NCBI RefSeq assembly: GCF_900231165.1
Contig: NZ_LT960614.1
Location: 4,542,001-4,606,000, forward strand
Origin: Hartmannibacter diazotrophicus
Lineage (GTDB): Bacteria > Pseudomonadota > Alphaproteobacteria > Rhizobiales > Pleomorphomonadaceae
DNA length: 64,000 bases
Direction: 5' to 3'
Under the pieces are notes generated by a model. It saw only the letters and a list, made by a program, of their open reading frames with translations, made no database searches and was not told where the DNA came from. The position numbers and the translations under genes are program-made. This document shows, piece after piece, positions 1-64,000 of the stretch (within the stretch, counting starts at the first letter, position 1; the number at the start of each line of letters is the position of its first letter).

Positions 1-236
1 GGGCGGACGGCGGGATCGTTCTCAATCGCGCGGACTGCGAGGAAGCGGTCTCGCGCGCCATCGACCTGCATATCGTCGGAATGGAAGAGGAAGCCCGTCT
101 TGCGGCGGGAAAAGCCGCAAGCGGCACGTCGGCAGAAGCCGCCGGTGAGGCGGCCGGCAACGAGCCGGACAGCAAGGCGATTTCGAGAGAAGAACGCGCC
201 GCGCGGCGGCGCATGAACAGGTCCGAAACGGCATGA
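1..236 (+). CDS. fliH: FliH-like flagellar assembly protein, C-terminal fragment
   Basis: The reading frame is open from the window edge and stops at TGA 234-236. The visible 77 residues begin ADGGIVLNRADCEEAV, resembling the FliH C-terminal region where a WADGG segment is common; the two bases before it fit the end of a Trp codon. The rest is an acidic, Ala/Glu-rich tail ending in a basic stretch (RAARRRMNR). FliH negatively regulates the FliI ATPase of the flagellar export apparatus. The TGA overlaps the fliN ATG (ATGA), so the two are translationally coupled. Identity rests on the short motif and the flagellar context, and the N-terminus lies outside the window. Confidence 0.7.
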   Translation, partial: ADGGIVLNRADCEEAVSRAIDLHIVGMEEEARLAAGKAASGTSAEAAGEAAGNEPDSKAISREERAARRRMNRSETA

Positions 237-574
237 GCGAAGAAGAGGAAGAAGGCGGTCTGGCGCTGGACGAGCATGAGGTCGCGCGCAGGGCCGAGAT
301 GGACGACGAGGATCCGAACCAGGCCCACGCCGCCAACGAGCTGGAGGCCGTGTTCGACGTCCCCGTGCGCGTCTCGGCGATCCTCGGCCGCGCCCGTCTG
401 CCCGTCTCCGACATCCTGAAGATGTCGACCGGAACCGTGATCGAACTCGACCGCAAGGTCGGCGAGGCGATCGACATTTTTGTGAACAACCGTCTGGTGG
501 CCCGCGGCGAGGTCGTGCTCGTCGAGGACCGGCTCGGCGTGACGATGACCGAGATCATCAAGTCTGACAAATGA
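233..574 (+). CDS. fliN: Flagellar motor switch protein FliN
   Basis: 113 aa. An acidic N-terminal tail (SEEEEEGG) is followed by a FliMN C-terminal (SpoA-like) domain at about residues 38-110. Typical family segments include VPVRVSAILGRARLPVSDIL, GTVIELDRKVGEAIDIFVNN and VARGEVVLVEDRLGVTMTEI. FliN forms the lower C-ring of the flagellar motor and docks FliH-FliI during export. The start overlaps the fliH stop and the stop overlaps an alternative ATG of the next frame, indicating a tight operon fliH-fliN-flbD. Length is normal for alphaproteobacterial FliN. Confidence 0.95.
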   Translation: MSEEEEEGGLALDEHEVARRAEMDDEDPNQAHAANELEAVFDVPVRVSAILGRARLPVSDILKMSTGTVIELDRKVGEAIDIFVNNRLVARGEVVLVEDRLGVTMTEIIKSDK

Positions 575-630
575 GGCCATTGCCTGCCTGGGCGCGAAGC
601 GGACCGCGCCGGCAAGGCTACCCCGAGGGA

Positions 631-2019
<1,389 letters not shown>

Positions 2020-2073
2020 GGCAAATCCAGGAAAACGAAAATATCCCGGAAAACGGCAGCGCCGGACCGAGGC

Positions 2074-2871
2074 TCAACCAACGAGAAGCTTGAGGCCGAC
2101 CACCGCCAGCGTGACGGCCAGGAGATAGCGCAGCGCCTTGTCCGGGATCACCGGCGAGAGCCAGCTTCCGACGATGATGCCCGGAACCGAGCCGACGAGC
2201 AGCGAGATCAGCATCATCATGTCGACGGTGCCGACCATCACGTGGCCGAGCCCGGCCACCATGGTCAGCGGCACCGCATGGGCGATGTCCGAACCGACCA
2301 GCCGGACGATCGGCAGGCGTGGATAGAGCAGGATGAGCGCCGTTACGCCGATGGCCCCCGCCCCGATCGACGACAGCGAGACGAGAACCCCCAGGGCGGC
2401 CCCGACGGCAATTGTCAAAGGTGCGCGCACGGACGCGTCCTGTGACACCGACCATTCCTTCGCCTGGCGCGTCAGATGCCTGCGCCAGACCAGGCCGGCC
2501 GATGTCAGCAGCAGAATGCCGCCGAGCAGCTTGGTGATGAAGTCGTCGGTGCTTTCCGACTGCTGCAGATCGAAATGGGCGATGAGGCCGACGGTAAGCA
2601 GCGCCGCCGGCACGCTGCCGAGGGCCAGCAGACCGACGACGCGCCAGTCCGTGGTGCCCTTGAAGCCATGCACCGCCGTGCCGACCAGCTTGGTGATGCT
2701 GGCATAGAGCAGGTCCGTGCCGACGGCCGTCGCCGGCTTCACGCCGAAGAAGAGAACGAGCAACGGCGTCATCAGCGAGCCACCGCCAACGCCGGTCAGC
2801 CCGATCAGGCATCCGACCAGCAGACCGGCGACGCTGTAGGACCATTGGATCGAGGCGAGAAGGTCAGTCAG
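2074..2871 (-). CDS. TauE/SafE family sulfite exporter-like permease
   Basis: Multi-spanning membrane protein with the two TauE/SafE repeat signatures GLTGVGGGSLMTP near the N-terminus and SLSSIGAGAIGVTAL in the second half, ending LAVVGLKLLVG. The family transports sulfite, sulfoacetate or related anions; the substrate is not readable here. The start is uncertain. The frame is open upstream to ATG 3087, but that extra 72-residue stretch is Cys/Pro-rich and unlike the family. The coordinate used corresponds to a CTG that gives 265 aa, the usual family length; GTG at 3027 is another option. It is convergent with flbD and unrelated to the flagellar genes around it. Confidence 0.82.
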   Translation of the reverse strand: MTDLLASIQWSYSVAGLLVGCLIGLTGVGGGSLMTPLLVLFFGVKPATAVGTDLLYASITKLVGTAVHGFKGTTDWRVVGLLALGSVPAALLTVGLIAHFDLQQSESTDDFITKLLGGILLLTSAGLVWRRHLTRQAKEWSVSQDASVRAPLTIAVGAALGVLVSLSSIGAGAIGVTALILLYPRLPIVRLVGSDIAHAVPLTMVAGLGHVMVGTVDMMMLISLLVGSVPGIIVGSWLSPVIPDKALRYLLAVTLAVVGLKLLVG

Positions 2872-3220
2872 GCGAAGCGCCCCCCGGATCGGGTGTCCTT
2901 GTCCCCGGCACTGCCAGTCTGCGGGCGGACACTCTGTGACATTGGCTCGGACCGGATATCCGGCGGTTGGAGACCGGCACTCAACGTCTTGCGACCGCTG
3001 CAGTTCCCCTCGGGGGTCCGTCTCCACGCAGAGCCTATAGCATGGAGCCCGGTCGGGAAAAGCACCGCAGAATGACGGATCGGCCACACCGCCGGCTAAA
3101 GTCCTGTCAATATTGAATTTTGCCCGCCGTGAACGCCGCCATTAACCAATCGGTAACCATGCTCCCGGCAAATATTGCCTAGTTTCATGCGTTCTGGCTG
3201 ATTTGGGGGAAAGCGGCGCG

Positions 3221-5350
3221 ATGTCCGATACAAGCGTGGTCACAAGCGAAGAGGCGCCGTCAGGCGGCCTTCCGAGCATCGCCCACCTGAAGGGGATGGT
3301 TCTGCGCGGCGACGTCGGGCTGGCGCTCGGTGTGATGACCATTCTGGTCGTCCTCATCGTCCCGATGCCGGGCATCCTGCTCGATCTCTTCCTCGCCATC
3401 TCCATCATTCTTTCCGTGATGGTCCTGATGACGTCGCTCTTCGTGCAGAAGCCGCTGGAGTTCACGTCCTTCCCGACGGTGCTCCTCATCGCGACCATGC
3501 TGCGGCTGGCGCTGAACCTTGCCTCGACCCGCCTCATCCTCGCCAACGGTCACGAAGGCGGCGCGGCGGCCGGCCATGTCATCGAGGCCTTCGGCAGCTT
3601 CGTGATGGGCGGCAACTTCGTCATCGGCCTCATCGTCTTCGCCATTCTTGTGGTGGTGAACTTCGTCGTCATCACCAAGGGTTCCGGGCGCATCGCCGAA
3701 GTCGCGGCCCGCTTCACCCTCGACGCCATGCCCGGCAAGCAGATGGCGATCGACGCCGACCTGTCCGCCGGACTGATCGACGAAAATTCGGCCCGCCAGC
3801 GCCGCAAGGATCTGGAGGACGAAAGCGCCTTTTTCGGCGCCATGGACGGTGCCTCGAAATTCGTCCGCGGCGACGCGATCGCCGGCCTCCTGATCACCTT
3901 CATCAACATCATCGGCGGCATCATCATCGGCGTGATGCAGATGGACCTCACCTTCTCCGAGGCCAGCCACTCCTACACGCTGCTCACCGTCGGCGACGGT
4001 CTCGTCTCCCAGATCCCGGCGCTGATCGTCTCGACCGCCGCCGGCATGCTCGTCTCCAAGGCCGGTGTCACCGGCGCCGCCGACAAGGCCCTCGTCACGC
4101 AGTTTTCCAACTACCCGACGGCCCTCGGCATGTCGTCCTTCGTGATGTGCGTGCTCTCGCTGCTGCCGGGCATGCCGATGCTGCCCTTCCTGGCGCTGGC
4201 GGCGGGCGCGGGCACCCTGGCGTTCCGGGCCGAGAAGAACAACAAGGCGAAACGGGCCAAGGTGGTGTCCGACAAGGCCAAGGCCGACGCACCGCCGCCG
4301 CCGCCCGCCGAGGAGCCGATCTCGTCGGCTCTCAAGATCGACGAACTCAAGATCGAATTCGGCTATGGCCTGCTGCCGCTCATCAACGGCAACGGCGGCA
4401 CCGGCGACAGGCTGTCCGACCAGATCAAGGCGCTGCGCCGCCAGATCGCCTCGGAGATGGGCTTCGTCATGCCGCCCGTCCGGCTGCTCGACAACGTGCA
4501 GCTCCAGGGCAACGACTATGTCATCAAGGTCAAGGAAGTGGACGCCGGCACCGGCACGATCTTCCCCAACCAGTTCATGGTCATGGATCCGACGGGCGGC
4601 AATGTTGGCCTGCCGGGCACGCAGACCACCGAGCCGACCTTCGGCCTGCCCGCGACATGGGTCGAGGGCTCCCTGCGCGAGGAGGCGGCGATCCGGGGCC
4701 TCACCGTCGTCGATCCGGCGACCGTGCTCTCCACCCATCTCTCCGAGGTGCTCAAGAACAACGTCGCCGAACTGCTCTCCTATGCCAACGTCAAGTCGCT
4801 CCTGAAGGAACTGCCGAAGGAGCAGGCCAAGCTCGTGGAAGACATTTCGCCGAGCCAGATTTCCACCTCCGGCATCCAGCGCATCCTGCAGCAGCTCCTC
4901 GCCGAGCGCATCTCTATCCGCGACCTGTCGACCATCATGGAAGGCATCGCCGAGGCGCTGGCCTTCACACGCTCCACGCAGTCGATTGCCGAGCACGTGC
5001 GCACGCGCCTTGCCCGCCAGCTCTGCGCCCAGCATACCTCGCCGAACGGCTACCTGCCGCTCATCACCATGTCGCCGGCCTGGGAGCAGGCCTTCATCGA
5101 GGCGCTCGTCGGCGAGGGCGACGAGAAGCGCCTCGCCATGGCTCCCTCCAAGCTGCAGGAATTCGTCACCAAGGTGCGCGATGCCTTCGAGGACGCCGCC
5201 AAGAAGGGCGAATTGCCTGTCCTCATGACGAGCCAGATGGCCCGCCCCTACGTCCGCTCCATCGTCGAGCGCTTCCGGCCCCACACGGTGGTCATGAGCC
5301 AGGCCGAGGTCCATCCGCGCGCGCGGCTGAAGACGGTCGGCTCGATCTGA
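3221..5350 (+). CDS. flhA: Flagellar biosynthesis protein FlhA
   Basis: 709 aa, FHIPEP family, close to the usual ~700. About eight N-terminal membrane segments lie within residues 20-320, with the conserved cytoplasmic FHIPEP loop (ARFTLDAMPGKQMAIDADLSAG) around 140-170. A charged/proline-rich linker (APPPPPAEE) then leads to the large cytoplasmic domain. FlhA is the export-gate ring subunit of the flagellar type III apparatus and docks chaperone-substrate complexes. ATG 3221 is preceded by a GGGGGAAAG ribosome site; an in-frame TTG at 3203 is less likely. It stands alone downstream of the divergent permease gene. Confidence 0.97.
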   Translation: MSDTSVVTSEEAPSGGLPSIAHLKGMVLRGDVGLALGVMTILVVLIVPMPGILLDLFLAISIILSVMVLMTSLFVQKPLEFTSFPTVLLIATMLRLALNLASTRLILANGHEGGAAAGHVIEAFGSFVMGGNFVIGLIVFAILVVVNFVVITKGSGRIAEVAARFTLDAMPGKQMAIDADLSAGLIDENSARQRRKDLEDESAFFGAMDGASKFVRGDAIAGLLITFINIIGGIIIGVMQMDLTFSEASHSYTLLTVGDGLVSQIPALIVSTAAGMLVSKAGVTGAADKALVTQFSNYPTALGMSSFVMCVLSLLPGMPMLPFLALAAGAGTLAFRAEKNNKAKRAKVVSDKAKADAPPPPPAEEPISSALKIDELKIEFGYGLLPLINGNGGTGDRLSDQIKALRRQIASEMGFVMPPVRLLDNVQLQGNDYVIKVKEVDAGTGTIFPNQFMVMDPTGGNVGLPGTQTTEPTFGLPATWVEGSLREEAAIRGLTVVDPATVLSTHLSEVLKNNVAELLSYANVKSLLKELPKEQAKLVEDISPSQISTSGIQRILQQLLAERISIRDLSTIMEGIAEALAFTRSTQSIAEHVRTRLARQLCAQHTSPNGYLPLITMSPAWEQAFIEALVGEGDEKRLAMAPSKLQEFVTKVRDAFEDAAKKGELPVLMTSQMARPYVRSIVERFRPHTVVMSQAEVHPRARLKTVGSI

Positions 5351-5445
5351 CGCCGACACCGAAGGGCCAACTGCCGCCGACCCCGGGGTGAGAGCGCAAC
5401 GGAAAGTCGTCGAAACGCGACAGCATTGACGAAGGCTTAAGGGGA

Positions 5446-6696
5446 TTGCGCCATTTTGAGGAAATGGCGACCCGTTATCCTGTTCCGATCACGCGGGCCA
5501 TTGTTCTCGCGTCCCTTCTGCCGATGCTGTCGGCCTGCGGCTTCTTCGACTTCGAGGAGCGCGATCCCTGGCGCGAGCAGGCCGAGGCCGCCTGCTATGC
5601 CCGCAAGGAAGTCACGCCAAGCGCCGTCGCCGTCCCGATGAAGGAAATCGACGGCCCCGGCATCTGCGGCGTCCGCAAGCCCCTCAAGGTCAACGCCTCC
5701 CTCGGAGGAGCGGTCGAGATCACGCCGCCGGCGACCCTCGACTGCCCGATGACGGCCGCCATCGGCCGCTGGCTCGACACCGTCGTGCAGCCGGCGGCAT
5801 GGGAACGTTACGGTGCCCCCGTCGTGTCGATCAAGAATGTGGCTTCCTACGGCTGCCGCACCCGCAACCACAAGCGCGGCGAGAAGCTGTCCGAACACGC
5901 CTTCGCCAACGCGCTCGACATCGCGGCCTTCACGCTGGCGAACGGCTATACGGTGACGGTGAAGTCCGGCTGGCGCGGGTCGGAGGCCGACCGCGCCTTC
6001 CTGCGGCAGGTCCACTATGGCGCCTGCGGGCCGTTCAAGACGGTGCTCGGTCCCGGCACTTCGGACGGCATGCACGAGGAACACTTCCACCTCGACCTTG
6101 CCAAGCACAACGCGAAATATTCGGCCTATTGCCGGCCGACCCCGGTCGAGCCGCCACCGGCCGAACCACGCATCTATCAGGCGTCACCAGGGTCCGTGCC
6201 GAACATGTCGACCGTTCCGGTGGCCTCGCTCGGTGCCCCTGCAACCGACCCCGTGCTCTCGAACAATCCGGAGGCTCCGCCGGATTTCTCCAGGACGGCC
6301 ATCCAGCAACCGGTCTTTCGGCAGCCGAGCGACCAGCAACCGGCGACGACCGGTCGCCAGCAACCCCGGATGCAGCCGCAGACGGCCCCACAGCGCCAGA
6401 CAATCGATCCGGCGGACGTCTATCATGGCCGCCAGAACGACGGATATGGCCAGCCCGTCTACCAGACGCAGCCGTCCTACCCGCCACCCCAGCCAGTCCC
6501 CCAGCCGGCGGCCGGCTACGGTACGGCTCCCCGGCCCGTTCCCTCACCCACCTTTGGCTTCGGCACGTCGCCCCTGCCGCCGGCCCCGGTGCCGTCAGGC
6601 CCGATCCCGCCGGCCAACATCGGCCCGCCGTCGCTGGTCTGGCAGCGCGGCCCGCAGGCCGCGATCATGGGCGACGTGACGGGATCGATCCGCTAA
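5446..6696 (+). CDS. Extensin-like domain lipoprotein
   Basis: 416 aa from TTG 5446; ATG 5464 gives 410 aa but has GAGGAA directly against it, so the exact start is open. A hydrophobic N-terminus ends in a lipobox LSAC (Cys31), indicating an envelope lipoprotein. Residues about 75-225 match the extensin-like C-terminal domain (PF06904): CGVRKPL, SYGCRTRN, SEHAFANALDIAAFTL and a terminal EEHFHLDL. The His/Asp arrangement (SEHAFANALD...HxHxD) resembles D-Ala-D-Ala metallopeptidase folds, which suggests but does not prove a cell-wall role. The C-terminal half is a low-complexity Pro/Gln tail. Confidence 0.85.
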   Translation: MRHFEEMATRYPVPITRAIVLASLLPMLSACGFFDFEERDPWREQAEAACYARKEVTPSAVAVPMKEIDGPGICGVRKPLKVNASLGGAVEITPPATLDCPMTAAIGRWLDTVVQPAAWERYGAPVVSIKNVASYGCRTRNHKRGEKLSEHAFANALDIAAFTLANGYTVTVKSGWRGSEADRAFLRQVHYGACGPFKTVLGPGTSDGMHEEHFHLDLAKHNAKYSAYCRPTPVEPPPAEPRIYQASPGSVPNMSTVPVASLGAPATDPVLSNNPEAPPDFSRTAIQQPVFRQPSDQQPATTGRQQPRMQPQTAPQRQTIDPADVYHGRQNDGYGQPVYQTQPSYPPPQPVPQPAAGYGTAPRPVPSPTFGFGTSPLPPAPVPSGPIPPANIGPPSLVWQRGPQAAIMGDVTGSIR

Positions 6697-6703
6697 CGGC
6701 AAC

Positions 6704-6727
6704 GGCCCGGGCATGAAGGCCCGGGCC
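6704..6727. terminator. GC-rich hairpin between convergent genes
   Basis: GGCCCGGGC (6704-6712), loop of 6 nt, GCCCGGGCC (6719-6727): nine perfect pairs between the stops of the extensin-like gene (+) and metH (-). No T-tract follows on either strand, so it is a candidate bidirectional terminator or stabilising hairpin rather than a certain intrinsic terminator. Confidence 0.5.
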
Positions 6728-6762
6728 GCCGCAGATATCTCAGCCGGCAAGGACGACGGGGC

Positions 6763-10515
<3,753 letters not shown>

Positions 10516-10659
10516 CGGATATCTTTCGCTTCGTCGCCGGCGCCAGCCGTTTCACGGCGGCGGATCATTCTGTCTGGGCAAGAAGACCCAATTCGCAAGA
10601 TGGTATAGCGACTGGGGGCGGGACTTTCATCCCGTCCGCCGCCGCTTTTTCCTCAGGCG

Positions 10660-11568
10660 CTAGGCCGCCGCCGTTGCCTTGGCGACCTCTTCCGGCTTCG
10701 CGCGCAGGCCGAGGAGATGGCAGATGGCGAAGACGAGGTCGGCCCGGTTCATCGTGTAGAAGTGGAAATCCCGGAAGCCCCGGTCGACGAGGTCGAAGGC
10801 CTGCTCGGCCGCGACCGCCGCCGCAACGAGCTTGCGCGTCTCCACATCGTCCTCAAGGCCCTCGAAGCGCTTCACGATCCAGGCCGGAACGCTGGCGCCG
10901 GCGCGCCTGGCGAACTGCGCCGTCTGGGAGAAGTTCACCACCGGCACGAGACCCGGCACGATCGGAATGTCGATGCCCGCCTTGCGGACCCGCTCGACAT
11001 AACGCTCGAAGACGTCGTTGTCGAAAAAGAACTGGGTGATCGCCCGCGTCGCGCCCGCATCAACCTTGCGCTTCAGAAGTTCGATGTCGGCAACGACATC
11101 CGGGCTTTCGGGATGCTTTTCCGGATAGGCCGAGACGCTGACCTCGAAATCTCCGATCTTGCGGATGCCTTCGATGAGCTCCGGCGTCGAGGCGTAGCCC
11201 TCCGGATGCGGCTGGTAGCGCTGGCCGACACCGTTCGCCGGGTCGCCGCGCAGGGCCACGATGTGGCGCACACCAATCATCCAGTAGTCGGAGATCACGT
11301 CGTCCACTTCCTCCCGCGAGGCGTCGACGCAGGTCAGATGCGCCGCCGGCTTCAGCGGGGTCTCGCGCAGCATGCGCGCCACCGTGTTGTGCGTCCGCTC
11401 GCGGGTCGATCCGCCGGCGCCATAAGTGACGGAGACGAAGCGCGGCGACAGCGGAGCAAGACGCTTGATCGACGCCCACAGCGTCTCCTCCATCTTCTCC
11501 GTCTTGGGCGGGAAGAATTCGAAGGAAACGCCGATGTCGAGGCCATCGTGGCTGCGGGTCGGGCTCAT
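10660..11568 (-). CDS. metF: Methylenetetrahydrofolate reductase
   Basis: 302 aa. Reduces 5,10-methylene-THF to 5-methyl-THF using FAD, supplying the methyl donor for the neighbouring metH. Family signatures: SFEFFPPKTE at the N-terminus (catalytic Glu region), SVTYGAGGSTRERT, HLTCVDASREEV, ALRGDPANG, and the ITQFFFDNDVFERYVERVRKAGI stretch. ATG 11568 is preceded by AAGGAC; longer in-frame starts up to 11670 run into the upstream gene and lack family similarity. It lies 70 nt downstream of the ArsR-methyltransferase gene. Confidence 0.96.
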   Translation of the reverse strand: MSPTRSHDGLDIGVSFEFFPPKTEKMEETLWASIKRLAPLSPRFVSVTYGAGGSTRERTHNTVARMLRETPLKPAAHLTCVDASREEVDDVISDYWMIGVRHIVALRGDPANGVGQRYQPHPEGYASTPELIEGIRKIGDFEVSVSAYPEKHPESPDVVADIELLKRKVDAGATRAITQFFFDNDVFERYVERVRKAGIDIPIVPGLVPVVNFSQTAQFARRAGASVPAWIVKRFEGLEDDVETRKLVAAAVAAEQAFDLVDRGFRDFHFYTMNRADLVFAICHLLGLRAKPEEVAKATAAA

Positions 11569-11638
11569 TGTTGTTGTCCTTGCTCGGTACGGATTCGTGT
11601 CGGATGAAAGGTTGAAATCGGAGCGGTCTCTGATGGGA

Positions 11639-12631
11639 TCAGGCCATGAGTTGACGGCGGTCCCTGGCAAGCCAGAAGGTCACGGTCAGCGGCTGGGCAT
11701 CGGCGCCCTCGCCGGAAAGGTCGCGAATCTCCACGACCTCCAGACCGGCGGCGACACACCAGTCGGCCACCTCCTCATGGGCAAAACCCAGCCGGCGATG
11801 GGCGTGGCTCTCGCGCAGCATCTCGATGTCGTGTGGCGCGAAATCGACGACCAGCAGGCGGCCGCCGGGTGCCAGCGTCCGCGCCGCTTCCCGGATCGCA
11901 CGGGCCGGATCGTCGAGATAGTGCAGCACCTGGTGCACGAGGACGAGATCGAAACCGTTGGCCTGGACCTGCAGGTCATAGGCATCGCCGTGGCGCACCT
12001 GGACATGGTCGAGCCCGGCTTCCGACAGTCGGGCACGCGCGACGGAGAGCATGTCGTGGCTGGTGTCGACACCGACGGCACGGGCGGCGAGCGGCCCCAG
12101 AAGCTCCAGCATCCGGCCCGTGCCGGTGCCGATGTCGAGCAGAGCCTGGACGGGCTTGTCGCCAACGACGGCCCGCACGGTCGCCTCGACGGAGTCTTCC
12201 GGCGCATGCAGCGATCGCAGCCGATCCCAGTTCTCGGCCATGGCGCGGAAATAGCGCGCTGCGGCCTCCGCATGGGCTATCTTGACAGCCTCGTGGCGCT
12301 GCCGGTCACGGACAAGGACCGCGTCCTTGGAATCGAGGCAGTCCAGGATACTATGGGCGATGCGTCCGCCCTCTCCCTCGCGCGCGAGGCGGTAATAGAC
12401 CCAGGCTCCCTCGGGGAAACGCGAAATCAGCCCGGCCTCCGACAGGAGTTTCAGATGCCGGGAAACGCGCGGCTGGCTCTGCGTCAGGATCTCGGTCAGA
12501 TCCTTGACGGTGAGATCGCCGGAATCGAGCAGCGCCAGGATGCGCAAGCGCGTTGCCTCGCCGGCGGCCTTGAGACCGCCCAGCAACTTTGCCAGCGAAA
12601 CTTCGGCATGGCCGGCCACCCGCGTGTCCAT
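11639..12631 (-). CDS. ArsR-family regulator fused to a SAM methyltransferase domain (SahR-like)
   Basis: 330 aa. Residues about 10-100 form an ArsR winged helix (GLKAAGEATRLRILALL, then SQPRVSRHLKLLSEAGLISRF). Residues about 150-290 form a class I methyltransferase fold with the SAM motif LLDIGTGTGRMLELL and acidic VGVDTSHDM. No ArsR-type metal-binding Cys pair is seen. The architecture and the position immediately upstream of metF-metH fit SahR-type regulators of methionine/SAH metabolism, where the methyltransferase domain would sense SAH or SAM; ligand and regulon are inference. A perfect 16-bp palindrome 34 nt upstream of the ATG is the probable operator, implying autoregulation. Confidence 0.85.
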   Translation of the reverse strand: MDTRVAGHAEVSLAKLLGGLKAAGEATRLRILALLDSGDLTVKDLTEILTQSQPRVSRHLKLLSEAGLISRFPEGAWVYYRLAREGEGGRIAHSILDCLDSKDAVLVRDRQRHEAVKIAHAEAAARYFRAMAENWDRLRSLHAPEDSVEATVRAVVGDKPVQALLDIGTGTGRMLELLGPLAARAVGVDTSHDMLSVARARLSEAGLDHVQVRHGDAYDLQVQANGFDLVLVHQVLHYLDDPARAIREAARTLAPGGRLLVVDFAPHDIEMLRESHAHRRLGFAHEEVADWCVAAGLEVVEIRDLSGEGADAQPLTVTFWLARDRRQLMA

Positions 12632-12664
12632 GACCCTTGCACCACCCTTTTTGAGGAATTTGAT

Positions 12665-12680
12665 ATAAAGATATCTTTAT
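12665..12680. promoter_or_regulatory. Perfect 16-bp palindrome, probable ArsR/SahR operator
   Basis: ATAAAGATATCTTTAT is a perfect dyad in an AT-rich island of an otherwise GC-rich region. It ends 34 nt before the ATG (12631) of the ArsR-methyltransferase gene. ArsR proteins bind such short dyads, so this is the likely operator for the regulator and probably for metF-metH behind it. Confidence 0.7.
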
Positions 12681-12764
12681 GCCTTTTCCGGAAGGATTGC
12701 AAGCGTCGGCCGCGCGCCATGCGCCAAAAGGTCGGGGAGGCGGACTGGCACTGAAGGGCTGGAA

Positions 12765-12800
12765 CAAAAAAGCCGCCTCCAACGATGTGGAAGCGGCTTT
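12765..12800 (-). terminator. Intrinsic terminator of the DUF2336 gene
   Basis: On the minus strand AAGCCGC-x-TCC pairs with GGA-x-GCGGCTT around an 8-nt loop and is followed directly by a run of Ts. It lies 41 nt after the stop of the DUF2336 gene. Confidence 0.75.
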
Positions 12801-12840
12801 GCGCTTTGGCCGGGCGGTGCCTTGAACGGCACCCGGAGCA

Positions 12841-13947
12841 CTACGCGATCTGGCGGGTACTCAGGTAGAGTTCGACCCGCTCGCGGGCGGCGGCGGCGTC
12901 GAGATCGAGGAAGCGGTTGAGCGAGTCCGTCCGCATCTGGCTCGAAAGCCTGTTCTTCCAGGGGCCGACCTTCAGCATCGCCTGAACGGTTTGCAGGCGG
13001 AACCCGGCGGCCTTGGCGACCATGATGAAGGGCTCGGTGTCGATACGCACGAGCCAGTGCTTGGCTTCCTCCAGGCTCACCCCGGTCAGAACGGCGAAGC
13101 AGGCGACGGTCTCGGCAAACCGATCCTCCAGAGCAAGACGGCACATGAGCGGCTCGTTGACGCCCCTCTCCTGATCGAACTTGCGGATTTTCGCCCAGGC
13201 GATCTCGAAATCGTAGAGCCCCAGCCAGTAGCTGTTGGACATGCGTTCCTGGGCCACCTTCTTGGCGCTTGCCATGCGGCTCTGGTCCAGTGCGTGGCCG
13301 CTCTGGCGCAACGTGTTGCGGACTTCCTCGGTCGCCTTGTCGACAAGCTGCGCGATCACCGCATCCGGCGTATCCGTGCGTCCGCCGAGCGCGGAGGCCG
13401 TCACCACATCCGACTGCGCCTGCTCGATGAGGATATTGAGCGCATTCGCGCCGATCGTGGCACCGTGGTTCCCGGCGATCTTGGCGCGGATGCTCTTGTC
13501 GCCCCGCTCCACGGCCAGATCCGTCACTTCCTCCGACAGCACCGGCCGGGTGGAAATGGCATCGACGTGATCGCGTCCGAAATCCTTGATGATGTTGATG
13601 AGGTCGACATCCGTCAGCACCGGCGACTGTTGCAACACCGGCCTTGCGACCTCGATATCATCCCGGGCAAACCGCCGGATCGCTGTTTCGGGCGCGCGCC
13701 GCAGCGGTGCGATCTTCACCGCGGCGAAGGCCCTCGCCTCCATCTCGACCATGTCCGCCAGACGGGTCAGGACCTGATCGTAGATTTCGATCTGTTCCAG
13801 CGTGCAGCGCTCCGACGTCACGGCAAACAGGGACGCCACACTTTTCATAAGATCATTCCGCCGCGCGGACGATCCATCACTATCCAGGGCTCTGAAGTCG
13901 ATGAGGTGGCTTTCAAACATGATCACTTGCCATTTATGACGGTCCAA
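12841..13947 (-). CDS. DUF2336 domain-containing protein
   Basis: 368 aa from ATG 13947; ATG 13920 (MFESHLIDF) would give 359 aa and is also plausible. The sequence matches the alphaproteobacterial DUF2336 family (PF10098): EIYDQVLTRLADMVEMEARA, VARPVLQQSPVLTDVDLI and LGLYDFEIAWAKIRKFDQERG. It is all-helical and HEAT-like, without signal peptide or membrane segment. Function is unknown. It is monocistronic, with a T-tailed terminator at its end, and neither neighbour suggests a pathway. Confidence 0.85.
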   Translation of the reverse strand: MDRHKWQVIMFESHLIDFRALDSDGSSARRNDLMKSVASLFAVTSERCTLEQIEIYDQVLTRLADMVEMEARAFAAVKIAPLRRAPETAIRRFARDDIEVARPVLQQSPVLTDVDLINIIKDFGRDHVDAISTRPVLSEEVTDLAVERGDKSIRAKIAGNHGATIGANALNILIEQAQSDVVTASALGGRTDTPDAVIAQLVDKATEEVRNTLRQSGHALDQSRMASAKKVAQERMSNSYWLGLYDFEIAWAKIRKFDQERGVNEPLMCRLALEDRFAETVACFAVLTGVSLEEAKHWLVRIDTEPFIMVAKAAGFRLQTVQAMLKVGPWKNRLSSQMRTDSLNRFLDLDAAAARERVELYLSTRQIA

Positions 13948-14100
13948 CTCACGCCGTTATAGAGGGCAAGTGTCGAGACAAAATAAAAAGTGGCGGTGCA
14001 ATTTGCACAGTGTTTGATTAGAAATTTACGAAATGAGAAGACTTGCGGGAGCCTTCCACAACCCCGGTTCCGCAGGTTGCAACCGCCCAAGAAACAGACG

Positions 14101-14598
14101 ATGAAAGCAGACAGAACGATGTCCGATGACCGCCCGTCCGGACCGACGCCCCCGCCCACGGTTCCGGACGAGGAAGTCGTCTTCATCGGGCGCATTTTCA
14201 CGCCCTATCTCAGCCGCTCCGATTGCCCCCGCAACGTGCGGCAGGCGCGCGAAGCGGAAGGGCACGCCCTTCTCGAGATAGACCCTGTCTATCGCCCTGG
14301 TCTATATGGGCTTTCGAAGTTCTCCCACGTCATCGTCCTCTACTGGATGGACGAGGCCGAGCGCGACATCCTCGTGCAGTATCCAAGGCATGTGGACGGC
14401 CCCTGCGGTGTCTTCTCCATCCGCTCGCCCGCCCGGCCCAATCCGATCGCCATTTCTGTCGCCCGCATCCTGTCGCTCGACGAGGAGCAGGGACGCATCG
14501 AAGTGGAGCAGCTCGACTGTCGTTCCGGAACGCCTCTTCTCGACATCAAGCCCTACTTCCCATCGGTCGACTCGGCACCCGATGCAACGATAGGATGA
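14101..14598 (+). CDS. trmO: TrmO-like tRNA (t6A37) N6-methyltransferase
   Basis: 165 aa from ATG 14101; ATG 14119 (MSDDRPSG) is an alternative with an equally weak ribosome site. TsaA/TrmO (UPF0066) family: VVFIGRIFTPY, CPRNVRQARE, GLYGLSKFSHVIVLYWMDEA and the signature GVFSIRSPARPNPIAISVARIL. TrmO uses SAM to methylate threonylcarbamoyladenosine 37 in tRNA-Thr. This is the short single-domain form that ends after the beta-barrel; the C-terminal extension of the E. coli protein is absent. Monocistronic. Confidence 0.87.
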   Translation: MKADRTMSDDRPSGPTPPPTVPDEEVVFIGRIFTPYLSRSDCPRNVRQAREAEGHALLEIDPVYRPGLYGLSKFSHVIVLYWMDEAERDILVQYPRHVDGPCGVFSIRSPARPNPIAISVARILSLDEEQGRIEVEQLDCRSGTPLLDIKPYFPSVDSAPDATIG

Positions 14599-14708
14599 AG
14601 TTAATCCATTTACTTTAGGTAGATTCACGTAAGTGGCGAGATTGCGGCGTCAGTGTGGCCGCCCCCGCCAAGCGGCCAACGTGAGCGGCAACCGGTTCGC
14701 CGGCGTTG

Positions 14709-15320
14709 TCAGGCGTACACCCACTGCTCCGGCAGCCTCGCCTCGAAGGCCGCGTTGGCCTCGACGACGCCGGCACGCTCGACCACGGCCACGACGCCGC
14801 GCAGCCTGCCCGCCGCCTTGACGAACAGGAGATCCAGCCCCTCGCGGTCCGGATATTCGTTGGCGATCTCGCGACCGGCGAAACGGCAGGGCGCGTTCTG
14901 TCCCATCACCAGGATGACGGCGCCGCTCTCGAAGAAGAGGCGCGTTCCGACGGGCAGGAAGGTGAAGTGCGGGATGCCCGCGACGACGGCGTTGGCGCCG
15001 ATCCAGCTCGCGTCCAGTCGCGGCAGGTCCATGGCCTGCCTGACCGCATCGAGTTCCTCGGTCGAGATGAGGGTCAGCTGGCGCCAGTTGCCCATCGCGC
15101 TGCCGCGCGGATACCAGGGTTCGCGCGCGCCGGCATCACGAGTGTGGCCCGTGTGCTTGTCGCCAACCGCGCCGGCGAAATCGAGTTCCAGCCAATCGAC
15201 CGGGCGGCTGCGCAGGCCCTCCCCGTCGCCAAGACCCAGCCACCGAATATGACCTTTCAGCCGCGTCGCCGGAACGATTTCGGGGCGGGGAAAAACATCC
15301 TGCATCATCTGGTCATTCAT
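14709..15320 (-). CDS. MOSC domain-containing protein
   Basis: 203 aa. MOSC domains occur in molybdenum-cofactor sulfurases and related enzymes and carry a conserved Cys; here it lies in NAPCRFAGREIA. Other family features are the VGDKHTGHTR segment, RQLTLISTEELDAV, and IGANAVVAGI leading to the barrel strand TRLFFESGAVILVMGQ. No Moco-sulfurase N-terminal domain is attached, so it is a stand-alone MOSC protein, with a role in handling sulfur or metal adducts inferred only. ATG 15308 is an alternative start. It is divergent from the b561-YceI gene. Confidence 0.85.
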   Translation of the reverse strand: MNDQMMQDVFPRPEIVPATRLKGHIRWLGLGDGEGLRSRPVDWLELDFAGAVGDKHTGHTRDAGAREPWYPRGSAMGNWRQLTLISTEELDAVRQAMDLPRLDASWIGANAVVAGIPHFTFLPVGTRLFFESGAVILVMGQNAPCRFAGREIANEYPDREGLDLLFVKAAGRLRGVVAVVERAGVVEANAAFEARLPEQWVYA

Positions 15321-15676
15321 CGAAGGCTCTCCTGGGAATCGGTGGCTGCCGGAGTGGTAGCATGGCCGGTGGATCGGGCGGCATCAAATCCCGCCAACGG
15401 CCGGATCGCCGGCCGCCTGTCTCCTTTGGCGCACCGCTGGCGCCATATGCCGTTGCGACAGACCAAAACCCGCGATTCCATGGCTTCGCCTGCAATGGAA
15501 TGCCCGACAATTGCGCCAGGATTCCGGGAAAGGGTCTCGATGGTTGAACAATCCGTCAAGCCTTTGGCGGCTTGAAAGAGCCGCTCGTTTCAGCACATGC
15601 ATGACATTCACTGCAGGCTGCCCTGAGGGCTGCCTCCCTTTGCCCGCATGCTGCCGTCCTCGCTCGGAGAAATCCC
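15321..15676. other. 356-nt divergent intergenic region
   Basis: Lies between the MOSC (-) and b561-YceI (+) genes. It must hold both promoters, but no convincing -35/-10 pair, operator dyad or RNA structure stands out beyond short GC-rich imperfect hairpins. No coding region is supported. Confidence 0.4.
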
Positions 15677-16954
15677 TTGGCGCTCACCAACACCCGCGAC
15701 CGCTACGGGCTCGCCGCCCAGGTCTTTCACTGGCTCATCGCCATCCTGATTCTCACGCTCCTCGTCGTGGGCTTCGTCATGACCCGGCTGCCGCAGGCAA
15801 CGGACGCCGACATCGGCCTCAAGGTCTTCGTCTACAGCCTGCACAAGACCATCGGCGTGACCGTGCTTTTGCTGGCAGTCCTGCGCATCCTCTGGGCCCT
15901 GACCCAGAAACGGCCGGACCCGCTTCATCCCGACCGCCGCATCGAGACCTTCCTCGCCGAGACGGTCCACTGGTCGCTCTATGTCGCCATCCTCGTGGCG
16001 CCCCTCTCGGGTCTCGTCGACCATGCCGCGACAACCGGCTTCGCGCCGATCTGGTGGCCCTTCGGCCAGTCCCTGCCCTTCGTGCCAAAGAGCCCGGCGC
16101 TCGCCGCCCTCGCCGGCTGGCTGCATTTCGGCATGGCCTGGCTTCTGGTCGTCTCCGTCGGTCTGCACGTTGCCGGCGCGCTCAAGCACGCCGTCATCGA
16201 CCGCGACGGCACGCTGGCCCGCATGGTACCCGGAAAGGCCCACCGGGTGGAGGTGCCGCCCGCGTCCGCAACCCATTCCCTGAGGGGCGCCGTCAGCGCG
16301 GCCGCAGCCGTCTACATCGTCATGCTCGGCAGCGTCTTCGCCTATGCAACCATCCTGGCGCCGAAGGCCGCCTCCCCTGAGACGGCAACCGTTGCCGCCG
16401 CCCCGGCCGAGACCGGCACGACGGACGCCTCGGCACCCACGGTCGCATCGCCGGCCGAGAGCGAATGGGCCGTTGATCACGACAAGAGCAGCCTCAAGAT
16501 CACGATTTCGCAGATGGGCTCGCCCGTCGAGGGCGAATTCGCCAGATGGAACGCCGGCATCACCTTCGATCCCGATGCGCTGGACAAAGCCCACGTGACC
16601 GTGACCATCGACGTTGCGAGCCTGACGGTCGGTTCCGTGTCCGATCAGGCGAGAAGCGCCGACTTCCTCGATGCCTCGGCCTATCCGACCGCTATCTTCG
16701 AGGCCTCCGCGTTCAAGAAGACCGGAGACACCTCCTATGAGGGTCAGGGAACGCTGACGCTGAAGGGCAAGACGATCCCGGTCACCCTCGCCTTCGATCT
16801 GGTCATCGACGGCGATCAGGCAGAGATGACCGGCAAGACGACGCTGAACCGCATGGACTTCGGCGTCGGCGACCCCGGCTTTGCCGACGAAGGGTCGGTC
16901 AAGTTCGCGGTCGAGGTCGCCCCCCATGTCGTGGCCCGCCGCGCCGTCGACTGA
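15677..16954 (+). CDS. Cytochrome b561 - YceI fusion protein
   Basis: 425 aa from TTG 15677, preceded by CGGAGAAA. Residues 1-190 are a b561-type four-helix cytochrome with candidate haem histidines in QVFHWLIA, SLHKTIGV, TVHWSLYV and GWLHFGMAW/GLHVAG. A further membrane segment lies near 215-235, then an Ala/Pro/Thr linker. Residues about 255-425 form a YceI-like lipocalin fold (WAVDHDKSSLKITISQMG, ARSADFLDASAYPTAIFEAS, GTLTLKGKTIPVTLAFD). YceI domains bind isoprenoid quinones, so the fusion joins a membrane electron carrier to a periplasmic lipid-binding module. A strong hairpin terminator follows. Confidence 0.92.
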   Translation: MALTNTRDRYGLAAQVFHWLIAILILTLLVVGFVMTRLPQATDADIGLKVFVYSLHKTIGVTVLLLAVLRILWALTQKRPDPLHPDRRIETFLAETVHWSLYVAILVAPLSGLVDHAATTGFAPIWWPFGQSLPFVPKSPALAALAGWLHFGMAWLLVVSVGLHVAGALKHAVIDRDGTLARMVPGKAHRVEVPPASATHSLRGAVSAAAAVYIVMLGSVFAYATILAPKAASPETATVAAAPAETGTTDASAPTVASPAESEWAVDHDKSSLKITISQMGSPVEGEFARWNAGITFDPDALDKAHVTVTIDVASLTVGSVSDQARSADFLDASAYPTAIFEASAFKKTGDTSYEGQGTLTLKGKTIPVTLAFDLVIDGDQAEMTGKTTLNRMDFGVGDPGFADEGSVKFAVEVAPHVVARRAVD

Positions 16955-16980
16955 CCTCGGCCCTGCCCTGCGAATATGAA

Positions 16981-17018
16981 AACGGCTGCCGGGATGACGA
17001 TCCATCCCGGCAGCCGTT
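16981..17018. terminator. Bidirectional hairpin terminator
   Basis: A perfect 16-bp stem (16981-16996 with 17003-17018) closes a 6-nt loop midway between the convergent b561-YceI (+) and SIMPL (-) genes. T-rich sequence (TTCTTGTCT) follows on the plus strand. Confidence 0.85.
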
Positions 17019-17042
17019 CTTGTCTCTGTCTGGTGCGGACGG

Positions 17043-17783
17043 TTACTTCGGCAGGATCTCGTAGGTCACCTGCACGTCGACGCGAAGGTCCGTCTCGCCT
17101 GCGGCCAGCGGCACGCTGTCCATTTCCGCCCGCATCGCCATCGTCTTCATCGCGTAGGGACGCGGCGGAGAGACCATGTTCTCGCTCATGTCGAGGATCC
17201 GGCCGACCGAGAAGCCACCGGCCTCGGCATAAAGATCCGCGCGGCGCTTCGCCTCCTTGAGCGCCTTCTGCCGGGCTTCATCCATCAACGCGCTGTCGTC
17301 GGCGACCTCGAAGGAAATGCCCTCGATGTTGTTGGCCCCGACCTTGACGACCTTGTCGAGCAGCGGCCCGGCGGTTTCGAGATTGCTGATCGTGACCGTC
17401 ACCCGGTTCATGACCTGGTAGCCGGTGATCCTCGGGCCTTGCGACGGAGCGTCGCTCGGCTTGTCGTAGGGCGCATAGACCGGCTGCAGCGAGAAATTGG
17501 AGGTCTGGATGTCCCGCTCCGGCAGGCCCGCATCCTTGAGAGCGGCCATCAGCGCCGCCATGCTCTTGTTGTTGCCGGCAAGCGCCGCCTCCGCGGTCTC
17601 TCCCTCGGTGACGACGCCGGTCGTCACGACAGCCGTGTCCGGCGGCGCCGAAACGACGCCTTCGGCCGAAAGGCTCAGCGTCGAAAGACGCGGCGCCTCT
17701 TCCGCGCGTGCGGCTCCGCTGGCCGCGAAAGTGGATGCCGCGGTCAGTCCGACCAGCAGCAGAAGAATTCGGTTCACGCGCAT
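17043..17783 (-). CDS. SIMPL domain (DUF541) periplasmic protein
   Basis: 246 aa with a cleavable signal peptide (RILLLLVGLTAAS...AARAEE) and a SIMPL/DUF541 domain: LSLSAEGVVSAPPDTAVVTTGV, ERDIQTSNFSLQPVY, YQVMNRVTVTI, GANNIEGISFEV and DEARQKALKEAKRRADLYAEA. Members such as YggE are linked to oxidative stress, and others form periplasmic rings; the precise role is unknown. The gene ends against the bidirectional terminator and is preceded by 230 nt of non-coding sequence. Confidence 0.9.
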   Translation of the reverse strand: MRVNRILLLLVGLTAASTFAASGAARAEEAPRLSTLSLSAEGVVSAPPDTAVVTTGVVTEGETAEAALAGNNKSMAALMAALKDAGLPERDIQTSNFSLQPVYAPYDKPSDAPSQGPRITGYQVMNRVTVTISNLETAGPLLDKVVKVGANNIEGISFEVADDSALMDEARQKALKEAKRRADLYAEAGGFSVGRILDMSENMVSPPRPYAMKTMAMRAEMDSVPLAAGETDLRVDVQVTYEILPK

Positions 17784-18014
17784 CTGGCTCCCTCAGTCTG
17801 TTTCGCCGGGTTCGGGCAACGTCTGCAGCCTGTCGTTGATTCGGCCGGTTCGCCCCGCTCTTGCATGATTTCGTCCCGCGATATCAAACCATTTCCGCTC
17901 ATTGAGGCTGGATTGCGGCCCCGTCCGCGAATCTGGTGCCGGCTCGCAACCTGTCGTTAAGCCTGCCGGAAGAACCTTGTCCGAACCTAAGCCGGAGTTT
18001 ACCGCCCCCGTGCC

Positions 18015-18584
18015 ATGACATCTGCGCGTTTTCACAGAATTCGGAAGACCGTCATGTCAGATACGAGTGCCCCGACCGGGCCGAAGTGGACCTCCGAGAT
18101 CGGACTGGGATTTGCCGAGACCTTCCGCAAGCTCGGCTTCAAGGCGGTTGTGCCGAGTGCGGACAATCTGGAACCCGCTCCCATTCCGCCGGAATGGATC
18201 GTCGACGGAGCCCCGGTCGCCCGGATGACCGTTCTCGCCGAAAGCGCGGACGGCGGCGTGACGACCACGCTCTGGGACTGCACGGCCGGAACCTTCCGCT
18301 GGCATTTCACCTGGGAGGAAACGGTTCACATCGTCGAGGGCGAAGTGATCGTGACGGATCTTTCAGGCAGGACACGCCGTCTCGTCGCCGGCGACGTCGG
18401 CTATTTTCCCGGCGGAACCTGGGCGCTCTGGCACGTGCCGGAGCATGTCCGCAAGATCGCCTTTTGCCGTCAGCCCGCCCCGCGCATCGCGATCAAGGCC
18501 CTGAGGCTCTTTTCTGGGCTGCTCACTCGCTTGACCCGCCCGCATGGCTCGGGCTTTTCCAAGGCGCCCGGCCTGCCGGACTGA
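18015..18584 (+). CDS. Cupin domain-containing protein (DUF861-like)
   Basis: 189 aa from ATG 18015; ATG 18054 (MSDTSAPTG) gives 176 aa. A single small cupin barrel spans about residues 70-155, with WDCTAGTFRWHFTWEETVHIVEGEVIVTD followed by AGDVGYFPGGTWALWHV, as in the Cupin_3 (EutQ/DUF861) family. A basic C-terminal tail (LRLFSGLLTRLTRPH) follows. The role is unknown; such proteins are small-molecule-binding or isomerase-like. It appears monocistronic upstream of the tRNA. Confidence 0.82.
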   Translation: MTSARFHRIRKTVMSDTSAPTGPKWTSEIGLGFAETFRKLGFKAVVPSADNLEPAPIPPEWIVDGAPVARMTVLAESADGGVTTTLWDCTAGTFRWHFTWEETVHIVEGEVIVTDLSGRTRRLVAGDVGYFPGGTWALWHVPEHVRKIAFCRQPAPRIAIKALRLFSGLLTRLTRPHGSGFSKAPGLPD

Positions 18585-18778
18585 CACGGACAACGGCCCG
18601 CCAGCCGGGTCCGGGTTCCTCGCCGACTTTTGGCCTTGCCGCCAATACGATGTCGGGTTAACTGATCGATGTCTGGCTGAACGCTGGCGTTGCACCCTGG
18701 GTCCTGCCCGGGAGCGGCAATCCCGGCCTTTGGCGCGGCTTCCGGCGCGCTCGTGCCTTTGCCCGCCAAGGACAGACC

Positions 18779-18854
18779 GGGCCCGTAGCTCAATGGTTAG
18801 AGCCGGCGGCTCATAACCGCTTGGTTGGGGGTTCGAGTCCCTCCGGGCCTACCA
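18779..18854 (+). tRNA. tRNA with CAT anticodon, probably tRNA-Ile2 (lysidine type)
   Basis: A 76-nt cloverleaf with encoded CCA. The 7-bp acceptor stem closes with a G1:U72 wobble. The D arm is AGCTCAATGGTTAGAGC, the anticodon stem GGCGG/CCGCT encloses CTCATAA, and the T arm contains GGTTCGAGTCC. CAT would read Met, but the D arm and anticodon arm closely resemble bacterial tRNA-Ile2, where C34 is changed to lysidine by TilS to read AUA. Elongator tRNA-Met is the alternative. The gene marks the left edge of an accessory-looking block. Confidence 0.88.
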
Positions 18855-18917
18855 CTTCCTCCCTAAGTGTCGGAAGAATGGCGAATAATCATAAAAACAA
18901 TAGCTTAAAGCGCCGGT

Positions 18918-18975
18918 CTTCTACACAAGCCTTCTACACAAGAGGGCGAAATGAGGGGGAAGGCGACGTGGCCAG
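18918..18975 (+). repeat. Tandem 12-mer and left copy of a dispersed direct repeat
   Basis: CTTCTACACAAG occurs at 18918-18929 and again at 18931-18942. The segment 18929-18975, starting GCCTTCTACACAA and ending GGGGGAAGGCGACGTGGCCAG, recurs at 27121-27156, where about 11-13 nt are missing from its middle. It starts 75 nt after the tRNA. Confidence 0.7.
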
Positions 18976-19092
18976 ACCACCATGGCGAAACTCGGCGGCT
19001 GGCCTAAAGGGGCGGTGGTCTTTGGAAAAGCCAGCGGGTCGGTCGAGCCGCCGGGCGATCGGCAATCGGTCAGACCGTCGATGGGCGATGAC

Positions 19093-19368
19093 CTAGAAAT
19101 GCGCTGGAGCCGGCTCACCGGACACCAAGGCTTGGCAGCCGGCGGTCCAGCAGTTTTTGCCACTGTGAGCTTGTGATTTGTCATGATTCCCGCCGGGCGC
19201 GATATCTCCGGACGGGGCGCAGTACGCCCGGGCAGGCGTCCGGTCCGGCATGAGCGTGTTGGCATACGCGCCGGCCGCCACCCCCGCAAACATAGCCTGC
19301 ACAACGAGCAGATAGGCGGCGAGAATCGCGACCCATGATCTGCTGCGCGGATTGGCTGAATGCGACAC
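19093..19368 (-). CDS. Small membrane/secreted protein, DUF2946-like
   Basis: 91 aa from GTG 19368, chosen for its AGGAGAG ribosome site 6 nt upstream; an in-frame ATG at 19431 lacks one. A hydrophobic segment (WVAILAAYLLVVQAMFAGVAAGA) is followed by a short polar domain with Cys and His (YCAPSGD, NHDKSQAHSGKNCWTAGC). The layout resembles DUF2946-type proteins with a signal/anchor plus Cys-His tail, which are often found near copper genes. That assignment is tentative and no function is claimed. Confidence 0.55.
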   Translation of the reverse strand: MSHSANPRSRSWVAILAAYLLVVQAMFAGVAAGAYANTLMPDRTPARAYCAPSGDIAPGGNHDKSQAHSGKNCWTAGCQALVSGEPAPAHF

Positions 19369-19515
19369 GCGATCTCTCCTACCGCCACCCATAGCGGTGG
19401 CACGGGCATTGAAAAAGCAGCATAGCGCCACGTTGATGACGCCGAGAAGGTTGAGTTCAACAACTCGGCGGCAACAATAGCGGCGGTGACAAATTTTGCC
19501 GGCTATCGATTTGGA

Positions 19516-20049
19516 CTACGCCAAGTGTAGATCGTTCAGTCCCTTGCGCAACAGGTCCTGGTGATTGGCCGACCCGTCGACGGGCAGAAGAGTCCGCTTG
19601 GCAATCATCCAGCGGCCATCATGCCGTTCGAGTTCCCAGCGGTTCACGACGGCGCGGTGAATCCGGTATCCCGTCGAGACACCGTGATTTGGCAACTCGC
19701 GCGGCTCGCCCTCATGGTCCAGATGAACAATCATGAGATAGGATGTCACTGTAGCGACGTCGCCCCGCAGATCGATAAGCGGCAGGCCGGCAAAATGAGC
19801 GAGCCCGCCGCGAATAGCGTCGTCGTGCTCTGGTCTTTGTATGAACGCGGCAATGTCCCTGGCGCCTTTCGCACCGTCGAGCGTCGGTCCGCGGTCGAAA
19901 ACGCCATCTTCGCGGTAGACCGACAAAGTATAGTTCGCATGCCCCGTATCCGCGCTTGGCGGATGAGATGCGATAAGCTCGTAGATTGCGAGCTTGTCTT
20001 CGATCGTACGCAGCCTGGTTTCAAGATCGGGCAAGTTGGGCGAGTTCAT
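19516..20049 (-). CDS. SnoaL/NTF2-like family protein
   Basis: 177 aa, soluble, with a predicted SnoaL_4/NTF2-like cone fold: helix LETRLRTIEDKLAIYELIASH, TLSVYREDGVFDRGP, a central strand (VATVTSYLMIVHLDHEGE) and WELERHDGRWMIAKRTLLPVDGS. The family covers ketosteroid-isomerase-like enzymes and binding proteins, and the ligand is not predictable. It is divergent from the TetR gene, so it may be under that regulator. Confidence 0.8.
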   Translation of the reverse strand: MNSPNLPDLETRLRTIEDKLAIYELIASHPPSADTGHANYTLSVYREDGVFDRGPTLDGAKGARDIAAFIQRPEHDDAIRGGLAHFAGLPLIDLRGDVATVTSYLMIVHLDHEGEPRELPNHGVSTGYRIHRAVVNRWELERHDGRWMIAKRTLLPVDGSANHQDLLRKGLNDLHLA

Positions 20050-20249
20050 GATTGGTCTTTCCTCTTCTCGTTTATCGCTGAAGGTGTGGGCTGGCGATGC
20101 GGCTGGCCGCCATCGCCGAGCCTGAGGGATGTGCCATTCGGGTCCGTCCCGAACGCCGCGCGAGGGGCGGCCAAGCCGGCGACCTCACGATAATGGCGAC
20201 TGAATGCGAGTGAACTGGTGGAATCAGGGTGACGTGTCTGGTTGTCTCC

Positions 20250-20276
20250 TTGACAGGCATCCTACTAGAAGGTAGG
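20250..20276 (+). promoter_or_regulatory. TetR promoter with imperfect operator
   Basis: TTGACA (20250-20255) is a consensus -35 box. CCTAC (20261-20265), a 6-nt spacer and GTAGG (20272-20276) form a dyad across the spacer and -10 area, reaching to 8 nt before the tetR ATG (20285). The same arms occur as a perfect palindrome before the DUF5666-like gene. Confidence 0.55.
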
Positions 20277-20284
20277 TAGCATGC

Positions 20285-20872
20285 ATGAGCAATTTGACAA
20301 ATACCTCCGACGACATTCTGCGTTGCGCCCGCTCGCTCATCGTCGCCGGCGGATACAACGGCTTCAGCTATGCCGACATCTCCGAAGTGGTCGGGATCCG
20401 CAAGGCGAGTATCCACCATCATTTCCCAAGCAAGGTCGATCTCGTCCGCACCCTCGTGCGACGGTATCGCGAAGACGCTGAGGCGGGGCTCGCCGAGTTG
20501 GAACGGCACACGCCGGAGCCGGCTGATCAACTGCGCGCCTACACAGGTTTCTGGGCGGCGTGCATTGCCGATGGAACAAGAACTTTTTGCGTGTGCGCCT
20601 TGCTTGCCAGCGAAATGCCGGTGCTGCCGCCAGACGTCGCGACGGAAGTCAAAGCTTATTTCCGCATGTTTTCGGCCTGGCTGACTTCCGTGATGGAGAA
20701 AGGTGCAGAACAGGGGACCCTCGTTCTGTCCGGTACTGCCCGATCCGAGGCAGAGGGGTTCATGGCAACGGTGCACGGCGCCATGCTCTCGGCGCGGGCC
20801 TATGATGATCCCGCGGTATTCGCCACCATCACCCAGCCCCTGATCGAAAGGCTCATCGCAGTTCGGCAGTGA
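20285..20872 (+). CDS. TetR/AcrR family transcriptional regulator
   Basis: 195 aa. The N-terminal TetR helix-turn-helix is ILRCARSLIVAGGYNGFSYADISEVVGIRKASIHHHFPSKVDLVRTLV in outline (residues 11-58), and the ligand-binding helical domain follows (GFWAACIADGTRTFCVCALLASEMP). Operator-like CCTAC/GTAGG arms lie just before this gene and before the next operon at 21036, suggesting autoregulation and control of that operon. The effector is unknown. Downstream genes run in the same direction after 163 nt. Confidence 0.93.
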   Translation: MSNLTNTSDDILRCARSLIVAGGYNGFSYADISEVVGIRKASIHHHFPSKVDLVRTLVRRYREDAEAGLAELERHTPEPADQLRAYTGFWAACIADGTRTFCVCALLASEMPVLPPDVATEVKAYFRMFSAWLTSVMEKGAEQGTLVLSGTARSEAEGFMATVHGAMLSARAYDDPAVFATITQPLIERLIAVRQ

Positions 20873-21010
20873 CGGAGAGGCCGGAGACCTCGGTTCGCCC
20901 GCCAGCGCCAATTATCTAATCGGTCGCTGCGCGGCAGCTTCTTCTTCACTCGGCTTCTGCGGGCACCTGGCGCACCGCGTTGGCCGTCTAACTCGCGCCA
21001 AGAAACTACC

Positions 21011-21024
21011 TACTAGTAGGTATG
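21011..21024. promoter_or_regulatory. Perfect 14-bp palindrome, probable TetR operator
   Basis: The perfect dyad ACCTACTAGTAGGT lies just before a strong GAAGGAGATA ribosome site and the ATG (21036) of the DUF5666-like gene. The CCTAC/GTAGG arms equal those in front of tetR, with a 2-nt instead of a 6-nt spacer. Confidence 0.65.
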
Positions 21025-21035
21025 AAGGAGATAAC

Positions 21036-21668
21036 ATGCTTCGGAAACTTTTGCCGGCCCTTTTCGCCGCCGTCGTCGCCCTGCCGCTCGCCGCCGGCAT
21101 GGGCTCACCCGCGTTTGCTCAGAACGCCAAGGCCGAGCCGGTTCGCGTCCGCGGCGCTATCGTCGCCTTCAGCGGCCAGGCGTTGACGGTGAAGACGCGC
21201 GAGGGCCAGACCGTCGACCTCGCCCTTGCCCAGGGATGGATGGTCTCGAGCGTCGCTCGCGCGGCCGTCACCGACATCAAGCCCGGGGATTATGTCGGTA
21301 TCGCTTCGCTTCCCACGAAGGACGGCGGCGATGGGGCGCTCGAAGTCCTGATCTTCCCGCCTGCCCTGAAGGGCGCCGGCGAGGGCAGCTTCGGATGGGA
21401 CCTGAAGCCCAACAGCACCATGACGAACGCGACGGTCGCGGATGCGGTCAAGGGCGTGAACGGCCGGACGGTCACTGTCTCGTATCATGGCAAGGAGAAG
21501 AAGATCGCCATTCCCGAAGGCACGCCCGTTGTCACCTTCGCGCCGGCCACCGAGGCCGATCTGAAGCCGGGGGCGGTTGTCTTCGTGTCAGCCGAGAAGG
21601 GCACAGGCGGCGCGGTCACGGCGCAGCGGGTTATCGTCGGCACCAACGGCGTCGTCCCGCCGATGTGA
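21036..21668 (+). CDS. DUF5666-like periplasmic protein
   Basis: 210 aa with a signal peptide (LLPALFAAVVALPLAAGMGSPAFAQ). The mature part has repeated OB-like beta segments (VRVRGAIVAFSGQALTVKTREGQTVDLALAQ, DIKPGDYVGIASLP, GRTVTVSYHGKEKKIAIPEGTPVV, LKPGAVVFVSAEKG), as in DUF5666-type proteins. It has an excellent ribosome site and a palindrome at its promoter. It is the first gene of a cluster with a membrane cytochrome b and a Tat-exported molybdopterin enzyme, so a periplasmic accessory role is plausible but not shown. Confidence 0.75.
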   Translation: MLRKLLPALFAAVVALPLAAGMGSPAFAQNAKAEPVRVRGAIVAFSGQALTVKTREGQTVDLALAQGWMVSSVARAAVTDIKPGDYVGIASLPTKDGGDGALEVLIFPPALKGAGEGSFGWDLKPNSTMTNATVADAVKGVNGRTVTVSYHGKEKKIAIPEGTPVVTFAPATEADLKPGAVVFVSAEKGTGGAVTAQRVIVGTNGVVPPM

Positions 21669-21678
21669 GTCGATGAGG

Positions 21679-21712
21679 CCACCGGCCGGCCCGAACAGCG
21701 TCCGGCCGGTGG
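21679..21712 (+). terminator. 11-bp hairpin between operon genes
   Basis: CCACCGGCCGG (21679-21689) pairs perfectly with CCGGCCGGTGG (21702-21712) across a 12-nt loop, 11 nt after the DUF5666-like stop. Only ATTTCC follows, so read-through to the cytochrome gene is expected; it may set a partial stop or an mRNA 3' end. Confidence 0.45.
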
Positions 21713-21765
21713 ATTTCCACCTCGCAACAGCTAGATCAACGCAACCAGCCCGTCAGGATCGACCC

Positions 21766-22623
21766 ATGAATGAGGAGACGCGCCCCGCGCACGCTCCATC
21801 ACGCCAGACGACCGTCCTCATCCGGCGTCACTCCGTCGCGACCCGTCTGACGCACTGGCTGAACGTGCTTTGCCTCAGCGTCCTGCTCCTGAGCGGGCTC
21901 CAGATATTCAACGCCTATCCGAGGCTCCACTGGGGCCAGTACGGCGCCGACGCCGATCCTGCTTTCCTCACCATAGGTGCGGGCGAAAGCAACGGAGACC
22001 CTCGCGGCTATGTGCGGATCGGCAGTATCTCCGTTCCCACCACGGGTGTCCTGGGCCTATCGAAGATCGACGGCGAGTGGACTCCGCGGGCATTTCCAAG
22101 CTGGCTTACGCTTCCGTCCTATCAGGACCTCGCGGCCGGCCGGCGCTGGCACTTCTTCTTCGCCTGGGCCTTTGTCATCAACGGTCTTGTCTATCTCGGA
22201 TACGGCCTCCTGAGCGGGCATTTCCTCCGTGATTTGGCGCCGGACCGTCATGAGCTCGCGCCGGGCCACATCTGGCGCGAGACCCTCGATCACGCTCGGC
22301 TGCGTTTTCCTTCGGGGGAGCAGGCCCGCCGCTACAATACGCTTCAGAAGCTCGCCTACATCGCGGTCATCGCGGGTCTGTTGCCTTTGATGGTGCTGAC
22401 CGGGCTGACCATGTCGCCCGGCGTGGATGCGGCCTTTCCGGTTCTCCTCGATATCTTCGGCGGGCGTCAAACCGCCCGGACGCTTCACTTCATCACCGCA
22501 TCGCTGCTCGTCCTGTTCGTCGTCATACACGTCGCCATGGTCATCCTCTCAGGCCCCTGGAACAACGTGCGCGCGATGATCACGGGCCGCTATGTCATCC
22601 GTCAGGGGGGACATGACGCATGA
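21766..22623 (+). CDS. Membrane cytochrome b subunit (b/b6 domain)
   Basis: 285 aa with about four membrane segments. Candidate haem histidines lie in RRHSVATRLTHWLNVL, GRRWHFFFAWAF, RTLHFITASLLV and VVIHVAMVIL. This is the Ni/Fe-hydrogenase/thiosulfate-reductase-type cytochrome b561 family, often paired with molybdopterin enzymes. Here the stop overlaps the ATG of the molybdopterin oxidoreductase gene, so the cytochrome probably passes electrons between that periplasmic enzyme and the quinone pool. ATG 21766 is chosen because longer starts enter the upstream hairpin. Confidence 0.9.
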   Translation: MNEETRPAHAPSRQTTVLIRRHSVATRLTHWLNVLCLSVLLLSGLQIFNAYPRLHWGQYGADADPAFLTIGAGESNGDPRGYVRIGSISVPTTGVLGLSKIDGEWTPRAFPSWLTLPSYQDLAAGRRWHFFFAWAFVINGLVYLGYGLLSGHFLRDLAPDRHELAPGHIWRETLDHARLRFPSGEQARRYNTLQKLAYIAVIAGLLPLMVLTGLTMSPGVDAAFPVLLDIFGGRQTARTLHFITASLLVLFVVIHVAMVILSGPWNNVRAMITGRYVIRQGGHDA

Positions 22624-23396
22624 GCAGCCTTCTGACCCGCCGGCGCTTCCTGATCGGCGGCACGCTCGGCACCGGTGCGCTTGCGCTGGGTGGCGGCTAC
22701 GCCTTGGAGCAGAATGTTGATGTCGATGCCGTGCTGCGATCGGCGGAGACGCTCACGATGGGCGCACAGCGAACGTTGCTGCGGCATAGGCCTCTCGCGC
22801 GGGAATTCTCTGCGGCTGACATTTCGCCAACATTCCGGGTCAACGGCACGCAAGCGCCCGACTCCAAAGAGTATGCCGCGCTACGCGAGGGCGGCTTTGC
22901 CGACTGGAAACTGAAAATCGGCGGGCTGGTGAACCGACCGCTGGAGTTTTCGTTGGCGGACCTCAAGAAGCTTCCTTCGCGCAGCCAGATCACCCGCCAT
23001 GACTGCGTTGAGGGCTGGAGCGCGATCGGTAAATGGACCGGCGTTCCGCTTGGGCTCATGCTGCATGCGGCAGGGCTTAAGCCGAACGCCCGCTTCGCCG
23101 TCTTCCATTGTGCCGACGAGTTGGAGAAGACGTTCGATGGCAGCGGCCGCTACTACGAGAGCATCGACCTCATCGACGCGTTTCATCCGCAGACGATCCT
23201 CGCTTACGCGATGAACGACCAGAACCTCACGGTGGGGCACGGCGCGCCGTTGCGCCTCAGGGTCGAACGGCAGCTTGGCTACAAGCAGGCCAAATACGTC
23301 ATGCGCATCGAGGTCGTCGACAGCTTCGGGGGCCTATGGGGCGGCAGAGGCGGCTTCTGGGAGGACCGAGGTTACGAATGGTACGCGGGGATCTGA
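22620..23396 (+). CDS. Tat-exported molybdopterin-dependent oxidoreductase (sulfite oxidase fold)
   Basis: 258 aa. A twin-arginine signal (RRRFLIGG, residues 7-14) directs export. The oxidoreductase molybdopterin domain spans about 95-245 with the Mo-coordinating Cys130 in ITRHDCVEGWSAIGKWTGV, then VFHCADE, ESIDLIDAFHPQTILAYAMN and GHGAPLRLRVERQLGYKQAKYV. The length and absence of a dimerisation domain make it YedY/MsrP-like rather than a full sulfite oxidase. The ATGA overlap with the cytochrome b gene indicates a two-subunit complex. Substrate unknown. Confidence 0.9.
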   Translation: MSSLLTRRRFLIGGTLGTGALALGGGYALEQNVDVDAVLRSAETLTMGAQRTLLRHRPLAREFSAADISPTFRVNGTQAPDSKEYAALREGGFADWKLKIGGLVNRPLEFSLADLKKLPSRSQITRHDCVEGWSAIGKWTGVPLGLMLHAAGLKPNARFAVFHCADELEKTFDGSGRYYESIDLIDAFHPQTILAYAMNDQNLTVGHGAPLRLRVERQLGYKQAKYVMRIEVVDSFGGLWGGRGGFWEDRGYEWYAGI

Positions 23397-23780
23397 ATGC
23401 TCGACAAATCCCCAATCTGCAAACGCACATACTTCCCCGCACCTGCACGTAGTCCGCGATGGACGGGCGGAGAGGCGGGCTGGACCAAGGAGGCGGTGTG
23501 ACGTCGCGATTGGGTTATTCGTGACAGCTCGGAAAGCTTGGACACCATTCGTCGAGCGCTGGGGCAGCGCGGAACGAGCTGTCGATCGCATGGACCCCTC
23601 TCAATCATGATCGACGCCTCACATCGACATCTTGACCCTCGCGGTCGGGTTATGTATTAGAAGCGCCGCAGCATGCCTTAATGGCACTGTCGTAGGCGTT
23701 ACCGTCATCCAACGCGTCCGATGCCGAGGGGGTCCCAGCAGGGAAATCTCGGCGATCAATCATATTGGACGCTTGTTGGT
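23397..23780 (+). other. 384-nt intergenic region with possible MFS promoter
   Basis: No supported coding region. TTGACC (23632-23637), a 17-nt spacer and TATTAG (23655-23660) form a fair sigma-70-like promoter 120 nt before the MFS start. No terminator with a T-tract is obvious after the molybdopterin gene. Confidence 0.35.
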
Positions 23781-24974
23781 ATGTCTTCATCTTCATCTCA
23801 CGCAACGAATCCGTCTGGCACCTCCGCGTTCGCCGGACTCTCCCCCGTTGTACTTGCCGTGTTCCTCGGATTTCTGGCTGTAAGTGTGCCACTCGGCGCT
23901 CTGTCCCTGGAAGTCGGAGGTAACCTGGGCTTCGGCACAATCGTCGTCGGTTCGGTCATTGGCCTGCAGTCGCTGGCGACGCTGCTGACACGACATCAGG
24001 CCGGCACCCTTTGCGACCATCGTGGTCCTCGAAGGGCCGTCCTCATCGGGCTTCCGTTAGCGGCTAGCTCGGGCGTGGCATATGTGTTGTCGAGCGTGCT
24101 GCCCGTCGACACAGCCGGCAAGCTGGCCTTCATGATCGCCGGCCGGCTGGTGATGGGTCTTGGCGAGAGCCTCTTCCTGACCGGATTGATGAGCCTGGGC
24201 ATTGCGCGCCTCGGGGCGGACCGGACCGGCAGGGTCATGTCATGGACCGGGATCGCAATCTACGCAGCCCTTGGTCTCGGTGCGCCGCTGGGTCTTGCCG
24301 CTCAGGCGGCCTACGGTTTCTTGGGGGTCGGGCTGGTCGCGTGCCTGACGCCTCTTCTGGCACTGGCCATCATTGTGCGTCTTCCGCCGACACCCGCTGC
24401 CGGCGGAACGCGCGTGCCTTTTCATCGCGTTCTTGGCCTGATCTGGCGTCCCGGACTCGTGCTTGCCCTGGCGATGGTGCCCTTTGCGGTGATGGCAGCT
24501 TTTCTGCCGCTTCACTACGCTGCGCGTGGATGGTCGGATGCCGGAATAGCGCTGTTCGGTTTCGGCGCCGCCTACGTTCTCGTGCGCCTGGTCGCACCGG
24601 GACTGCCGGATCGATTTGGCGCGACGAGAGTCGCGATCGGTTCATTGTCCTTCGAGCTCGCCGGGCAGGTGTTGTTGTGGCTGGCTCCGACCCCGAGCAC
24701 CGCGGCGCTTGGAGCGGTCCTCACCGGCCTCGGCTTCTCGCTCGTTTTCCCGGCGATGGGGGTTCTGGCAACCCGATCCGTGCCGCCTGATCAGCGTGGT
24801 CGCGCGGTCGGGAACTTCATCGCCTTCGCGGATATTGCGCTTGGCGTCACCGGACCCGCCGTTGGTCTTGCAACGCAATGGGGCGGGATCGCCACAGCTT
24901 TTCTCGTCGGCGCGACCGCGACCTTGGCGGCACTCCTTCTGCTGCCCTCGATGAAGCTCGGCAAGACGTCCTGA
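23781..24974 (+). CDS. MFS transporter
   Basis: 397 aa with twelve predicted membrane segments. The loop 2-3 region is LTRHQAGTLCDHRGPRRAVLIG, a variant of the MFS signature, and AGRLVMGLGESLFLTG and TGRVMSWTGIAIYAALGLGAPLG follow; the C-terminal half ends with DQRGRAVGNFIAFADIALGVTGP. It resembles the YhhS/YfcJ (arabinose-efflux-like) group. The substrate is unknown. Start ATG 23781 is chosen over an upstream in-frame start because the SSSSSH tail leads directly to the first membrane helix. Confidence 0.9.
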   Translation: MSSSSSHATNPSGTSAFAGLSPVVLAVFLGFLAVSVPLGALSLEVGGNLGFGTIVVGSVIGLQSLATLLTRHQAGTLCDHRGPRRAVLIGLPLAASSGVAYVLSSVLPVDTAGKLAFMIAGRLVMGLGESLFLTGLMSLGIARLGADRTGRVMSWTGIAIYAALGLGAPLGLAAQAAYGFLGVGLVACLTPLLALAIIVRLPPTPAAGGTRVPFHRVLGLIWRPGLVLALAMVPFAVMAAFLPLHYAARGWSDAGIALFGFGAAYVLVRLVAPGLPDRFGATRVAIGSLSFELAGQVLLWLAPTPSTAALGAVLTGLGFSLVFPAMGVLATRSVPPDQRGRAVGNFIAFADIALGVTGPAVGLATQWGGIATAFLVGATATLAALLLLPSMKLGKTS

Positions 24975-25099
24975 GCCTGACGGGTGCGCAAATGGCGCCC
25001 GCTTCCATTTTCTCCGATGCCGAAAGCCTGCCCGGAAATAAGCGGCGCGGGCGAAGCGCGCACATCTCCCATCACCTGAAAACTGAGGAAGCCCATTCC

Positions 25100-25855
25100 A
25101 TGAAACTCGAGGGAAACACGATCCTAATTACGGGCGGAACGAGCGGCATCGGCCGCGCGCTTGCGGAAGCCTTTCACCAGCGGGGCAACCGGGTGATCGT
25201 CACGGGTCGGCGCCAGAGCCTTCTCGACGAAATCGCGGCCGCTCATCCTGGAATCATCGGGATGCCGCTTGATCTTGATGAACCAGCCTCGCTGTCTCGC
25301 CTCGGTACCGAGGTGCGCACACGGTTCCCGGAGCTCAATGTGCTTGTCGCCAACGCCGGCGTTTCGCGGCAGGAAGACATGACTGCTGGTAGCTGGGACG
25401 CTTCGAATGCAGTCGAGATCGTACGGACGAATATCCTTGGCGTGCTGGCGGCAACCGCAGAGTTCCTGCCGATCCTGAAGGGCCAGCCGAACGCCACCAT
25501 CGTGGCGACCAGCTCCGCACTCGCCTTCGTGCCGCGCGTGGATTTCTCGACTTACTGCGCCAGTAAGGCATTCCTGCACTCCTGGCTCGTCTCGGTGCGG
25601 CATCAATTGCGCAATGTGCCGGTCGAGGTTCTCGAACTCTCTCCGCCCTATGTGCAGACAGAGCTTACGGGTGTTCAGCAGGCCTCCGACCCCCGCGCCA
25701 TGCCTCTCGACGCGTTTGTCGCAACCGTCATGCGGCTTCTCGAGCGCGGCGACCACCCGCGCGGCGAAATCCTGCTTGAACGCGATCATGTGCGGCGGTG
25801 GGCGGAGCGGGACGGCACGTACGACGCCATTTTTGCTGCGATGAACCCGTCATAA
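25100..25855 (+). CDS. SDR family oxidoreductase
   Basis: 251 aa classical short-chain dehydrogenase, DltE-like. The Rossmann motif is ITGGTSGIGRAL (residues 9-20), NAG lies in VLVANAGVSRQED, and the catalytic Ser/Tyr/Lys are in ATSSALAFVPRVDFSTYCASKAFL (YxxxK). GAGGAA precedes the ATG by 9 nt. It follows the MFS gene after 125 nt in the same direction. Substrate unknown. Confidence 0.9.
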   Translation: MKLEGNTILITGGTSGIGRALAEAFHQRGNRVIVTGRRQSLLDEIAAAHPGIIGMPLDLDEPASLSRLGTEVRTRFPELNVLVANAGVSRQEDMTAGSWDASNAVEIVRTNILGVLAATAEFLPILKGQPNATIVATSSALAFVPRVDFSTYCASKAFLHSWLVSVRHQLRNVPVEVLELSPPYVQTELTGVQQASDPRAMPLDAFVATVMRLLERGDHPRGEILLERDHVRRWAERDGTYDAIFAAMNPS

Positions 25856-25874
25856 CGAAGCTGGAGAGATCATC

Positions 25875-26936
25875 ATGATGACCAGGCTTTTTTTGGCCGC
25901 GACGTTGATTTGTGCCGCGCTCCCTGCCGCCACGGCTCTGGCACAAGGCGCGTTGGATGACCGGTCGCGGCGAGCAGCAGTGCAGGCGAACGGCCGCCAG
26001 GTCGTGGAGGCGGCGCAGGTGTTCTTTCTCAGCCTGACGCCGTCCCAGCGCGAGGCGGTCCTCAACCCTTATTCCTTCTCGTCGGCCACGCACTGGTCGA
26101 ATCTGCCAGAGAAGGACATGGCGCATGCACGGGCCGGCCTTTCTACCGGCACGCTAACACCTGCGCAGTGGCAGGCTTTCAACGGCTTGCTCGCAGCGGC
26201 CACTGGATCGGGCAAGAACGAGGGCTTCGACGAGATTCAACAAATCATGAACGCCGACGACTTCATCAGACAGTCGGCGAGACGCTCCGCAGGTTACGGC
26301 CGGGACCAATACCGCATCGCCTTTCTCGGCGTGCCAAGCGTTGCTGGACGGTGGCAGCTTCAGTTTGGTGGACACCATCTGGCGCTGAACCATACATACG
26401 CCGAGGGGGTGCTGACCGGCGCCACGCCTTCGTTCAGAGGGGCGGAGCCGACATCTTTCGAGTTCGCCGGCTTCTTGAACCAGCCAATGATGCGCAAGCT
26501 CAGGGCGATGAGCGCGCTCATCTCAAGTCTGGATCGCTCGCAGGCCAGCTCCGCTCGTTTCACCCGTTCGCCCGGACATCTTGTCGCCGGGCCGGGTCGC
26601 GACTGGCATTATCCTGTCAAACCCTACGGGATCCAGGCAACGGATCTGACCGTCGAGCAGCGGCAGATGCTTCGATCGATCATTGAATCCTATGTGCGCG
26701 ATACCGATGACGCAAATGCAGCCAGGTTGACGGCGATTTACGACGGCGAACTGGATCAAACCTTTGTCAGCTTCTTCGGTGACGCGACTCTCGATCGGGA
26801 TGGAGACTATTTCCGAATAGATGGTCCATCCGTGTGGATCGAACTGATGATGGATGGGCCGTGGAGTTTTTTGAAGCCGCATCCGCATTCGGTCTGGCGC
26901 GACAAGAATACCGACTATGGCGGTGTCAGGGGCTGA
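25875..26936 (+). CDS. DUF3500 domain-containing secreted protein
   Basis: 353 aa with a signal peptide (LFLAATLICAALPAATALAQ). The mature protein matches DUF3500: SLTPSQREAVLNPYSF, WSNLPE, RAGLSTGTLTPAQWQAF, GRWQLQFGGHHLALNHTYA, TPSFRGAEP and a terminal DGPSVWIELMMDGPWSFLKPHPHSVWRDKNTDYGG. The conserved His and Asp residues suggest a metalloprotein, but activity is undescribed. It starts 19 nt after the SDR stop, so the two are likely co-transcribed. Confidence 0.88.
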   Translation: MMTRLFLAATLICAALPAATALAQGALDDRSRRAAVQANGRQVVEAAQVFFLSLTPSQREAVLNPYSFSSATHWSNLPEKDMAHARAGLSTGTLTPAQWQAFNGLLAAATGSGKNEGFDEIQQIMNADDFIRQSARRSAGYGRDQYRIAFLGVPSVAGRWQLQFGGHHLALNHTYAEGVLTGATPSFRGAEPTSFEFAGFLNQPMMRKLRAMSALISSLDRSQASSARFTRSPGHLVAGPGRDWHYPVKPYGIQATDLTVEQRQMLRSIIESYVRDTDDANAARLTAIYDGELDQTFVSFFGDATLDRDGDYFRIDGPSVWIELMMDGPWSFLKPHPHSVWRDKNTDYGGVRG

Positions 26937-27120
26937 GGCGTTCCGGCCCTGTCGACAGACAATTGAGACCAAATCAGACCGGCTCGGCATCGCGCTCCAG
27001 ACATGGATGAATAGTCATCAATTGACGCTGTGCCAGCCAGCCAACATAGGCCAGGCGCCTCTGGCGCTGAATGACCAAGCGTGTCAGTGAGAATTTGAGA
27101 TGCTCATCGAGGCCCCAAAA

Positions 27121-27156
27121 GCCTTCTACACAAAAGGGGGAAGGCGACGTGGCTAG
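27121..27156 (+). repeat. Right copy of the dispersed direct repeat
   Basis: Starts GCCTTCTACACAA and ends GGGGGAAGGCGACGTGGCTAG, in the same orientation as the copy at 18929-18975, with about 11-13 nt absent from the middle. It closes the block between the tRNA and the patatin gene. Confidence 0.65.
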
Positions 27157-27214
27157 TTGCATCAGACACGATTGCCCCCATTAATGAGTCTCCGCCGGCA
27201 ACACCCGGCACAAT

Positions 27215-28300
27215 TCAGAGATAGCGGGCCCAAATATCCACCGTGGAGGCCTGCCCAATATGGTCATAGTTGGTCTCCAGCCACTCATCGGCCTTTTCGC
27301 GCCCACGATCGCGAAGGTCCACGAGCGCCGTCCAATCCGCATTCAATTTGCTTGAAACGCCCAGCTTTTTCATTGCCTCTTCATCCGAAATGCCATGCAC
27401 AAAGACCGACTTGAGCCCAAGGTCGATGTCGGGGTGGGTCTCGATCAGTTTTGTGACGAAGGCAATGGCGCGCATCTCACGCATCAGCGAGGAGTTGAAG
27501 CTGATTTCGTTGATCCGGTTGAGGATCTCCATCGCCATCTTCGGCACTTCCTCGCGCTCGATCGGGTTGATGTGAACAACGAGAACGTCAGGCGTCTCGC
27601 ATCCGTAGATCAGCGGAAAAATCGCCGGATTGCCCATGTATCCGCCGTCCCAGTAGGCTTCGCCATCGATCTCGACGGCCTGGAAGAGGAACGGCAGGCA
27701 GGCAGAGGCAAGGATCGCATCGACCGAAAGCTCGTCATTGGCAAAGACCTTGACCTTGCCGCTGCGCACGTTCGTCGCGCAGATCTTGAGCTTCAGCGAG
27801 CATTTCGAACTCTTCAGCGCCTCAAGGTCGACCGACTGCTTCAGCACCGACTTCAACGGATTGATGTTCGCCGGATTGAACTGGTAGGGCGACATCAGCC
27901 GCGTCATGAGGTCGAAGACCAAAAAGGCCGGCGAGTTCTCGAGCGATCGGGTGCCTGAAAGCCGGTCGAACAGGCTCGGCTGCAGCGGGCCGAACGCGGC
28001 GGCATGACTGACACGGCGCCAGAAATTGGCCAGCGCCGTCTGCGCTCCGCGTCGCCCGCCTTCGGCAAGGCCATAGGCCAGAACCGCCGCATTCATGGCA
28101 CCGGCACTGGTGGCGACCACGCCTTCGAACGAAAGATCCTCTTCCTCCAGCAGGCGATCGAGCACCCCCCAGGTGAAAGCCCCGTGCGCGCCGCCACCCT
28201 GCAGCGCCAAGTTCAGTACCTTCTTCGACCGGGCGGTCACGGGCTGCACCGGTCGGGCCTTGCCCGCCGCCAGCCGCGAAGCATCAGTATGAGTGTTCAT
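27215..28300 (-). CDS. Patatin-like phospholipase
   Basis: 361 aa. Oxyanion-hole motif GGGAHG (residues 35-40), nucleophile elbow ATSAG with Ser65 (the first Gly of GxSxG is Ala), and the dyad Asp in YWDGGYMGNP. These enzymes hydrolyse acyl esters, and related bacterial forms act on lipids or polyhydroxybutyrate. bdhA lies 202 nt upstream on the same strand, and the patatin-bdhA pairing is common in rhizobia, hinting at 3-hydroxybutyrate/PHB metabolism. ATG 28300 is preceded by GGAGAAATCC. Confidence 0.92.
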   Translation of the reverse strand: MNTHTDASRLAAGKARPVQPVTARSKKVLNLALQGGGAHGAFTWGVLDRLLEEEDLSFEGVVATSAGAMNAAVLAYGLAEGGRRGAQTALANFWRRVSHAAAFGPLQPSLFDRLSGTRSLENSPAFLVFDLMTRLMSPYQFNPANINPLKSVLKQSVDLEALKSSKCSLKLKICATNVRSGKVKVFANDELSVDAILASACLPFLFQAVEIDGEAYWDGGYMGNPAIFPLIYGCETPDVLVVHINPIEREEVPKMAMEILNRINEISFNSSLMREMRAIAFVTKLIETHPDIDLGLKSVFVHGISDEEAMKKLGVSSKLNADWTALVDLRDRGREKADEWLETNYDHIGQASTVDIWARYL

Positions 28301-28502
28301 GGATTTCTCCTCGACGGCTGGTCTCAATGGACCGTTTCTGAGAGCGTCGTTCCGATTTTCCCAATCAGCCCAGAGCGCTCGGATGTCATTTGAACGTCCG
28401 GCTTTTTGCGAAACCCGGAGCCACATTTGCGGTACGAGTTAAAGCTATTGAGTTCGGGCAATTTCCTATCGATCGGGCGATTCCACCTGATCGCAAAGCG
28501 CA

Positions 28503-29342
28503 CTAGTGCGCCGTCCAGCCACCGTCGACGGGCAAGGCCGTGCCTGTGATCGACGCGGCACCATCGGAGCAAAGGAAGACAGCGAGAGCGCCCATTTCCT
28601 CGACGGTCGCGAAGCGCTTTGTCGGCTGCTCCTTGAGGAAGACGTCACGGATGACAGCGTCGCGCCCGATCCCGTGGGAGGCCGCCTGGCCGTCAATCTG
28701 CTTTTCCACCAAGGGCGTCCAGACGTAGCCGGGGCAGATCGCATTGCAGGTAATGCCGTCCTCGGCCCCTTCCAGAGCCACGACCTTGGTCAACCCGACC
28801 ATACCGTGCTTGGCTGCGACATAGGCCGATTTGAACGGCGAGGCGATGAGACCGTGCGCCGACGCAACGTTTATGACGCGCCCAAATCCGCGCCGGCGCA
28901 TGCCCTGGAAGGTTGCCTGAACGAGATGGAACGCGGCCGAAAGGTTGATGGCCAGAATCGCATCCCACTTTTCGGCCGGAAAGTCCTCGACCGGCGCCAC
29001 GTGCTGGATGCCGGCGTTGTTGACGATGATGTCAACTTGCCCAAAGCGCATCGCGGCGTGCTCGGCCATCATGCGGATGGCCTTCGGGTCCGTCATGTTG
29101 GCGGCGTCATAGGCAACGTCGACATCGCAACATTCGGAGAGGCTCGCCCGCTGGGTCTCGATTTCCTCCGGATCGCCGAAGCCGTTGAGCATGACAGCGG
29201 CGCCCGCCCTGGCCAGCGCCTCGGCGATGCCGAGACCAATCCCGCTGGTGGAGCCTGTGACGATGGCACTGCGTCCCTCGAGGGCGCGCCGACCGGTTTC
29301 CATGTCTGAAGTGGTGGGGTCGACCAGAAGCATTTCATTCAT
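28503..29342 (-). CDS. bdhA: 3-hydroxybutyrate dehydrogenase
   Basis: 279 aa from ATG 29342; ATG 29333 is better spaced from the AGAGGAG ribosome site. SDR fold with TGSTSGIGLG, NNAGIQHVAPVEDFP, catalytic Ser in INVASAHGLIAS, YVAAK, and the family-specific CPGYVWTPLVEKQIDGQA and FLKEQPTKRFATVEEMG. It oxidises D-3-hydroxybutyrate to acetoacetate in PHB and ketone-body utilisation. An N-terminal extension of about 20 residues precedes the Rossmann fold. It is divergent from the LysR gene. Confidence 0.93.
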   Translation of the reverse strand: MNEMLLVDPTTSDMETGRRALEGRSAIVTGSTSGIGLGIAEALARAGAAVMLNGFGDPEEIETQRASLSECCDVDVAYDAANMTDPKAIRMMAEHAAMRFGQVDIIVNNAGIQHVAPVEDFPAEKWDAILAINLSAAFHLVQATFQGMRRRGFGRVINVASAHGLIASPFKSAYVAAKHGMVGLTKVVALEGAEDGITCNAICPGYVWTPLVEKQIDGQAASHGIGRDAVIRDVFLKEQPTKRFATVEEMGALAVFLCSDGAASITGTALPVDGGWTAH

Positions 29343-29410
29343 CTCCTCTGCAGAGCCGCAAGCGACGGCCCGTTGGCAAAACAGTGGATGAAATACGTCG
29401 AGCAGGAAAA

Positions 29411-29423
29411 TACCGCGGTGGTA
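29411..29423. promoter_or_regulatory. T-N11-A dyad, probable LysR site
   Basis: TACC-N5-GGTA (13 bp, perfect arms) fits the LysR T-N11-A rule and lies 92 nt before the lysR ATG and 68 nt before the bdhA ATG, in their divergent region. Confidence 0.45.
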
Positions 29424-29515
29424 TGATTTCTATACGCGGATGGCATTGGCAGAACAAAAGGGTCTAGCCAACAGTCTGCGCTATCCGGAATGCTTGACAA
29501 TCACGGGCGCCGCCA

Positions 29516-30418
29516 ATGGACATACACCACATTCGCTATTTCCTTGCCGTCTGCGAAACGCGCAACTTCACCAGAGCGGCGGAGAATTGCAACGTCACCC
29601 AACCGGCGCTGTCACGGGCCGTTCAGCAGCTCGAAGACGAGGTCGGTGGCCTGCTGTTCCGCCGCGAGCGCAATCTCACGCATCTCACGGATCTCGGCGC
29701 ATTGCTGCGCCCTCGCTTTCAGCAGGTTCTTGACGAGCTTTCCGGCGTTCGCCTCGAAGCCTCGCGCTTCTTGTGTCTGGACAATGCCAACCTCAAGGTC
29801 GGCATCATGTGCACCATCGGCCCACGGCGCTTCACCGGGCTTCTGGCTGACTTCCACACCCGTCACCGCGGCATCCAGCTGCAACTCGTCGAGGGCGTGC
29901 CCAGCCGTCTGTCCGAACTGCTGGAAGCGGGGGATCTCGACGTTGCGATCATGGCGTCATCGTCGGACTTTCCCGAGCGCTTCAATGTCACGCCGCTCTT
30001 TCGCGAGCGTTTTCTCCTCGCCTTTCCGGCCGGCCATCCGTTGACCGGCGACGAATGCGTTCCCATCGCGGCACTCGACGGACAAAACTATTTGCGCCGG
30101 CTCAATTGCGAATACCGCGACTTTCTTGCGGCCCTTTGCGAGAGCAAGGGCGTCCGGCTCAATGTTTCCTATGCAAGCGAACGCGAGGACTGGATCCAGA
30201 ACATGGTCGCCGGCGGCCTCGGTATCTGCTTCATCCCTGAATTCAGCGCGGTCATACCCGGACTGCAGGTCCGTCCCGCCGTGGATCCGGAAGTTTGGCG
30301 CAAGGTCTGTCTCGTGACCGTCGCCGGACGTCGATTTTCTCCCGCAGTCTCGACCTTCGTCAGTTCTGTCAAATCCTACGGCTGGCCGGAAAGTGCACTG
30401 CACAAGACCGCGGCCTGA
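29516..30418 (+). CDS. LysR family transcriptional regulator
   Basis: 300 aa. N-terminal winged helix (HIRYFLAVCETRNFTRAAENCNVTQPALSRAVQQLEDEVGG in outline, residues 4-45) and a type 2 periplasmic-binding-like effector domain (LKVGIMCTIGPRR, VPSRLSELLEAGDLDVAIM, EREDWIQNMVAGGLGICFIPE). T-N11-A dyads lie 92 nt upstream and 85 nt downstream of the gene, the latter before the cupin-MFS-DUF302 set, which makes that set the likely target. Inducer unknown. Confidence 0.93.
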   Translation: MDIHHIRYFLAVCETRNFTRAAENCNVTQPALSRAVQQLEDEVGGLLFRRERNLTHLTDLGALLRPRFQQVLDELSGVRLEASRFLCLDNANLKVGIMCTIGPRRFTGLLADFHTRHRGIQLQLVEGVPSRLSELLEAGDLDVAIMASSSDFPERFNVTPLFRERFLLAFPAGHPLTGDECVPIAALDGQNYLRRLNCEYRDFLAALCESKGVRLNVSYASEREDWIQNMVAGGLGICFIPEFSAVIPGLQVRPAVDPEVWRKVCLVTVAGRRFSPAVSTFVSSVKSYGWPESALHKTAA

Positions 30419-30500
30419 ACCAACGCAAGACACACGCAAAGAATAATGTGACGGAAGGCTGACGCCTGCCGGACACGATTTTTGTTTTCATGTAAATCGT

Positions 30501-30517
30501 CATAGCTTCAAGCTATG
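30501..30517. promoter_or_regulatory. 17-bp palindrome with T-N11-A core
   Basis: CATAGCTTCAAGCTATG is a perfect dyad around a central C; its core TAGCTTCAAGCTA is a T-N11-A LysR box. It lies 97 nt before the cupin ATG (30615), just downstream of lysR. Confidence 0.6.
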
Positions 30518-30614
30518 AAATCAAGTATCAGCCAGCATTTCTATAGAGACCTTGTTCAGGTCACTCTCCGCATAGCCCCGCCTCGTTGCTGGGCCAATCA
30601 ACGGAGAGATTGAA

Positions 30615-31115
30615 ATGACTTCCAATATTCTTGAAAACCGCACCTCGTTCGGCCTTGCTCTGGCGGCTTCGATCTTTGTCGGCGCCGTTGCCCTGGCGGG
30701 AACGCCAGCCGCGGCCGGAGACTGCCCGGCGGATCAAACCACGACCGTCGACGTCCAGAAGCATCCCTCGATGCCGGCTGGCGTCACCGACAATGTCATC
30801 GCGACGATCGACCTGTCGTCAAAGGGCGGAACCTGGAAGGGACAGATGTTCCGCATGCGCAAGCTGGTGGTCCAGCCCGGCGGCATCGTGCCCTGGCATG
30901 AGCACAATCTTCGCCCTGCCAACATCCTCGTGCTGTCCGGCTCGATCACCGAATACCGCAGCACCTGCAAGGTGGGCATCCGCCATCGTGCCGGCGACGT
31001 GACGACGGAATTCGGTGACCTTGCCCACTGGTGGAAGAATACGGGCAAGAAGCCGGCCGTCTTGATCTCCTCCGACATCCTGCCGCCGGCCATGGCGGAC
31101 GACCAGGTGATGTGA
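30615..31115 (+). CDS. Secreted cupin-domain protein
   Basis: 166 aa with a signal peptide (LALAASIFVGAVALAGTPAAAGD). The cupin barrel spans about residues 70-150: MRKLVVQPGGIVPWHEHNLRPANILVLSGSITEY, then HRAGDVTTEFGDLAHWWKN, with metal-ligand candidates HEH, Glu and His. ATG 30615 is preceded by GGAGAG. A palindromic LysR-type box lies upstream. Role unknown; the set with an MFS transporter and a DUF302 protein suggests a small-molecule or stress response. Confidence 0.85.
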   Translation: MTSNILENRTSFGLALAASIFVGAVALAGTPAAAGDCPADQTTTVDVQKHPSMPAGVTDNVIATIDLSSKGGTWKGQMFRMRKLVVQPGGIVPWHEHNLRPANILVLSGSITEYRSTCKVGIRHRAGDVTTEFGDLAHWWKNTGKKPAVLISSDILPPAMADDQVM

Positions 31116-31194
31116 CCGGGCACCCAACAGGCATGCCTTTCCTTGATGCGTCTCCGCCAGATCGTGCGGAGACGCCTTTCGCCGGAGCCCGCCG

Positions 31195-32394
31195 ATGACG
31201 ATTTCCAATCCCTCGACGTCCCGCTTGCGCATGATCGCGGCCGACAGCTGGCGCTTCGGTCTCATCGCGACCATCGCATTCCTGACCCTCGTCGATCTCT
31301 TCGCCGCCCAGGCGATCCTGCCTTCGCTCGTCGACAAATTCTCGGTTAGCCGGGCAAGCATGGGTTTCGCGGTCAATGCCAGCACCTTCGGTATGGCGGT
31401 GGCGGGTCTAGCAGTCGCGCTGTTCGGGCGCCGCATCGATCGCCGCAACGGCATCTGGATCAGTCTCGTCGTCCTTTCCGTACCGACGACGTTGCTTGCC
31501 TTCACCGACGACATCACAACCTTTGCCCTGCTACGGGTCGTTCAGGGCATCGCGATGTCGACGGCGTTCACGCTGACAATGGCCTATCTCGCCGAACATT
31601 TTTCCGCCGGCATGGCGACGGGCGCTCTGGCCGCCTATGTGACCGGCAATGTCGCCAGCAACTTCTTCGGCCGGCTTCTGTCTGCAGCCGTCGCCGATGG
31701 TTACGGTCTCACCACAAACTTCCTGGTCTTTGCGGCCCTCAACATCGCCGGCGCCGTCATGGTGCGGGCAACGCTCAAGAAGACCGAGGCGATGATGATG
31801 ACCGATGCGGCCAGCGGGCCGGCGCGCGGCGCCTGGCGCGGGCCGCTGGCGCATCCGCAACTGAGAGCCTCCTTCATTGTCGGCTTTCTCATCCTCTTCG
31901 TCTTCATCGGCACCTACACCTACGTCAACTTCCAGCTGACGGCGCCGCCGCTGTCGCTGTCGCCGATGACGCTCGGTCTTGTCTATTTCGTCTTCCTGCC
32001 GTCGATGCTGACGACACCGCTGGCGGGCCGCGTCACCGACCGCGTCGGGCCGGGACAAGGCATTGCCTTAACGCTCGCCATCGCGGTCGCCGGCCTTGTG
32101 ATGCTGCTTGCGACCAACCTGATCGTGGTGCTCCTCGGCATGGCGCTCGTGGCGATCGGCACCTTCCTCGCCCAGGCCATCGCCACCGGGCATGTCAGCC
32201 GGACCGCAACGACGGACCGGGCGGCGGCGAGCGGGATCTACCTTGCCTCCTACTATTCGGGCGGTCTCGCCGGCGGCTTCGTGCTTGGCAAGGTCTATGA
32301 CGGCCTTGGCTGGGGCGCCAGCGTCGCCGTGCTGGTCATCGCCCTCGTTGCCGCCGTCGGCGTTGCCCGGGCACTACGGCCCGCCTGCGCATGA
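31195..32394 (+). CDS. MFS transporter
   Basis: 399 aa with twelve predicted membrane segments. MFS features: FGRRIDRRNGIW after helix 2, RVVQGIAMSTAFTLTMAYLAEHF, and in the second half AGRVTDRVGPGQGIALT. A basic cytoplasmic linker (GPARGAWRGPLAHPQLR) separates the halves. It probably effluxes a small compound. It starts 79 nt after the cupin stop and is followed by the DUF302 gene, likely one operon under the LysR regulator. Confidence 0.92.
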   Translation: MTISNPSTSRLRMIAADSWRFGLIATIAFLTLVDLFAAQAILPSLVDKFSVSRASMGFAVNASTFGMAVAGLAVALFGRRIDRRNGIWISLVVLSVPTTLLAFTDDITTFALLRVVQGIAMSTAFTLTMAYLAEHFSAGMATGALAAYVTGNVASNFFGRLLSAAVADGYGLTTNFLVFAALNIAGAVMVRATLKKTEAMMMTDAASGPARGAWRGPLAHPQLRASFIVGFLILFVFIGTYTYVNFQLTAPPLSLSPMTLGLVYFVFLPSMLTTPLAGRVTDRVGPGQGIALTLAIAVAGLVMLLATNLIVVLLGMALVAIGTFLAQAIATGHVSRTATTDRAAASGIYLASYYSGGLAGGFVLGKVYDGLGWGASVAVLVIALVAAVGVARALRPACA

Positions 32395-32513
32395 TCCATA
32401 ACCCAGCGTCATTGGAACGAAAGCAGGCCGGCATTGGCGCTCACCAAGAAACTGTCAGAAAAACAAAAGGCTGGCGGATTACTTGCCGCCCTCAACATCC
32501 ATGGAGAGACACT

Positions 32514-32981
32514 ATGCTCGGTTCCCTGAAATTCATTGCCGCCGGGGTGTTTGCCACCACGATGGCCCTCACTTTCCCCGTCATCGCGTCGGACGGCGTC
32601 GTCACTGTGAAGAGCGACTATTCGGTTCGCGAGACCGTGGCGCGCATCAAGAAGGACGTCGCCAAGAAGGGCATCACGTTCTTCGGCGTCATCGACCAGG
32701 CCGATCTCGGCCATAAGGCGGGCAACAAGGTGCTGCCGTCACGGCTCGTCATGTTCGGCAATCCGGCTCTCGGCACCACCTTCATCACCGCCAATCCGGA
32801 GGCAGGGCTCGACTGGCCAGTGCGCGTGCTCGTCTACCAGACAGCCGATGGCAAGGTCTTTGCGGCCTATTCGGATTTCGACTGGATCGCCAAGCGCCAT
32901 GGCATCACCAGTCGCAAGGCCCAGTTCGAGATGGCAAGCGAAGTCATCCAGTCGATCACCTCTGCGGTGAAAAAGCCCTGA
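32514..32981 (+). CDS. DUF302 domain-containing secreted protein
   Basis: 155 aa with a signal peptide (FIAAGVFATTMALTFPVIA). DUF302 domain: VKSDYSVRETVARIKKDVAKKGITFFGVIDQADLG in outline, then LPSRLVMFGNPALGTTFI and LDWPVRVLVYQTADGKVFAAYSDFDWIAKRHGI. DUF302 proteins are small alpha-beta folds of unknown function, sometimes linked to redox stress. The GGAGAGAC ribosome site is well placed. Last gene of the cupin-MFS-DUF302 set. Confidence 0.9.
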   Translation: MLGSLKFIAAGVFATTMALTFPVIASDGVVTVKSDYSVRETVARIKKDVAKKGITFFGVIDQADLGHKAGNKVLPSRLVMFGNPALGTTFITANPEAGLDWPVRVLVYQTADGKVFAAYSDFDWIAKRHGITSRKAQFEMASEVIQSITSAVKKP

Positions 32982-33019
32982 TCGACATGTCTGTGGGGCG
33001 CACGCCCGAAAACAGACCC

Positions 33020-33072
33020 AAACGTCAAGAACGGCGGCGGTCATAGCGTGACCGCCGCCGTTCTTGACGTTT
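33020..33072. repeat. 24-bp perfect inverted repeat with 5-nt loop
   Basis: Arms 33020-33043 and 33049-33072 pair perfectly across TAGCG, 39 nt after the DUF302 stop. The stem is far longer than usual for an intrinsic terminator and no T-tract follows. It may act as a terminator or 3' mRNA stabiliser, or be a remnant of a mobile palindromic element. Confidence 0.8.
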
Positions 33073-33335
33073 GCCGCCACCGGAGACGATCGGCCCCTCG
33101 GCCCGTCCCAAAGACACACGTCGAAGGCCCTGCTCCGTTGCGCAGCGAGATCGCCTTTCGATAGCCCACTCACGAGCCGATCCGGCCTCGTCAGGCTCTC
33201 CAATCCCCAAGTGATGCCAGCAGGAAAAAGGGTGCCTGAGCTTGCGCCAGGCGGCGCCGTGTTCACCCGGCCGCTGGATGTGACCAGCCTATGGATTCCA
33301 TGCCGAGCTCGCATTTCCGCCCATCCGCAAGATGT
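33073..33335 (+). other. Intergenic sequence before the bufferin locus
   Basis: About 260 nt between the inverted repeat and the putative promoter. No coding region is supported in any frame and no further repeats are seen. Confidence 0.4.
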
Positions 33336-33361
33336 GGGAACGTTTGGATGTTAGCGGCGAA
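33336..33361 (+). promoter_or_regulatory. ECF-sigma-like promoter candidate of bufA
   Basis: GGGAAC (33336-33341), exactly 16 nt, then CGAA (33358-33361), 44 nt before the bufA ATG. The shape is reminiscent of ECF-type promoters; bufferin loci in Caulobacter are reported under ECF sigma F. No sigma factor gene is in the window, so this is tentative. Confidence 0.3.
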
Positions 33362-33362
33362 A

Positions 33363-33376
33363 CGAACGATCGTTCG
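33363..33376. promoter_or_regulatory. Perfect 14-bp palindrome upstream of bufA
   Basis: CGAACGATCGTTCG is a perfect dyad ending 29 nt before the bufA ATG, where transcription would start if the neighbouring promoter is used. It looks like a repressor operator of TetR type; no regulator gene is adjacent. Confidence 0.6.
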
Positions 33377-33405
33377 CCTTCAACCAAAGATCAGGAGACT
33401 GCAAG

Positions 33406-33675
33406 ATGAACCCGACGAAGACCCTCATCGGATCGGCGCTGGCCGCCATCGCCACGCTGGGCGCGACCGCCGCCGTTGCCGGCCCTGCGGCCCAGCCCGG
33501 CTACACATTCGAAAAGTGCTACGGCATCGCGAAGGCCGGTCAGAATGACTGCCAGACGGCAACCCATTCCTGCGCCGGGACGGCAACGAGCGACGGCCAG
33601 GGTGATTCCTGGATCTACGTTCCGGCCGGCACCTGCGCCAAGATCGCGGGCAGCGCGATGATGCCCAAAGCCTGA
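33406..33675 (+). CDS. bufA: Bufferin-type RiPP precursor, DUF2282 (BufA1-like)
   Basis: 89 aa. A Sec-type signal peptide ([21 protein letters not shown]) is followed by a core with four Cys at 38, 49, 56 and 77 (EKCYG, NDCQT, HSCAG, GTCAK) and the family pattern KAGQNDC...HSCAG...[12 protein letters not shown]2282 proteins are precursors modified by DUF692 oxidases, which convert Cys to 5-thiooxazoles; the mature bufferins are exported and bind copper. The DUF692, DUF2063 and DoxX genes follow. The ribosome site is AGGAGA. Assignment is strong from motif plus context; the modification here is inferred. Confidence 0.92.
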
Positions 33676-33710
33676 CGCCCGTGTCCCCGGGCCAGCCAAG
33701 GAGTTGAGCG

Positions 33711-34733
33711 ATGTCACACCGTTTCTCCCATCGTCCGGTCCCCGTCAGCGGCGGCATCGGACTGCGTTCTCCGCACATCGGTGAAATGCTGGTGCGTCGT
33801 CCGACGATTGGCTGGCTCGAGGTCCATGCCGAGAACTACATGGGCGACGGAGCTGCCGTGGCGGCTCTGGAGCGCCTGCGCGCCTCCTATGCACTGTCGG
33901 TGCACGGCGTCGGCCTTTCGCTCGGCAGCGCCAACGGCATCGACCGGGACCATCTGGAGCGCCTTGCCCGCGTCTGCGAGCGCTTTGAACCGGGCCTCGT
34001 TTCCGAGCACCTTGCCTGGTGCGTCGCGGACGGTGCCTATCTCAACGATCTCCTGCCCCTGCGCTACGACGACGAGGCGCTTGCGATCGTCGCCCGCAAT
34101 GTCGGGATCATGCAGGACCGGCTGAAGCGGACCGTGCTCATCGAGAACCTCTCCGCATACCTTTCGTTCGAGGGTTCGAGCCTGACAGAAGCCGAATTTC
34201 TGGCCGAACTCGTCAGGCGCACGGGCTGCGGTCTCCTGCTGGACGTCAACAATGTATTCGTGTCCGCGCACAACCTCGCATTCGACGCCAAACGCTTTAT
34301 CGATGCTCTGCCGGCGGCGGCAATCGGCGAAATCCATCTCGCCGGGCACGCAGTGAATGAAGTCGACGGCGGCACCATCCTGATCGATGACCACGGCTCG
34401 CGCGTGCCACCGGCCGTCTGGTCACTCTATGCCTATGCACTCGGGCAGATCGGGCCGAGACCGACCCTTATCGAATGGGATACCGATGTGCCGGAACTTG
34501 ATGTTCTGCTTGGCGAGGCGATGTGGGCCGACATGCTGACCGCCTCTCTGACGTTCACGGGCATTGGTCTGGCAAACCCGCCGGCCGACGCGAGAGCCTT
34601 GCCGAAGGTCATCGCCTTCGAGGACCGATGGTCGCCAAGGCTGCCGGCCCTCACCGCCGTCAAGGCCATGAACGCCTTGCATTGGCCGGTGGAGGCAAAC
34701 ATTCCCGTCGGAGAGCGCCATGCCCTCGCTTGA
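33711..34733 (+). CDS. bufB: DUF692 multinuclear non-haem iron oxidase (BufB/MbnB-like)
   Basis: 340 aa, TIM-barrel MNIO family. Conserved iron-ligand-type residues are visible: H39/E41 (EVHAENY), H65 (VHGVGLS), E99-H100 (SEHLAW), E145 (IENLSAY), D179-N181 and H187 (DVNNVFVSAHN), E207/H209 and H213 (EIHLAGHA), D227-H228 (DDHGS) and E255/D257 (IEWDTDVP). It should install oxidised Cys heterocycles on the BufA core. Family members usually end soon after the EWD strand (about 270-290 aa); here about 70 residues follow (271-340), unlike the family. The stop overlaps the bufC start by 14 nt. Ribosome site AAGGAG. Confidence 0.93.
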   Translation: MSHRFSHRPVPVSGGIGLRSPHIGEMLVRRPTIGWLEVHAENYMGDGAAVAALERLRASYALSVHGVGLSLGSANGIDRDHLERLARVCERFEPGLVSEHLAWCVADGAYLNDLLPLRYDDEALAIVARNVGIMQDRLKRTVLIENLSAYLSFEGSSLTEAEFLAELVRRTGCGLLLDVNNVFVSAHNLAFDAKRFIDALPAAAIGEIHLAGHAVNEVDGGTILIDDHGSRVPPAVWSLYAYALGQIGPRPTLIEWDTDVPELDVLLGEAMWADMLTASLTFTGIGLANPPADARALPKVIAFEDRWSPRLPALTAVKAMNALHWPVEANIPVGERHALA

Positions 34734-35472
34734 GGAACTGCAATTGGCAACGGCCCGGTGCGTGCTCGGACATGCTTCAGGCTACACGCTGCCGCTGACC
34801 GGCAGCAGCAAATCGGCGGCGCGTCTTGGCATCTACCGCAACAATACGCGCTCGTCGCTGACCACGGTACTCCTCACCGTGTTCCCGGTGACAGCAGGGC
34901 TCGTCGACGAGCGGTTCTTTCGGTATGCCGCCAGCGACTTCATCAGCCGCTTCCCCCCTGCCGAAGCGCGCCTCGCACGCTATGGCGCAGGCTTCCCGCG
35001 GTTTCTGAAGTCTCTGGAAACACTTGCCGAGTTGCCTTTTGTCGCCGAGGTCGCCCGCCTCGAATGGGCGATTGCCGAAGCGCTCGACGCAAAGAGCGAA
35101 CCGCCGCTCGCGCTCGAAGCCCTGGCCGGTGCCAGTCTGAGTTTGTCGCCATGCCTGCGGTTGCAGCCATCGCTTCGTCTCATCGCCTTGCGCACGCCGG
35201 TCCTCGCGATCTGGCAGGCGCATCAAGCCGGGCAGGAACCGGCACCAGGATGGCGCCGTGAAGTCGAGCGCATCGCGCTATGGCGCTGCGGAGACGCGGT
35301 CCGGCTGGCGACCATCGGCCATTCGGATTTCGCATTCCGCCACGCACTGGCCGCCGGCTGCGGGCTGGAGCCGGCCGTGAAACGGGCACTTGCCCGCGAT
35401 CCGATGTTCGACCTCCTCGGCGCGCTGGTTCGTCTCATCCAGGACGGACTCGTGGTCGAACTGAAGCCGTGA
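34720..35472 (+). CDS. bufC: DUF2063 partner protein (BufC/MbnC-like)
   Basis: 250 aa. The N-terminal DUF2063 domain (about residues 5-95) has LGIYRNNTRSSLTTVLLTVFPVTAGLVDERFFRYAASDFISRFPP in outline and the RYGAGFPRFLKSL motif. A C-terminal domain contains VARLEWAIAEALDA and FRHALAAGCGLEPAVKRAL. In methanobactin-like and bufferin systems this protein partners the DUF692 oxidase and binds the precursor leader. The 14-nt overlap with bufB implies coupled translation. Confidence 0.9.
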   Translation: MPSLEELQLATARCVLGHASGYTLPLTGSSKSAARLGIYRNNTRSSLTTVLLTVFPVTAGLVDERFFRYAASDFISRFPPAEARLARYGAGFPRFLKSLETLAELPFVAEVARLEWAIAEALDAKSEPPLALEALAGASLSLSPCLRLQPSLRLIALRTPVLAIWQAHQAGQEPAPGWRREVERIALWRCGDAVRLATIGHSDFAFRHALAAGCGLEPAVKRALARDPMFDLLGALVRLIQDGLVVELKP

Positions 35473-35613
35473 GCCGGTTCGCGCCGAAGGTGTAGCGATT
35501 GCAACTTTGTTCCTGAGTGGGACGAGCGGGTGCCGTAGGGCGCCGTTCGCATGCTGCTGCTCGCGCAATTTCTGTCCGAGGAGCCTGACTGAACCAAACC
35601 GAAGGAGAGACCC

Positions 35614-36087
35614 ATGACCGCCGTTCCGACCATGTCCAGCGCCCCGCGTTCGGGGCTGATCGCCCTCTACCGGAAAGCCGTGAAGCTGCCCGAGCGTCTT
35701 CCGCTCTCGGTGGTGCAACTCGCCGCGCGTGTCGCCGTGGCACACGTTTTCTGGCAATCCGCCCAGAGCAAGCTTGCTTCCTGGCCGGTGACCCTGCAGC
35801 TCTTTGCCGCCGAATATCAGTTGCCGCTGATTCCGCCGGAGCTTGCCGCGCCGCTCGCCACCACTGCCGAAATCACGGGCGCCGTGCTGCTGCTCTTCGG
35901 GGTCTTCGCCCGCTTCGGCGCGCTGATCCTGCTTGGTGTCATCACGACGATCCAGATCTTCGTCTACCCGGGGAGCTGGGCGGAGCACCTGTTGTGGGCA
36001 TCGCTGCTGCTGCTCATCCTCAGCCGCGGAGCAGGTGCCATTTCCCTCGACGCCGTGGCGCAACACCTCCTGCCGGAAAGGAACTGA
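35614..36087 (+). CDS. bufD: DoxX family membrane protein (BufD-like)
   Basis: 157 aa with four membrane helices of DoxX type: LAARVAVAHVFWQSAQSKLASW, LPLIPPELAAPLATTAEITGAVLLLFGVFARFGALILLGVITTIQIFVYPGSW in outline, then HLLWASLLLLILSRGAGAISLD. DoxX genes are a regular part of bufferin operons and may handle quinone- or thiol-linked redox steps. It has a GAAGGAGA ribosome site and lies 141 nt after bufC; the ndh-like gene follows after 3 nt. Confidence 0.87.
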   Translation: MTAVPTMSSAPRSGLIALYRKAVKLPERLPLSVVQLAARVAVAHVFWQSAQSKLASWPVTLQLFAAEYQLPLIPPELAAPLATTAEITGAVLLLFGVFARFGALILLGVITTIQIFVYPGSWAEHLLWASLLLLILSRGAGAISLDAVAQHLLPERN

Positions 36088-36090
36088 CCC

Positions 36091-37422
36091 ATGTTGCAGG
36101 AGGCCGTGATCGAACGGGCGACACCGCCCGCCGGACAGCAGACAATGCCGGACGTGCCGGCACCAGTCGGCGGCGAGCGGCCTCGGGTCGTCATTCTCGG
36201 CGCCGGCTTCGGCGGGCTCAACGCCGCCATGGCGCTTGCCGACGCGCCGGTCGACATCACGATTGTCGACCGGCGCAACCACCACCTGTTCCAGCCCTTG
36301 CTCTATCAAGTGGCGACCGCCGGGCTGTCGCCGGCCCAGATCGCAACGCCCATAAGGCGCGTCCTCGCCGCGCAGAAGAATGTCACGGTGCTGATGGAAA
36401 CCGCCCGGGCGATCGACCCTAAGCTCCGGACTGTCACCACCTGCACACGTGAGATCGACTACGACTATCTCATCGTCGCCATGGGCGCCCGGCATGCCTA
36501 TTTCGGCCATGATGAGTGGGAAAAGACGGCGCCGGGCCTCAAGACGATTGCCGACGCCACCGACATCCGCGCCCGCATTCTGACCGCCTTCGAGAAGGCC
36601 GAAGCCCGCCAGGACCCGGCCGGGCGGGCCGCTCTCATGACCTTCATCGTCGTCGGTGGCGGTCCAACCGGCGTCGAGATGTCGGGCGCGATCGCCGAGC
36701 TTGCGCGCCAGGCCATCGTTCGCGATTTCCGCAACATCTCGCCCGAAACGGCGCGCATCGTTCTCGTGGAGGCCGGACCGCGCCTGCTGCCCTCGTTTCC
36801 GGAAACGCTATCGGCCGCCGCTGCGCGGCAGCTGGAGAAAATCGGTGTCGAGGTCAGGCTCGGCGCATCGGTCATCGCTTGCGACGAGGGCGGCGTTACG
36901 TTGGCCGGCGACGCACGGATCGACGCAGCAACCGTCCTGTGGTGCGCCGGGGTCATGGCCTCGCCAGCCGCCAGCTGGCTCGCGGTTCCGTCGGACCGTG
37001 CCGGGCGCGTCATCGTCAATCCCGACCTTTCCGTGCCGCAGTATCCGGAAATCTTCGTGATCGGCGACACGGCCGCCGTGCTTGCCGCGGACGGACGTCC
37101 GGTTCCAGGTGTCGCGCCCGCCGCCAAGCAGATGGGCCGCCATGCGGCCGTGGCCATCCGCTCCAAACTCGCCGGCTGGCCGAGCCAACCCTTCCGCTAT
37201 CGCGATTTCGGCAATCTTGCCACGATCGGGCGCAAGGCGGCCGTGGCCGACCTTGGCCGCATCCGGCTCTCGGGCTTTGCAGCCTGGTTGCTCTGGAGTC
37301 TGGCGCACCTGTGGTTCCTGGTCGGATATCGCAATCGGCTGGTCGTGTTCCTCGATTGGGCCTTTGCCTACATCGCCTTTGAACGCGGCGCCCGTTTGAT
37401 CACTGAACGGAGCGAACGTTGA
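36091..37422 (+). CDS. Type II NADH dehydrogenase-like FAD/NAD(P) oxidoreductase
   Basis: 443 aa. The FAD Rossmann motif is VILGAGFGGLNAA (residues 35-46), followed by NHHLFQPLLYQVATAGL. The NAD(P) motif is VVGGGPTGVEMSGAIAEL near 190. The FAD-binding strand EIFVIGDTAAVLAADGRPVPGVAPAAKQMG is present in outline, and the C-terminal amphipathic/membrane region (WLLWSLAHLWFLVGYRNRLVVFLDWAFAY) matches NDH-2. NDH-2 passes electrons from NAD(P)H to quinone. An extra N-terminal tail of about 30 residues precedes the domain. It begins 3 nt after the DoxX stop, so it is co-transcribed with the bufferin genes. Confidence 0.92.
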   Translation: MLQEAVIERATPPAGQQTMPDVPAPVGGERPRVVILGAGFGGLNAAMALADAPVDITIVDRRNHHLFQPLLYQVATAGLSPAQIATPIRRVLAAQKNVTVLMETARAIDPKLRTVTTCTREIDYDYLIVAMGARHAYFGHDEWEKTAPGLKTIADATDIRARILTAFEKAEARQDPAGRAALMTFIVVGGGPTGVEMSGAIAELARQAIVRDFRNISPETARIVLVEAGPRLLPSFPETLSAAAARQLEKIGVEVRLGASVIACDEGGVTLAGDARIDAATVLWCAGVMASPAASWLAVPSDRAGRVIVNPDLSVPQYPEIFVIGDTAAVLAADGRPVPGVAPAAKQMGRHAAVAIRSKLAGWPSQPFRYRDFGNLATIGRKAAVADLGRIRLSGFAAWLLWSLAHLWFLVGYRNRLVVFLDWAFAYIAFERGARLITERSER

Positions 37423-37633
37423 GGACCATGGCCGGTTCCGATCCCCGCAAACTCGAGCGGCCGAACCCGGTTCATCGTGATCCGGCCGCCCGACGCCACG
37501 AGTTGGAAATGTCGATACCGAACAGCTTTCCCGGCTCCGGCGCCCTTGACGATCCTGCACACCGCTCTCGCGGAACGCCCAACCCGGCGCGGCCACCTCG
37601 TGGGTTGCCGGCCGTCATGCGGAGTTGAGACCG

Positions 37634-39523
37634 ATGTCCCTTGGGAGCGAGTTGCCTTCGTCGAAAGGTCGCCGCAACGACGTGGCCCTGTTCTCGCGTC
37701 TGCCGCGCATGCGATTCGGCAGGGCGGTCGTGTTGCTCTTCCTGCTCGCCGTTCTCTCCACCGCAGGCCTCGTCCACTATTTCTGGCAGCAGACCGCGAA
37801 CCGCAACGTCGACAAGATCGTCGCCGAACTGGACGCTCAGGTGGCCGCGACGGTGCGTGGCGAACTTGCCGGTATCTTCATCGCGGCCGAAGGAACCGTC
37901 GAAACGGCGCGCTCGATCTTCTTTCAAGGTGCCATCAAGGCCGATGACGAAGCCAAGCGGGAATTCATCTTCCTGGCCCTCCTGCGCGCCCACCCGGCGC
38001 TCAGCTGGATCGGCTTCGGCTTTCCCGACGGCCGGTTCTTTGGCGCCCATGCGACCGACGACGACAAGATTGAAATGCTGGAAATCGGGGCTGGCGAACC
38101 TGGTTCGCCGCGTCCGCTCCGGCGCGACGTCTACTCCCCCATTCCCGGCGACATCATGTTCGAGGACCGTATCAAGGACGAAAGCGCCTATGTGACGCTG
38201 GGGGCGCCGTGGTACCGCGCCGGCAAGGAAAGCGACACCCCGCTCTGGACAGATGCCGACGTGCTGCCGAACGGCTTCGAGCCAGCCATCGTCTCCTCCA
38301 ACCGGCTCGTCATGTTCGGCAACTTCCAGGGCGTCATCATGACCGCGGTCGGTCTGCAGCGGCTTTCGGGCGTGCTTGCGGGTCTCGGTGCTGCGCGTAT
38401 CGGGGAAATCTTCCTGCTGCGTCCAGACGGGACGGTTCTGGCGACCTCCGCGACGAAGGACGGCACCCGCGCGTCGAACCTCGCCGATTTTCCCGCCGAC
38501 GACGTCTTCGCCCGGGCAGCCATGGACGCATTGCGAACGCAAGCCGACCCGGAATTCCACGTGATGGTCGGCAGCAGCCAAGGTTCGGTCTACATTTCCG
38601 CCAATTTGTTGCCGTTCAACGGCTGGCGGCTGGTCACCGCGATTCCACGCTCCGTTTTCGCCGACGAGATCGACCGCAATACCAACAAGGTGCTGATCGT
38701 CATCACCGGCTTGACGCTCGTTGCGGCGGCAACAGCCGTGGCCTTTGCCAATTTTCTCTTCGCGCGGCCCATCCGCCAGCTCGCCGAACAACTCGTTGCC
38801 GTCGAGCGCTTCGATTTCGACGGCGTTCGCCGCATTCCCTCGCCGCTGACCGAACTCGATGATCTCTCCGCGGCATTGCAGCGCATGGCCGCCGGCCTCA
38901 GGGCCTTTGCTCGCTTCATGCCGCTCGACATCGTGCGCCCGTTGGTGACAGGAGCCGTCGAGCCGAAGCCCGGCGGCGATGTGCGCGAGATCTCGGTGCT
39001 CTTCGCGGATCTTCCCGGCTTCACGGAGCTGACCGAACGACTGGGGCCGGGCGTCGAGCCTCATTTGACAGCCTTTCTCACCGTGGCCGTCGAGGCGGTG
39101 CATCGCGAGGGCGGGACCGTCGACAAATTCATTGGCGACGCAGTGATGGCAATCTGGAATGCGCCCGGGCCGGTGCCCGATCATGCGCTAAGGGCCTGCC
39201 GCGCCGCCGCCGCCATCCGCGAGGCGATGCACGCCATGCCCTCCCCCGTGACTGGCGACGGCCCACGGGTTCGGATCGGGATCAACACCGGCACCGCGCT
39301 CGTCGGCAATGTCGGATCGGAAGAGCGGCTCAGCTATACGGCGATCGGCGACACGGTCAATCTTGCCAGCCGCCTTGTCGGCGTTGCCAAGGATCAGCAT
39401 GTCGAAATCGTTCTGAGCAAAATGACCCATGAGGCGACAGGCGCTCGAATCCGGACGACGGCACTCGGCGAGACGGCCATTCGCGGTCGCACGGAGCCCG
39501 TCGACGTCTATGCGCTCAACTAG
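37634..39523 (+). CDS. Membrane-anchored class III adenylate/guanylate cyclase
   Basis: 629 aa. TM1 at about 30-50, a large extracytoplasmic sensor domain (52-350, Cache-like), TM2 at about 352-378, HAMP about 378-430, then a class III cyclase domain (450-629). Cyclase motifs: VLFADLPGFTELTERLG with the first metal Asp, GGTVDKFIGDAVMAIWNAP with the second, and GINTGTALVGNVGSEERLSYTAIGDTVNLASRL. It should make cAMP in response to a periplasmic signal. ATG 37634 follows GGAG; an in-frame TTG at 37625 is less likely. It lies 211 nt after the ndh-like gene, with co-regulation uncertain. Confidence 0.92.
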   Translation: MSLGSELPSSKGRRNDVALFSRLPRMRFGRAVVLLFLLAVLSTAGLVHYFWQQTANRNVDKIVAELDAQVAATVRGELAGIFIAAEGTVETARSIFFQGAIKADDEAKREFIFLALLRAHPALSWIGFGFPDGRFFGAHATDDDKIEMLEIGAGEPGSPRPLRRDVYSPIPGDIMFEDRIKDESAYVTLGAPWYRAGKESDTPLWTDADVLPNGFEPAIVSSNRLVMFGNFQGVIMTAVGLQRLSGVLAGLGAARIGEIFLLRPDGTVLATSATKDGTRASNLADFPADDVFARAAMDALRTQADPEFHVMVGSSQGSVYISANLLPFNGWRLVTAIPRSVFADEIDRNTNKVLIVITGLTLVAAATAVAFANFLFARPIRQLAEQLVAVERFDFDGVRRIPSPLTELDDLSAALQRMAAGLRAFARFMPLDIVRPLVTGAVEPKPGGDVREISVLFADLPGFTELTERLGPGVEPHLTAFLTVAVEAVHREGGTVDKFIGDAVMAIWNAPGPVPDHALRACRAAAAIREAMHAMPSPVTGDGPRVRIGINTGTALVGNVGSEERLSYTAIGDTVNLASRLVGVAKDQHVEIVLSKMTHEATGARIRTTALGETAIRGRTEPVDVYALN

Positions 39524-39713
39524 CCCGATACCGTTCGAATGGCAGGGTGTGCAAAATCAAGCCGCCCTCCGCTTCTCCAATGAAAATCCAAAGTGGAAGC
39601 AAGGCGACCGAGCACCGCATGCGGGCTCGACGGATTTGACTCCGTCGGCAAGACGCAGCAGGCCGCCACGCGAGAGGACGTATGGTGCGGGCATCGGACC
39701 GACTGTAACGGTC

Positions 39714-40427
39714 CTACAGCAAAGCTTTCCCGATCGAGGCTCCGCCATCGACGTGCAGCGTCTGCCCGGTGATGAATGCGGCATCCTCCGACAGCAGGAA
39801 TTCAATCGCAGCGGCCAATTCGTCAGGTTGGCCGAACCGCTTCATCGGAACGCCGGCTAAGTAACGCGCCTCGCCTTCGCTGCCGATGGGATTGTTCTCC
39901 CGGAACAGTTCCGTTTCGGTCGGCCCCGGAGAGACCGCATTCACGGTAATCCCGGTCGGCGCGAGTTCGAGCGCCCAGCTTCGCGTGAAGCTGACGAGGG
40001 CTGCCTTGGCAGCGGCATAGCTTGTCCGCTGAAGGCTGCCGAGAACAGTGAGGCTGGAAATATTGACGACACGGCCCCAGTTGCGGGCGCGCATGCCCGG
40101 CAGGGCGGCCTGCACGGCCACCAGGGCGGGATGCAGATTGACGCGCATCACCTCCTCAAGCGTTTCAACGGCGATGTCGCCAAGCGGCGCGGCCCTGACC
40201 AGTCCGACATTGTTGACCACGCCATCGACATTGCTGTCCTTGACGATCCTGGCCAGGTCCTCGTTGGCACTGCGGTCGGAAAGATCGAGCGTATGCAGCG
40301 GGCCAGGAAAAGCGTCGTTCGGGTTCCGGGCAATGCCGATGACAGTGTGGTTGCGTGCGGCCAGACGGTTGGCAAGCGCCAGACCGATGCCCTTGCTGGC
40401 GCCGGTGATCAGGAATGTTCTCTTCAT
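39714..40427 (-). CDS. SDR family oxidoreductase
   Basis: 237 aa. TFLITGASKGIGLAL (Rossmann), NNVGLVRAAPLGDIAVETLEEVMRVN, catalytic Ser in VVNISSLTVLGSLQRTSYAAAKAALV (YxxxK), PGPTETELF, and the C-terminal ITGQTLHVDGGASIG typical of FabG-like SDRs. Start ATG 40427 is preceded by AGGATTTTCCCG. Last gene of the GST-ECH-peroxiredoxin-SDR operon, 57 nt after the peroxiredoxin-like gene. Substrate unknown. Confidence 0.92.
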   Translation of the reverse strand: MKRTFLITGASKGIGLALANRLAARNHTVIGIARNPNDAFPGPLHTLDLSDRSANEDLARIVKDSNVDGVVNNVGLVRAAPLGDIAVETLEEVMRVNLHPALVAVQAALPGMRARNWGRVVNISSLTVLGSLQRTSYAAAKAALVSFTRSWALELAPTGITVNAVSPGPTETELFRENNPIGSEGEARYLAGVPMKRFGQPDELAAAIEFLLSEDAAFITGQTLHVDGGASIGKALL

Positions 40428-40484
40428 CGGGAAAATCCTCTGGCCCCGCCTCCGGGGAAGCAGGGCCATCATGGGGTGAGTGGA

Positions 40485-41162
40485 TCAGGCTGCGGCGCGG
40501 CCTGCTGCCTGACGGAGCGCCGGCAGCATGTCTTCCGGTTCCGGGCGACGGGTGTAGTCCGGGTTCACCTCGGCGTAGAGGATCACGCCATCCTGACCGA
40601 CGACGTAGCGGGCCGGCATCGGCAGGGTCCAGCTCTCATCGCCGTTGAAGCCCGGAAGGTCGTTCTTCAGCGACTTGTAGAGCTCGACCAGGTAGTCCTG
40701 CATCTCGAAGCGCAGGCCGAAGGCGGCGGCAACGTCGTTATGCGGGTCCGACAGGATCGGGAACGTCAGGTTGTTCTGTCGCACCGACTTGCGGCTGTTG
40801 ACCGGGTTCTGCGGCGAGATGGCGACGAGCTTCGCGCCGAGCGTCTCGAACTGCGGCAGTGCTTCCTGCAAAGCCTGGAGTTCCATGTTGCAATAGGGGC
40901 ACCAGACGCCACGGTAGAAGCTGATGACCAGCGGTCCGTGCGCCAGGAGATCAGCGGACGACACCGGATTGCCATCGGGATCGGAGAGCGTGAAGTCCGG
41001 CAGGCGATCGCCGGCCTTCAAGGCCTTCTGGGCCGCCCCCGAGGCAATCAGCTCGGCGGTGGCGCGGTGCATGGTCTCGATGACCGAGTAGGGGACGTTG
41101 TAGGGCGGTTTGCCGGCTTCGAAATCGGCCTTGAAGGCGTCGAGCTTGGATTGCAGGGTCAT
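40485..41162 (-). CDS. Peroxiredoxin-like (AhpC/TSA) protein
   Basis: 225 aa. Thioredoxin fold with GDRLPDFTLSDPDG, then the redox site GVWCPYCNMEL (Cys88, Cys91): a CxxC arrangement rather than the single peroxidatic PxxxTxxC of classical AhpC. This matches the 'peroxiredoxin-like' group with a long helical N-terminus. Reduction of peroxides or disulfides is expected. ATG 41162 lies 8 nt after CGGAGA; ATG 41168 is closer to it. Third gene of the operon divergent from LysR. Confidence 0.9.
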   Translation of the reverse strand: MTLQSKLDAFKADFEAGKPPYNVPYSVIETMHRATAELIASGAAQKALKAGDRLPDFTLSDPDGNPVSSADLLAHGPLVISFYRGVWCPYCNMELQALQEALPQFETLGAKLVAISPQNPVNSRKSVRQNNLTFPILSDPHNDVAAAFGLRFEMQDYLVELYKSLKNDLPGFNGDESWTLPMPARYVVGQDGVILYAEVNPDYTRRPEPEDMLPALRQAAGRAAA

Positions 41163-41237
41163 GGTCATTCTCCGTAGGGCTGGAACGTGCCGCTTCAGGG
41201 CGAACCCTGAAGCTTGGCGGTTGATGAGAAGGAGGGG

Positions 41238-42008
41238 TCAGCCGTTGGCGGCCATCGAGCGGGCGACCTCGGCGGCGCTGATGCCTTCGAGAGCAAGGCC
41301 GTAGCCGATCCCTTCGTCGATGATCCGGCGCAGTTTCTGCGTCAGCGCGATGCGGGTGTAGCGGCTGGTCAGCGGCGGCAGGGCGGCGATGCCCTCGGCG
41401 ATTTCATGGGCACGGGCGAGCAACTTGTCGGCCGGCACGATCTCGTTGACGACGCCCCAGTCCTTGGCGGTTGCCGCATCGAGCACCTGGCGGGTGAGGA
41501 TGAAGTGGCGGCCGCGGACGCTGCCGATCACTTCCGGCCAGAGCAGGTTGACGCCATCACCGGGCACGATGCCGAAATCGAAATGCGGCTTGTCCTGGAA
41601 GACCGTTTCCGGGGTTGCGAGGATGATGTCGGTCAGCAGCGCATATTCGGAATGCAGGAGAACCGGGCCATTGAGCGCGGTGATCATCGGCACTTCGATG
41701 TCGAGGATGTTCATGAGGACCTTCTTGCCCTCGCGATAGATCTTGTCGTAGCCGACGGGCGAGAAGAAATCGAAGCCCTCTGGGCTGATCGCATCCATGA
41801 AGGCATCGCCCGAGCCGGTCAGGATGACGACGCGGTTTTCGGCGTCGGAACCGACCTGATGGAAAAGCTCGACGAACTGCTCATGGGTGTGGCCGTTGAA
41901 GACGAGCTTGCCGCCATCGGTGTGGAAGGCGATTTCGAGAACGCCGCTCGACGAACGGGTCAGACGGGCATTCGGGAAGCTGTTCTTGTAGGTATCGAAG
42001 CGGGACAT
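41238..42008 (-). CDS. Enoyl-CoA hydratase/isomerase family protein
   Basis: 256 aa, crotonase-like fold. NRVVILTGSGDAFMDAISPEGF corresponds to the CoA-binding/oxyanion strand region, IEVPMITALNGPVLLHSEYALLTDIILATPETVFQDKPHFDFGIVPGDG in outline matches the central crotonase core, and GVVNEIVPADKLLARAHEIAEGIAALP follows. The usual Glu pair is not clearly conserved (PHFDFGIVPGDG), so it may not be a true hydratase. Start ATG 42008 follows CAGGAGTATCCCC. Second gene of the GST operon. Confidence 0.9.
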   Translation of the reverse strand: MSRFDTYKNSFPNARLTRSSSGVLEIAFHTDGGKLVFNGHTHEQFVELFHQVGSDAENRVVILTGSGDAFMDAISPEGFDFFSPVGYDKIYREGKKVLMNILDIEVPMITALNGPVLLHSEYALLTDIILATPETVFQDKPHFDFGIVPGDGVNLLWPEVIGSVRGRHFILTRQVLDAATAKDWGVVNEIVPADKLLARAHEIAEGIAALPPLTSRYTRIALTQKLRRIIDEGIGYGLALEGISAAEVARSMAANG

Positions 42009-42077
42009 GGGGATACTCCTGGGTGTTTGGGTTTTGCGGTCGGGGTTGGAGAGGAAGCGGGACAGGAAGCGCATGGG

Positions 42078-42710
42078 TCAGGCCGCCGAAGCCGGCGTTT
42101 CGACCAGCGCCTCAACGCGGACGATGGCGCGCTGGACGGCGGGGCGTTCCGCCACAGCCTCGTACCAGCGGGAAAGATTGGGATGACCGTCGAGGGTCAG
42201 ACCGGGAAACTGCCGGCGCCACAGCCAGCCGAAATGGGCGATGTCGGCGATGGTGAAGGCGTCGCCGGCCATGAAAGCCTGCGTGGAAAGCCTGCTGTCC
42301 AGCAGACCGAGGATCCGTTCGGCCTCGCTCGTGAAGCGGGCTTCGGCGATTGGCTGCGGCTCCGGCGACGAGCGCTTGAAGAAGCCGGCATTGCCGAAGG
42401 CGGGGCTCAAGGCCGAGGCGTGGAAGAAGAGCTGCTCGAAGACGCGGGCACGGGCCGCGCCGCCGGTCGGCAGGAGCTTGCCGGTCTTCTCCGCCAGATA
42501 AACGAGGATGGCGGCGCTTTCCGTCAGGACGAAGCCGTCATCCACCAGGACAGGCACCTTGCCGTTCGGGTTGAGCGAAAGGAAAGCCTCTTGCTTCTGT
42601 TCGCCCTTGCGGACATTGACCGCCCTGAGGTCGTAGGGAAGGCCGAGTTCCTCCAGCGCGATCGGCACCTTGACGCTGTTGGGGGTGGCAAAGGCGTAGA
42701 CTTCGATCAT
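42078..42710 (-). CDS. Glutathione S-transferase
   Basis: 210 aa. Thioredoxin-like N-domain with VYAFATPNSVKVPIALEELGLPYDLRAVNVRKGEQ in outline, the cis-Pro motif GKVPVLVD, and the glutathione-binding LTESAAILVYLAEKTG. The helical C-domain has FMAGDAFTIADIAHFGW (N-capping box). It resembles the Ure2p-like/YghU-type group. GGAGACGAGC precedes ATG 42710; longer starts at 42722 and 42755 are unlikely. First gene of an operon divergent from a LysR regulator, suggesting response to electrophiles or peroxides. Confidence 0.93.
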   Translation of the reverse strand: MIEVYAFATPNSVKVPIALEELGLPYDLRAVNVRKGEQKQEAFLSLNPNGKVPVLVDDGFVLTESAAILVYLAEKTGKLLPTGGAARARVFEQLFFHASALSPAFGNAGFFKRSSPEPQPIAEARFTSEAERILGLLDSRLSTQAFMAGDAFTIADIAHFGWLWRRQFPGLTLDGHPNLSRWYEAVAERPAVQRAIVRVEALVETPASAA

Positions 42711-42789
42711 GCTCGTCTCCATCGGATCGTGTTCGGTGGAGAGAGTTATGACCATTCCCGAATTCTTGCGGCAGGCGCCTTGAGGCGAT

Positions 42790-42818
42790 ATTGCTTATTC
42801 CTGAGGAGAATGAGCAAT
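42790..42818. promoter_or_regulatory. Inverted repeat overlapping the lysR start codon
   Basis: ATTGCTTATTC (42790-42800), a 7-nt spacer and GAATGAGCAAT (42808-42818): 11-bp arms with one mismatch. It covers the ribosome site and the first two bases of the ATG (42817). Likely the regulator's own site in the lysR/GST divergent region. Confidence 0.6.
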
Positions 42819-43692
42819 GGACCGATTACAGGCGATGACCGCGTTCGTGCGGGTGGTGGAAACCGGGTCTTTCTCGCAGGCGGCCCGGCGGATCGGGGTT
42901 GGCCAGCCCGCCATCTCGAAGACGATCGCGCAACTGGAAGACCGGCTGCAGGTCCGGTTGCTCATCCGGTCGACGCACGGGCTGTCGCCGACTGATGCCG
43001 GGATTCGCTTTTATGAGCGGGCGAAGACAGCGATCCAGGAAGCGGACGAAGCCGAGCTGGAAGCGAAGGGGGCCGGCGCCGGGCTTTCAGGCCGGCTTCG
43101 CATTTGTGCCGCAACGACATTCGCAAGACTCATGGTGATCCCGCGCCTGCCGGAGTTTCTGGCAGCGCATCCCGATCTGGACGTGGACGTCGTTCTCGAC
43201 GACCGGGTGATCGATCTCGTGTCCGAAGGCATCGACATCGCGTTGCGCATGGGAGATCTCGCCGACTCGTCGGCCGTCGCACGCCGCCTTGCAACCGGCC
43301 GACGGTCGGTGGTTGCGACACCGGCCTATCTCGCAGAGCACGGTGTGCCGCAGGTGCCCGCGGATATCGCCGCGCATCAGGCAGTGGTCTATACCCAGCT
43401 CGGCAGGAGCTGGACCTTCCGCAGGGAGGGAACCGAGGCGTCTGTCGCGGTCTCCGGCCGGGTTCAGTTCAGCGCGGCCGAAGGCATCCGCGCGGCAGTC
43501 AAGGCCGACATGGGGCTCGCCGTCACCTCGGACTGGATGTTCTGGCCGGAACTGATGAGCGGCGAGGTTGCGCGCGTCCTTGAAGACTGGGAGCTCCCCA
43601 ACATCGACCTCTGGGCGGTCTTTCCCACTGGGCGCCTTGCAAGTGCCAAGGCGCGGGCGTTCGCAGACTTCGTGGAACGGGTTGTCGGCTAG
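42817..43692 (+). CDS. LysR family transcriptional regulator
   Basis: 291 aa. Winged helix MTAFVRVVETGSFSQAARRIGVGQPAISKTIAQLEDRL in outline (residues 6-45), then an effector domain with LSGRLRICAATTFARLMVIPRLPEFLAAHPDLDVDVVLDDRVIDLVSEGIDIALRMG in outline, as in the AaeR/DsdC-like CrgA group. It is divergent from the GST-ECH-peroxiredoxin-SDR operon by about 106 nt and probably controls it. An inverted repeat overlaps its start, suggesting autorepression. Confidence 0.95.
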   Translation: MDRLQAMTAFVRVVETGSFSQAARRIGVGQPAISKTIAQLEDRLQVRLLIRSTHGLSPTDAGIRFYERAKTAIQEADEAELEAKGAGAGLSGRLRICAATTFARLMVIPRLPEFLAAHPDLDVDVVLDDRVIDLVSEGIDIALRMGDLADSSAVARRLATGRRSVVATPAYLAEHGVPQVPADIAAHQAVVYTQLGRSWTFRREGTEASVAVSGRVQFSAAEGIRAAVKADMGLAVTSDWMFWPELMSGEVARVLEDWELPNIDLWAVFPTGRLASAKARAFADFVERVVG

Positions 43693-43927
43693 GTCCGTCT
43701 CCCATTGGCAAGGCTTTGCCATTCCGCCTGGAGCGGCGCCCGAAACTCAGGGACGCCAAGATCTCAGGTCGAGCAGATTCGATCCATCCTTCTCGCCGGG
43801 CAAGTGCCCGAGCAGCCAGGGTATGCGCTAGGGGAAGATCTGGTATGCCACAGCATTCTTCTCCTTGAATGAACGGCGTTTTTGCCTATGTTGCGGTGCA
43901 AGAGAGATGTGAAATGGAGTGGCCCTC

Positions 43928-44140
43928 ATGACGACCACGATTGCCGATACAACCGCTCGCCTTGGCTCACCGATCGGGCAGGATCGGGCACCCTTCGATC
44001 CCTTCGGTCTGGCCAGCGGGCTTCGTCTTTGGCGCACCTATTCGGCGCTCAAGGATCGCAGCGATGCCGAACTCGCCGAAATGGGGATTGCGCGCAACGA
44101 TATTCCGCAGGTCGCTTTCCGGGCCGTCTTTGGCGGCTGA
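43928..44140 (+). CDS. DUF1127-like small protein
   Basis: 70 aa from ATG 43928, with GGAG 9 nt upstream; GTG 43919 is an alternative. The C-terminal half (LRLWRTYSALKDRSDAELAEMGIARNDIPQVAF in outline) matches the DUF1127 pattern: aromatic-basic helix, L..rsDaeLa.mGI.R.DI. Such small Arg-rich proteins are common in alphaproteobacteria and affect phosphate, carbon or RNA metabolism. Monocistronic, facing the next LysR gene. Confidence 0.72.
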   Translation: MTTTIADTTARLGSPIGQDRAPFDPFGLASGLRLWRTYSALKDRSDAELAEMGIARNDIPQVAFRAVFGG

Positions 44141-44217
44141 TTGCGCTTGAAGCGCTGACGTTTTGAGACGTTGCCGGTCGGCACCGTGGACCGCCCAGGT
44201 CAGAGGTTCGTCAAGGA

Positions 44218-45141
44218 TCAGACCCGGCGCATGGCCGGCCCTTCCGCGGCAAGCAGCCGGTCCGTGATGGCGCCGACGAATGCGGTGAACTCCGGCGTTT
44301 CGACGATGCCGCTTTGCTCGGCGGGATAGACAAGGGACAGCGTGCGCACCAGCGACGGCTCGACGATCGGATGGGCGCGCAGTGTGCCCGCCCGCAATTC
44401 GCCTTCCGCAGCGCCATAGGGCATGATCGTCGCAGCAATCCCTTTGGCAACGAGGTTCTTGACCGCACGCAGGGACTGAACCTCGTAAGCCACCTGAAGC
44501 GGGATGCCGAGACGAGCGGCCGTGCTTCCCACAAGACGCGAGACCACGTCGTCGCGCCCGGTCAGAGCCAAATCCTGCGCAAGGACCTGACGGAATGTCA
44601 TGGTGCCGGCTTCGTTCGACCGGTCCGGCGCCGTCAGGCAGCAGAGATCCTCGTCCAGCAGCGCCCTGTGCAGGAGGCTTGCTCCGATGTCTGTCGCGAA
44701 TGTGAGGGCGCAGGTCAGTTCGCCCTGCTTGAGCATCCGCGACAGGACGAAGCTGAATTCCTCGACCAGATGCAGCGCGACATTCGGAATTTCCCGGGCG
44801 AGATCCGTCAGGATCTGGTCTCCGACCAGACGCATGATCGATGGTGTGACACCCATGCTCATGGAAACAGTGCCGTGGGTGGCGAATTCCCGCATGGACT
44901 GGCGCGCCTCGTCGACCAGCGCCAGGATCCGCCCGGCATAGTCATCGAGGCGCAACCCCGCCGCGGTCGGCGCGACCCCTCGGGAATGCCGTTCAAGCAG
45001 GACGACGCCGAGTTCGTCCTCGAGGCTGCGGATCTGGAACCCGAGCGCCGTCTGCGCCACATTGAGTTCTCTGGCCGCCAAAGTGATATTGCCCGTCTCG
45101 ATCGCCTTGCGAAGGTAGATGAGTTGGCGGGTCTTGATCAT
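44218..45141 (-). CDS. LysR family transcriptional regulator
   Basis: 307 aa. Winged helix with RQLIYLRKAIETGNITLAARELNVAQTALGFQIRSLEDELG in outline. The effector domain has VSMSMGVTPSIMRLVGDQILTDLAREIPNVALHLVEEFSFVLSRMLKQGELTCALTFA in outline, resembling Nac/Cbl and aromatic-pathway regulators. Start ATG 45141 is preceded by CGGAGGGAGCG. It lies at the promoter-distal end of the nine-gene transporter/cupin set on the same strand, after a 316-nt gap, so it may be a separate unit that governs the catabolic region. Confidence 0.93.
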   Translation of the reverse strand: MIKTRQLIYLRKAIETGNITLAARELNVAQTALGFQIRSLEDELGVVLLERHSRGVAPTAAGLRLDDYAGRILALVDEARQSMREFATHGTVSMSMGVTPSIMRLVGDQILTDLAREIPNVALHLVEEFSFVLSRMLKQGELTCALTFATDIGASLLHRALLDEDLCCLTAPDRSNEAGTMTFRQVLAQDLALTGRDDVVSRLVGSTAARLGIPLQVAYEVQSLRAVKNLVAKGIAATIMPYGAAEGELRAGTLRAHPIVEPSLVRTLSLVYPAEQSGIVETPEFTAFVGAITDRLLAAEGPAMRRV

Positions 45142-45457
45142 CCGCTCCCTCCGGCGCGAGACATTGCGGCTTTCCCTGTCGTCGACCCGATCGCGCCGGG
45201 CGATCGCGTGCCGTTTCAGGCGACGGGCGTTTACACGCCGACACCACGGTCTCGGGTCCATCCCTCCAAGAGATGACGATAAGACCAGCGATGGCATCTG
45301 CCGTCCGAATGTCGGCGCATCCCCGCAGCCCAGGGACGTTGCCCAGGGACATTGCAATGTCGATCGGTTCTGTTGCCGCCAGACCATAGCAGGCCACCAG
45401 CGCCATTCCGCCAGTCAATTCCCTTCGGGCTGCCAGCGTATTTCGTGCTGGCGGGGA
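45142..45457. other. 316-nt gap with tandem 13-mer and palindrome
   Basis: GCCCAGGGACGTT and GCCCAGGGACATT lie in tandem at 45328-45353, and the perfect 14-bp dyad GACATTGCAATGTC spans 45348-45361, about 207 nt before the lysR ATG. No coding region is supported. Confidence 0.4.
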
Positions 45458-46438
45458 TCAGACCAGCGGTGCCGACAGCCAATCGATCCATGGAGCCGGA
45501 AGCCCGATCGCCTCGAGCATCCAGGCCGTATCGAGCGTGATCGCGACCGCCCCGACGATAGACAGCAGGATGGACAGGAGGATCCATCCGTCCAGCACCT
45601 CGTGCTCGCGGTTGATCACCCCGCTGAAGAGAACACGAAAGATCACCGAAAGACGCTGGATCGGCACCACGACCGAGACGGGCGCCACCGCGAGCGCGAG
45701 ATAGCGGAAGAGCTGGGAGAAGGCGACCAGCACCGAGGAAACCAGATACCAGCCGCCGGAGCCGCGATCGAGGGTCGCCATGTAGCCGCGCCCGCCGACG
45801 GCCATCACCATGAGGCCAACGGCGACCGTTGCGGCGACATAGGAGACAAGGCCGCCGGCCACCGAATTGCCATAGCCGCCATGCGCCTCCAGGGCCCATG
45901 AGATCAGCAGCGGGCTCGATCCGTAGCCAAGTGCACAGACGAGCCCCCAGAAGAAGCCCGGGAGATAGTCAGGCTCGAAGCTGTTCGCGCGAGCGCCCTT
46001 TGCCGCCTTTCCACCCTTGCGCCGGACAACCGCCATCGGCCCCACCAGAACGAGGAGAATGCCGAACGCATTGACGGCGTTGACGGTTTCGCCGAGGAAG
46101 AAGAAGGCCAGTGCGAGCGCGACCAGGATCGAGAGTTGCTGCACCGGCGTCGACAATGCAGCGCCCAGCGCCTGGGTGGCGCGGTAGTTTCCGTAGCGGC
46201 CGATCACCAGATGAACGATGCCGGCAAGCGCCATCAAAAGCCAGGTCGAGAGCTGCCAGTCGCGCATCACCGTGAACCCGCCCATCGCCGCGGCGAAGGC
46301 AAGAAACAGCGGCACGCCGAGCGGCACGGTGATGGCCATCGCCTGCAGGACCGTCGATTTCAGCACGCCCCGGCGGATGCAGGCCGTATTGAGGCCGAAA
46401 AAGGCGGCGGACCCGAAAGCCAACATTGCGCCGAACAT
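45458..46438 (-). CDS. EamA/DMT-like transporter
   Basis: 326 aa with about ten hydrophobic helices in two repeats (AMLAFGSAAFFGLNTACIRRG at the start; LVSSVLVAFSQLFRYLALAVAPVSVVVPIQRLSVIFRVLFSGVINREHE in outline in the second half), typical of drug/metabolite transporters. A basic loop (VVRRKGGKAAKGARAN) separates the halves. It starts 39 nt after the proximal cupin gene and ends the TTT/cupin operon, so it may export a pathway product or import substrate. Confidence 0.88.
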   Translation of the reverse strand: MFGAMLAFGSAAFFGLNTACIRRGVLKSTVLQAMAITVPLGVPLFLAFAAAMGGFTVMRDWQLSTWLLMALAGIVHLVIGRYGNYRATQALGAALSTPVQQLSILVALALAFFFLGETVNAVNAFGILLVLVGPMAVVRRKGGKAAKGARANSFEPDYLPGFFWGLVCALGYGSSPLLISWALEAHGGYGNSVAGGLVSYVAATVAVGLMVMAVGGRGYMATLDRGSGGWYLVSSVLVAFSQLFRYLALAVAPVSVVVPIQRLSVIFRVLFSGVINREHEVLDGWILLSILLSIVGAVAITLDTAWMLEAIGLPAPWIDWLSAPLV

Positions 46439-46477
46439 GGACAGGCTCCATCGTTGCCTGAGCGCGCGCTCAGGCGA

Positions 46478-47119
46478 TCACGGGAAATTCGGTACTGAAG
46501 GATTGCAGCCGGCCGACCGGCGCTCCGCGCGCAGATAGCGCCGGACGAGTTCGGGCGTCAGCGCCATGCCCTCGACGTATTCCGGCGCGTTCTCCAGCTG
46601 CTCCAGGTCATTCAATCCGCATTGCTTGAAGATGCGGTTGATCGTCGAGATCAGCCGCAACGGCCGGTCCGGATCGGCATTGAAATGCTGGTGGATGGTA
46701 TTCGGCGGAACATAGATGACGTCGCCGGCCTCATAGTCGAAACGCTTGATTTCGTCCTGCGGCTTCCAGTGATAGTCGTCGGTGATCTCGACGTCGCAGT
46801 CCTGGTGCAGGTCGTAGCCCTTGCCCTCGAGCACATAGAGGCATTCTTCCGCGAGATGACGGTGCCTGCCCGACCGGGAGCCTGGCGGAATGATCTGCAT
46901 GTAGGCGTCGACCGTCTCCATGCGCGTGTTCATGCCCTCGTTGATGAGGTGCTTCAAGAGCCCCTGCCGCGACATTTCCCACGGCATTTCGCCCGGATGG
47001 ACGATCTTCCTGCGCGCCGCATTGCGCCTCGGCGCGGTTTCGGCGTCGTCGAGAAGCTGCTGGTAGAGGTCGTTGTTCAGCGTGCCGTCGATCCAGGCGG
47101 TCGTCTCGCCCCAGGCCAT
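46478..47119 (-). CDS. Cupin domain protein (first of a pair)
   Basis: 213 aa. Single cupin barrel with metal-site pattern GRHRHLAEECLYVLEGKGYDLHQD (HxH...E) and PPNTIHQHFNADPDRP (H). The preceding sequence (GMNTRMETVDAYMQIIPPGSRSG) resembles ring-cleavage or gentisate-type cupins in spacing, but no specific dioxygenase match is claimed. ATG 47119 has GGAGGGG upstream and overlaps the stop of the second cupin gene. The two cupins share the motifs EGxGY(D/E)xH and HQHFNA and probably arose by duplication. Confidence 0.85.
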   Translation of the reverse strand: MAWGETTAWIDGTLNNDLYQQLLDDAETAPRRNAARRKIVHPGEMPWEMSRQGLLKHLINEGMNTRMETVDAYMQIIPPGSRSGRHRHLAEECLYVLEGKGYDLHQDCDVEITDDYHWKPQDEIKRFDYEAGDVIYVPPNTIHQHFNADPDRPLRLISTINRIFKQCGLNDLEQLENAPEYVEGMALTPELVRRYLRAERRSAGCNPSVPNFP

Positions 47120-47120
47120 C

Positions 47121-47747
47121 TCAATACCCCTCCGGCGGGTGGTTGAAATCCTCTTCTTCCTCGCGCACGGCAAAGCCCTCGCCACCCGGCGCCGGCGTCG
47201 TCTGGCGCGGCACGACGGTCTTCTGGAACAGCATGTTCATGAAGACGAACATCGGCTTGGTCTTCAGCACCAGCGCCCGCGCCGGCTTGGTGTCGGACGC
47301 ATTGAAATGCTGATGGACGCAATTGTTGTGCACGATGGCGACATCGCCCGCCTTCCAGTCGTAGCGGATGCCGTCGTGGACCTCGTAGCCTTCGCCATCC
47401 AGAATGTAGAAGGCCGCCTCGTTGACGTGGCCGTGCTTCTGGCTCTTGCCGCCGGGCCCATATTCTTCCAGGTGAATGTGGAAGAGCTGGCTGATGCCGT
47501 CCTTCGGCTCGACATAGTGGCGGCTGTAGGCCTGCGGCCCATCGACGAACTTGATCTCGCTGGCCTTGCGAACCCGAGGCATCGACCGCAGCCGCTCCAG
47601 CTCAGTGGTCAGGTTGTATTCGCCCTCGATGGCGCGCACGAAAACGCGGTTCTTCTGGCTGTGATAGTAGCCGGCTGGCTGTGCCTCGTCCGACGCCTCG
47701 CCATGCGCATGATCGCCGCGATGGGGAGAGCCCTTGCTGTCGTCCAT
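47121..47747 (-). CDS. Cupin domain protein (second of a pair)
   Basis: 208 aa from ATG 47747, 5 nt after GGAGG; ATG 47750 immediately upstream is also possible. Cupin barrel with KSQKHGHVNEAAFYILDGEGYEVHDG (HxH...E) and HNNCVHQHFNASDTKPARALVLKTKP (H). The N-terminal 70 residues include HRGDHAHGEASDEAQPAGYYHSQ, a His-rich stretch that could bind metal. It lies 176 nt downstream of tctA1. The role is unknown; the pairing with TTT transporters suggests an enzyme or binding protein for the imported acid. Confidence 0.82.
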   Translation of the reverse strand: MDDSKGSPHRGDHAHGEASDEAQPAGYYHSQKNRVFVRAIEGEYNLTTELERLRSMPRVRKASEIKFVDGPQAYSRHYVEPKDGISQLFHIHLEEYGPGGKSQKHGHVNEAAFYILDGEGYEVHDGIRYDWKAGDVAIVHNNCVHQHFNASDTKPARALVLKTKPMFVFMNMLFQKTVVPRQTTPAPGGEGFAVREEEEDFNHPPEGY

Positions 47748-47898
47748 CATTTCCTCCCTCGTGGCCCGGCCATCCGGCCTGCGCCCGGAGCCCGCCGCAC
47801 CGCCACCTTCAGCCATAAAGGCCCATTGTCCCCATATAGATGAGGCAAGGTCTCGTGGGTCGCTCAAATGCGAGATACCTGCCATCGCGAAATCCTCT

Positions 47899-47923
47899 GG
47901 GAAGGGCGCCGTCGCCCTTTCCC
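47899..47923 (-). terminator. Hairpin right after tctA1
   Basis: GGGAAGGGCG (47899-47908) pairs with CGCCCTTTCCC (47913-47923) with one bulge and a 4-nt loop, directly after the tctA1 stop. No T-run follows on the minus strand, so it may only attenuate transcription into the cupins. Confidence 0.45.
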
Positions 47924-49450
47924 TCAGACGCCCGAACGCTGCCAGCCCCGCCGCATCGCCCTCAGCCGCCGCAGCGTCGGCATCAGGAAGGTGACCACCG
48001 TCGCCACGATGAGAACGATAGAGACGGGACGGGCCATCATGAAGCCGACAGGATGGCCATCGGAGATCATGATCAGCTGATGGAGGGAATTCTCCGCCGT
48101 TTCGCCGAGCACAAGTGCGATCACCAGCGTCAGCCGGGGATAGTCGAACCGGATCATGAGATAGCCGAGCAAACCCATGAGCACGGTCAGAAGCACGTCC
48201 GCCATGCGCCCGTTGAGCACATAGATACCCGTCAGCGAGACGGCCACGACGACCGGGATCACCAGCCCGACCTCTATCCGGGTCACGAGCACCAGCAGCC
48301 GCGACAGGGCAAGGCCCACCAGCGACGCGCCGACCGCCGAAACGGTCAGCGCCACGATCAGTCCATAGATTTCACGCTGGTGGTAAAGCAGGATGCCCGG
48401 CCCCGGATCCATGCCATGCAGGACGAGGATACCGAGGAAGAGGGCCGTTTCCGCGCTGCCGGGAATGCCGAAGGCCACCGTTGGAATCAGCGATCCGCCA
48501 TCCTTGGCGTTGTTGGCCGCCTCCGGAGCGATCACGCCCTTGATGTTGCCCTTGCCGTAGCTGTCGGGATCGCGGTCTGTCTGGACGGCCGAACTGTAGG
48601 CCACAAAGGCGGCGACCGTGCCGCCGAGCCCCGGAATGGCGCCGATGAGTGTTCCGATCACCGACCCGCGGATCAGCGTCGGCCAATGACGAAAGACCGC
48701 AAGGACACCGTCGAAGACGCCCGTGATGCGCATGGTCTTGTCGTCTGCGCCGGGATTGGCCGAAGCAACCGACCCGCCCTTGACTCCAAGCTCGATCATC
48801 TGGCTGATCGCGAACATGCCGGTCAGCGTCGGCACCAGCGGAATCCCGTCCCACAGATAGTCGATATCCATCGTGAAGCGCAGGTCGCCGGAAATCGCGT
48901 CCTGACCGACGAAGGCAAAGAGCAGGCCGACGCAGCCGGCGATCAGGCCGCGCAGGAGCTTGCCGCGCAACGAGACGGCGATCGCCGCAAGGCCGAGGAT
49001 GGTGAGAAGAAAGAACTCCGCCGGGCCGAAACTCAGCACAACCTCGCGCGCCACCGGAATAAAGAGCAGGAGCGTTAGGAGGCCAAGGAGACCGCCGAGC
49101 GCCGAGGCGGTCGCGGAGGCACCAATCGCGAGGCCGGCCTTGCCCTGTCGGGCCAGCGGATAGCCATCGAAGGTCGTCGCGGCATTCGGCGCCGTGCCGG
49201 GCGTATTGAGGAGGATGGCCGTGATCGATCCGCCGAAGGTGGTGGCCCCCATGACCCCGCCGGACAGATACATCGCGTCCAGCGCGTTCATGGAAAAGGT
49301 CATCGGCATCAGAAGGGCCAGCGCGGTCGTGCCGCCAAGCCCGGGAATGAGACCGAAGAGCAGCCCGAGGAACACGCCGCCCACGAGATAAAGCAGACTT
49401 CCAGCGCCAAGCACGTCGCCGAAGGCCTGGACCAGAGCATCAAGCCCCAT
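47924..49450 (-). CDS. tctA: TTT permease large subunit TctA (system 1)
   Basis: 508 aa, about twelve membrane segments. TctA signatures: VFLGLLFGLIPGLGGTTALALLMPMTF, LNTPGTAPNAATTFDGYPLARQGKAGLA and, in the second repeat, GAIPGLGGTVAAFVAYSSA plus FGIPGSAETALFLGILVLHGMDPGPGIL. It moves a carboxylate with Na+ or H+ after delivery by TctC. 72 nt separate it from tctC1 upstream. Substrate not predictable from TctA. Confidence 0.95.
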   Translation of the reverse strand: MGLDALVQAFGDVLGAGSLLYLVGGVFLGLLFGLIPGLGGTTALALLMPMTFSMNALDAMYLSGGVMGATTFGGSITAILLNTPGTAPNAATTFDGYPLARQGKAGLAIGASATASALGGLLGLLTLLLFIPVAREVVLSFGPAEFFLLTILGLAAIAVSLRGKLLRGLIAGCVGLLFAFVGQDAISGDLRFTMDIDYLWDGIPLVPTLTGMFAISQMIELGVKGGSVASANPGADDKTMRITGVFDGVLAVFRHWPTLIRGSVIGTLIGAIPGLGGTVAAFVAYSSAVQTDRDPDSYGKGNIKGVIAPEAANNAKDGGSLIPTVAFGIPGSAETALFLGILVLHGMDPGPGILLYHQREIYGLIVALTVSAVGASLVGLALSRLLVLVTRIEVGLVIPVVVAVSLTGIYVLNGRMADVLLTVLMGLLGYLMIRFDYPRLTLVIALVLGETAENSLHQLIMISDGHPVGFMMARPVSIVLIVATVVTFLMPTLRRLRAMRRGWQRSGV

Positions 49451-49522
49451 GTGAAGCGATCCTTGTCCCTTGCGCGCCGCCCCCTGGAGAGACCGGCGCG
49501 GACCCCATAGCGATCACGGCGG

Positions 49523-50476
49523 TCATTGCCCGCTCAAAAGCGCCTTGTGCGCGGCATAGAAGGTCGAGAGATCGTCCATCATCGCCTTGGTATCGGCTGC
49601 ATTCCTGTACTGAAGCCGGGTGTTGGACCCCTTGGCCCAGGCCTGGACGTCGGCGCTTTCCGTCGCCTTTGCAAAGGCGTCCTGCAGCGTCTTGACGACG
49701 TCGGCGGGCATGTCCGGAGGGCCGCCGACCACGCGGTTGATGGTGAAGCGGGCAACGTCGGGATAGCCGAGATCGGTCGTCGTCTCCACGCCCTCCAGCA
49801 CGGGCTTGTCGGTCAGCGTCGTGATGATGCGCAGGTCGCCGGAATCGACATACTTGGACAGTGAGGAGATCGGCTTCAGCGTCGCATCCACCTCGCCCCG
49901 CATGACCGCGATCATCGTGTCGTTGGAGCCGCCGTAACCGGCGATATTGGTGATCGGACACCCCATCATGTCGAAGGTGATGACCGCCGTGATCGACGAC
50001 GTGCTGTCCTTGCCGGTGTCGGAAAGCTTGATCGGCCGCCCGAGCGCGCACAGATCCTTGGTGCTCTTGTAGGGGGAATCGGTCTTGACCGCGATGGCGT
50101 ATTGCTCCTCGGCAAGGTTCGCGATCCAGGTCACCTTGTCGAGATCGAAGCCGATCTTGCGATCCATCGCTTCGCTGACGGTCAGGCCCGGAATGTTGAA
50201 GATGCCGATGGTGTAGCCATCCGGGTCGGCCCGGTAGACAGCCTGACCGCCGCGCGTGCCCGACGCGCCAGAGATATTCTGCGGAACGACGGTCGCGCCC
50301 AGGACTTCCTGCAGCGCCGGGATGTAGGCGCGCACAATGGTGTCGAAGCCACCGCCCGGGTTGTAGGGAATGACGAAGGTGATCTCGCCGTCATTGGGAA
50401 ATTCGGCATGCGCCGACGACACAGCCGCGGCAGCGCCAACAAGGGCGGCGACCGCCCACGTCTTCCATTTGGTCAT
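49523..50476 (-). CDS. tctC: TTT substrate-binding protein TctC / Bug family (system 1)
   Basis: 317 aa with a signal peptide (TWAVAALVGAAAAVSSAHA). Bug features: ITFVIPYNPGGGFDTIVRAYIPALQEVLG in outline, IAGYGGSNDTMIAVMRGEVDATLKPISS, and the terminal domain GPPDMPADVVKTLQDAFAKATES. It binds a carboxylate in the periplasm for TctAB. ATG 50476 is preceded by GGGAGAGATG. The typical aspartate/carboxylate-pinching loop (YNPGGGFD) is intact. Confidence 0.95.
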   Translation of the reverse strand: MTKWKTWAVAALVGAAAAVSSAHAEFPNDGEITFVIPYNPGGGFDTIVRAYIPALQEVLGATVVPQNISGASGTRGGQAVYRADPDGYTIGIFNIPGLTVSEAMDRKIGFDLDKVTWIANLAEEQYAIAVKTDSPYKSTKDLCALGRPIKLSDTGKDSTSSITAVITFDMMGCPITNIAGYGGSNDTMIAVMRGEVDATLKPISSLSKYVDSGDLRIITTLTDKPVLEGVETTTDLGYPDVARFTINRVVGGPPDMPADVVKTLQDAFAKATESADVQAWAKGSNTRLQYRNAADTKAMMDDLSTFYAAHKALLSGQ

Positions 50477-50538
50477 GACATCTCTCCCGGTACCATTTTT
50501 TGATTGTGTGCGTCCTGATCGCGTGCCGGCGTGCCCGC

Positions 50539-51078
50539 TCACCACTGCGAAAGGCCGCCCTTTGCGAACAGCAGTCCCCGATAGAGGCGATAGTCGAGCA
50601 GCAGTTCGAAGACGAGGAACTGGAACAGCGCGACAACCAACGCGGTCGCGATGGCTTGCCGCCAGCCCCGGCCGGCCCAGAAGCGGACGAAGGCCAGGCA
50701 ATAGAGAGGCAGGGCAAGGAGCGCGCCGAAGAGGGCCATCGCCGCGAAGGCGGCAAGAACCCAGCCGATCAGGAGCAGTTCCCGGCGCAGCGGCGGCAAC
50801 TGCGGCATCTCGCGATTGTCGAAGCCGGCGCCGCCGATGATCCGCACGGCGACATGACCGGGCAGCCGGCTCCGGCTCCACAGATCGGCGAAGGCCAGGA
50901 TCACCAGCAACCCGGAGGTGATCATCGGGAAACGGCTGGAGATCGGTCCGTAGTCCATCGACCAGAAGAACACCGCACAACCGATCGCCAGCAGAATGAC
51001 CGCCGGCCAGATCGACGCCACCGTGTCCGGGATGGAACGCTGCTCTTCTTCCTCTTTGGTCACGGCCCTGTCGTCCAT
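50539..51078 (-). CDS. tctB: TTT small membrane subunit TctB (system 1)
   Basis: 179 aa with four predicted membrane segments (SIWPAVILLAIGCAVFFWSM, FPMITSGLLVILAFADLW, ELLLIGWVLAAFAAMALFGALLALPLYCLAFVRFW in outline, AIATALVVALFQFLVFELLLDYRLYRGLLF in outline). It ends with the TctB-typical F...LL.L.LYRGLL. Placed 62 nt before tctC1 and 81 nt after tctB2, so the two small subunits are adjacent. Confidence 0.88.
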   Translation of the reverse strand: MDDRAVTKEEEEQRSIPDTVASIWPAVILLAIGCAVFFWSMDYGPISSRFPMITSGLLVILAFADLWSRSRLPGHVAVRIIGGAGFDNREMPQLPPLRRELLLIGWVLAAFAAMALFGALLALPLYCLAFVRFWAGRGWRQAIATALVVALFQFLVFELLLDYRLYRGLLFAKGGLSQW

Positions 51079-51159
51079 GCTCGAAGTCCCAATGTCCCAC
51101 CATTGGCGATGCGGCGGTGCCCCATCGCTTTCCTTGATTGTCCGCGGCCGGATCTCCCG

Positions 51160-51732
51160 TCAGAAGACCCGGTATCCGTTCAGATAGCGGTAGAGCAGCC
51201 CTCGATAGAGCTCGATTCCGAAGCCGTATTCGAACAGTGCGAAAAGCACGGCCGTGGTCCCGACCGCCAGCGCCAGCGCCAGCCAGAGGCGCTCGCGCGC
51301 CAGGACACGGGACAGAAAGACAATCAGGAAGAAGGTCCCGACATAGTGGCCCAAGGTCCAGATGATCGCGATCGTGCAGGTGAAGACGCCACTCAGCACC
51401 GCAAGCTTGGAAAATTCCGGAATGCGCCCGCCCAACGCGTGGCCAAGGTTGCTGAAGACGTCGGACATCGCGCCGGCGCGTCTCAGGCGCAGGGCCTGCA
51501 CGCCGATCAGGATCAGCAGGGGCACCATGATGACGAAGGGCGTGCGCGACGACACCAGCTTGTAGCTGAAGGCCTCCACGAAGGCGGCGAGGACCAGCAG
51601 GCCGACGAACGCAAGGAAGCAGATCTCGAGCGTGCGATGCGGCACTGCCGGCTCGCTCGCCACCGGAACCGGATCGGCGGCCGGTGCCGAACTGTCTTGG
51701 TCAATCATGTGGTTGCTGATGTCCGTCATCAT
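51160..51732 (-). CDS. tctB: TTT small membrane subunit TctB (system 2)
   Basis: 190 aa. The cytoplasmic N-terminus (DPVPVASEPAVPHRTLE) is followed by four membrane segments and ends FEYGFGIELYRGLLYRYLNGYRVF, the C-terminal TctB pattern. The start overlaps the tctA2 stop (ATGA-type), so it belongs to system 2. It differs from the system 1 TctB in sequence but not in layout. Confidence 0.88.
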   Translation of the reverse strand: MMTDISNHMIDQDSSAPAADPVPVASEPAVPHRTLEICFLAFVGLLVLAAFVEAFSYKLVSSRTPFVIMVPLLILIGVQALRLRRAGAMSDVFSNLGHALGGRIPEFSKLAVLSGVFTCTIAIIWTLGHYVGTFFLIVFLSRVLARERLWLALALAVGTTAVLFALFEYGFGIELYRGLLYRYLNGYRVF

Positions 51733-53231
51733 GCTGCCCTCCCGCGATCCCGGATCAAGCCGCGGATGTTCCAGGCGAGGAATCCGGCGGTCACGAGCCC
51801 GAGCGCTGCGGCGAGCGGTTGGGTGAAGAAGAATGGCCCGTCGAGAAGCAGGGCCAGATAGAGGTTCTTTTCGACGGCAAAGCCGAGCACGAAGCCGATC
51901 AGAAGGGCGGCGCGCGAATAGTTCAGCACCTTCATCAGGTAGCCGATCACGCCGAAGACGAAGGCGATGCCGATGTCGAAGAGCGACCGGTCGGAGGCAT
52001 AGGCACCGGTGAAGATGATCGCCATCAGGACCGGAACGATCACCTCAGCGCTCAGCGCCGTCGCCCGGGACAAGGGGTTGACCAGGAACATGCCGATGAT
52101 CGTGCCGATCAGGTTGCCGATGATGATCGTGAAGATCATCACGAAAACGATGTCGACATGCTGGTTGAGCATCCTCGGTCCGGTCTGCATGCCGAGGATG
52201 AACAGACCCGACAGAAGGATCGCCATCGAGGAGGAGCCGGGTATGCCGAAGGCGACCGTCGAGGCGAGCGCCCCACCCTCGACCGCGTTGTTTGCTGATT
52301 CCGGGCCGATGACGCCCTCGATGTTGCCCTTGCCGAAGGACGCCTTGTCCCTGGCCGTCTGCTTGGCGTGGCCGTAGGCGACAAAGGCCGCCGGCGCGCT
52401 GCCAAGACCCGGGATCAAACCCATGGCCGTGCCGATCGCGCTGCAACGCAGGACGAGCCACCAGTTGCGGAAGGTGAGGCCGATCCCCTGGAAGACTTGC
52501 CGCTGCGTCTCCTTCGCCGAAAGCATGCCGGTGGTACCGCGCGCCAGCGAGCCGCCCGTCGACCACAGATCGAACATCTCCGCCACGGCGAAAAGGCCGA
52601 GAATGACGGGCACGAGGGAAAGGCCGTCGGACAACTCCAGAATACCGAACGTGAAGCGCTCCGTATTCGTCACATTGTCGAGGCCGATCATGGCGAGCAG
52701 CATTCCCGCCAGCGCGGCAATGAGGCTGCGGATGAGATCCTCCTTCCCGAGGATCGCAACGAAGGAAAGAGCGAGAAACGCCAGCATGACCACTTCGGGC
52801 GGGCCGAAGAGCAGCACCACGTCACGCAGCAGCGGCAGCAGCGCGGCAAGCACGACCGAGCCGAAGATTGCGCCGAGAAGGCTCGACATCATGGCAGCGC
52901 CGACAGCGACGCCGGCCTGCCCCTTGTCGCGCATGGGTGGGCCGTCGAGCAGCGTCGCCGCATTCTGGCCGGTACCGGGAGTGGAGAAGAGGATCGCGGT
53001 CAGGCCACCGCCCTGCGCAACCGCCGCATGGGCGGCAAGCAGGAAGGCAATGCCGGTGGTGGGTTCCATCGAGTAGAGGAACGTCACCGCCATGGCCATG
53101 GCGAAGTGGCCGGAAAGGCCGGGTATGACACCGATGATCAATCCGAAGACCGCCCCGACAACGATATAGGGCAGCACCGTCAAGCTGGTCGCCGCGACAA
53201 GGCCCTGCAAGGCCCCCTCGACAATGGTCAT
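51729..53231 (-). CDS. tctA: TTT permease large subunit TctA (system 2)
   Basis: 500 aa. VFGLIIGVIPGLSGHFAMAMAVTFLYSM, LFSTPGTGQNAATLLDGPPMRDKGQAGVAVGAAM, GLIPGLGSAPAAFVAYGHAKQTARDKASFGKGNIEGVIGPESANNAVEGGALAST in outline and FGIPGSSSMAILLSGLFILGMQTGP are TctA family signatures. It is a paralogue of the system 1 TctA with clear divergence. Translation is coupled to tctB2 by overlap; tctC2 lies 133 nt upstream. Confidence 0.95.
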   Translation of the reverse strand: MTIVEGALQGLVAATSLTVLPYIVVGAVFGLIIGVIPGLSGHFAMAMAVTFLYSMEPTTGIAFLLAAHAAVAQGGGLTAILFSTPGTGQNAATLLDGPPMRDKGQAGVAVGAAMMSSLLGAIFGSVVLAALLPLLRDVVLLFGPPEVVMLAFLALSFVAILGKEDLIRSLIAALAGMLLAMIGLDNVTNTERFTFGILELSDGLSLVPVILGLFAVAEMFDLWSTGGSLARGTTGMLSAKETQRQVFQGIGLTFRNWWLVLRCSAIGTAMGLIPGLGSAPAAFVAYGHAKQTARDKASFGKGNIEGVIGPESANNAVEGGALASTVAFGIPGSSSMAILLSGLFILGMQTGPRMLNQHVDIVFVMIFTIIIGNLIGTIIGMFLVNPLSRATALSAEVIVPVLMAIIFTGAYASDRSLFDIGIAFVFGVIGYLMKVLNYSRAALLIGFVLGFAVEKNLYLALLLDGPFFFTQPLAAALGLVTAGFLAWNIRGLIRDRGRAA

Positions 53232-53364
53232 GATTGAATTTCCGTTCCTGCTCTGGCTGCTTCATCGCGATCAGGCGGGCGGGAGCCGCGAGGCGGAGAC
53301 CGCAGTGGGCGCGAATGCCTCCTGCCGGCCTTCGCCTCGCATTGTCTCCCCGAAAGCGCGTTCT

Positions 53365-54402
53365 TCAGATATCGCCGCGGATCGCGGCAACGATCTTGTC
53401 GTGGACGTCAGGCGCCAGGTCTGTCGCGGCCTTGGCGATCTGCTCCATATCCGCGCCGCTCGCATAGTCGAGGTCACGCTCGGTGTCCGCCATCAGCTTG
53501 ACGAACTCAGGATCCGTCATGGCCTTCTGGAAGGCATCGCGCAGAAAGGCGAGACGATCCTCCGGAATGCCTGGAGGACCGGCAACGGGACGGCCGACCG
53601 CATTGAGCGCATCCCAGGCATCGAGCACCGGCATCACCGCTTCGGCGTTGGGCAACGCCGCCGCCTTTTCAAACACACTGGGAACATCGGGAAGCTGCGC
53701 AGACCGCTTCTTGGGGCTTTGCAGGACGATGACGTGCTCGCCGTCCTCGACGCCCTGAATCGCGCTGCCAAGCGACCCCCACATGCCCTGGATGTCGCCG
53801 CGCAGCATGGCCTGTCGGACGTCGGAGGAATTGTTGAAGCCGTGTACCACCTTCTGGTCGATCCCGAACGCCGGACCGGTGATGACCGCGTCGACGTAGG
53901 TCGACCCGCCGAGGCCGGTGGCGCCGAGCAGCACCGGCTGTTTGGACGCGACGACGTCGTCGAACGTCTTGTAGGGGGAACTTGTGCCGACCACGAGCAC
54001 CCTGAGGTCGGCGACCATGCGGCCGAGATAGCTGAACTCGCCAATCTTGTAGCGCGCGCCCTCGATGCCGGAGAGCTGGTTCGTGACCATCGCCGAACCG
54101 TTCATGATGCCGACGGTCAGACCATCGGCCGGCGCGTCGAAGATCTCGTTGGCGCCCTTCATGCCGCCGGCGCCAGGCATGTTCTCAATGTCAACGCGCG
54201 CGCCGGTGTATTTCTCCATGTAGGGCGCGATCGCCCGGCTGTATTCGTCGTAGCCGCCGCCGGGATTGTAGGGCACGATCCAATTGATGACCTTGCCCTT
54301 GTAAAAGGCCGACGCGTCCTCGGCCCAGGCGTTGCCGGCCGTTGCCAGCGTCGCGCCGGCCACGAGGCAGACGGCGATTCCCTTTAGAAAATCTCTCCTC
54401 AT
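53365..54402 (-). CDS. tctC: TTT substrate-binding protein TctC / Bug family (system 2)
   Basis: 345 aa with a signal peptide (FLKGIAVCLVAGATLATAGNAWAED). Bug-type features: INWIVPYNPGGGYDEYSRAIAPYMEKYTGARVDIENMPGAGGMKGANEIF in outline, DLRVLVVGTSSPYKTFDDVVASKQP, and GPPGIPEDRLAFLRDAFQKAMTDPEFVKLM. It resembles TTT receptors for aromatic or short-chain carboxylates, but the ligand is not predictable. First gene of the minus-strand TTT/cupin operon; the promoter must lie in the 518-nt gap upstream. Confidence 0.94.
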   Translation of the reverse strand: MRRDFLKGIAVCLVAGATLATAGNAWAEDASAFYKGKVINWIVPYNPGGGYDEYSRAIAPYMEKYTGARVDIENMPGAGGMKGANEIFDAPADGLTVGIMNGSAMVTNQLSGIEGARYKIGEFSYLGRMVADLRVLVVGTSSPYKTFDDVVASKQPVLLGATGLGGSTYVDAVITGPAFGIDQKVVHGFNNSSDVRQAMLRGDIQGMWGSLGSAIQGVEDGEHVIVLQSPKKRSAQLPDVPSVFEKAAALPNAEAVMPVLDAWDALNAVGRPVAGPPGIPEDRLAFLRDAFQKAMTDPEFVKLMADTERDLDYASGADMEQIAKAATDLAPDVHDKIVAAIRGDI

Positions 54403-54920
54403 AGCAATCCTCCCACGGAGCTGTGTTCTTTTGTTCTTGTAGGTGCGTCCGACGTGCCGAATCCAGCCGTCCCGCCCACCGGGTCACCGCATGCGATCTG
54501 TCGAATCCGACGAACGGCACGGTAAGCGCCCATGTCACGAAAGCAGCGTATGAAGCACCGGGAGGGCCGTCAATGAGACGGCGGTCCGTATAGCGGAACG
54601 TTTTTTAGACAAGTCCAAGCTGTTTTTTTGCTGGCAGCATCGAAATGCTGCCAGCAAGGTCGCAAGATTTATCTTATCCGCATGCAGACACAGGCAATTT
54701 CAGTTCAGCCAATTTGCTGCAGTGCGACATTACTCTTCTTGGAAATCATTTCGGTCTTGCTGGCCATAGCCAAATGTGTTGGCAGCCGGATGGCGCGCAA
54801 CTTAAGGATTCAACGACATATGGTCCGGGGCCTCACCGCGACCGGGCGAATTAACTTCGCGAATGCGGCGGTCTCCTGCTGGATCGCCAGAAAACACAAT
54901 CAAAATCCGGGAACAGGCGC
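54403..54920. other. 518-nt divergent control region
   Basis: Separates the TTT operon (-) from the 4,5-dihydroxyphthalate decarboxylase-like gene (+), so it should hold both promoters. It contains the perfect inverted repeat at 54628-54657 next to AT-rich tracts. The stretch 54700-54900 is less GC-rich than its surroundings. No coding region is supported. Confidence 0.5.
54628..54657. repeat. 13-bp perfect inverted repeat with CGAA loop
   Basis: TTGCTGGCAGCAT and ATGCTGCCAGCAA flank CGAA. A run of Ts precedes it on the plus strand, which is the wrong side for a terminator on either strand. A regulator-binding dyad or RNA hairpin in the divergent control region is more likely. Confidence 0.7.
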
Positions 54921-55907
54921 ATGGGCAAACTTCACCTTTCCGTCGCGGTCGGCGACTATGACCGTACCCGTCCCCTCATCGACGGGGATGTCGCCATCGA
55001 CGGTGTTGAGGGCATCTACATGCGGCTGCATCCGGAAGAGATCTTCTTTCGGGCTTTCCGGCATCAGGAATTTCACATCTGCGAACTGTCGCTGAGCTCC
55101 TTCACCGTCCGCACGGCGCGCGGCGACAATCCCTACATCGGCGTGCCGGTGTTTCCCTCGCGGGCCTTCCGGCACACCTCGATCACGGTTCGCAAGGACC
55201 GTGGCATCAACACGCCGGCCGATCTCGCCGGTCGCAGGATCGGCGTTCCGGAATACCAGCTGACGGCCAATGTCTGGGCGCGGGCAATCCTGGCCGAGCA
55301 TGGCCTTTCGCCCGAAAGCGTCGAATGGGTGCGCGGCGGGCTTGAAGAGCCGGGACGAACGGAAAAGATCGCGCTGTCGCTTCCGCCCAGCATCAGGCTC
55401 TCCGATATCCCCGCCGAGGCAACGTTGTCGTCGATGCTGGCGAAGGGCGAGATCGATGGCATCATCGCCCCGCGCATTCCCTCCTGCTTCGACGGTGGAC
55501 GAACGGTCGGCTGGCTTTTCGACGACCCGCGCGCCGCCGCGATGGACTGGTACCGGCGCAGCGGCATCTTCCCGATCATGCATGTGCTGGGCATCAGGCG
55601 CGATCTCGTCGATGACCATCCGTGGCTACCGGCCGCCGTGCAGAAGGCCTTCGTCGCGGCCAAGCGGATGGCCCTGGAGCGGCTGTCCGACACCTCGGCC
55701 ACAAAGGTCACGCTGCCCTTCGTGGAGGACCAGCTGCAGGACGCGATCGCCTTGCTCGGACCCGACTACTGGTCCTATGGTTTTGCCGAAAACCGGCATG
55801 TGCTCGATGCCTTCCTGGACCATCATCATAGCCAGGGCCTTTCGCCACGGCGCGTTCAGGTCGAGGAGCTGTTTCACCCGGCCGCGATGGAGACGGCCCG
55901 GATCTGA
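54921..55907 (+). CDS. 4,5-dihydroxyphthalate decarboxylase-like protein
   Basis: 328 aa without a signal peptide. Matches the Pht5/4,5-dihydroxyphthalate decarboxylase family (periplasmic-binding fold): LSVAVGDYDRTRPLIDG, FRHQEFHICELSLSSFTVRTARGDNPYIGVPVFPSRAFRH in outline, LAGRRIGVPEYQLTANVWARAILAEHGL, GRTEKIALSLPP, GIFPIMHVLGIRRDL, and the terminal NRHVLDAFLDHHHSQGLSPRRVQVEELF. The family decarboxylates 4,5-dihydroxyphthalate to protocatechuate. With LigJ- and LigK-like genes nearby this fits phthalate-type catabolism, though the family also holds proteins of unknown substrate. Confidence 0.85.
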   Translation: MGKLHLSVAVGDYDRTRPLIDGDVAIDGVEGIYMRLHPEEIFFRAFRHQEFHICELSLSSFTVRTARGDNPYIGVPVFPSRAFRHTSITVRKDRGINTPADLAGRRIGVPEYQLTANVWARAILAEHGLSPESVEWVRGGLEEPGRTEKIALSLPPSIRLSDIPAEATLSSMLAKGEIDGIIAPRIPSCFDGGRTVGWLFDDPRAAAMDWYRRSGIFPIMHVLGIRRDLVDDHPWLPAAVQKAFVAAKRMALERLSDTSATKVTLPFVEDQLQDAIALLGPDYWSYGFAENRHVLDAFLDHHHSQGLSPRRVQVEELFHPAAMETARI

Positions 55908-56009
55908 CCTGGGCCGCCAGGACACTATTCGCACACGACCGGGGTGCGAGCCGCTCAAAGGGCATGGGCAGGACGCGGAGCACGCGCCGGCCCAGACTGC
56001 CCGGTGAGC

Positions 56010-56864
56010 CTAGAACGGTACGCTTTCAAGGAACTCCAGAACCCGCGCGTTCGTAGCTTCCTGCGTCTGCGCCGAGACGGGCACGTCCCAATATTGTGCA
56101 TTCGGAATGCATTCTTCCAGAAAACGCGCCGCCGACGTTGCATGGGAGGCGTCAGCGCCCGGCACGATCAGCGTGGGCGTATCGAGGCAGAGCAGGTCTT
56201 CCGGCTCGGCGCCCGGCGCACTGTCGCGATCGAGCAGCGTGCGCGCCATGCCCGCCACGATGATCCGATAGCGATCGACAGGCAGAGACACATAGGCTTC
56301 GGCAAAAGCGGGATCGCGGCGCAGCACCGACACCCAGGGTCCGCCACGCGGATCGGCGCCGAAAGCCTTGTCGCTGCTGCGGGCAAGGTCGACGACCGCA
56401 GCAAGGCCGTTTTCCTGGACATAGCCGAGATGCGTGGCAAAGCGCTGATGGCCGTTGAGCCTGTAGCGTGCACCGCCGACAGGCCAGAAGAGAACCTGGC
56501 CGGCAACCCGTTCGGGATAGGCGGTGGCAAAGGCCGCAACCGCGCTAACCCCCATGCAGCCCCCCATCAGAAGCGCCCGGTCGATCTTCAGGTGATCGAG
56601 GAGCCCCCTGCCCTGCTCGACATAGTGGCGCCAGGTGACGCGCTCGACACGCCCGCCCGACAGGCCCGTCTCCCGGCGATCGAAGGCGATGCAGGTATAG
56701 TGGGCGGGGAGCGTCTCCAGGAAGCGGATCTTGGCATAGATGCCCTGGGTCGACCATTTCTCCACGGTCGCGTCGAATCCCCCCGGCGCATAGAGAAGAA
56801 GCGGCGGACCGGAGCCCGTCACCTCGTAGCGCGTCTCTATCCCGTCGATGACCGTCGTTGCCAT
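56010..56864 (-). CDS. Alpha/beta hydrolase with Cys at the nucleophile position
   Basis: 284 aa, alpha/beta-hydrolase fold: PLLLYAPGGFDATVEKW (oxyanion region), IAFDRRETGLSGGR, and the nucleophile elbow LMGGCMGVSAVAAFA with Cys103 in place of Ser, as in dienelactone-hydrolase-like enzymes. The acid/His candidates are in LDTPTLIVPGADASHATSAARF. ATG 56864 begins the conserved part. It is last in the ADH-RraA-hydrolase set, 63 nt after the RraA-like gene, so it may hydrolyse a lactone or ester in the same pathway. Confidence 0.85.
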   Translation of the reverse strand: MATTVIDGIETRYEVTGSGPPLLLYAPGGFDATVEKWSTQGIYAKIRFLETLPAHYTCIAFDRRETGLSGGRVERVTWRHYVEQGRGLLDHLKIDRALLMGGCMGVSAVAAFATAYPERVAGQVLFWPVGGARYRLNGHQRFATHLGYVQENGLAAVVDLARSSDKAFGADPRGGPWVSVLRRDPAFAEAYVSLPVDRYRIIVAGMARTLLDRDSAPGAEPEDLLCLDTPTLIVPGADASHATSAARFLEECIPNAQYWDVPVSAQTQEATNARVLEFLESVPF

Positions 56865-56927
56865 TGATTGCCTCCACGCGCCGGCGCGCCGGACTGGTGT
56901 TGAGTTTCTTGCGGCCATACAGGCCGA

Positions 56928-57614
56928 TCAGCCTTTTGTGAGATCCTCGCAGCCGAGGCGCTTCAGGCTTTCCTCGACCCAGGTCTTCGGATCGAGGCGG
57001 CCGGCAAGCGTTTCGGCCAGCGCTTTCGCCTCTGCCTCGCTCTTGGCCTTCGCCGCCTTGTAGACGGCCTCGGTCTGCTCGTAGGGCACGCAGAGAACGC
57101 CGTCGTCGTCGCCGAGCAGGAGATCGCCGGGATTGATCACCATGCCGCCGAGCGCGAGCGGCACATTGATCTCACCAGGACCGTCCTTGTAGGGCCCGCG
57201 GTGGTTGACGCCAGCGGCGAAGACGGGGAACGCATTGGCGCGAATCCAGCCCGAATCCCTGACGGCGCCGTTGACGACGACTCCCACGGCACCCTTCTGG
57301 ATCGCATAGGAGATCATCATCTCGCCGATCAGCGAATTGGTGAGGTCGCCTTCCGCATCCACGACAATGACGTCGCCCGGCTCGGCCATAAGGAGCGCCT
57401 TGTGGAGCATCAGATTGTCGCCCGGACGGGTTCGCACCGTCAGGGCGGCGCCGGCCATGGCCCCGCCCGCGTGCATGGGGCGGAGCACCGGCCCGCCCGC
57501 GAACATGCGGGACATGGCATCGCTGCAATTTGCGACGGGAATGTCGCGAAACCGCTCGGCCGTCGCCGTGTCGACCTTGCGGGTGCGTGGCAGAATACGG
57601 AAACCGATGGTCAC
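56928..57614 (-). CDS. RraA-family aldolase (LigK/CHA aldolase-like)
   Basis: 228 aa from GTG 57614, 8 nt after AGGAGC; a longer in-frame frame is not conserved. RraA fold: NCSDAMSRMFAGGPVLRPMH, RTRPGDNLMLHKALLMAEPGDVIVVDAEG in outline, and GVVVNGAVRDSGWIRANAFPVFAAGVNHRGPYKDGPGEINVPLALGG in outline, with the catalytic RD pair. LigK/ProA proteins are about 228 aa and cleave 4-carboxy-4-hydroxy-2-oxoadipate to pyruvate and oxaloacetate; length and context next to a LigJ-like gene support this over the RNase E inhibitor role. Confidence 0.85.
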   Translation of the reverse strand: MTIGFRILPRTRKVDTATAERFRDIPVANCSDAMSRMFAGGPVLRPMHAGGAMAGAALTVRTRPGDNLMLHKALLMAEPGDVIVVDAEGDLTNSLIGEMMISYAIQKGAVGVVVNGAVRDSGWIRANAFPVFAAGVNHRGPYKDGPGEINVPLALGGMVINPGDLLLGDDDGVLCVPYEQTEAVYKAAKAKSEAEAKALAETLAGRLDPKTWVEESLKRLGCEDLTKG

Positions 57615-57648
57615 GTTGATAGCTCCTGCTTGTCGTTGTCGTTCACCG

Positions 57649-58758
57649 TCACATCCACGGCAACAGCGAGGCATGGATCACATCCGGCACGCCCTGCCCG
57701 CCGACCGATCGAATGGCAAGGTCCGCATCCTTGAGGCCGAAACGGTGCGTGGTGACGAGTTCCAGCGGGAACCGCTTCGAAGCGATCTGTTCGAGGGCCA
57801 GTTCGCAGGCCCGGTAGGAATGCCCGCGCGCGCTCTTGATCGTGATCGCCTTGGTGGTGACCCTTTCCAGAGGGAAATTCGGAAACTCCTTCATCTCGCC
57901 CTGGACAAGGATGGTGCCCGCCTTGCGCTTCAGCGCCTCGACGCCGAGCAGGATCGGGATCGTCCCGGCCCCAGCCGTGCAATCGAGCGAAATGTCGACG
58001 CCCTTGCCGGCGGTGATCTCCATGATGCGGGCGAGCGGATCCTCCTTCTGGACGTCGATGACATAGTCGGCGCCAAGCTTCTTGGCGACCTCCATCCGTG
58101 CCGCGTCCTTGGTCGTTCCGGTCACGATGATCAGCGACGCACCGGCCTGCTTGCAGATCACGGTCTGGGACAGTCCCTGCTGGCCGGGTCCCTGGATCAG
58201 GACGGTGGAATTGTAGCCGACGCCGGAATCGAACAACGACCATTCCACGCCGTTGGCCATCGGTGTCACGAGGCCGGCAAGCTCCGGCGTCACGCCCGCC
58301 GGCACATGGTGCACCACCGCGTTCCAGGGCAGGTAGACATATTGCGAGAAGCCGCCCCAAAGATGCGGCGCGCGCTCGGCCGAGGTGTAGCCGTAGCGGA
58401 TCGCATCGGGGTTGTTGCGCCAGTCGGTGTTTTCGCAGTGGCGGTATTCGCCGCGATGGCACCACTGGCACTTTCCGCAGCTGACATAGTGCTCGACGAA
58501 GACGAGATCGCCTTCCTTGAACCCCTTGCGCGCGGTGAACTCGCGTCCAGCCTTGGCAATATAGCCGATGTTCTCGTGGCCCATGATGGTCGGCGCGGTC
58601 CACGGCGGGTTCTTGAAGAGCTTCACGTCCGTGCCGCAGATACCGGCGACCTCCATCTTCAGCAGGGCACCGTCGACCGGCACGTCGGGCATCGGAAATT
58701 CCCGGATTTCCATCTGGCTCGGCCCGACGCGCACCGCCGCGAAAACGCTTTCAACCAT
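57649..58758 (-). CDS. Zinc-dependent alcohol dehydrogenase
   Basis: 369 aa medium-chain dehydrogenase. Catalytic zinc: Cys in VAGICGTDVKLF and GHENIGYIAKAG. Structural zinc: the four Cys in VSCGKCQWCHRGEYRHC. Rossmann motif IQGPGQQGLSQTVICKQAGASLIIVTG. It oxidises an alcohol with NAD(P)+, substrate unknown. ATG 58758 is preceded by GAGGAAGAGGGC. It heads the set ADH-RraA-hydrolase and is divergent from the small 58892 gene. Confidence 0.94.
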   Translation of the reverse strand: MVESVFAAVRVGPSQMEIREFPMPDVPVDGALLKMEVAGICGTDVKLFKNPPWTAPTIMGHENIGYIAKAGREFTARKGFKEGDLVFVEHYVSCGKCQWCHRGEYRHCENTDWRNNPDAIRYGYTSAERAPHLWGGFSQYVYLPWNAVVHHVPAGVTPELAGLVTPMANGVEWSLFDSGVGYNSTVLIQGPGQQGLSQTVICKQAGASLIIVTGTTKDAARMEVAKKLGADYVIDVQKEDPLARIMEITAGKGVDISLDCTAGAGTIPILLGVEALKRKAGTILVQGEMKEFPNFPLERVTTKAITIKSARGHSYRACELALEQIASKRFPLELVTTHRFGLKDADLAIRSVGGQGVPDVIHASLLPWM

Positions 58759-58891
58759 GCCCTCTTCCTCCCAACGAAAATTTCGCGAAAACCCTTGCAG
58801 ATCGGGCTCGTGCGTTTTGACAAGCACCCCGTTCATGCCCACCTTGTGCGTGCGGCAAGACGAAAGCCCCGGTATCGAGGACGGGTATGCG

Positions 58892-59188
58892 ATGATCAGA
58901 GCGGCACGGCGCGACCCCGGACAACGAGATGCGACGACGCGCATCAAGGCCTGGACGCGCGCGCGTTTCGCGCTTGCCGAGAACGATACGGTCTTCGTCA
59001 GCGAAGTGGCCTGCGGCCTGCCCGGCTGCCCGCCGATCGAGACCGTGGTCGCGTTCTGGACGGCGCCGGAAACCCGCCATGCCTACAAGGTCTTCAAGCC
59101 GCTCGCGTCTGTCGAGGAGACCGACCTGCCCCCCGCCTTCATGAAGACCGCGCTCATCGTCGGGCCGGACGATTTCGGCTGTTGCTGA
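58892..59188 (+). CDS. Conserved small protein with Cys-rich C-terminus
   Basis: 98 aa. No signal peptide or membrane segment. A helical N-terminus (TTRIKAWTRARFALAENDTVFVSEVACGLPGCPPIETVVAFW in outline) is followed by a short beta region (HAYKVFKPLASVEETDLPPAFM) and a C-terminal GPDDFGCC. CGLPGC and FGCC give four Cys that could bind metal. I recall similar small proteins across Hyphomicrobiales without an assigned function. It is convergent with ligJ and divergent from adh. Confidence 0.65.
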   Translation: MIRAARRDPGQRDATTRIKAWTRARFALAENDTVFVSEVACGLPGCPPIETVVAFWTAPETRHAYKVFKPLASVEETDLPPAFMKTALIVGPDDFGCC

Positions 59189-59196
59189 TCCGGCAT

Positions 59197-60222
59197 TCAT
59201 GACGCCGTCGCCCTCTTGAGGCGGGCGTCCAGCCCCGGATAGACGCGGCGGGCATTGCCCTCGAAGATCTTGTAGCGATCCGCCTCGCTGAGTGCCGGGA
59301 TGCCGTCAACATAGCGGCGCGTGTCGTCGAAGGCATGGCCGGTTTCTGGATCGATCCCCTTCACCGCGCCAAGCATCTCGGATGCGAAGAGGATGTTGTC
59401 GACCGGGATCACCTTCGCCATCAGCTCCATGCCAGGCAGATGGTAGACGCAAGTGTCGAACCAGACATTGCCGAGCAGGTGATCGGTGAGCAGCGGCTTG
59501 TTCAGCGCCTGCGCGAGACCGCGATAGCGTCCCCAGTGGAACGGGACCGCGCCGCCACCATGGGGAATGACGAAGCGCAGCGCCGGAAAATCGGCGAAGA
59601 GGTTTCCCTGGAGCAACTGCATGAAGGCGGTCGTGTCGGCATTGATGTAGTGAGCGCCGGTGTGATGGAAATTGGGATTGCAGGACGAGGTCACGTGGAT
59701 CATCGCCGGCATGTCGAGTTCGCAAAGCTTCTCGTAGAGCGGATACCAGTGCCGGTCGGTGATCGGCGGATCAGTCCAATAACCCCCGGACGGATCGGGG
59801 TTGACGTTGACCCCGACGAAGCCGAGCGCGGCCAGACGCTCCAGTTCCGGCAGGCAGTTCTTCGGCGAGACGCCGGGAAATTGCGGCAACTGACCGACAG
59901 GGACGAACTTGTCGGGCAAGAGCTCCGCGATCCGATGGATCAGATCGTTGGACAGGCGCGTCCAGACCTTCCCGGTCTCCTCCGTGCCGACATGATGCGC
60001 CATGCCGGCCGCGCGCGGCGAGAAGAGGGCCATGTCGATGCCACGCTCGCCCTGCAGCTTGAGCTGCGGCTGAACGGACTCCAGCAGCATCGCGTCGGTG
60101 ATGCCGAGTTCGGTGGTTGTCGGCCGGCGCATGGGGTCGGCCAAGCCGGCGAGTTGCCGGTCGCGGAACTGATGCAGGGCCTGCGGCTCGGTCGTGTAAT
60201 GGCCGTGGATGTCGATGATCAT
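59197..60222 (-). CDS. ligJ: LigJ-like 4-oxalomesaconate hydratase (amidohydrolase family)
   Basis: 341 aa. Strongly LigJ-like from end to end: MIIDIHGHYTT (metal ligands His6 and His8), DMALFSPRAAGMAHHVG, GFVGVNVNPDPSGGYWTDPPITDRHWYPLYEKLCELDMPAMIHVTSSCNPNFHHTGAHYINADTTAFMQLL in outline, VIPHGGGAVPFHWGRYRGLAQ, VIPVDNILFASEMLGAVKGIDPETGHAFDDTRRYVD in outline, and GNARRVYPGLDARLK. LigJ hydrates 4-oxalomesaconate to 4-carboxy-4-hydroxy-2-oxoadipate, the substrate of the LigK-like aldolase. ATGA overlap with the upstream decarboxylase-like gene. This is the best pathway anchor in the region. Confidence 0.92.
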   Translation of the reverse strand: MIIDIHGHYTTEPQALHQFRDRQLAGLADPMRRPTTTELGITDAMLLESVQPQLKLQGERGIDMALFSPRAAGMAHHVGTEETGKVWTRLSNDLIHRIAELLPDKFVPVGQLPQFPGVSPKNCLPELERLAALGFVGVNVNPDPSGGYWTDPPITDRHWYPLYEKLCELDMPAMIHVTSSCNPNFHHTGAHYINADTTAFMQLLQGNLFADFPALRFVIPHGGGAVPFHWGRYRGLAQALNKPLLTDHLLGNVWFDTCVYHLPGMELMAKVIPVDNILFASEMLGAVKGIDPETGHAFDDTRRYVDGIPALSEADRYKIFEGNARRVYPGLDARLKRATAS

Positions 60223-61109
60223 GACATGCTCCCGGCAGCGACCTGCTCGCTCAGGGGGAAAATCTCACGCAGCGTGTAGCGCTTCGGCGTCAGCCTCTGG
60301 CGATGGGCGAAGTCGAACAGCAGATCCATCGCGGCGGCGTTGGGGGCAAGGCCGTAGGGCAACGCGGCCACGCCCGTCTGCGGGCAGAGCGCACGCGCCT
60401 CCTCGAACATCTTCGCAAGTTCATCGGCAATCCAGGGATAACGATCCAGCAGGTCGTTCCTTACCGAAACGACGTGGTTGACCGGGAAAATGCCCGTTTC
60501 CGCCGACCAGGCCTTCGCCGCGGCTTCCGCGTCCGGAATCACCGGCCTGACGGCTGCCGGATCCACGTCCCGTTCGCCCATGATCGCGACAAGATCACCG
60601 GCATGGAGCAAGTCGCGCAGCCGGCTGCCGGCGGGCGCTCGCTCGCAACCCGGCGGATCGACATACTCGGCCACATGGGCGTCTTCCATCGTGACCCAGG
60701 TGATGCTGTCGAGGTCGACGCCATACTGGGTCGCGAGGATGCCGCGAATCCAGACGCCCGTCGTCTGCGAAAAGGCCCGGACACCAACCCTTCGACCCTC
60801 CAGATCCTTCGGGCCGCGAAGACCGGACGCCGCGAGACAGACGAGATTGGAATGATGCAGCCGTCGCCAGAGCGGGATCGGCAGCGCCGTGATCGGCTTG
60901 CCGAAGTCATGTGCGAGAAGATGCGTCGTCAGCGCCATCTCCGAGACATCGAGATCTCCGCCCCGGACCATATGCCTGAACGCGCCGGGAAGCGGATCGA
61001 ACTCGACGAATTCGAGCGTCAGCCGCGGGGATCGGACGCGCCCGTCCTTCAAGGCAGCGACATGTTCATGCTTGCCGAGAGCGATCCTGATCGTCAGTCG
61101 GTCGTCCAC
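60219..61109 (-). CDS. Diverged 4,5-dihydroxyphthalate decarboxylase-like/SBP-fold protein
   Basis: 296 aa, no signal peptide. Related to the 54921 protein but much diverged: LTIRIALGKHEHVAALKDG, GAFRHMVRGGDLDVSEMALTTHLLAHDFGKPITALPIPLWRRLHHSNLV in outline, LEGRRVGVRAFSQTTGVWIRGILATQYGV, and GIFPVNHVVSVRNDLLDRYPWIADELAKMFEEA. It may be a decarboxylase acting on a different ring acid or a binding protein that has lost activity. It lies upstream of ligJ with ATGA overlap, so both act together. Confidence 0.75.
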   Translation of the reverse strand: MDDRLTIRIALGKHEHVAALKDGRVRSPRLTLEFVEFDPLPGAFRHMVRGGDLDVSEMALTTHLLAHDFGKPITALPIPLWRRLHHSNLVCLAASGLRGPKDLEGRRVGVRAFSQTTGVWIRGILATQYGVDLDSITWVTMEDAHVAEYVDPPGCERAPAGSRLRDLLHAGDLVAIMGERDVDPAAVRPVIPDAEAAAKAWSAETGIFPVNHVVSVRNDLLDRYPWIADELAKMFEEARALCPQTGVAALPYGLAPNAAAMDLLFDFAHRQRLTPKRYTLREIFPLSEQVAAGSMS

Positions 61110-61357
61110 GTTCCAAGGCCTCCGTCGATACGAGCATCGGAGCGCAACGCTCGAAGCGGTTTCGGCAAGATCCGATGCTCAAACAGGGTCTGCGGCCCCG
61201 GTCCAGTCGACGACATGGATGGCGAGGCGACAGGTCTTGCGCGGCGACAGGGCCGCTCGCGCCTGTCGAAAGCAAAGCCGCCGCGGACCTCAAGGTCCAA
61301 TACGGCTTCTCTCTTGGCTCCAGATGAAATCGAACTTCCCCGCGCGCCCGGCGGATG

Positions 61358-61852
61358 TCAGGGCGCAACCATGCGGATAAGCGTGGCAAGACCGGCCGCG
61401 ATCAGGGGCAGCGGCAGGGAGGCGGCGAGCCTCGTTGCGCCGAAGCGCAGGCCCATCAGCGGGATCTCGTACATGATCACCCGATGCATGGCGAAAACCG
61501 ACCAGGCCGTCAGGAGCGTGATCAGCTGAACCTGGCCGGCGCCGGCCTCATTGAGAACGACGACGAGCGGAAAGGAGATCATCGGGCCGGCAGGAATAAC
61601 GCCGCCGACCAGCATGGCGATGATCACGCCGCGAAGCCCGGACTCCGGACCGATCTGTTCGGCAACAAGGCCGCTCGGCACCAGCATGCCGACGAAGCCT
61701 GCCGTCAGCACAGCCACGATGATGCGCGGCATCACCTGCAACGCGCGGATGGTCGCTGCCCGCGTGGTCCTCACGCCTTCGGCAAGGCCGTAGCGCCGGA
61801 AGACCATGTAGCCCAGCACGACGGCACCGACCCAGAGCAGAAGCGTCGCCAT
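61358..61852 (-). CDS. Small permease-like membrane protein (paralogue 1)
   Basis: 164 aa with about four to five hydrophobic segments. Its central signature GGVIPAGPMISFPLVVVLNEAGAGQVQLITLLTAWSVFAMHRVIMYEIPLMG in outline is clearly repeated in the next gene. I cannot assign a named family with confidence; it resembles putative permeases of the YraQ/DUF318 kind in half-length form. The ATG at 61852 overlaps the stop of the upstream paralogue, suggesting a heteromeric complex. Confidence 0.72.
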   Translation of the reverse strand: MATLLLWVGAVVLGYMVFRRYGLAEGVRTTRAATIRALQVMPRIIVAVLTAGFVGMLVPSGLVAEQIGPESGLRGVIIAMLVGGVIPAGPMISFPLVVVLNEAGAGQVQLITLLTAWSVFAMHRVIMYEIPLMGLRFGATRLAASLPLPLIAAGLATLIRMVAP

Positions 61853-62469
61853 CACTGGTCCTCCCGGCCGGGGGAGGCGCCGATCGAATCCGCCGGCGCA
61901 TCGTCCGGATCCCTCGCCCACAACGTCAGCAGCCCCGCAATCAGCGGCAGCGGCAACGAGGCGAGAAAGCGGACGACCGCGAACTCGATGCCCATCAGCG
62001 GCACTTCCCACATGAAAACCCGCTGAAGGCCCATCGTGGTCCAGGCCGTCACATAGGTGACGAGCGCGCCGAGCCCGGTGCCGCCGTTGCGCAGCACGGT
62101 GACGAGCGGAAAGGCCGTCATCGGTCCGCCCGGCGTCGCCGCTCCGGCGAGGGTCGCAATCGCCATGCCCTTGACGCCCGACTGCTTGCCCATGTAGCGG
62201 CCGAGGAAGGCCGGCGGCAACAGCACCTGCACGAAGCCCGCGATCAGCAGGGCCGCGCCAAGCTTGGGAACGAGGAAGGCGATGAGGGACAGGTCTTCGT
62301 GAAAGGAGACCTCAAAGGCCTCGGCGCCGAACTTGAGATACGCCAATGTTCCGGTGACAATCGCCAGACCGGCGAAGATGAAGAAGGACTGATCGAAGGC
62401 CTCCTTCCAGGAGAAGGATTTGCCCGACTTGCGCGACATCTTCGAATCGGGTGGCGACGCTTTGTTCAT
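61852..62469 (-). CDS. Small permease-like membrane protein (paralogue 2)
   Basis: 205 aa. A Lys/Ser-rich cytoplasmic start (SKMSRKSGKSFSWKEAFDQ) leads to about five membrane segments with GAATPGGPMTAFPLVTVLRNGGTGLGALVTYVTAWTTMGLQRVFMWEVPLMG in outline, ending FLASLPLPLIAGLLTLWARD. It aligns with paralogue 1 over about 110 residues. Its start overlaps the stop of the upstream dehydrogenase gene. Together the pair could form a transporter for the pathway acid. Function not assigned. Confidence 0.72.
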   Translation of the reverse strand: MNKASPPDSKMSRKSGKSFSWKEAFDQSFFIFAGLAIVTGTLAYLKFGAEAFEVSFHEDLSLIAFLVPKLGAALLIAGFVQVLLPPAFLGRYMGKQSGVKGMAIATLAGAATPGGPMTAFPLVTVLRNGGTGLGALVTYVTAWTTMGLQRVFMWEVPLMGIEFAVVRFLASLPLPLIAGLLTLWARDPDDAPADSIGASPGREDQ

Positions 62470-63326
62470 CCAAGACCGCCTTCCGCAGGCTGAAGCGGGC
62501 GCACGCTCCGGCCCAGGTAATTGACTTCGTCGCCATAGAGCAGCGCCTTGACGTCGGCAGCGCTCAATGTCTTGACGAGCTGGTCGACCTGGCCGGCAAG
62601 CGGCAGCATGAGGCCGAGCTGCTGGGCCATGTCCATCGTGATGTCCATGTCCTTTTCCTGCCAGGTGAAGCGGGTCGTGTCCCAGCGGCGCAGCGTGCCG
62701 TTGGTGCCGGGGCAGTCGAGCAGCACCTCGCGCATGCGCTGACCGTCCAGCCCATAGCGCTTGGCGATCAGCAGCGTTTCGAAATTGCCGACGCAATGGA
62801 TCCAGTGCAGGAGATTGTTGCAGGCCTTGGCCACCTGCCCGGCGCCGACCGGCCCGACGCGCACGACGTCGCGGCTGTAGCTCATGAGGACGGGCCGGAC
62901 GGCATCGATGTCGTCCTCGGCCCCGCCGCATAGCGAGAGAAGCGTGCCTTCCCGAGCCCCCGTCGCGCCGTAGACCACCGGTGCATCGACGAGACGAAGA
63001 CCCCTGCCGGCGAGACGGCCTGCAAGGTCACGCACTGTCTCCGGCCGCACGGTGGCAGCCACGACGATGACCGTTCCCGTCTTCGCAGCGCCGGCGAGCG
63101 TCTCGCAGACCTCTTCCACCTGTGCATCCGTCGCAACGGCAAGGATGAAGAGGCCGCCATCGTCGGCCATGTCCTGAAGATAGTCGCCGGTCGGCATACC
63201 GCGTTCGCGTGCGAGGGCCATGCGTTCGTCGCTGACGTCGAAGACGGCGACATCGAATCCCCTGGCTTGAATGTGCCCGGCCATGGCGAGCCCCATTTCT
63301 CCGGCTCCGACAACAACTGTCCGCAT
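62466..63326 (-). CDS. Beta-hydroxyacid dehydrogenase (3-hydroxyisobutyrate dehydrogenase-like)
   Basis: 286 aa. Rossmann motif VVVGAGEMGLAMAGHI (residues 4-19), LFILAVATDAQVEEVC, the substrate-binding region VDAPVVYGATGAREGTLLSLCGG, VGPVGAGQVAKACNNLLHWI with the catalytic Lys, and a helical C-domain. It oxidises a hydroxyacid with NAD(P)+. ATG 63326 is chosen because the upstream residues are not conserved. It starts 34 nt after the ThDP enzyme gene, in a four-gene set with the membrane pair. Confidence 0.9.
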   Translation of the reverse strand: MRTVVVGAGEMGLAMAGHIQARGFDVAVFDVSDERMALARERGMPTGDYLQDMADDGGLFILAVATDAQVEEVCETLAGAAKTGTVIVVAATVRPETVRDLAGRLAGRGLRLVDAPVVYGATGAREGTLLSLCGGAEDDIDAVRPVLMSYSRDVVRVGPVGAGQVAKACNNLLHWIHCVGNFETLLIAKRYGLDGQRMREVLLDCPGTNGTLRRWDTTRFTWQEKDMDITMDMAQQLGLMLPLAGQVDQLVKTLSAADVKALLYGDEVNYLGRSVRPLQPAEGGLG

Positions 63327-63360
63327 CACTGTCCCCCGTTTCCGCGGCCTCTCATCCGGA

Positions 63361-64000
63361 TCAACCGGCATGTTGGGTGATCGTGTCGACGAGCGCGGGC
63401 ACGCCGCTTTTCACCTTGGCGATCGCGCGTTCGAGCGCTCCGCCGATATCGCCGGGGTCTTCGATCGGCCCTTCCGCATACCAGCCGAAGCCGCGCGCGA
63501 TGGTCGAAAAGTCCGGCGCCGGATCCATGATGTCCATGCCGATATAGGCGCGTTCCTCGGGTGTCTTACGCTGGCGGGCGACCGTGATCTGGTGTTCCCA
63601 GTCGTTGTAGTAGGCGCGGTTGTTGTGCATCACGCAGAGAAACGGGACCTTGTGCTTGGCCGCGAACCAGAGCGCGCCGACGTCGAACATCAGGTCGCCG
63701 TCGGTCTGGCAATCGACGACAAGGCGGCCGGTGCCACGATGGGCGAGCGCGATGCCAGTCGCCATTCCGATCTGCGTGCCCGTGCCGAGGGCCTTTCCGG
63801 GCCACCGGTAGGGCCTGTCGAAATCCCACAGCTTCAGAGCCCAGTCCTCAAAGGCATTCGTGGTGAGCACCCAATCCTCGGTGCGAATGCGATCCCAGAC
63901 CTCGCTCGCCAGCCTCGGCAATGTGATCGGTTGCGCATCCCAGTTCTCCAGCGCCTGCTCGCGCCAGGCCTGTCGCGCCCGCGCATGCATCTCGCCCACC
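63361..64000 (-). CDS. ThDP-dependent enzyme, C-terminal part (5' end outside window)
   Basis: 212 residues visible; the gene continues beyond the window. The C-terminal ThDP-binding domain has YRWPGKALGTGTQIGMATGIALAHRGTGRLVV and CQTDGDLMFDVGALWFAAKHKVPFLCVMHNNRAYYNDW in outline (GDG...NN motif, with the first Gly as Thr). The benzoylformate decarboxylase/acetolactate-synthase-like group decarboxylates 2-oxo acids. It is followed by the hydroxyacid dehydrogenase, fitting decarboxylation and oxidation of pathway intermediates. Exact substrate unknown. Confidence 0.87.
   Translation of the reverse strand, partial: VGEMHARARQAWREQALENWDAQPITLPRLASEVWDRIRTEDWVLTTNAFEDWALKLWDFDRPYRWPGKALGTGTQIGMATGIALAHRGTGRLVVDCQTDGDLMFDVGALWFAAKHKVPFLCVMHNNRAYYNDWEHQITVARQRKTPEERAYIGMDIMDPAPDFSTIARGFGWYAEGPIEDPGDIGGALERAIAKVKSGVPALVDTITQHAG

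Follow-up and report, generated by a model that had tools for sequence, protein, structure and literature searches.

The gene pair and its surroundings

The window, a stretch of 64,000 nucleotides of the Hartmannibacter diazotrophicus genome (contig NZ_LT960614.1), contains two adjacent genes, referred to here as B and A, that sit within a run of minus-strand genes. The pair and the genes around it are as follows, with positions counted along the window:

63361..63999, minus strand: thiamine-pyrophosphate enzyme, C-terminal part (domain match); the gene continues beyond the window end
62466..63371, minus strand: member of the beta-hydroxyacid dehydrogenase family, upstream of B (NAD_binding_2, NAD_binding_11)
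61852..62469, minus strand: gene B, putative first half-permease, reading frame of 205 aa (PF03773, E 1.2e-7); N-terminus predicted inside
61358..61852, minus strand: gene A, putative second half-permease, reading frame of 164 aa (PF03773, E 9.5e-4); N-terminus predicted outside
60219..61109, minus strand: NMT1/THI5-like protein, downstream of A (PF09084, 22.3 bits, cut-off 20.5)
59197..60222, minus strand: amidohydrolase of the same cluster (Amidohydro_2)
56010..58947, minus strand: zinc alcohol dehydrogenase, RraA-like aldolase and alpha/beta hydrolase, the rest of the catabolic cluster (domain matches)

Upstream of the pair there are also genes for TctA and TctC, separated by a short reading frame, and additional TctC, TctA and TctB genes were found further downstream. 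The stop codon of B and the start codon of A have one base in common (TGATG), and the ATG of B in turn shares four bases with the end of the dehydrogenase gene upstream of it (62466-63371). Alignment of A with B gave 63 identical residues out of 150 (42%, E 5e-36), so the two are paralogues and a chance likeness is ruled out. The initial annotation had described adjacent membrane proteins with a common GxxPxGPMxxFPLV core and AWxxMxxxRVxMxExPLMG segment, and both motifs were found within this 150-residue alignment. The overlapping start and stop that it had noticed is the TGATG on the minus strand, and the catabolic setting was confirmed by the domain content of the neighbouring genes. Both proteins of the window are free of cysteine.

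Relation to the ArsP_1 superfamily

In a Pfam search B matched PF03773 (ArsP_1) with 31.7 bits over positions 17-130 of the 294 in the profile and A with 18.8 bits (cut-off 32.3 for both), the part matched by both being the first half of the profile. A whole-genome PF03773 search gave B 36.1 bits, which is above the cut-off, and five related B genes together with one lone half-size gene also exceeded it with 37.0-53.9 bits. The window genome additionally has a separate single-chain PF03773 protein (C1:2557852). In the relatives G035 and G082 the pair's first gene matched positions 13-130 and the second 168-277, which is the same order of N-like and C-like halves as in single-chain ArsP_1 proteins (PF03773; TCDB 2.A.119 ArsP; NF033936 SO_0444). 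As a single-chain set we used 26 of 30 PF03773 loci (L128-L157), after dropping L136 (no ORF), L150 and L157 (antisense ORF) and L144 (long middle part); the pair was represented in alignments A1 and A2 by 23 B and 17 A sequences picked for clear starts.

Based on profile-profile comparison, the B family matched the N half of the single-chain proteins at 1e-10 and the C half at 4e-9, the A family matched the two halves at 2e-8 and 1e-8, and the two single-chain halves matched each other at 4e-7. The A and B families were each other's best match (2e-41). Thus the HMM-HMM search proposed in the initial annotation led to both halves of PF03773, each of the half-sized paralogues corresponds to about half of a single-chain permease whose two halves are related, and the outcome named there as a reason for rejection, a clear hit to some family without a transport role, did not turn up. 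The split-permease reading is largely supported by these results. The two homologous halves that make up one single-chain protein are not found within A or within B and are both present only as the gene pair; A and B are therefore superfamily relatives of PF03773 rather than standard members, because each chain is one half. A recent fission of a single-chain permease with the TPFCSC motif was considered and rejected, since the A-B match (E 2e-41) is far closer than the match of either family to either half.

The homologous single-chain proteins differ from the pair in being encoded by one gene instead of two and in having other neighbours. They also differ in the TPFCSC motif of their first half, which was present in 26/26 single-chain proteins and is replaced in A and B by PGGP-like residues that include P113 and G115 (B numbering). 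Nine of the 75 B and 20 of the 75 A proteins from related pairs (see below) were cysteine-free. These residues bear on the possibility that the two chains form an antiparallel pair that exports a metal or metalloid in the manner of ArsP, a type characterised by efflux of trivalent organoarsenicals (TCDB 2.A.119), or of the SO_0444 Cu/Zn efflux protein. Matches to PF03773 and NF033936 speak for such an exporter, but the NF033936 score of B was 34.1 bits against an equivalog cut-off of 300 (A gave no match), the neighbours are catabolic and not ars or metal genes, and thiol-dependent export is disfavoured because the TPFCSC motif is replaced and the window proteins lack cysteine. We regard a metal or metalloid exporter as unlikely.

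The pair itself was found to be conserved. B was matched in 61 of 397 genomes from the same order, and at least two matches lay side by side in 52 of these 61. A scan across named genomes yielded 149 relatives, of which 80 loci were kept; in 75 of the 80, A came next after B in the same orientation. At contig ends B was missing in one locus (L120) and A in three (L061, L072, L100), and one further locus (L117) had B without A after it. The start of A was at most 12 nt from the stop of B in 75/75 pairs, and 40 of the pairs could have an ATGA-type overlap. A maximum-likelihood tree was built from 38 of the 75 pairs and the window pair; a single branch in it (100/99) parted 39 A from 39 B sequences, and pairwise identities among A correlated with those among B (r 0.81 over 2775 pairs, uncorrected for species relatedness). 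From these sequences A and B look like one old duplication that has been passed on as a unit. In two distant half-size pairs, L174 (1164-2215) and L177 (1401-2557), it is the A-like gene that comes first, as judged by charge pattern; L177 belongs to the same family as the window.

Charge bias and predicted topology

Lysines and arginines (K+R) were counted per equivalent loop in a joint alignment of the 75 A/B pairs. Loop 1, between the first two helices, had more K+R in A in 71 pairs (four ties), and loop 2, after the second helix, had more in B in 73 (two ties). The R/WE stretch was richer in A in 59 pairs (16 ties), and in none of these three segments was the difference reversed in any pair. 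Both ends of the proteins were richer in B, with 60 pairs against six for the N-terminus and 60 against five for the C-terminus. Net bias was positive in 75/75 B proteins (mean +4.9) and in 1/75 A proteins (mean -3.7). Mean values ran in the same direction in a motif-anchored count of 53 pairs, from which the other 22 of the 75 were omitted as the pattern did not find the motif.

According to the positive-inside rule, loops rich in K+R are read as lying inside and so indicate the topology of a membrane protein. Because of their opposite K+R patterns under this rule, B is predicted to have its N-terminus inside and A its N-terminus outside, so that the two would insert inverted relative to each other, and inverted topologies in turn predict an antiparallel heterodimer. 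The 75 pairs do not count as 75 independent events, because the charge inversion has been maintained since one duplication. The same inversion was detected between the halves of the single-chain ArsP_1 proteins (loop 2 26/26, loop 1 24/26, R/WE 26/26), just as between A and B, which suggests that these halves are inverted rather than direct repeats. In the passages on ArsP in PMC7176098 the protein is treated as a 4+4 TMS repeat and the word 'inverted' does not occur; the charge patterns speak for inverted repeats in ArsP-type permeases, a point absent from that 4+4 reading as given there.

Lone relatives of the pair were also found. Four genomes of one genus (L170-L173) have a lone half-size gene of 166 residues whose scores against the two families are much the same (105-110 bits for B, 105-107 for A), and a search for a second half-size gene in these four genomes gave no other match below E 0.02. 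The bias of the lone genes was 0 to +2, between B and A and touching the tails of both, and on sequence grounds they are what a dual-topology homodimer would look like. In all four genomes the lone gene overlaps a gene of 521-553 aa, which has a PEP-utilisers mobile domain in L171, where the lone gene is bordered at its opposite end by a flavodoxin-like gene.

As the lone genes presumably work alone, one may ask whether A and B are two independent transporters, each homodimeric and merely in the same operon. The opposite charge bias in 75 pairs, the constant order and spacing and the parallel trees argue against independent homodimers, and a strongly biased chain cannot easily make an antiparallel homodimer; we consider two independent transporters improbable. 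A parallel heterodimer, in which both chains insert the same way and the charge differences are due to something else, would agree with the published description of ArsP, a 4+4 TMS repeat that is not called inverted in the passages concerned (PMC7176098). However, three loops invert together, both between A and B and between the halves of the single-chain proteins, and the parallel arrangement appears quite improbable beside the antiparallel one.

With regard to the antiparallel arrangement, the features seen here were adjacent homologous genes, opposite K+R bias, low-bias lone homologues and inverted fused homologues. Paired dual-topology transporters are known among the SMR, DUF606, Fluc and UPF0016 proteins. 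Like A and B, these pairs are adjacent homologous genes with opposite charge bias, and like the A/B superfamily they have lone low-bias and fused relatives. They differ in belonging to unrelated families, and the A and B halves are larger (~165-205 aa, with a predicted helix break). Such transporters (PMC3962082) are among the closest known systems to A and B. Antiparallel paired half-transporters are a known kind, and their probable occurrence in the ArsP_1 superfamily appears to be new: we found no earlier description, and no split or antiparallel PF03773 pair was described in the literature covered, from which most subscription journals and all preprints outside PMC were missing.

The relation between lone, paired and single-chain forms was followed in a tree of 56 rows (15 of the 75 pairs, nine of the 26 single-chain proteins, four lone genes and two distant genes). 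A, B and the lone genes were set apart from both single-chain halves, weakly (78/85) and with long branches; B did not form one group (three changes), and the lone genes joined a polytomy of B. The proposal in the initial annotation that the pair replaces a single-chain permease finds no backing here, as the pair stands apart, if weakly, from both halves in this tree and the window genome still has a single-chain PF03773 protein as well.

The first predicted helix (TM1) was hydrophobic in 44/53 B and 50/53 A proteins. In contrast, 26/26 single-chain proteins had a hydrophilic linker ahead of their second half, and their N-terminal TM1 was ambiguous, with nine of the 24 measurable values above 1.6. 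The charge pattern is best explained if each half crosses the membrane four times and has a re-entrant hairpin where the PxGP motif lies. Halves with five crossings were set aside, the charges of the R/WE stretch and the C-terminus fitting four crossings and a hairpin better. Because the halves would be even-numbered in crossings, joining two of them in opposite orientation would need the gain or loss of a helix.

AlphaFold2 models of the single chains had a mean pLDDT of 84.2 for B and 92.8 for A. The A model showed one unbroken helix over residues 2-57, and a TM1-TM2 hairpin was not shown by this model by itself. For both models the top match among solved structures was 9x2m_F, a glucitol 'Gut' transporter (143 residues of B at 4.1 Å, 140 of A at 3.5 Å), with a Z of 7.2, which is below the caution level of the tool for helical proteins and may reflect only a common arrangement; the next rows had 5.1. 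The PDB held no sequence relative of A or B, and our literature search found no paper on 9x2m. The glucitol PTS membrane domain (SrlA and the C-terminal half of SrlE; PDB 9x2m) resembles the pair in being a two-chain transporter from neighbouring genes. It differs in that A and B have no PTS partner domains, and hhalign gave no significant match to SrlA or SrlE, either for the pair (probability <=1.1%) or for the ArsP_1 N half with SrlA (16.8%). We take a fold shared by the pair and this domain, suggested by the models, as a lead.

Lone, paired and fused states coexist in the superfamily. It is conceivable, though doubtful, that they represent a whole path, from a lone dual-topology half through an antiparallel pair to a fused chain without the second TM1, and that the pair is an elevator-like carboxylate transporter sharing its fold with the split glucitol PTS membrane domain. 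If so, with an even number of crossings per half and the PxGP motif forming the tip of the hairpin, head-to-tail fusion would be possible only by loss of the TM1 of the second half, as in single-chain ArsP_1, with both TM1s retained in the A/B pair. With its opposite charges and its lone and fused relatives, the family offers tractable material for studying how inverted-repeat transporters evolve.

The proposed transporter, its neighbourhoods and candidate cargo

In B numbering P113, G115, P121, E155 and R167 were invariant in 75/75 B and 75/75 A proteins, and R150 was present in 149/150 chains. We infer that A and B are probably the halves of one transporter of the PF03773 superfamily, an antiparallel pair with a symmetric charged site and an organic anion as cargo. 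The N-terminus of B would lie inside and that of A outside, and the gene overlap, through translational coupling, would supply both chains in step. The two would pack antiparallel with inverted pseudo-symmetry, as within one single-chain ArsP_1 polypeptide, and the PxGP break and R150, E155 and R167 of both chains would form the translocation site. In chains that lack a conserved cysteine motif, a thiol-binding metal or arsenical would be an unlikely cargo and an organic anion a likelier one, a candidate being an aromatic or other carboxylate of the adjoining pathway. The genes annotated as 'permease' and 'hypothetical protein' would then be two halves of one likely transporter, and annotation gene by gene or single knock-outs of A or B would mislead.

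The neighbours in the 80 loci were called with a simple scorer of our own, which makes the counts approximate. UbiD decarboxylases were located near the pair in about 12/80 loci and Rieske LigXa-like oxygenases in about 16/80, and a TPP enzyme, UbiX and TctC/TctA in several. Other neighbours were pterin genes (RibD_C, PTPS), FdhD with MobA, amidase with MatE, and isochorismatase with a molybdenum hydroxylase. Because the contexts vary, no single cargo suits all relatives. For A and B an organic, often aromatic, carboxylate is favoured, and the neighbourhoods suggest an as yet uncharacterised step of transport in the catabolism of aromatic acids by Alphaproteobacteria. Export of an intermediate is slightly favoured over uptake, with low confidence, because the window cluster already has tripartite uptake systems. 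That A and B are instead the membrane partner of orphan TctC-type binding proteins in a different tripartite uptake system seems very unlikely, for although the window and 16/80 loci have TctC genes close to the pair, the cluster in the window, like several of the UbiD clusters, has a TctA of its own, and at many loci of the pair no TctC is within reach.

Several loci had further neighbours of the pair. A conserved protein of 166-211 aa is encoded between the Rieske LigXa-like gene and the pair in L063 (9447-9950) and 13 other loci, and the one such protein examined had no match in Pfam. In Acetobacteraceae and their kin (L057, L064, L090, L098, L105, L115 and others) the pair is flanked on one side by flgI (flagellar P-ring) and on the other by a cluster of RibD_C, PTPS, glycosyltransferase and methyltransferase genes. 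On the Ti plasmid of Agrobacterium larrymoorei (L042, 7935-9007) the pair has genes for rhodanese, an FMN-dependent monooxygenase and an ABC transporter as its neighbours and adjoins the trb region.

Other transporters were found at the place of the pair in related clusters. In Rhizobium sp. WYJ-E13 it is taken by ABC transporter genes. On a plasmid of Phyllobacterium zundukense (L041, 14388-15441) a two-gene chromate-transporter (CHR) pair adjoins the NMT1-like and amidohydrolase genes. Short-chain CHR pairs resemble A and B in being a two-gene transporter at this position; they are annotated as another family. The CHR pair apparently occupies the A/B place in Phyllobacterium zundukense, possibly a replacement by another split transporter.
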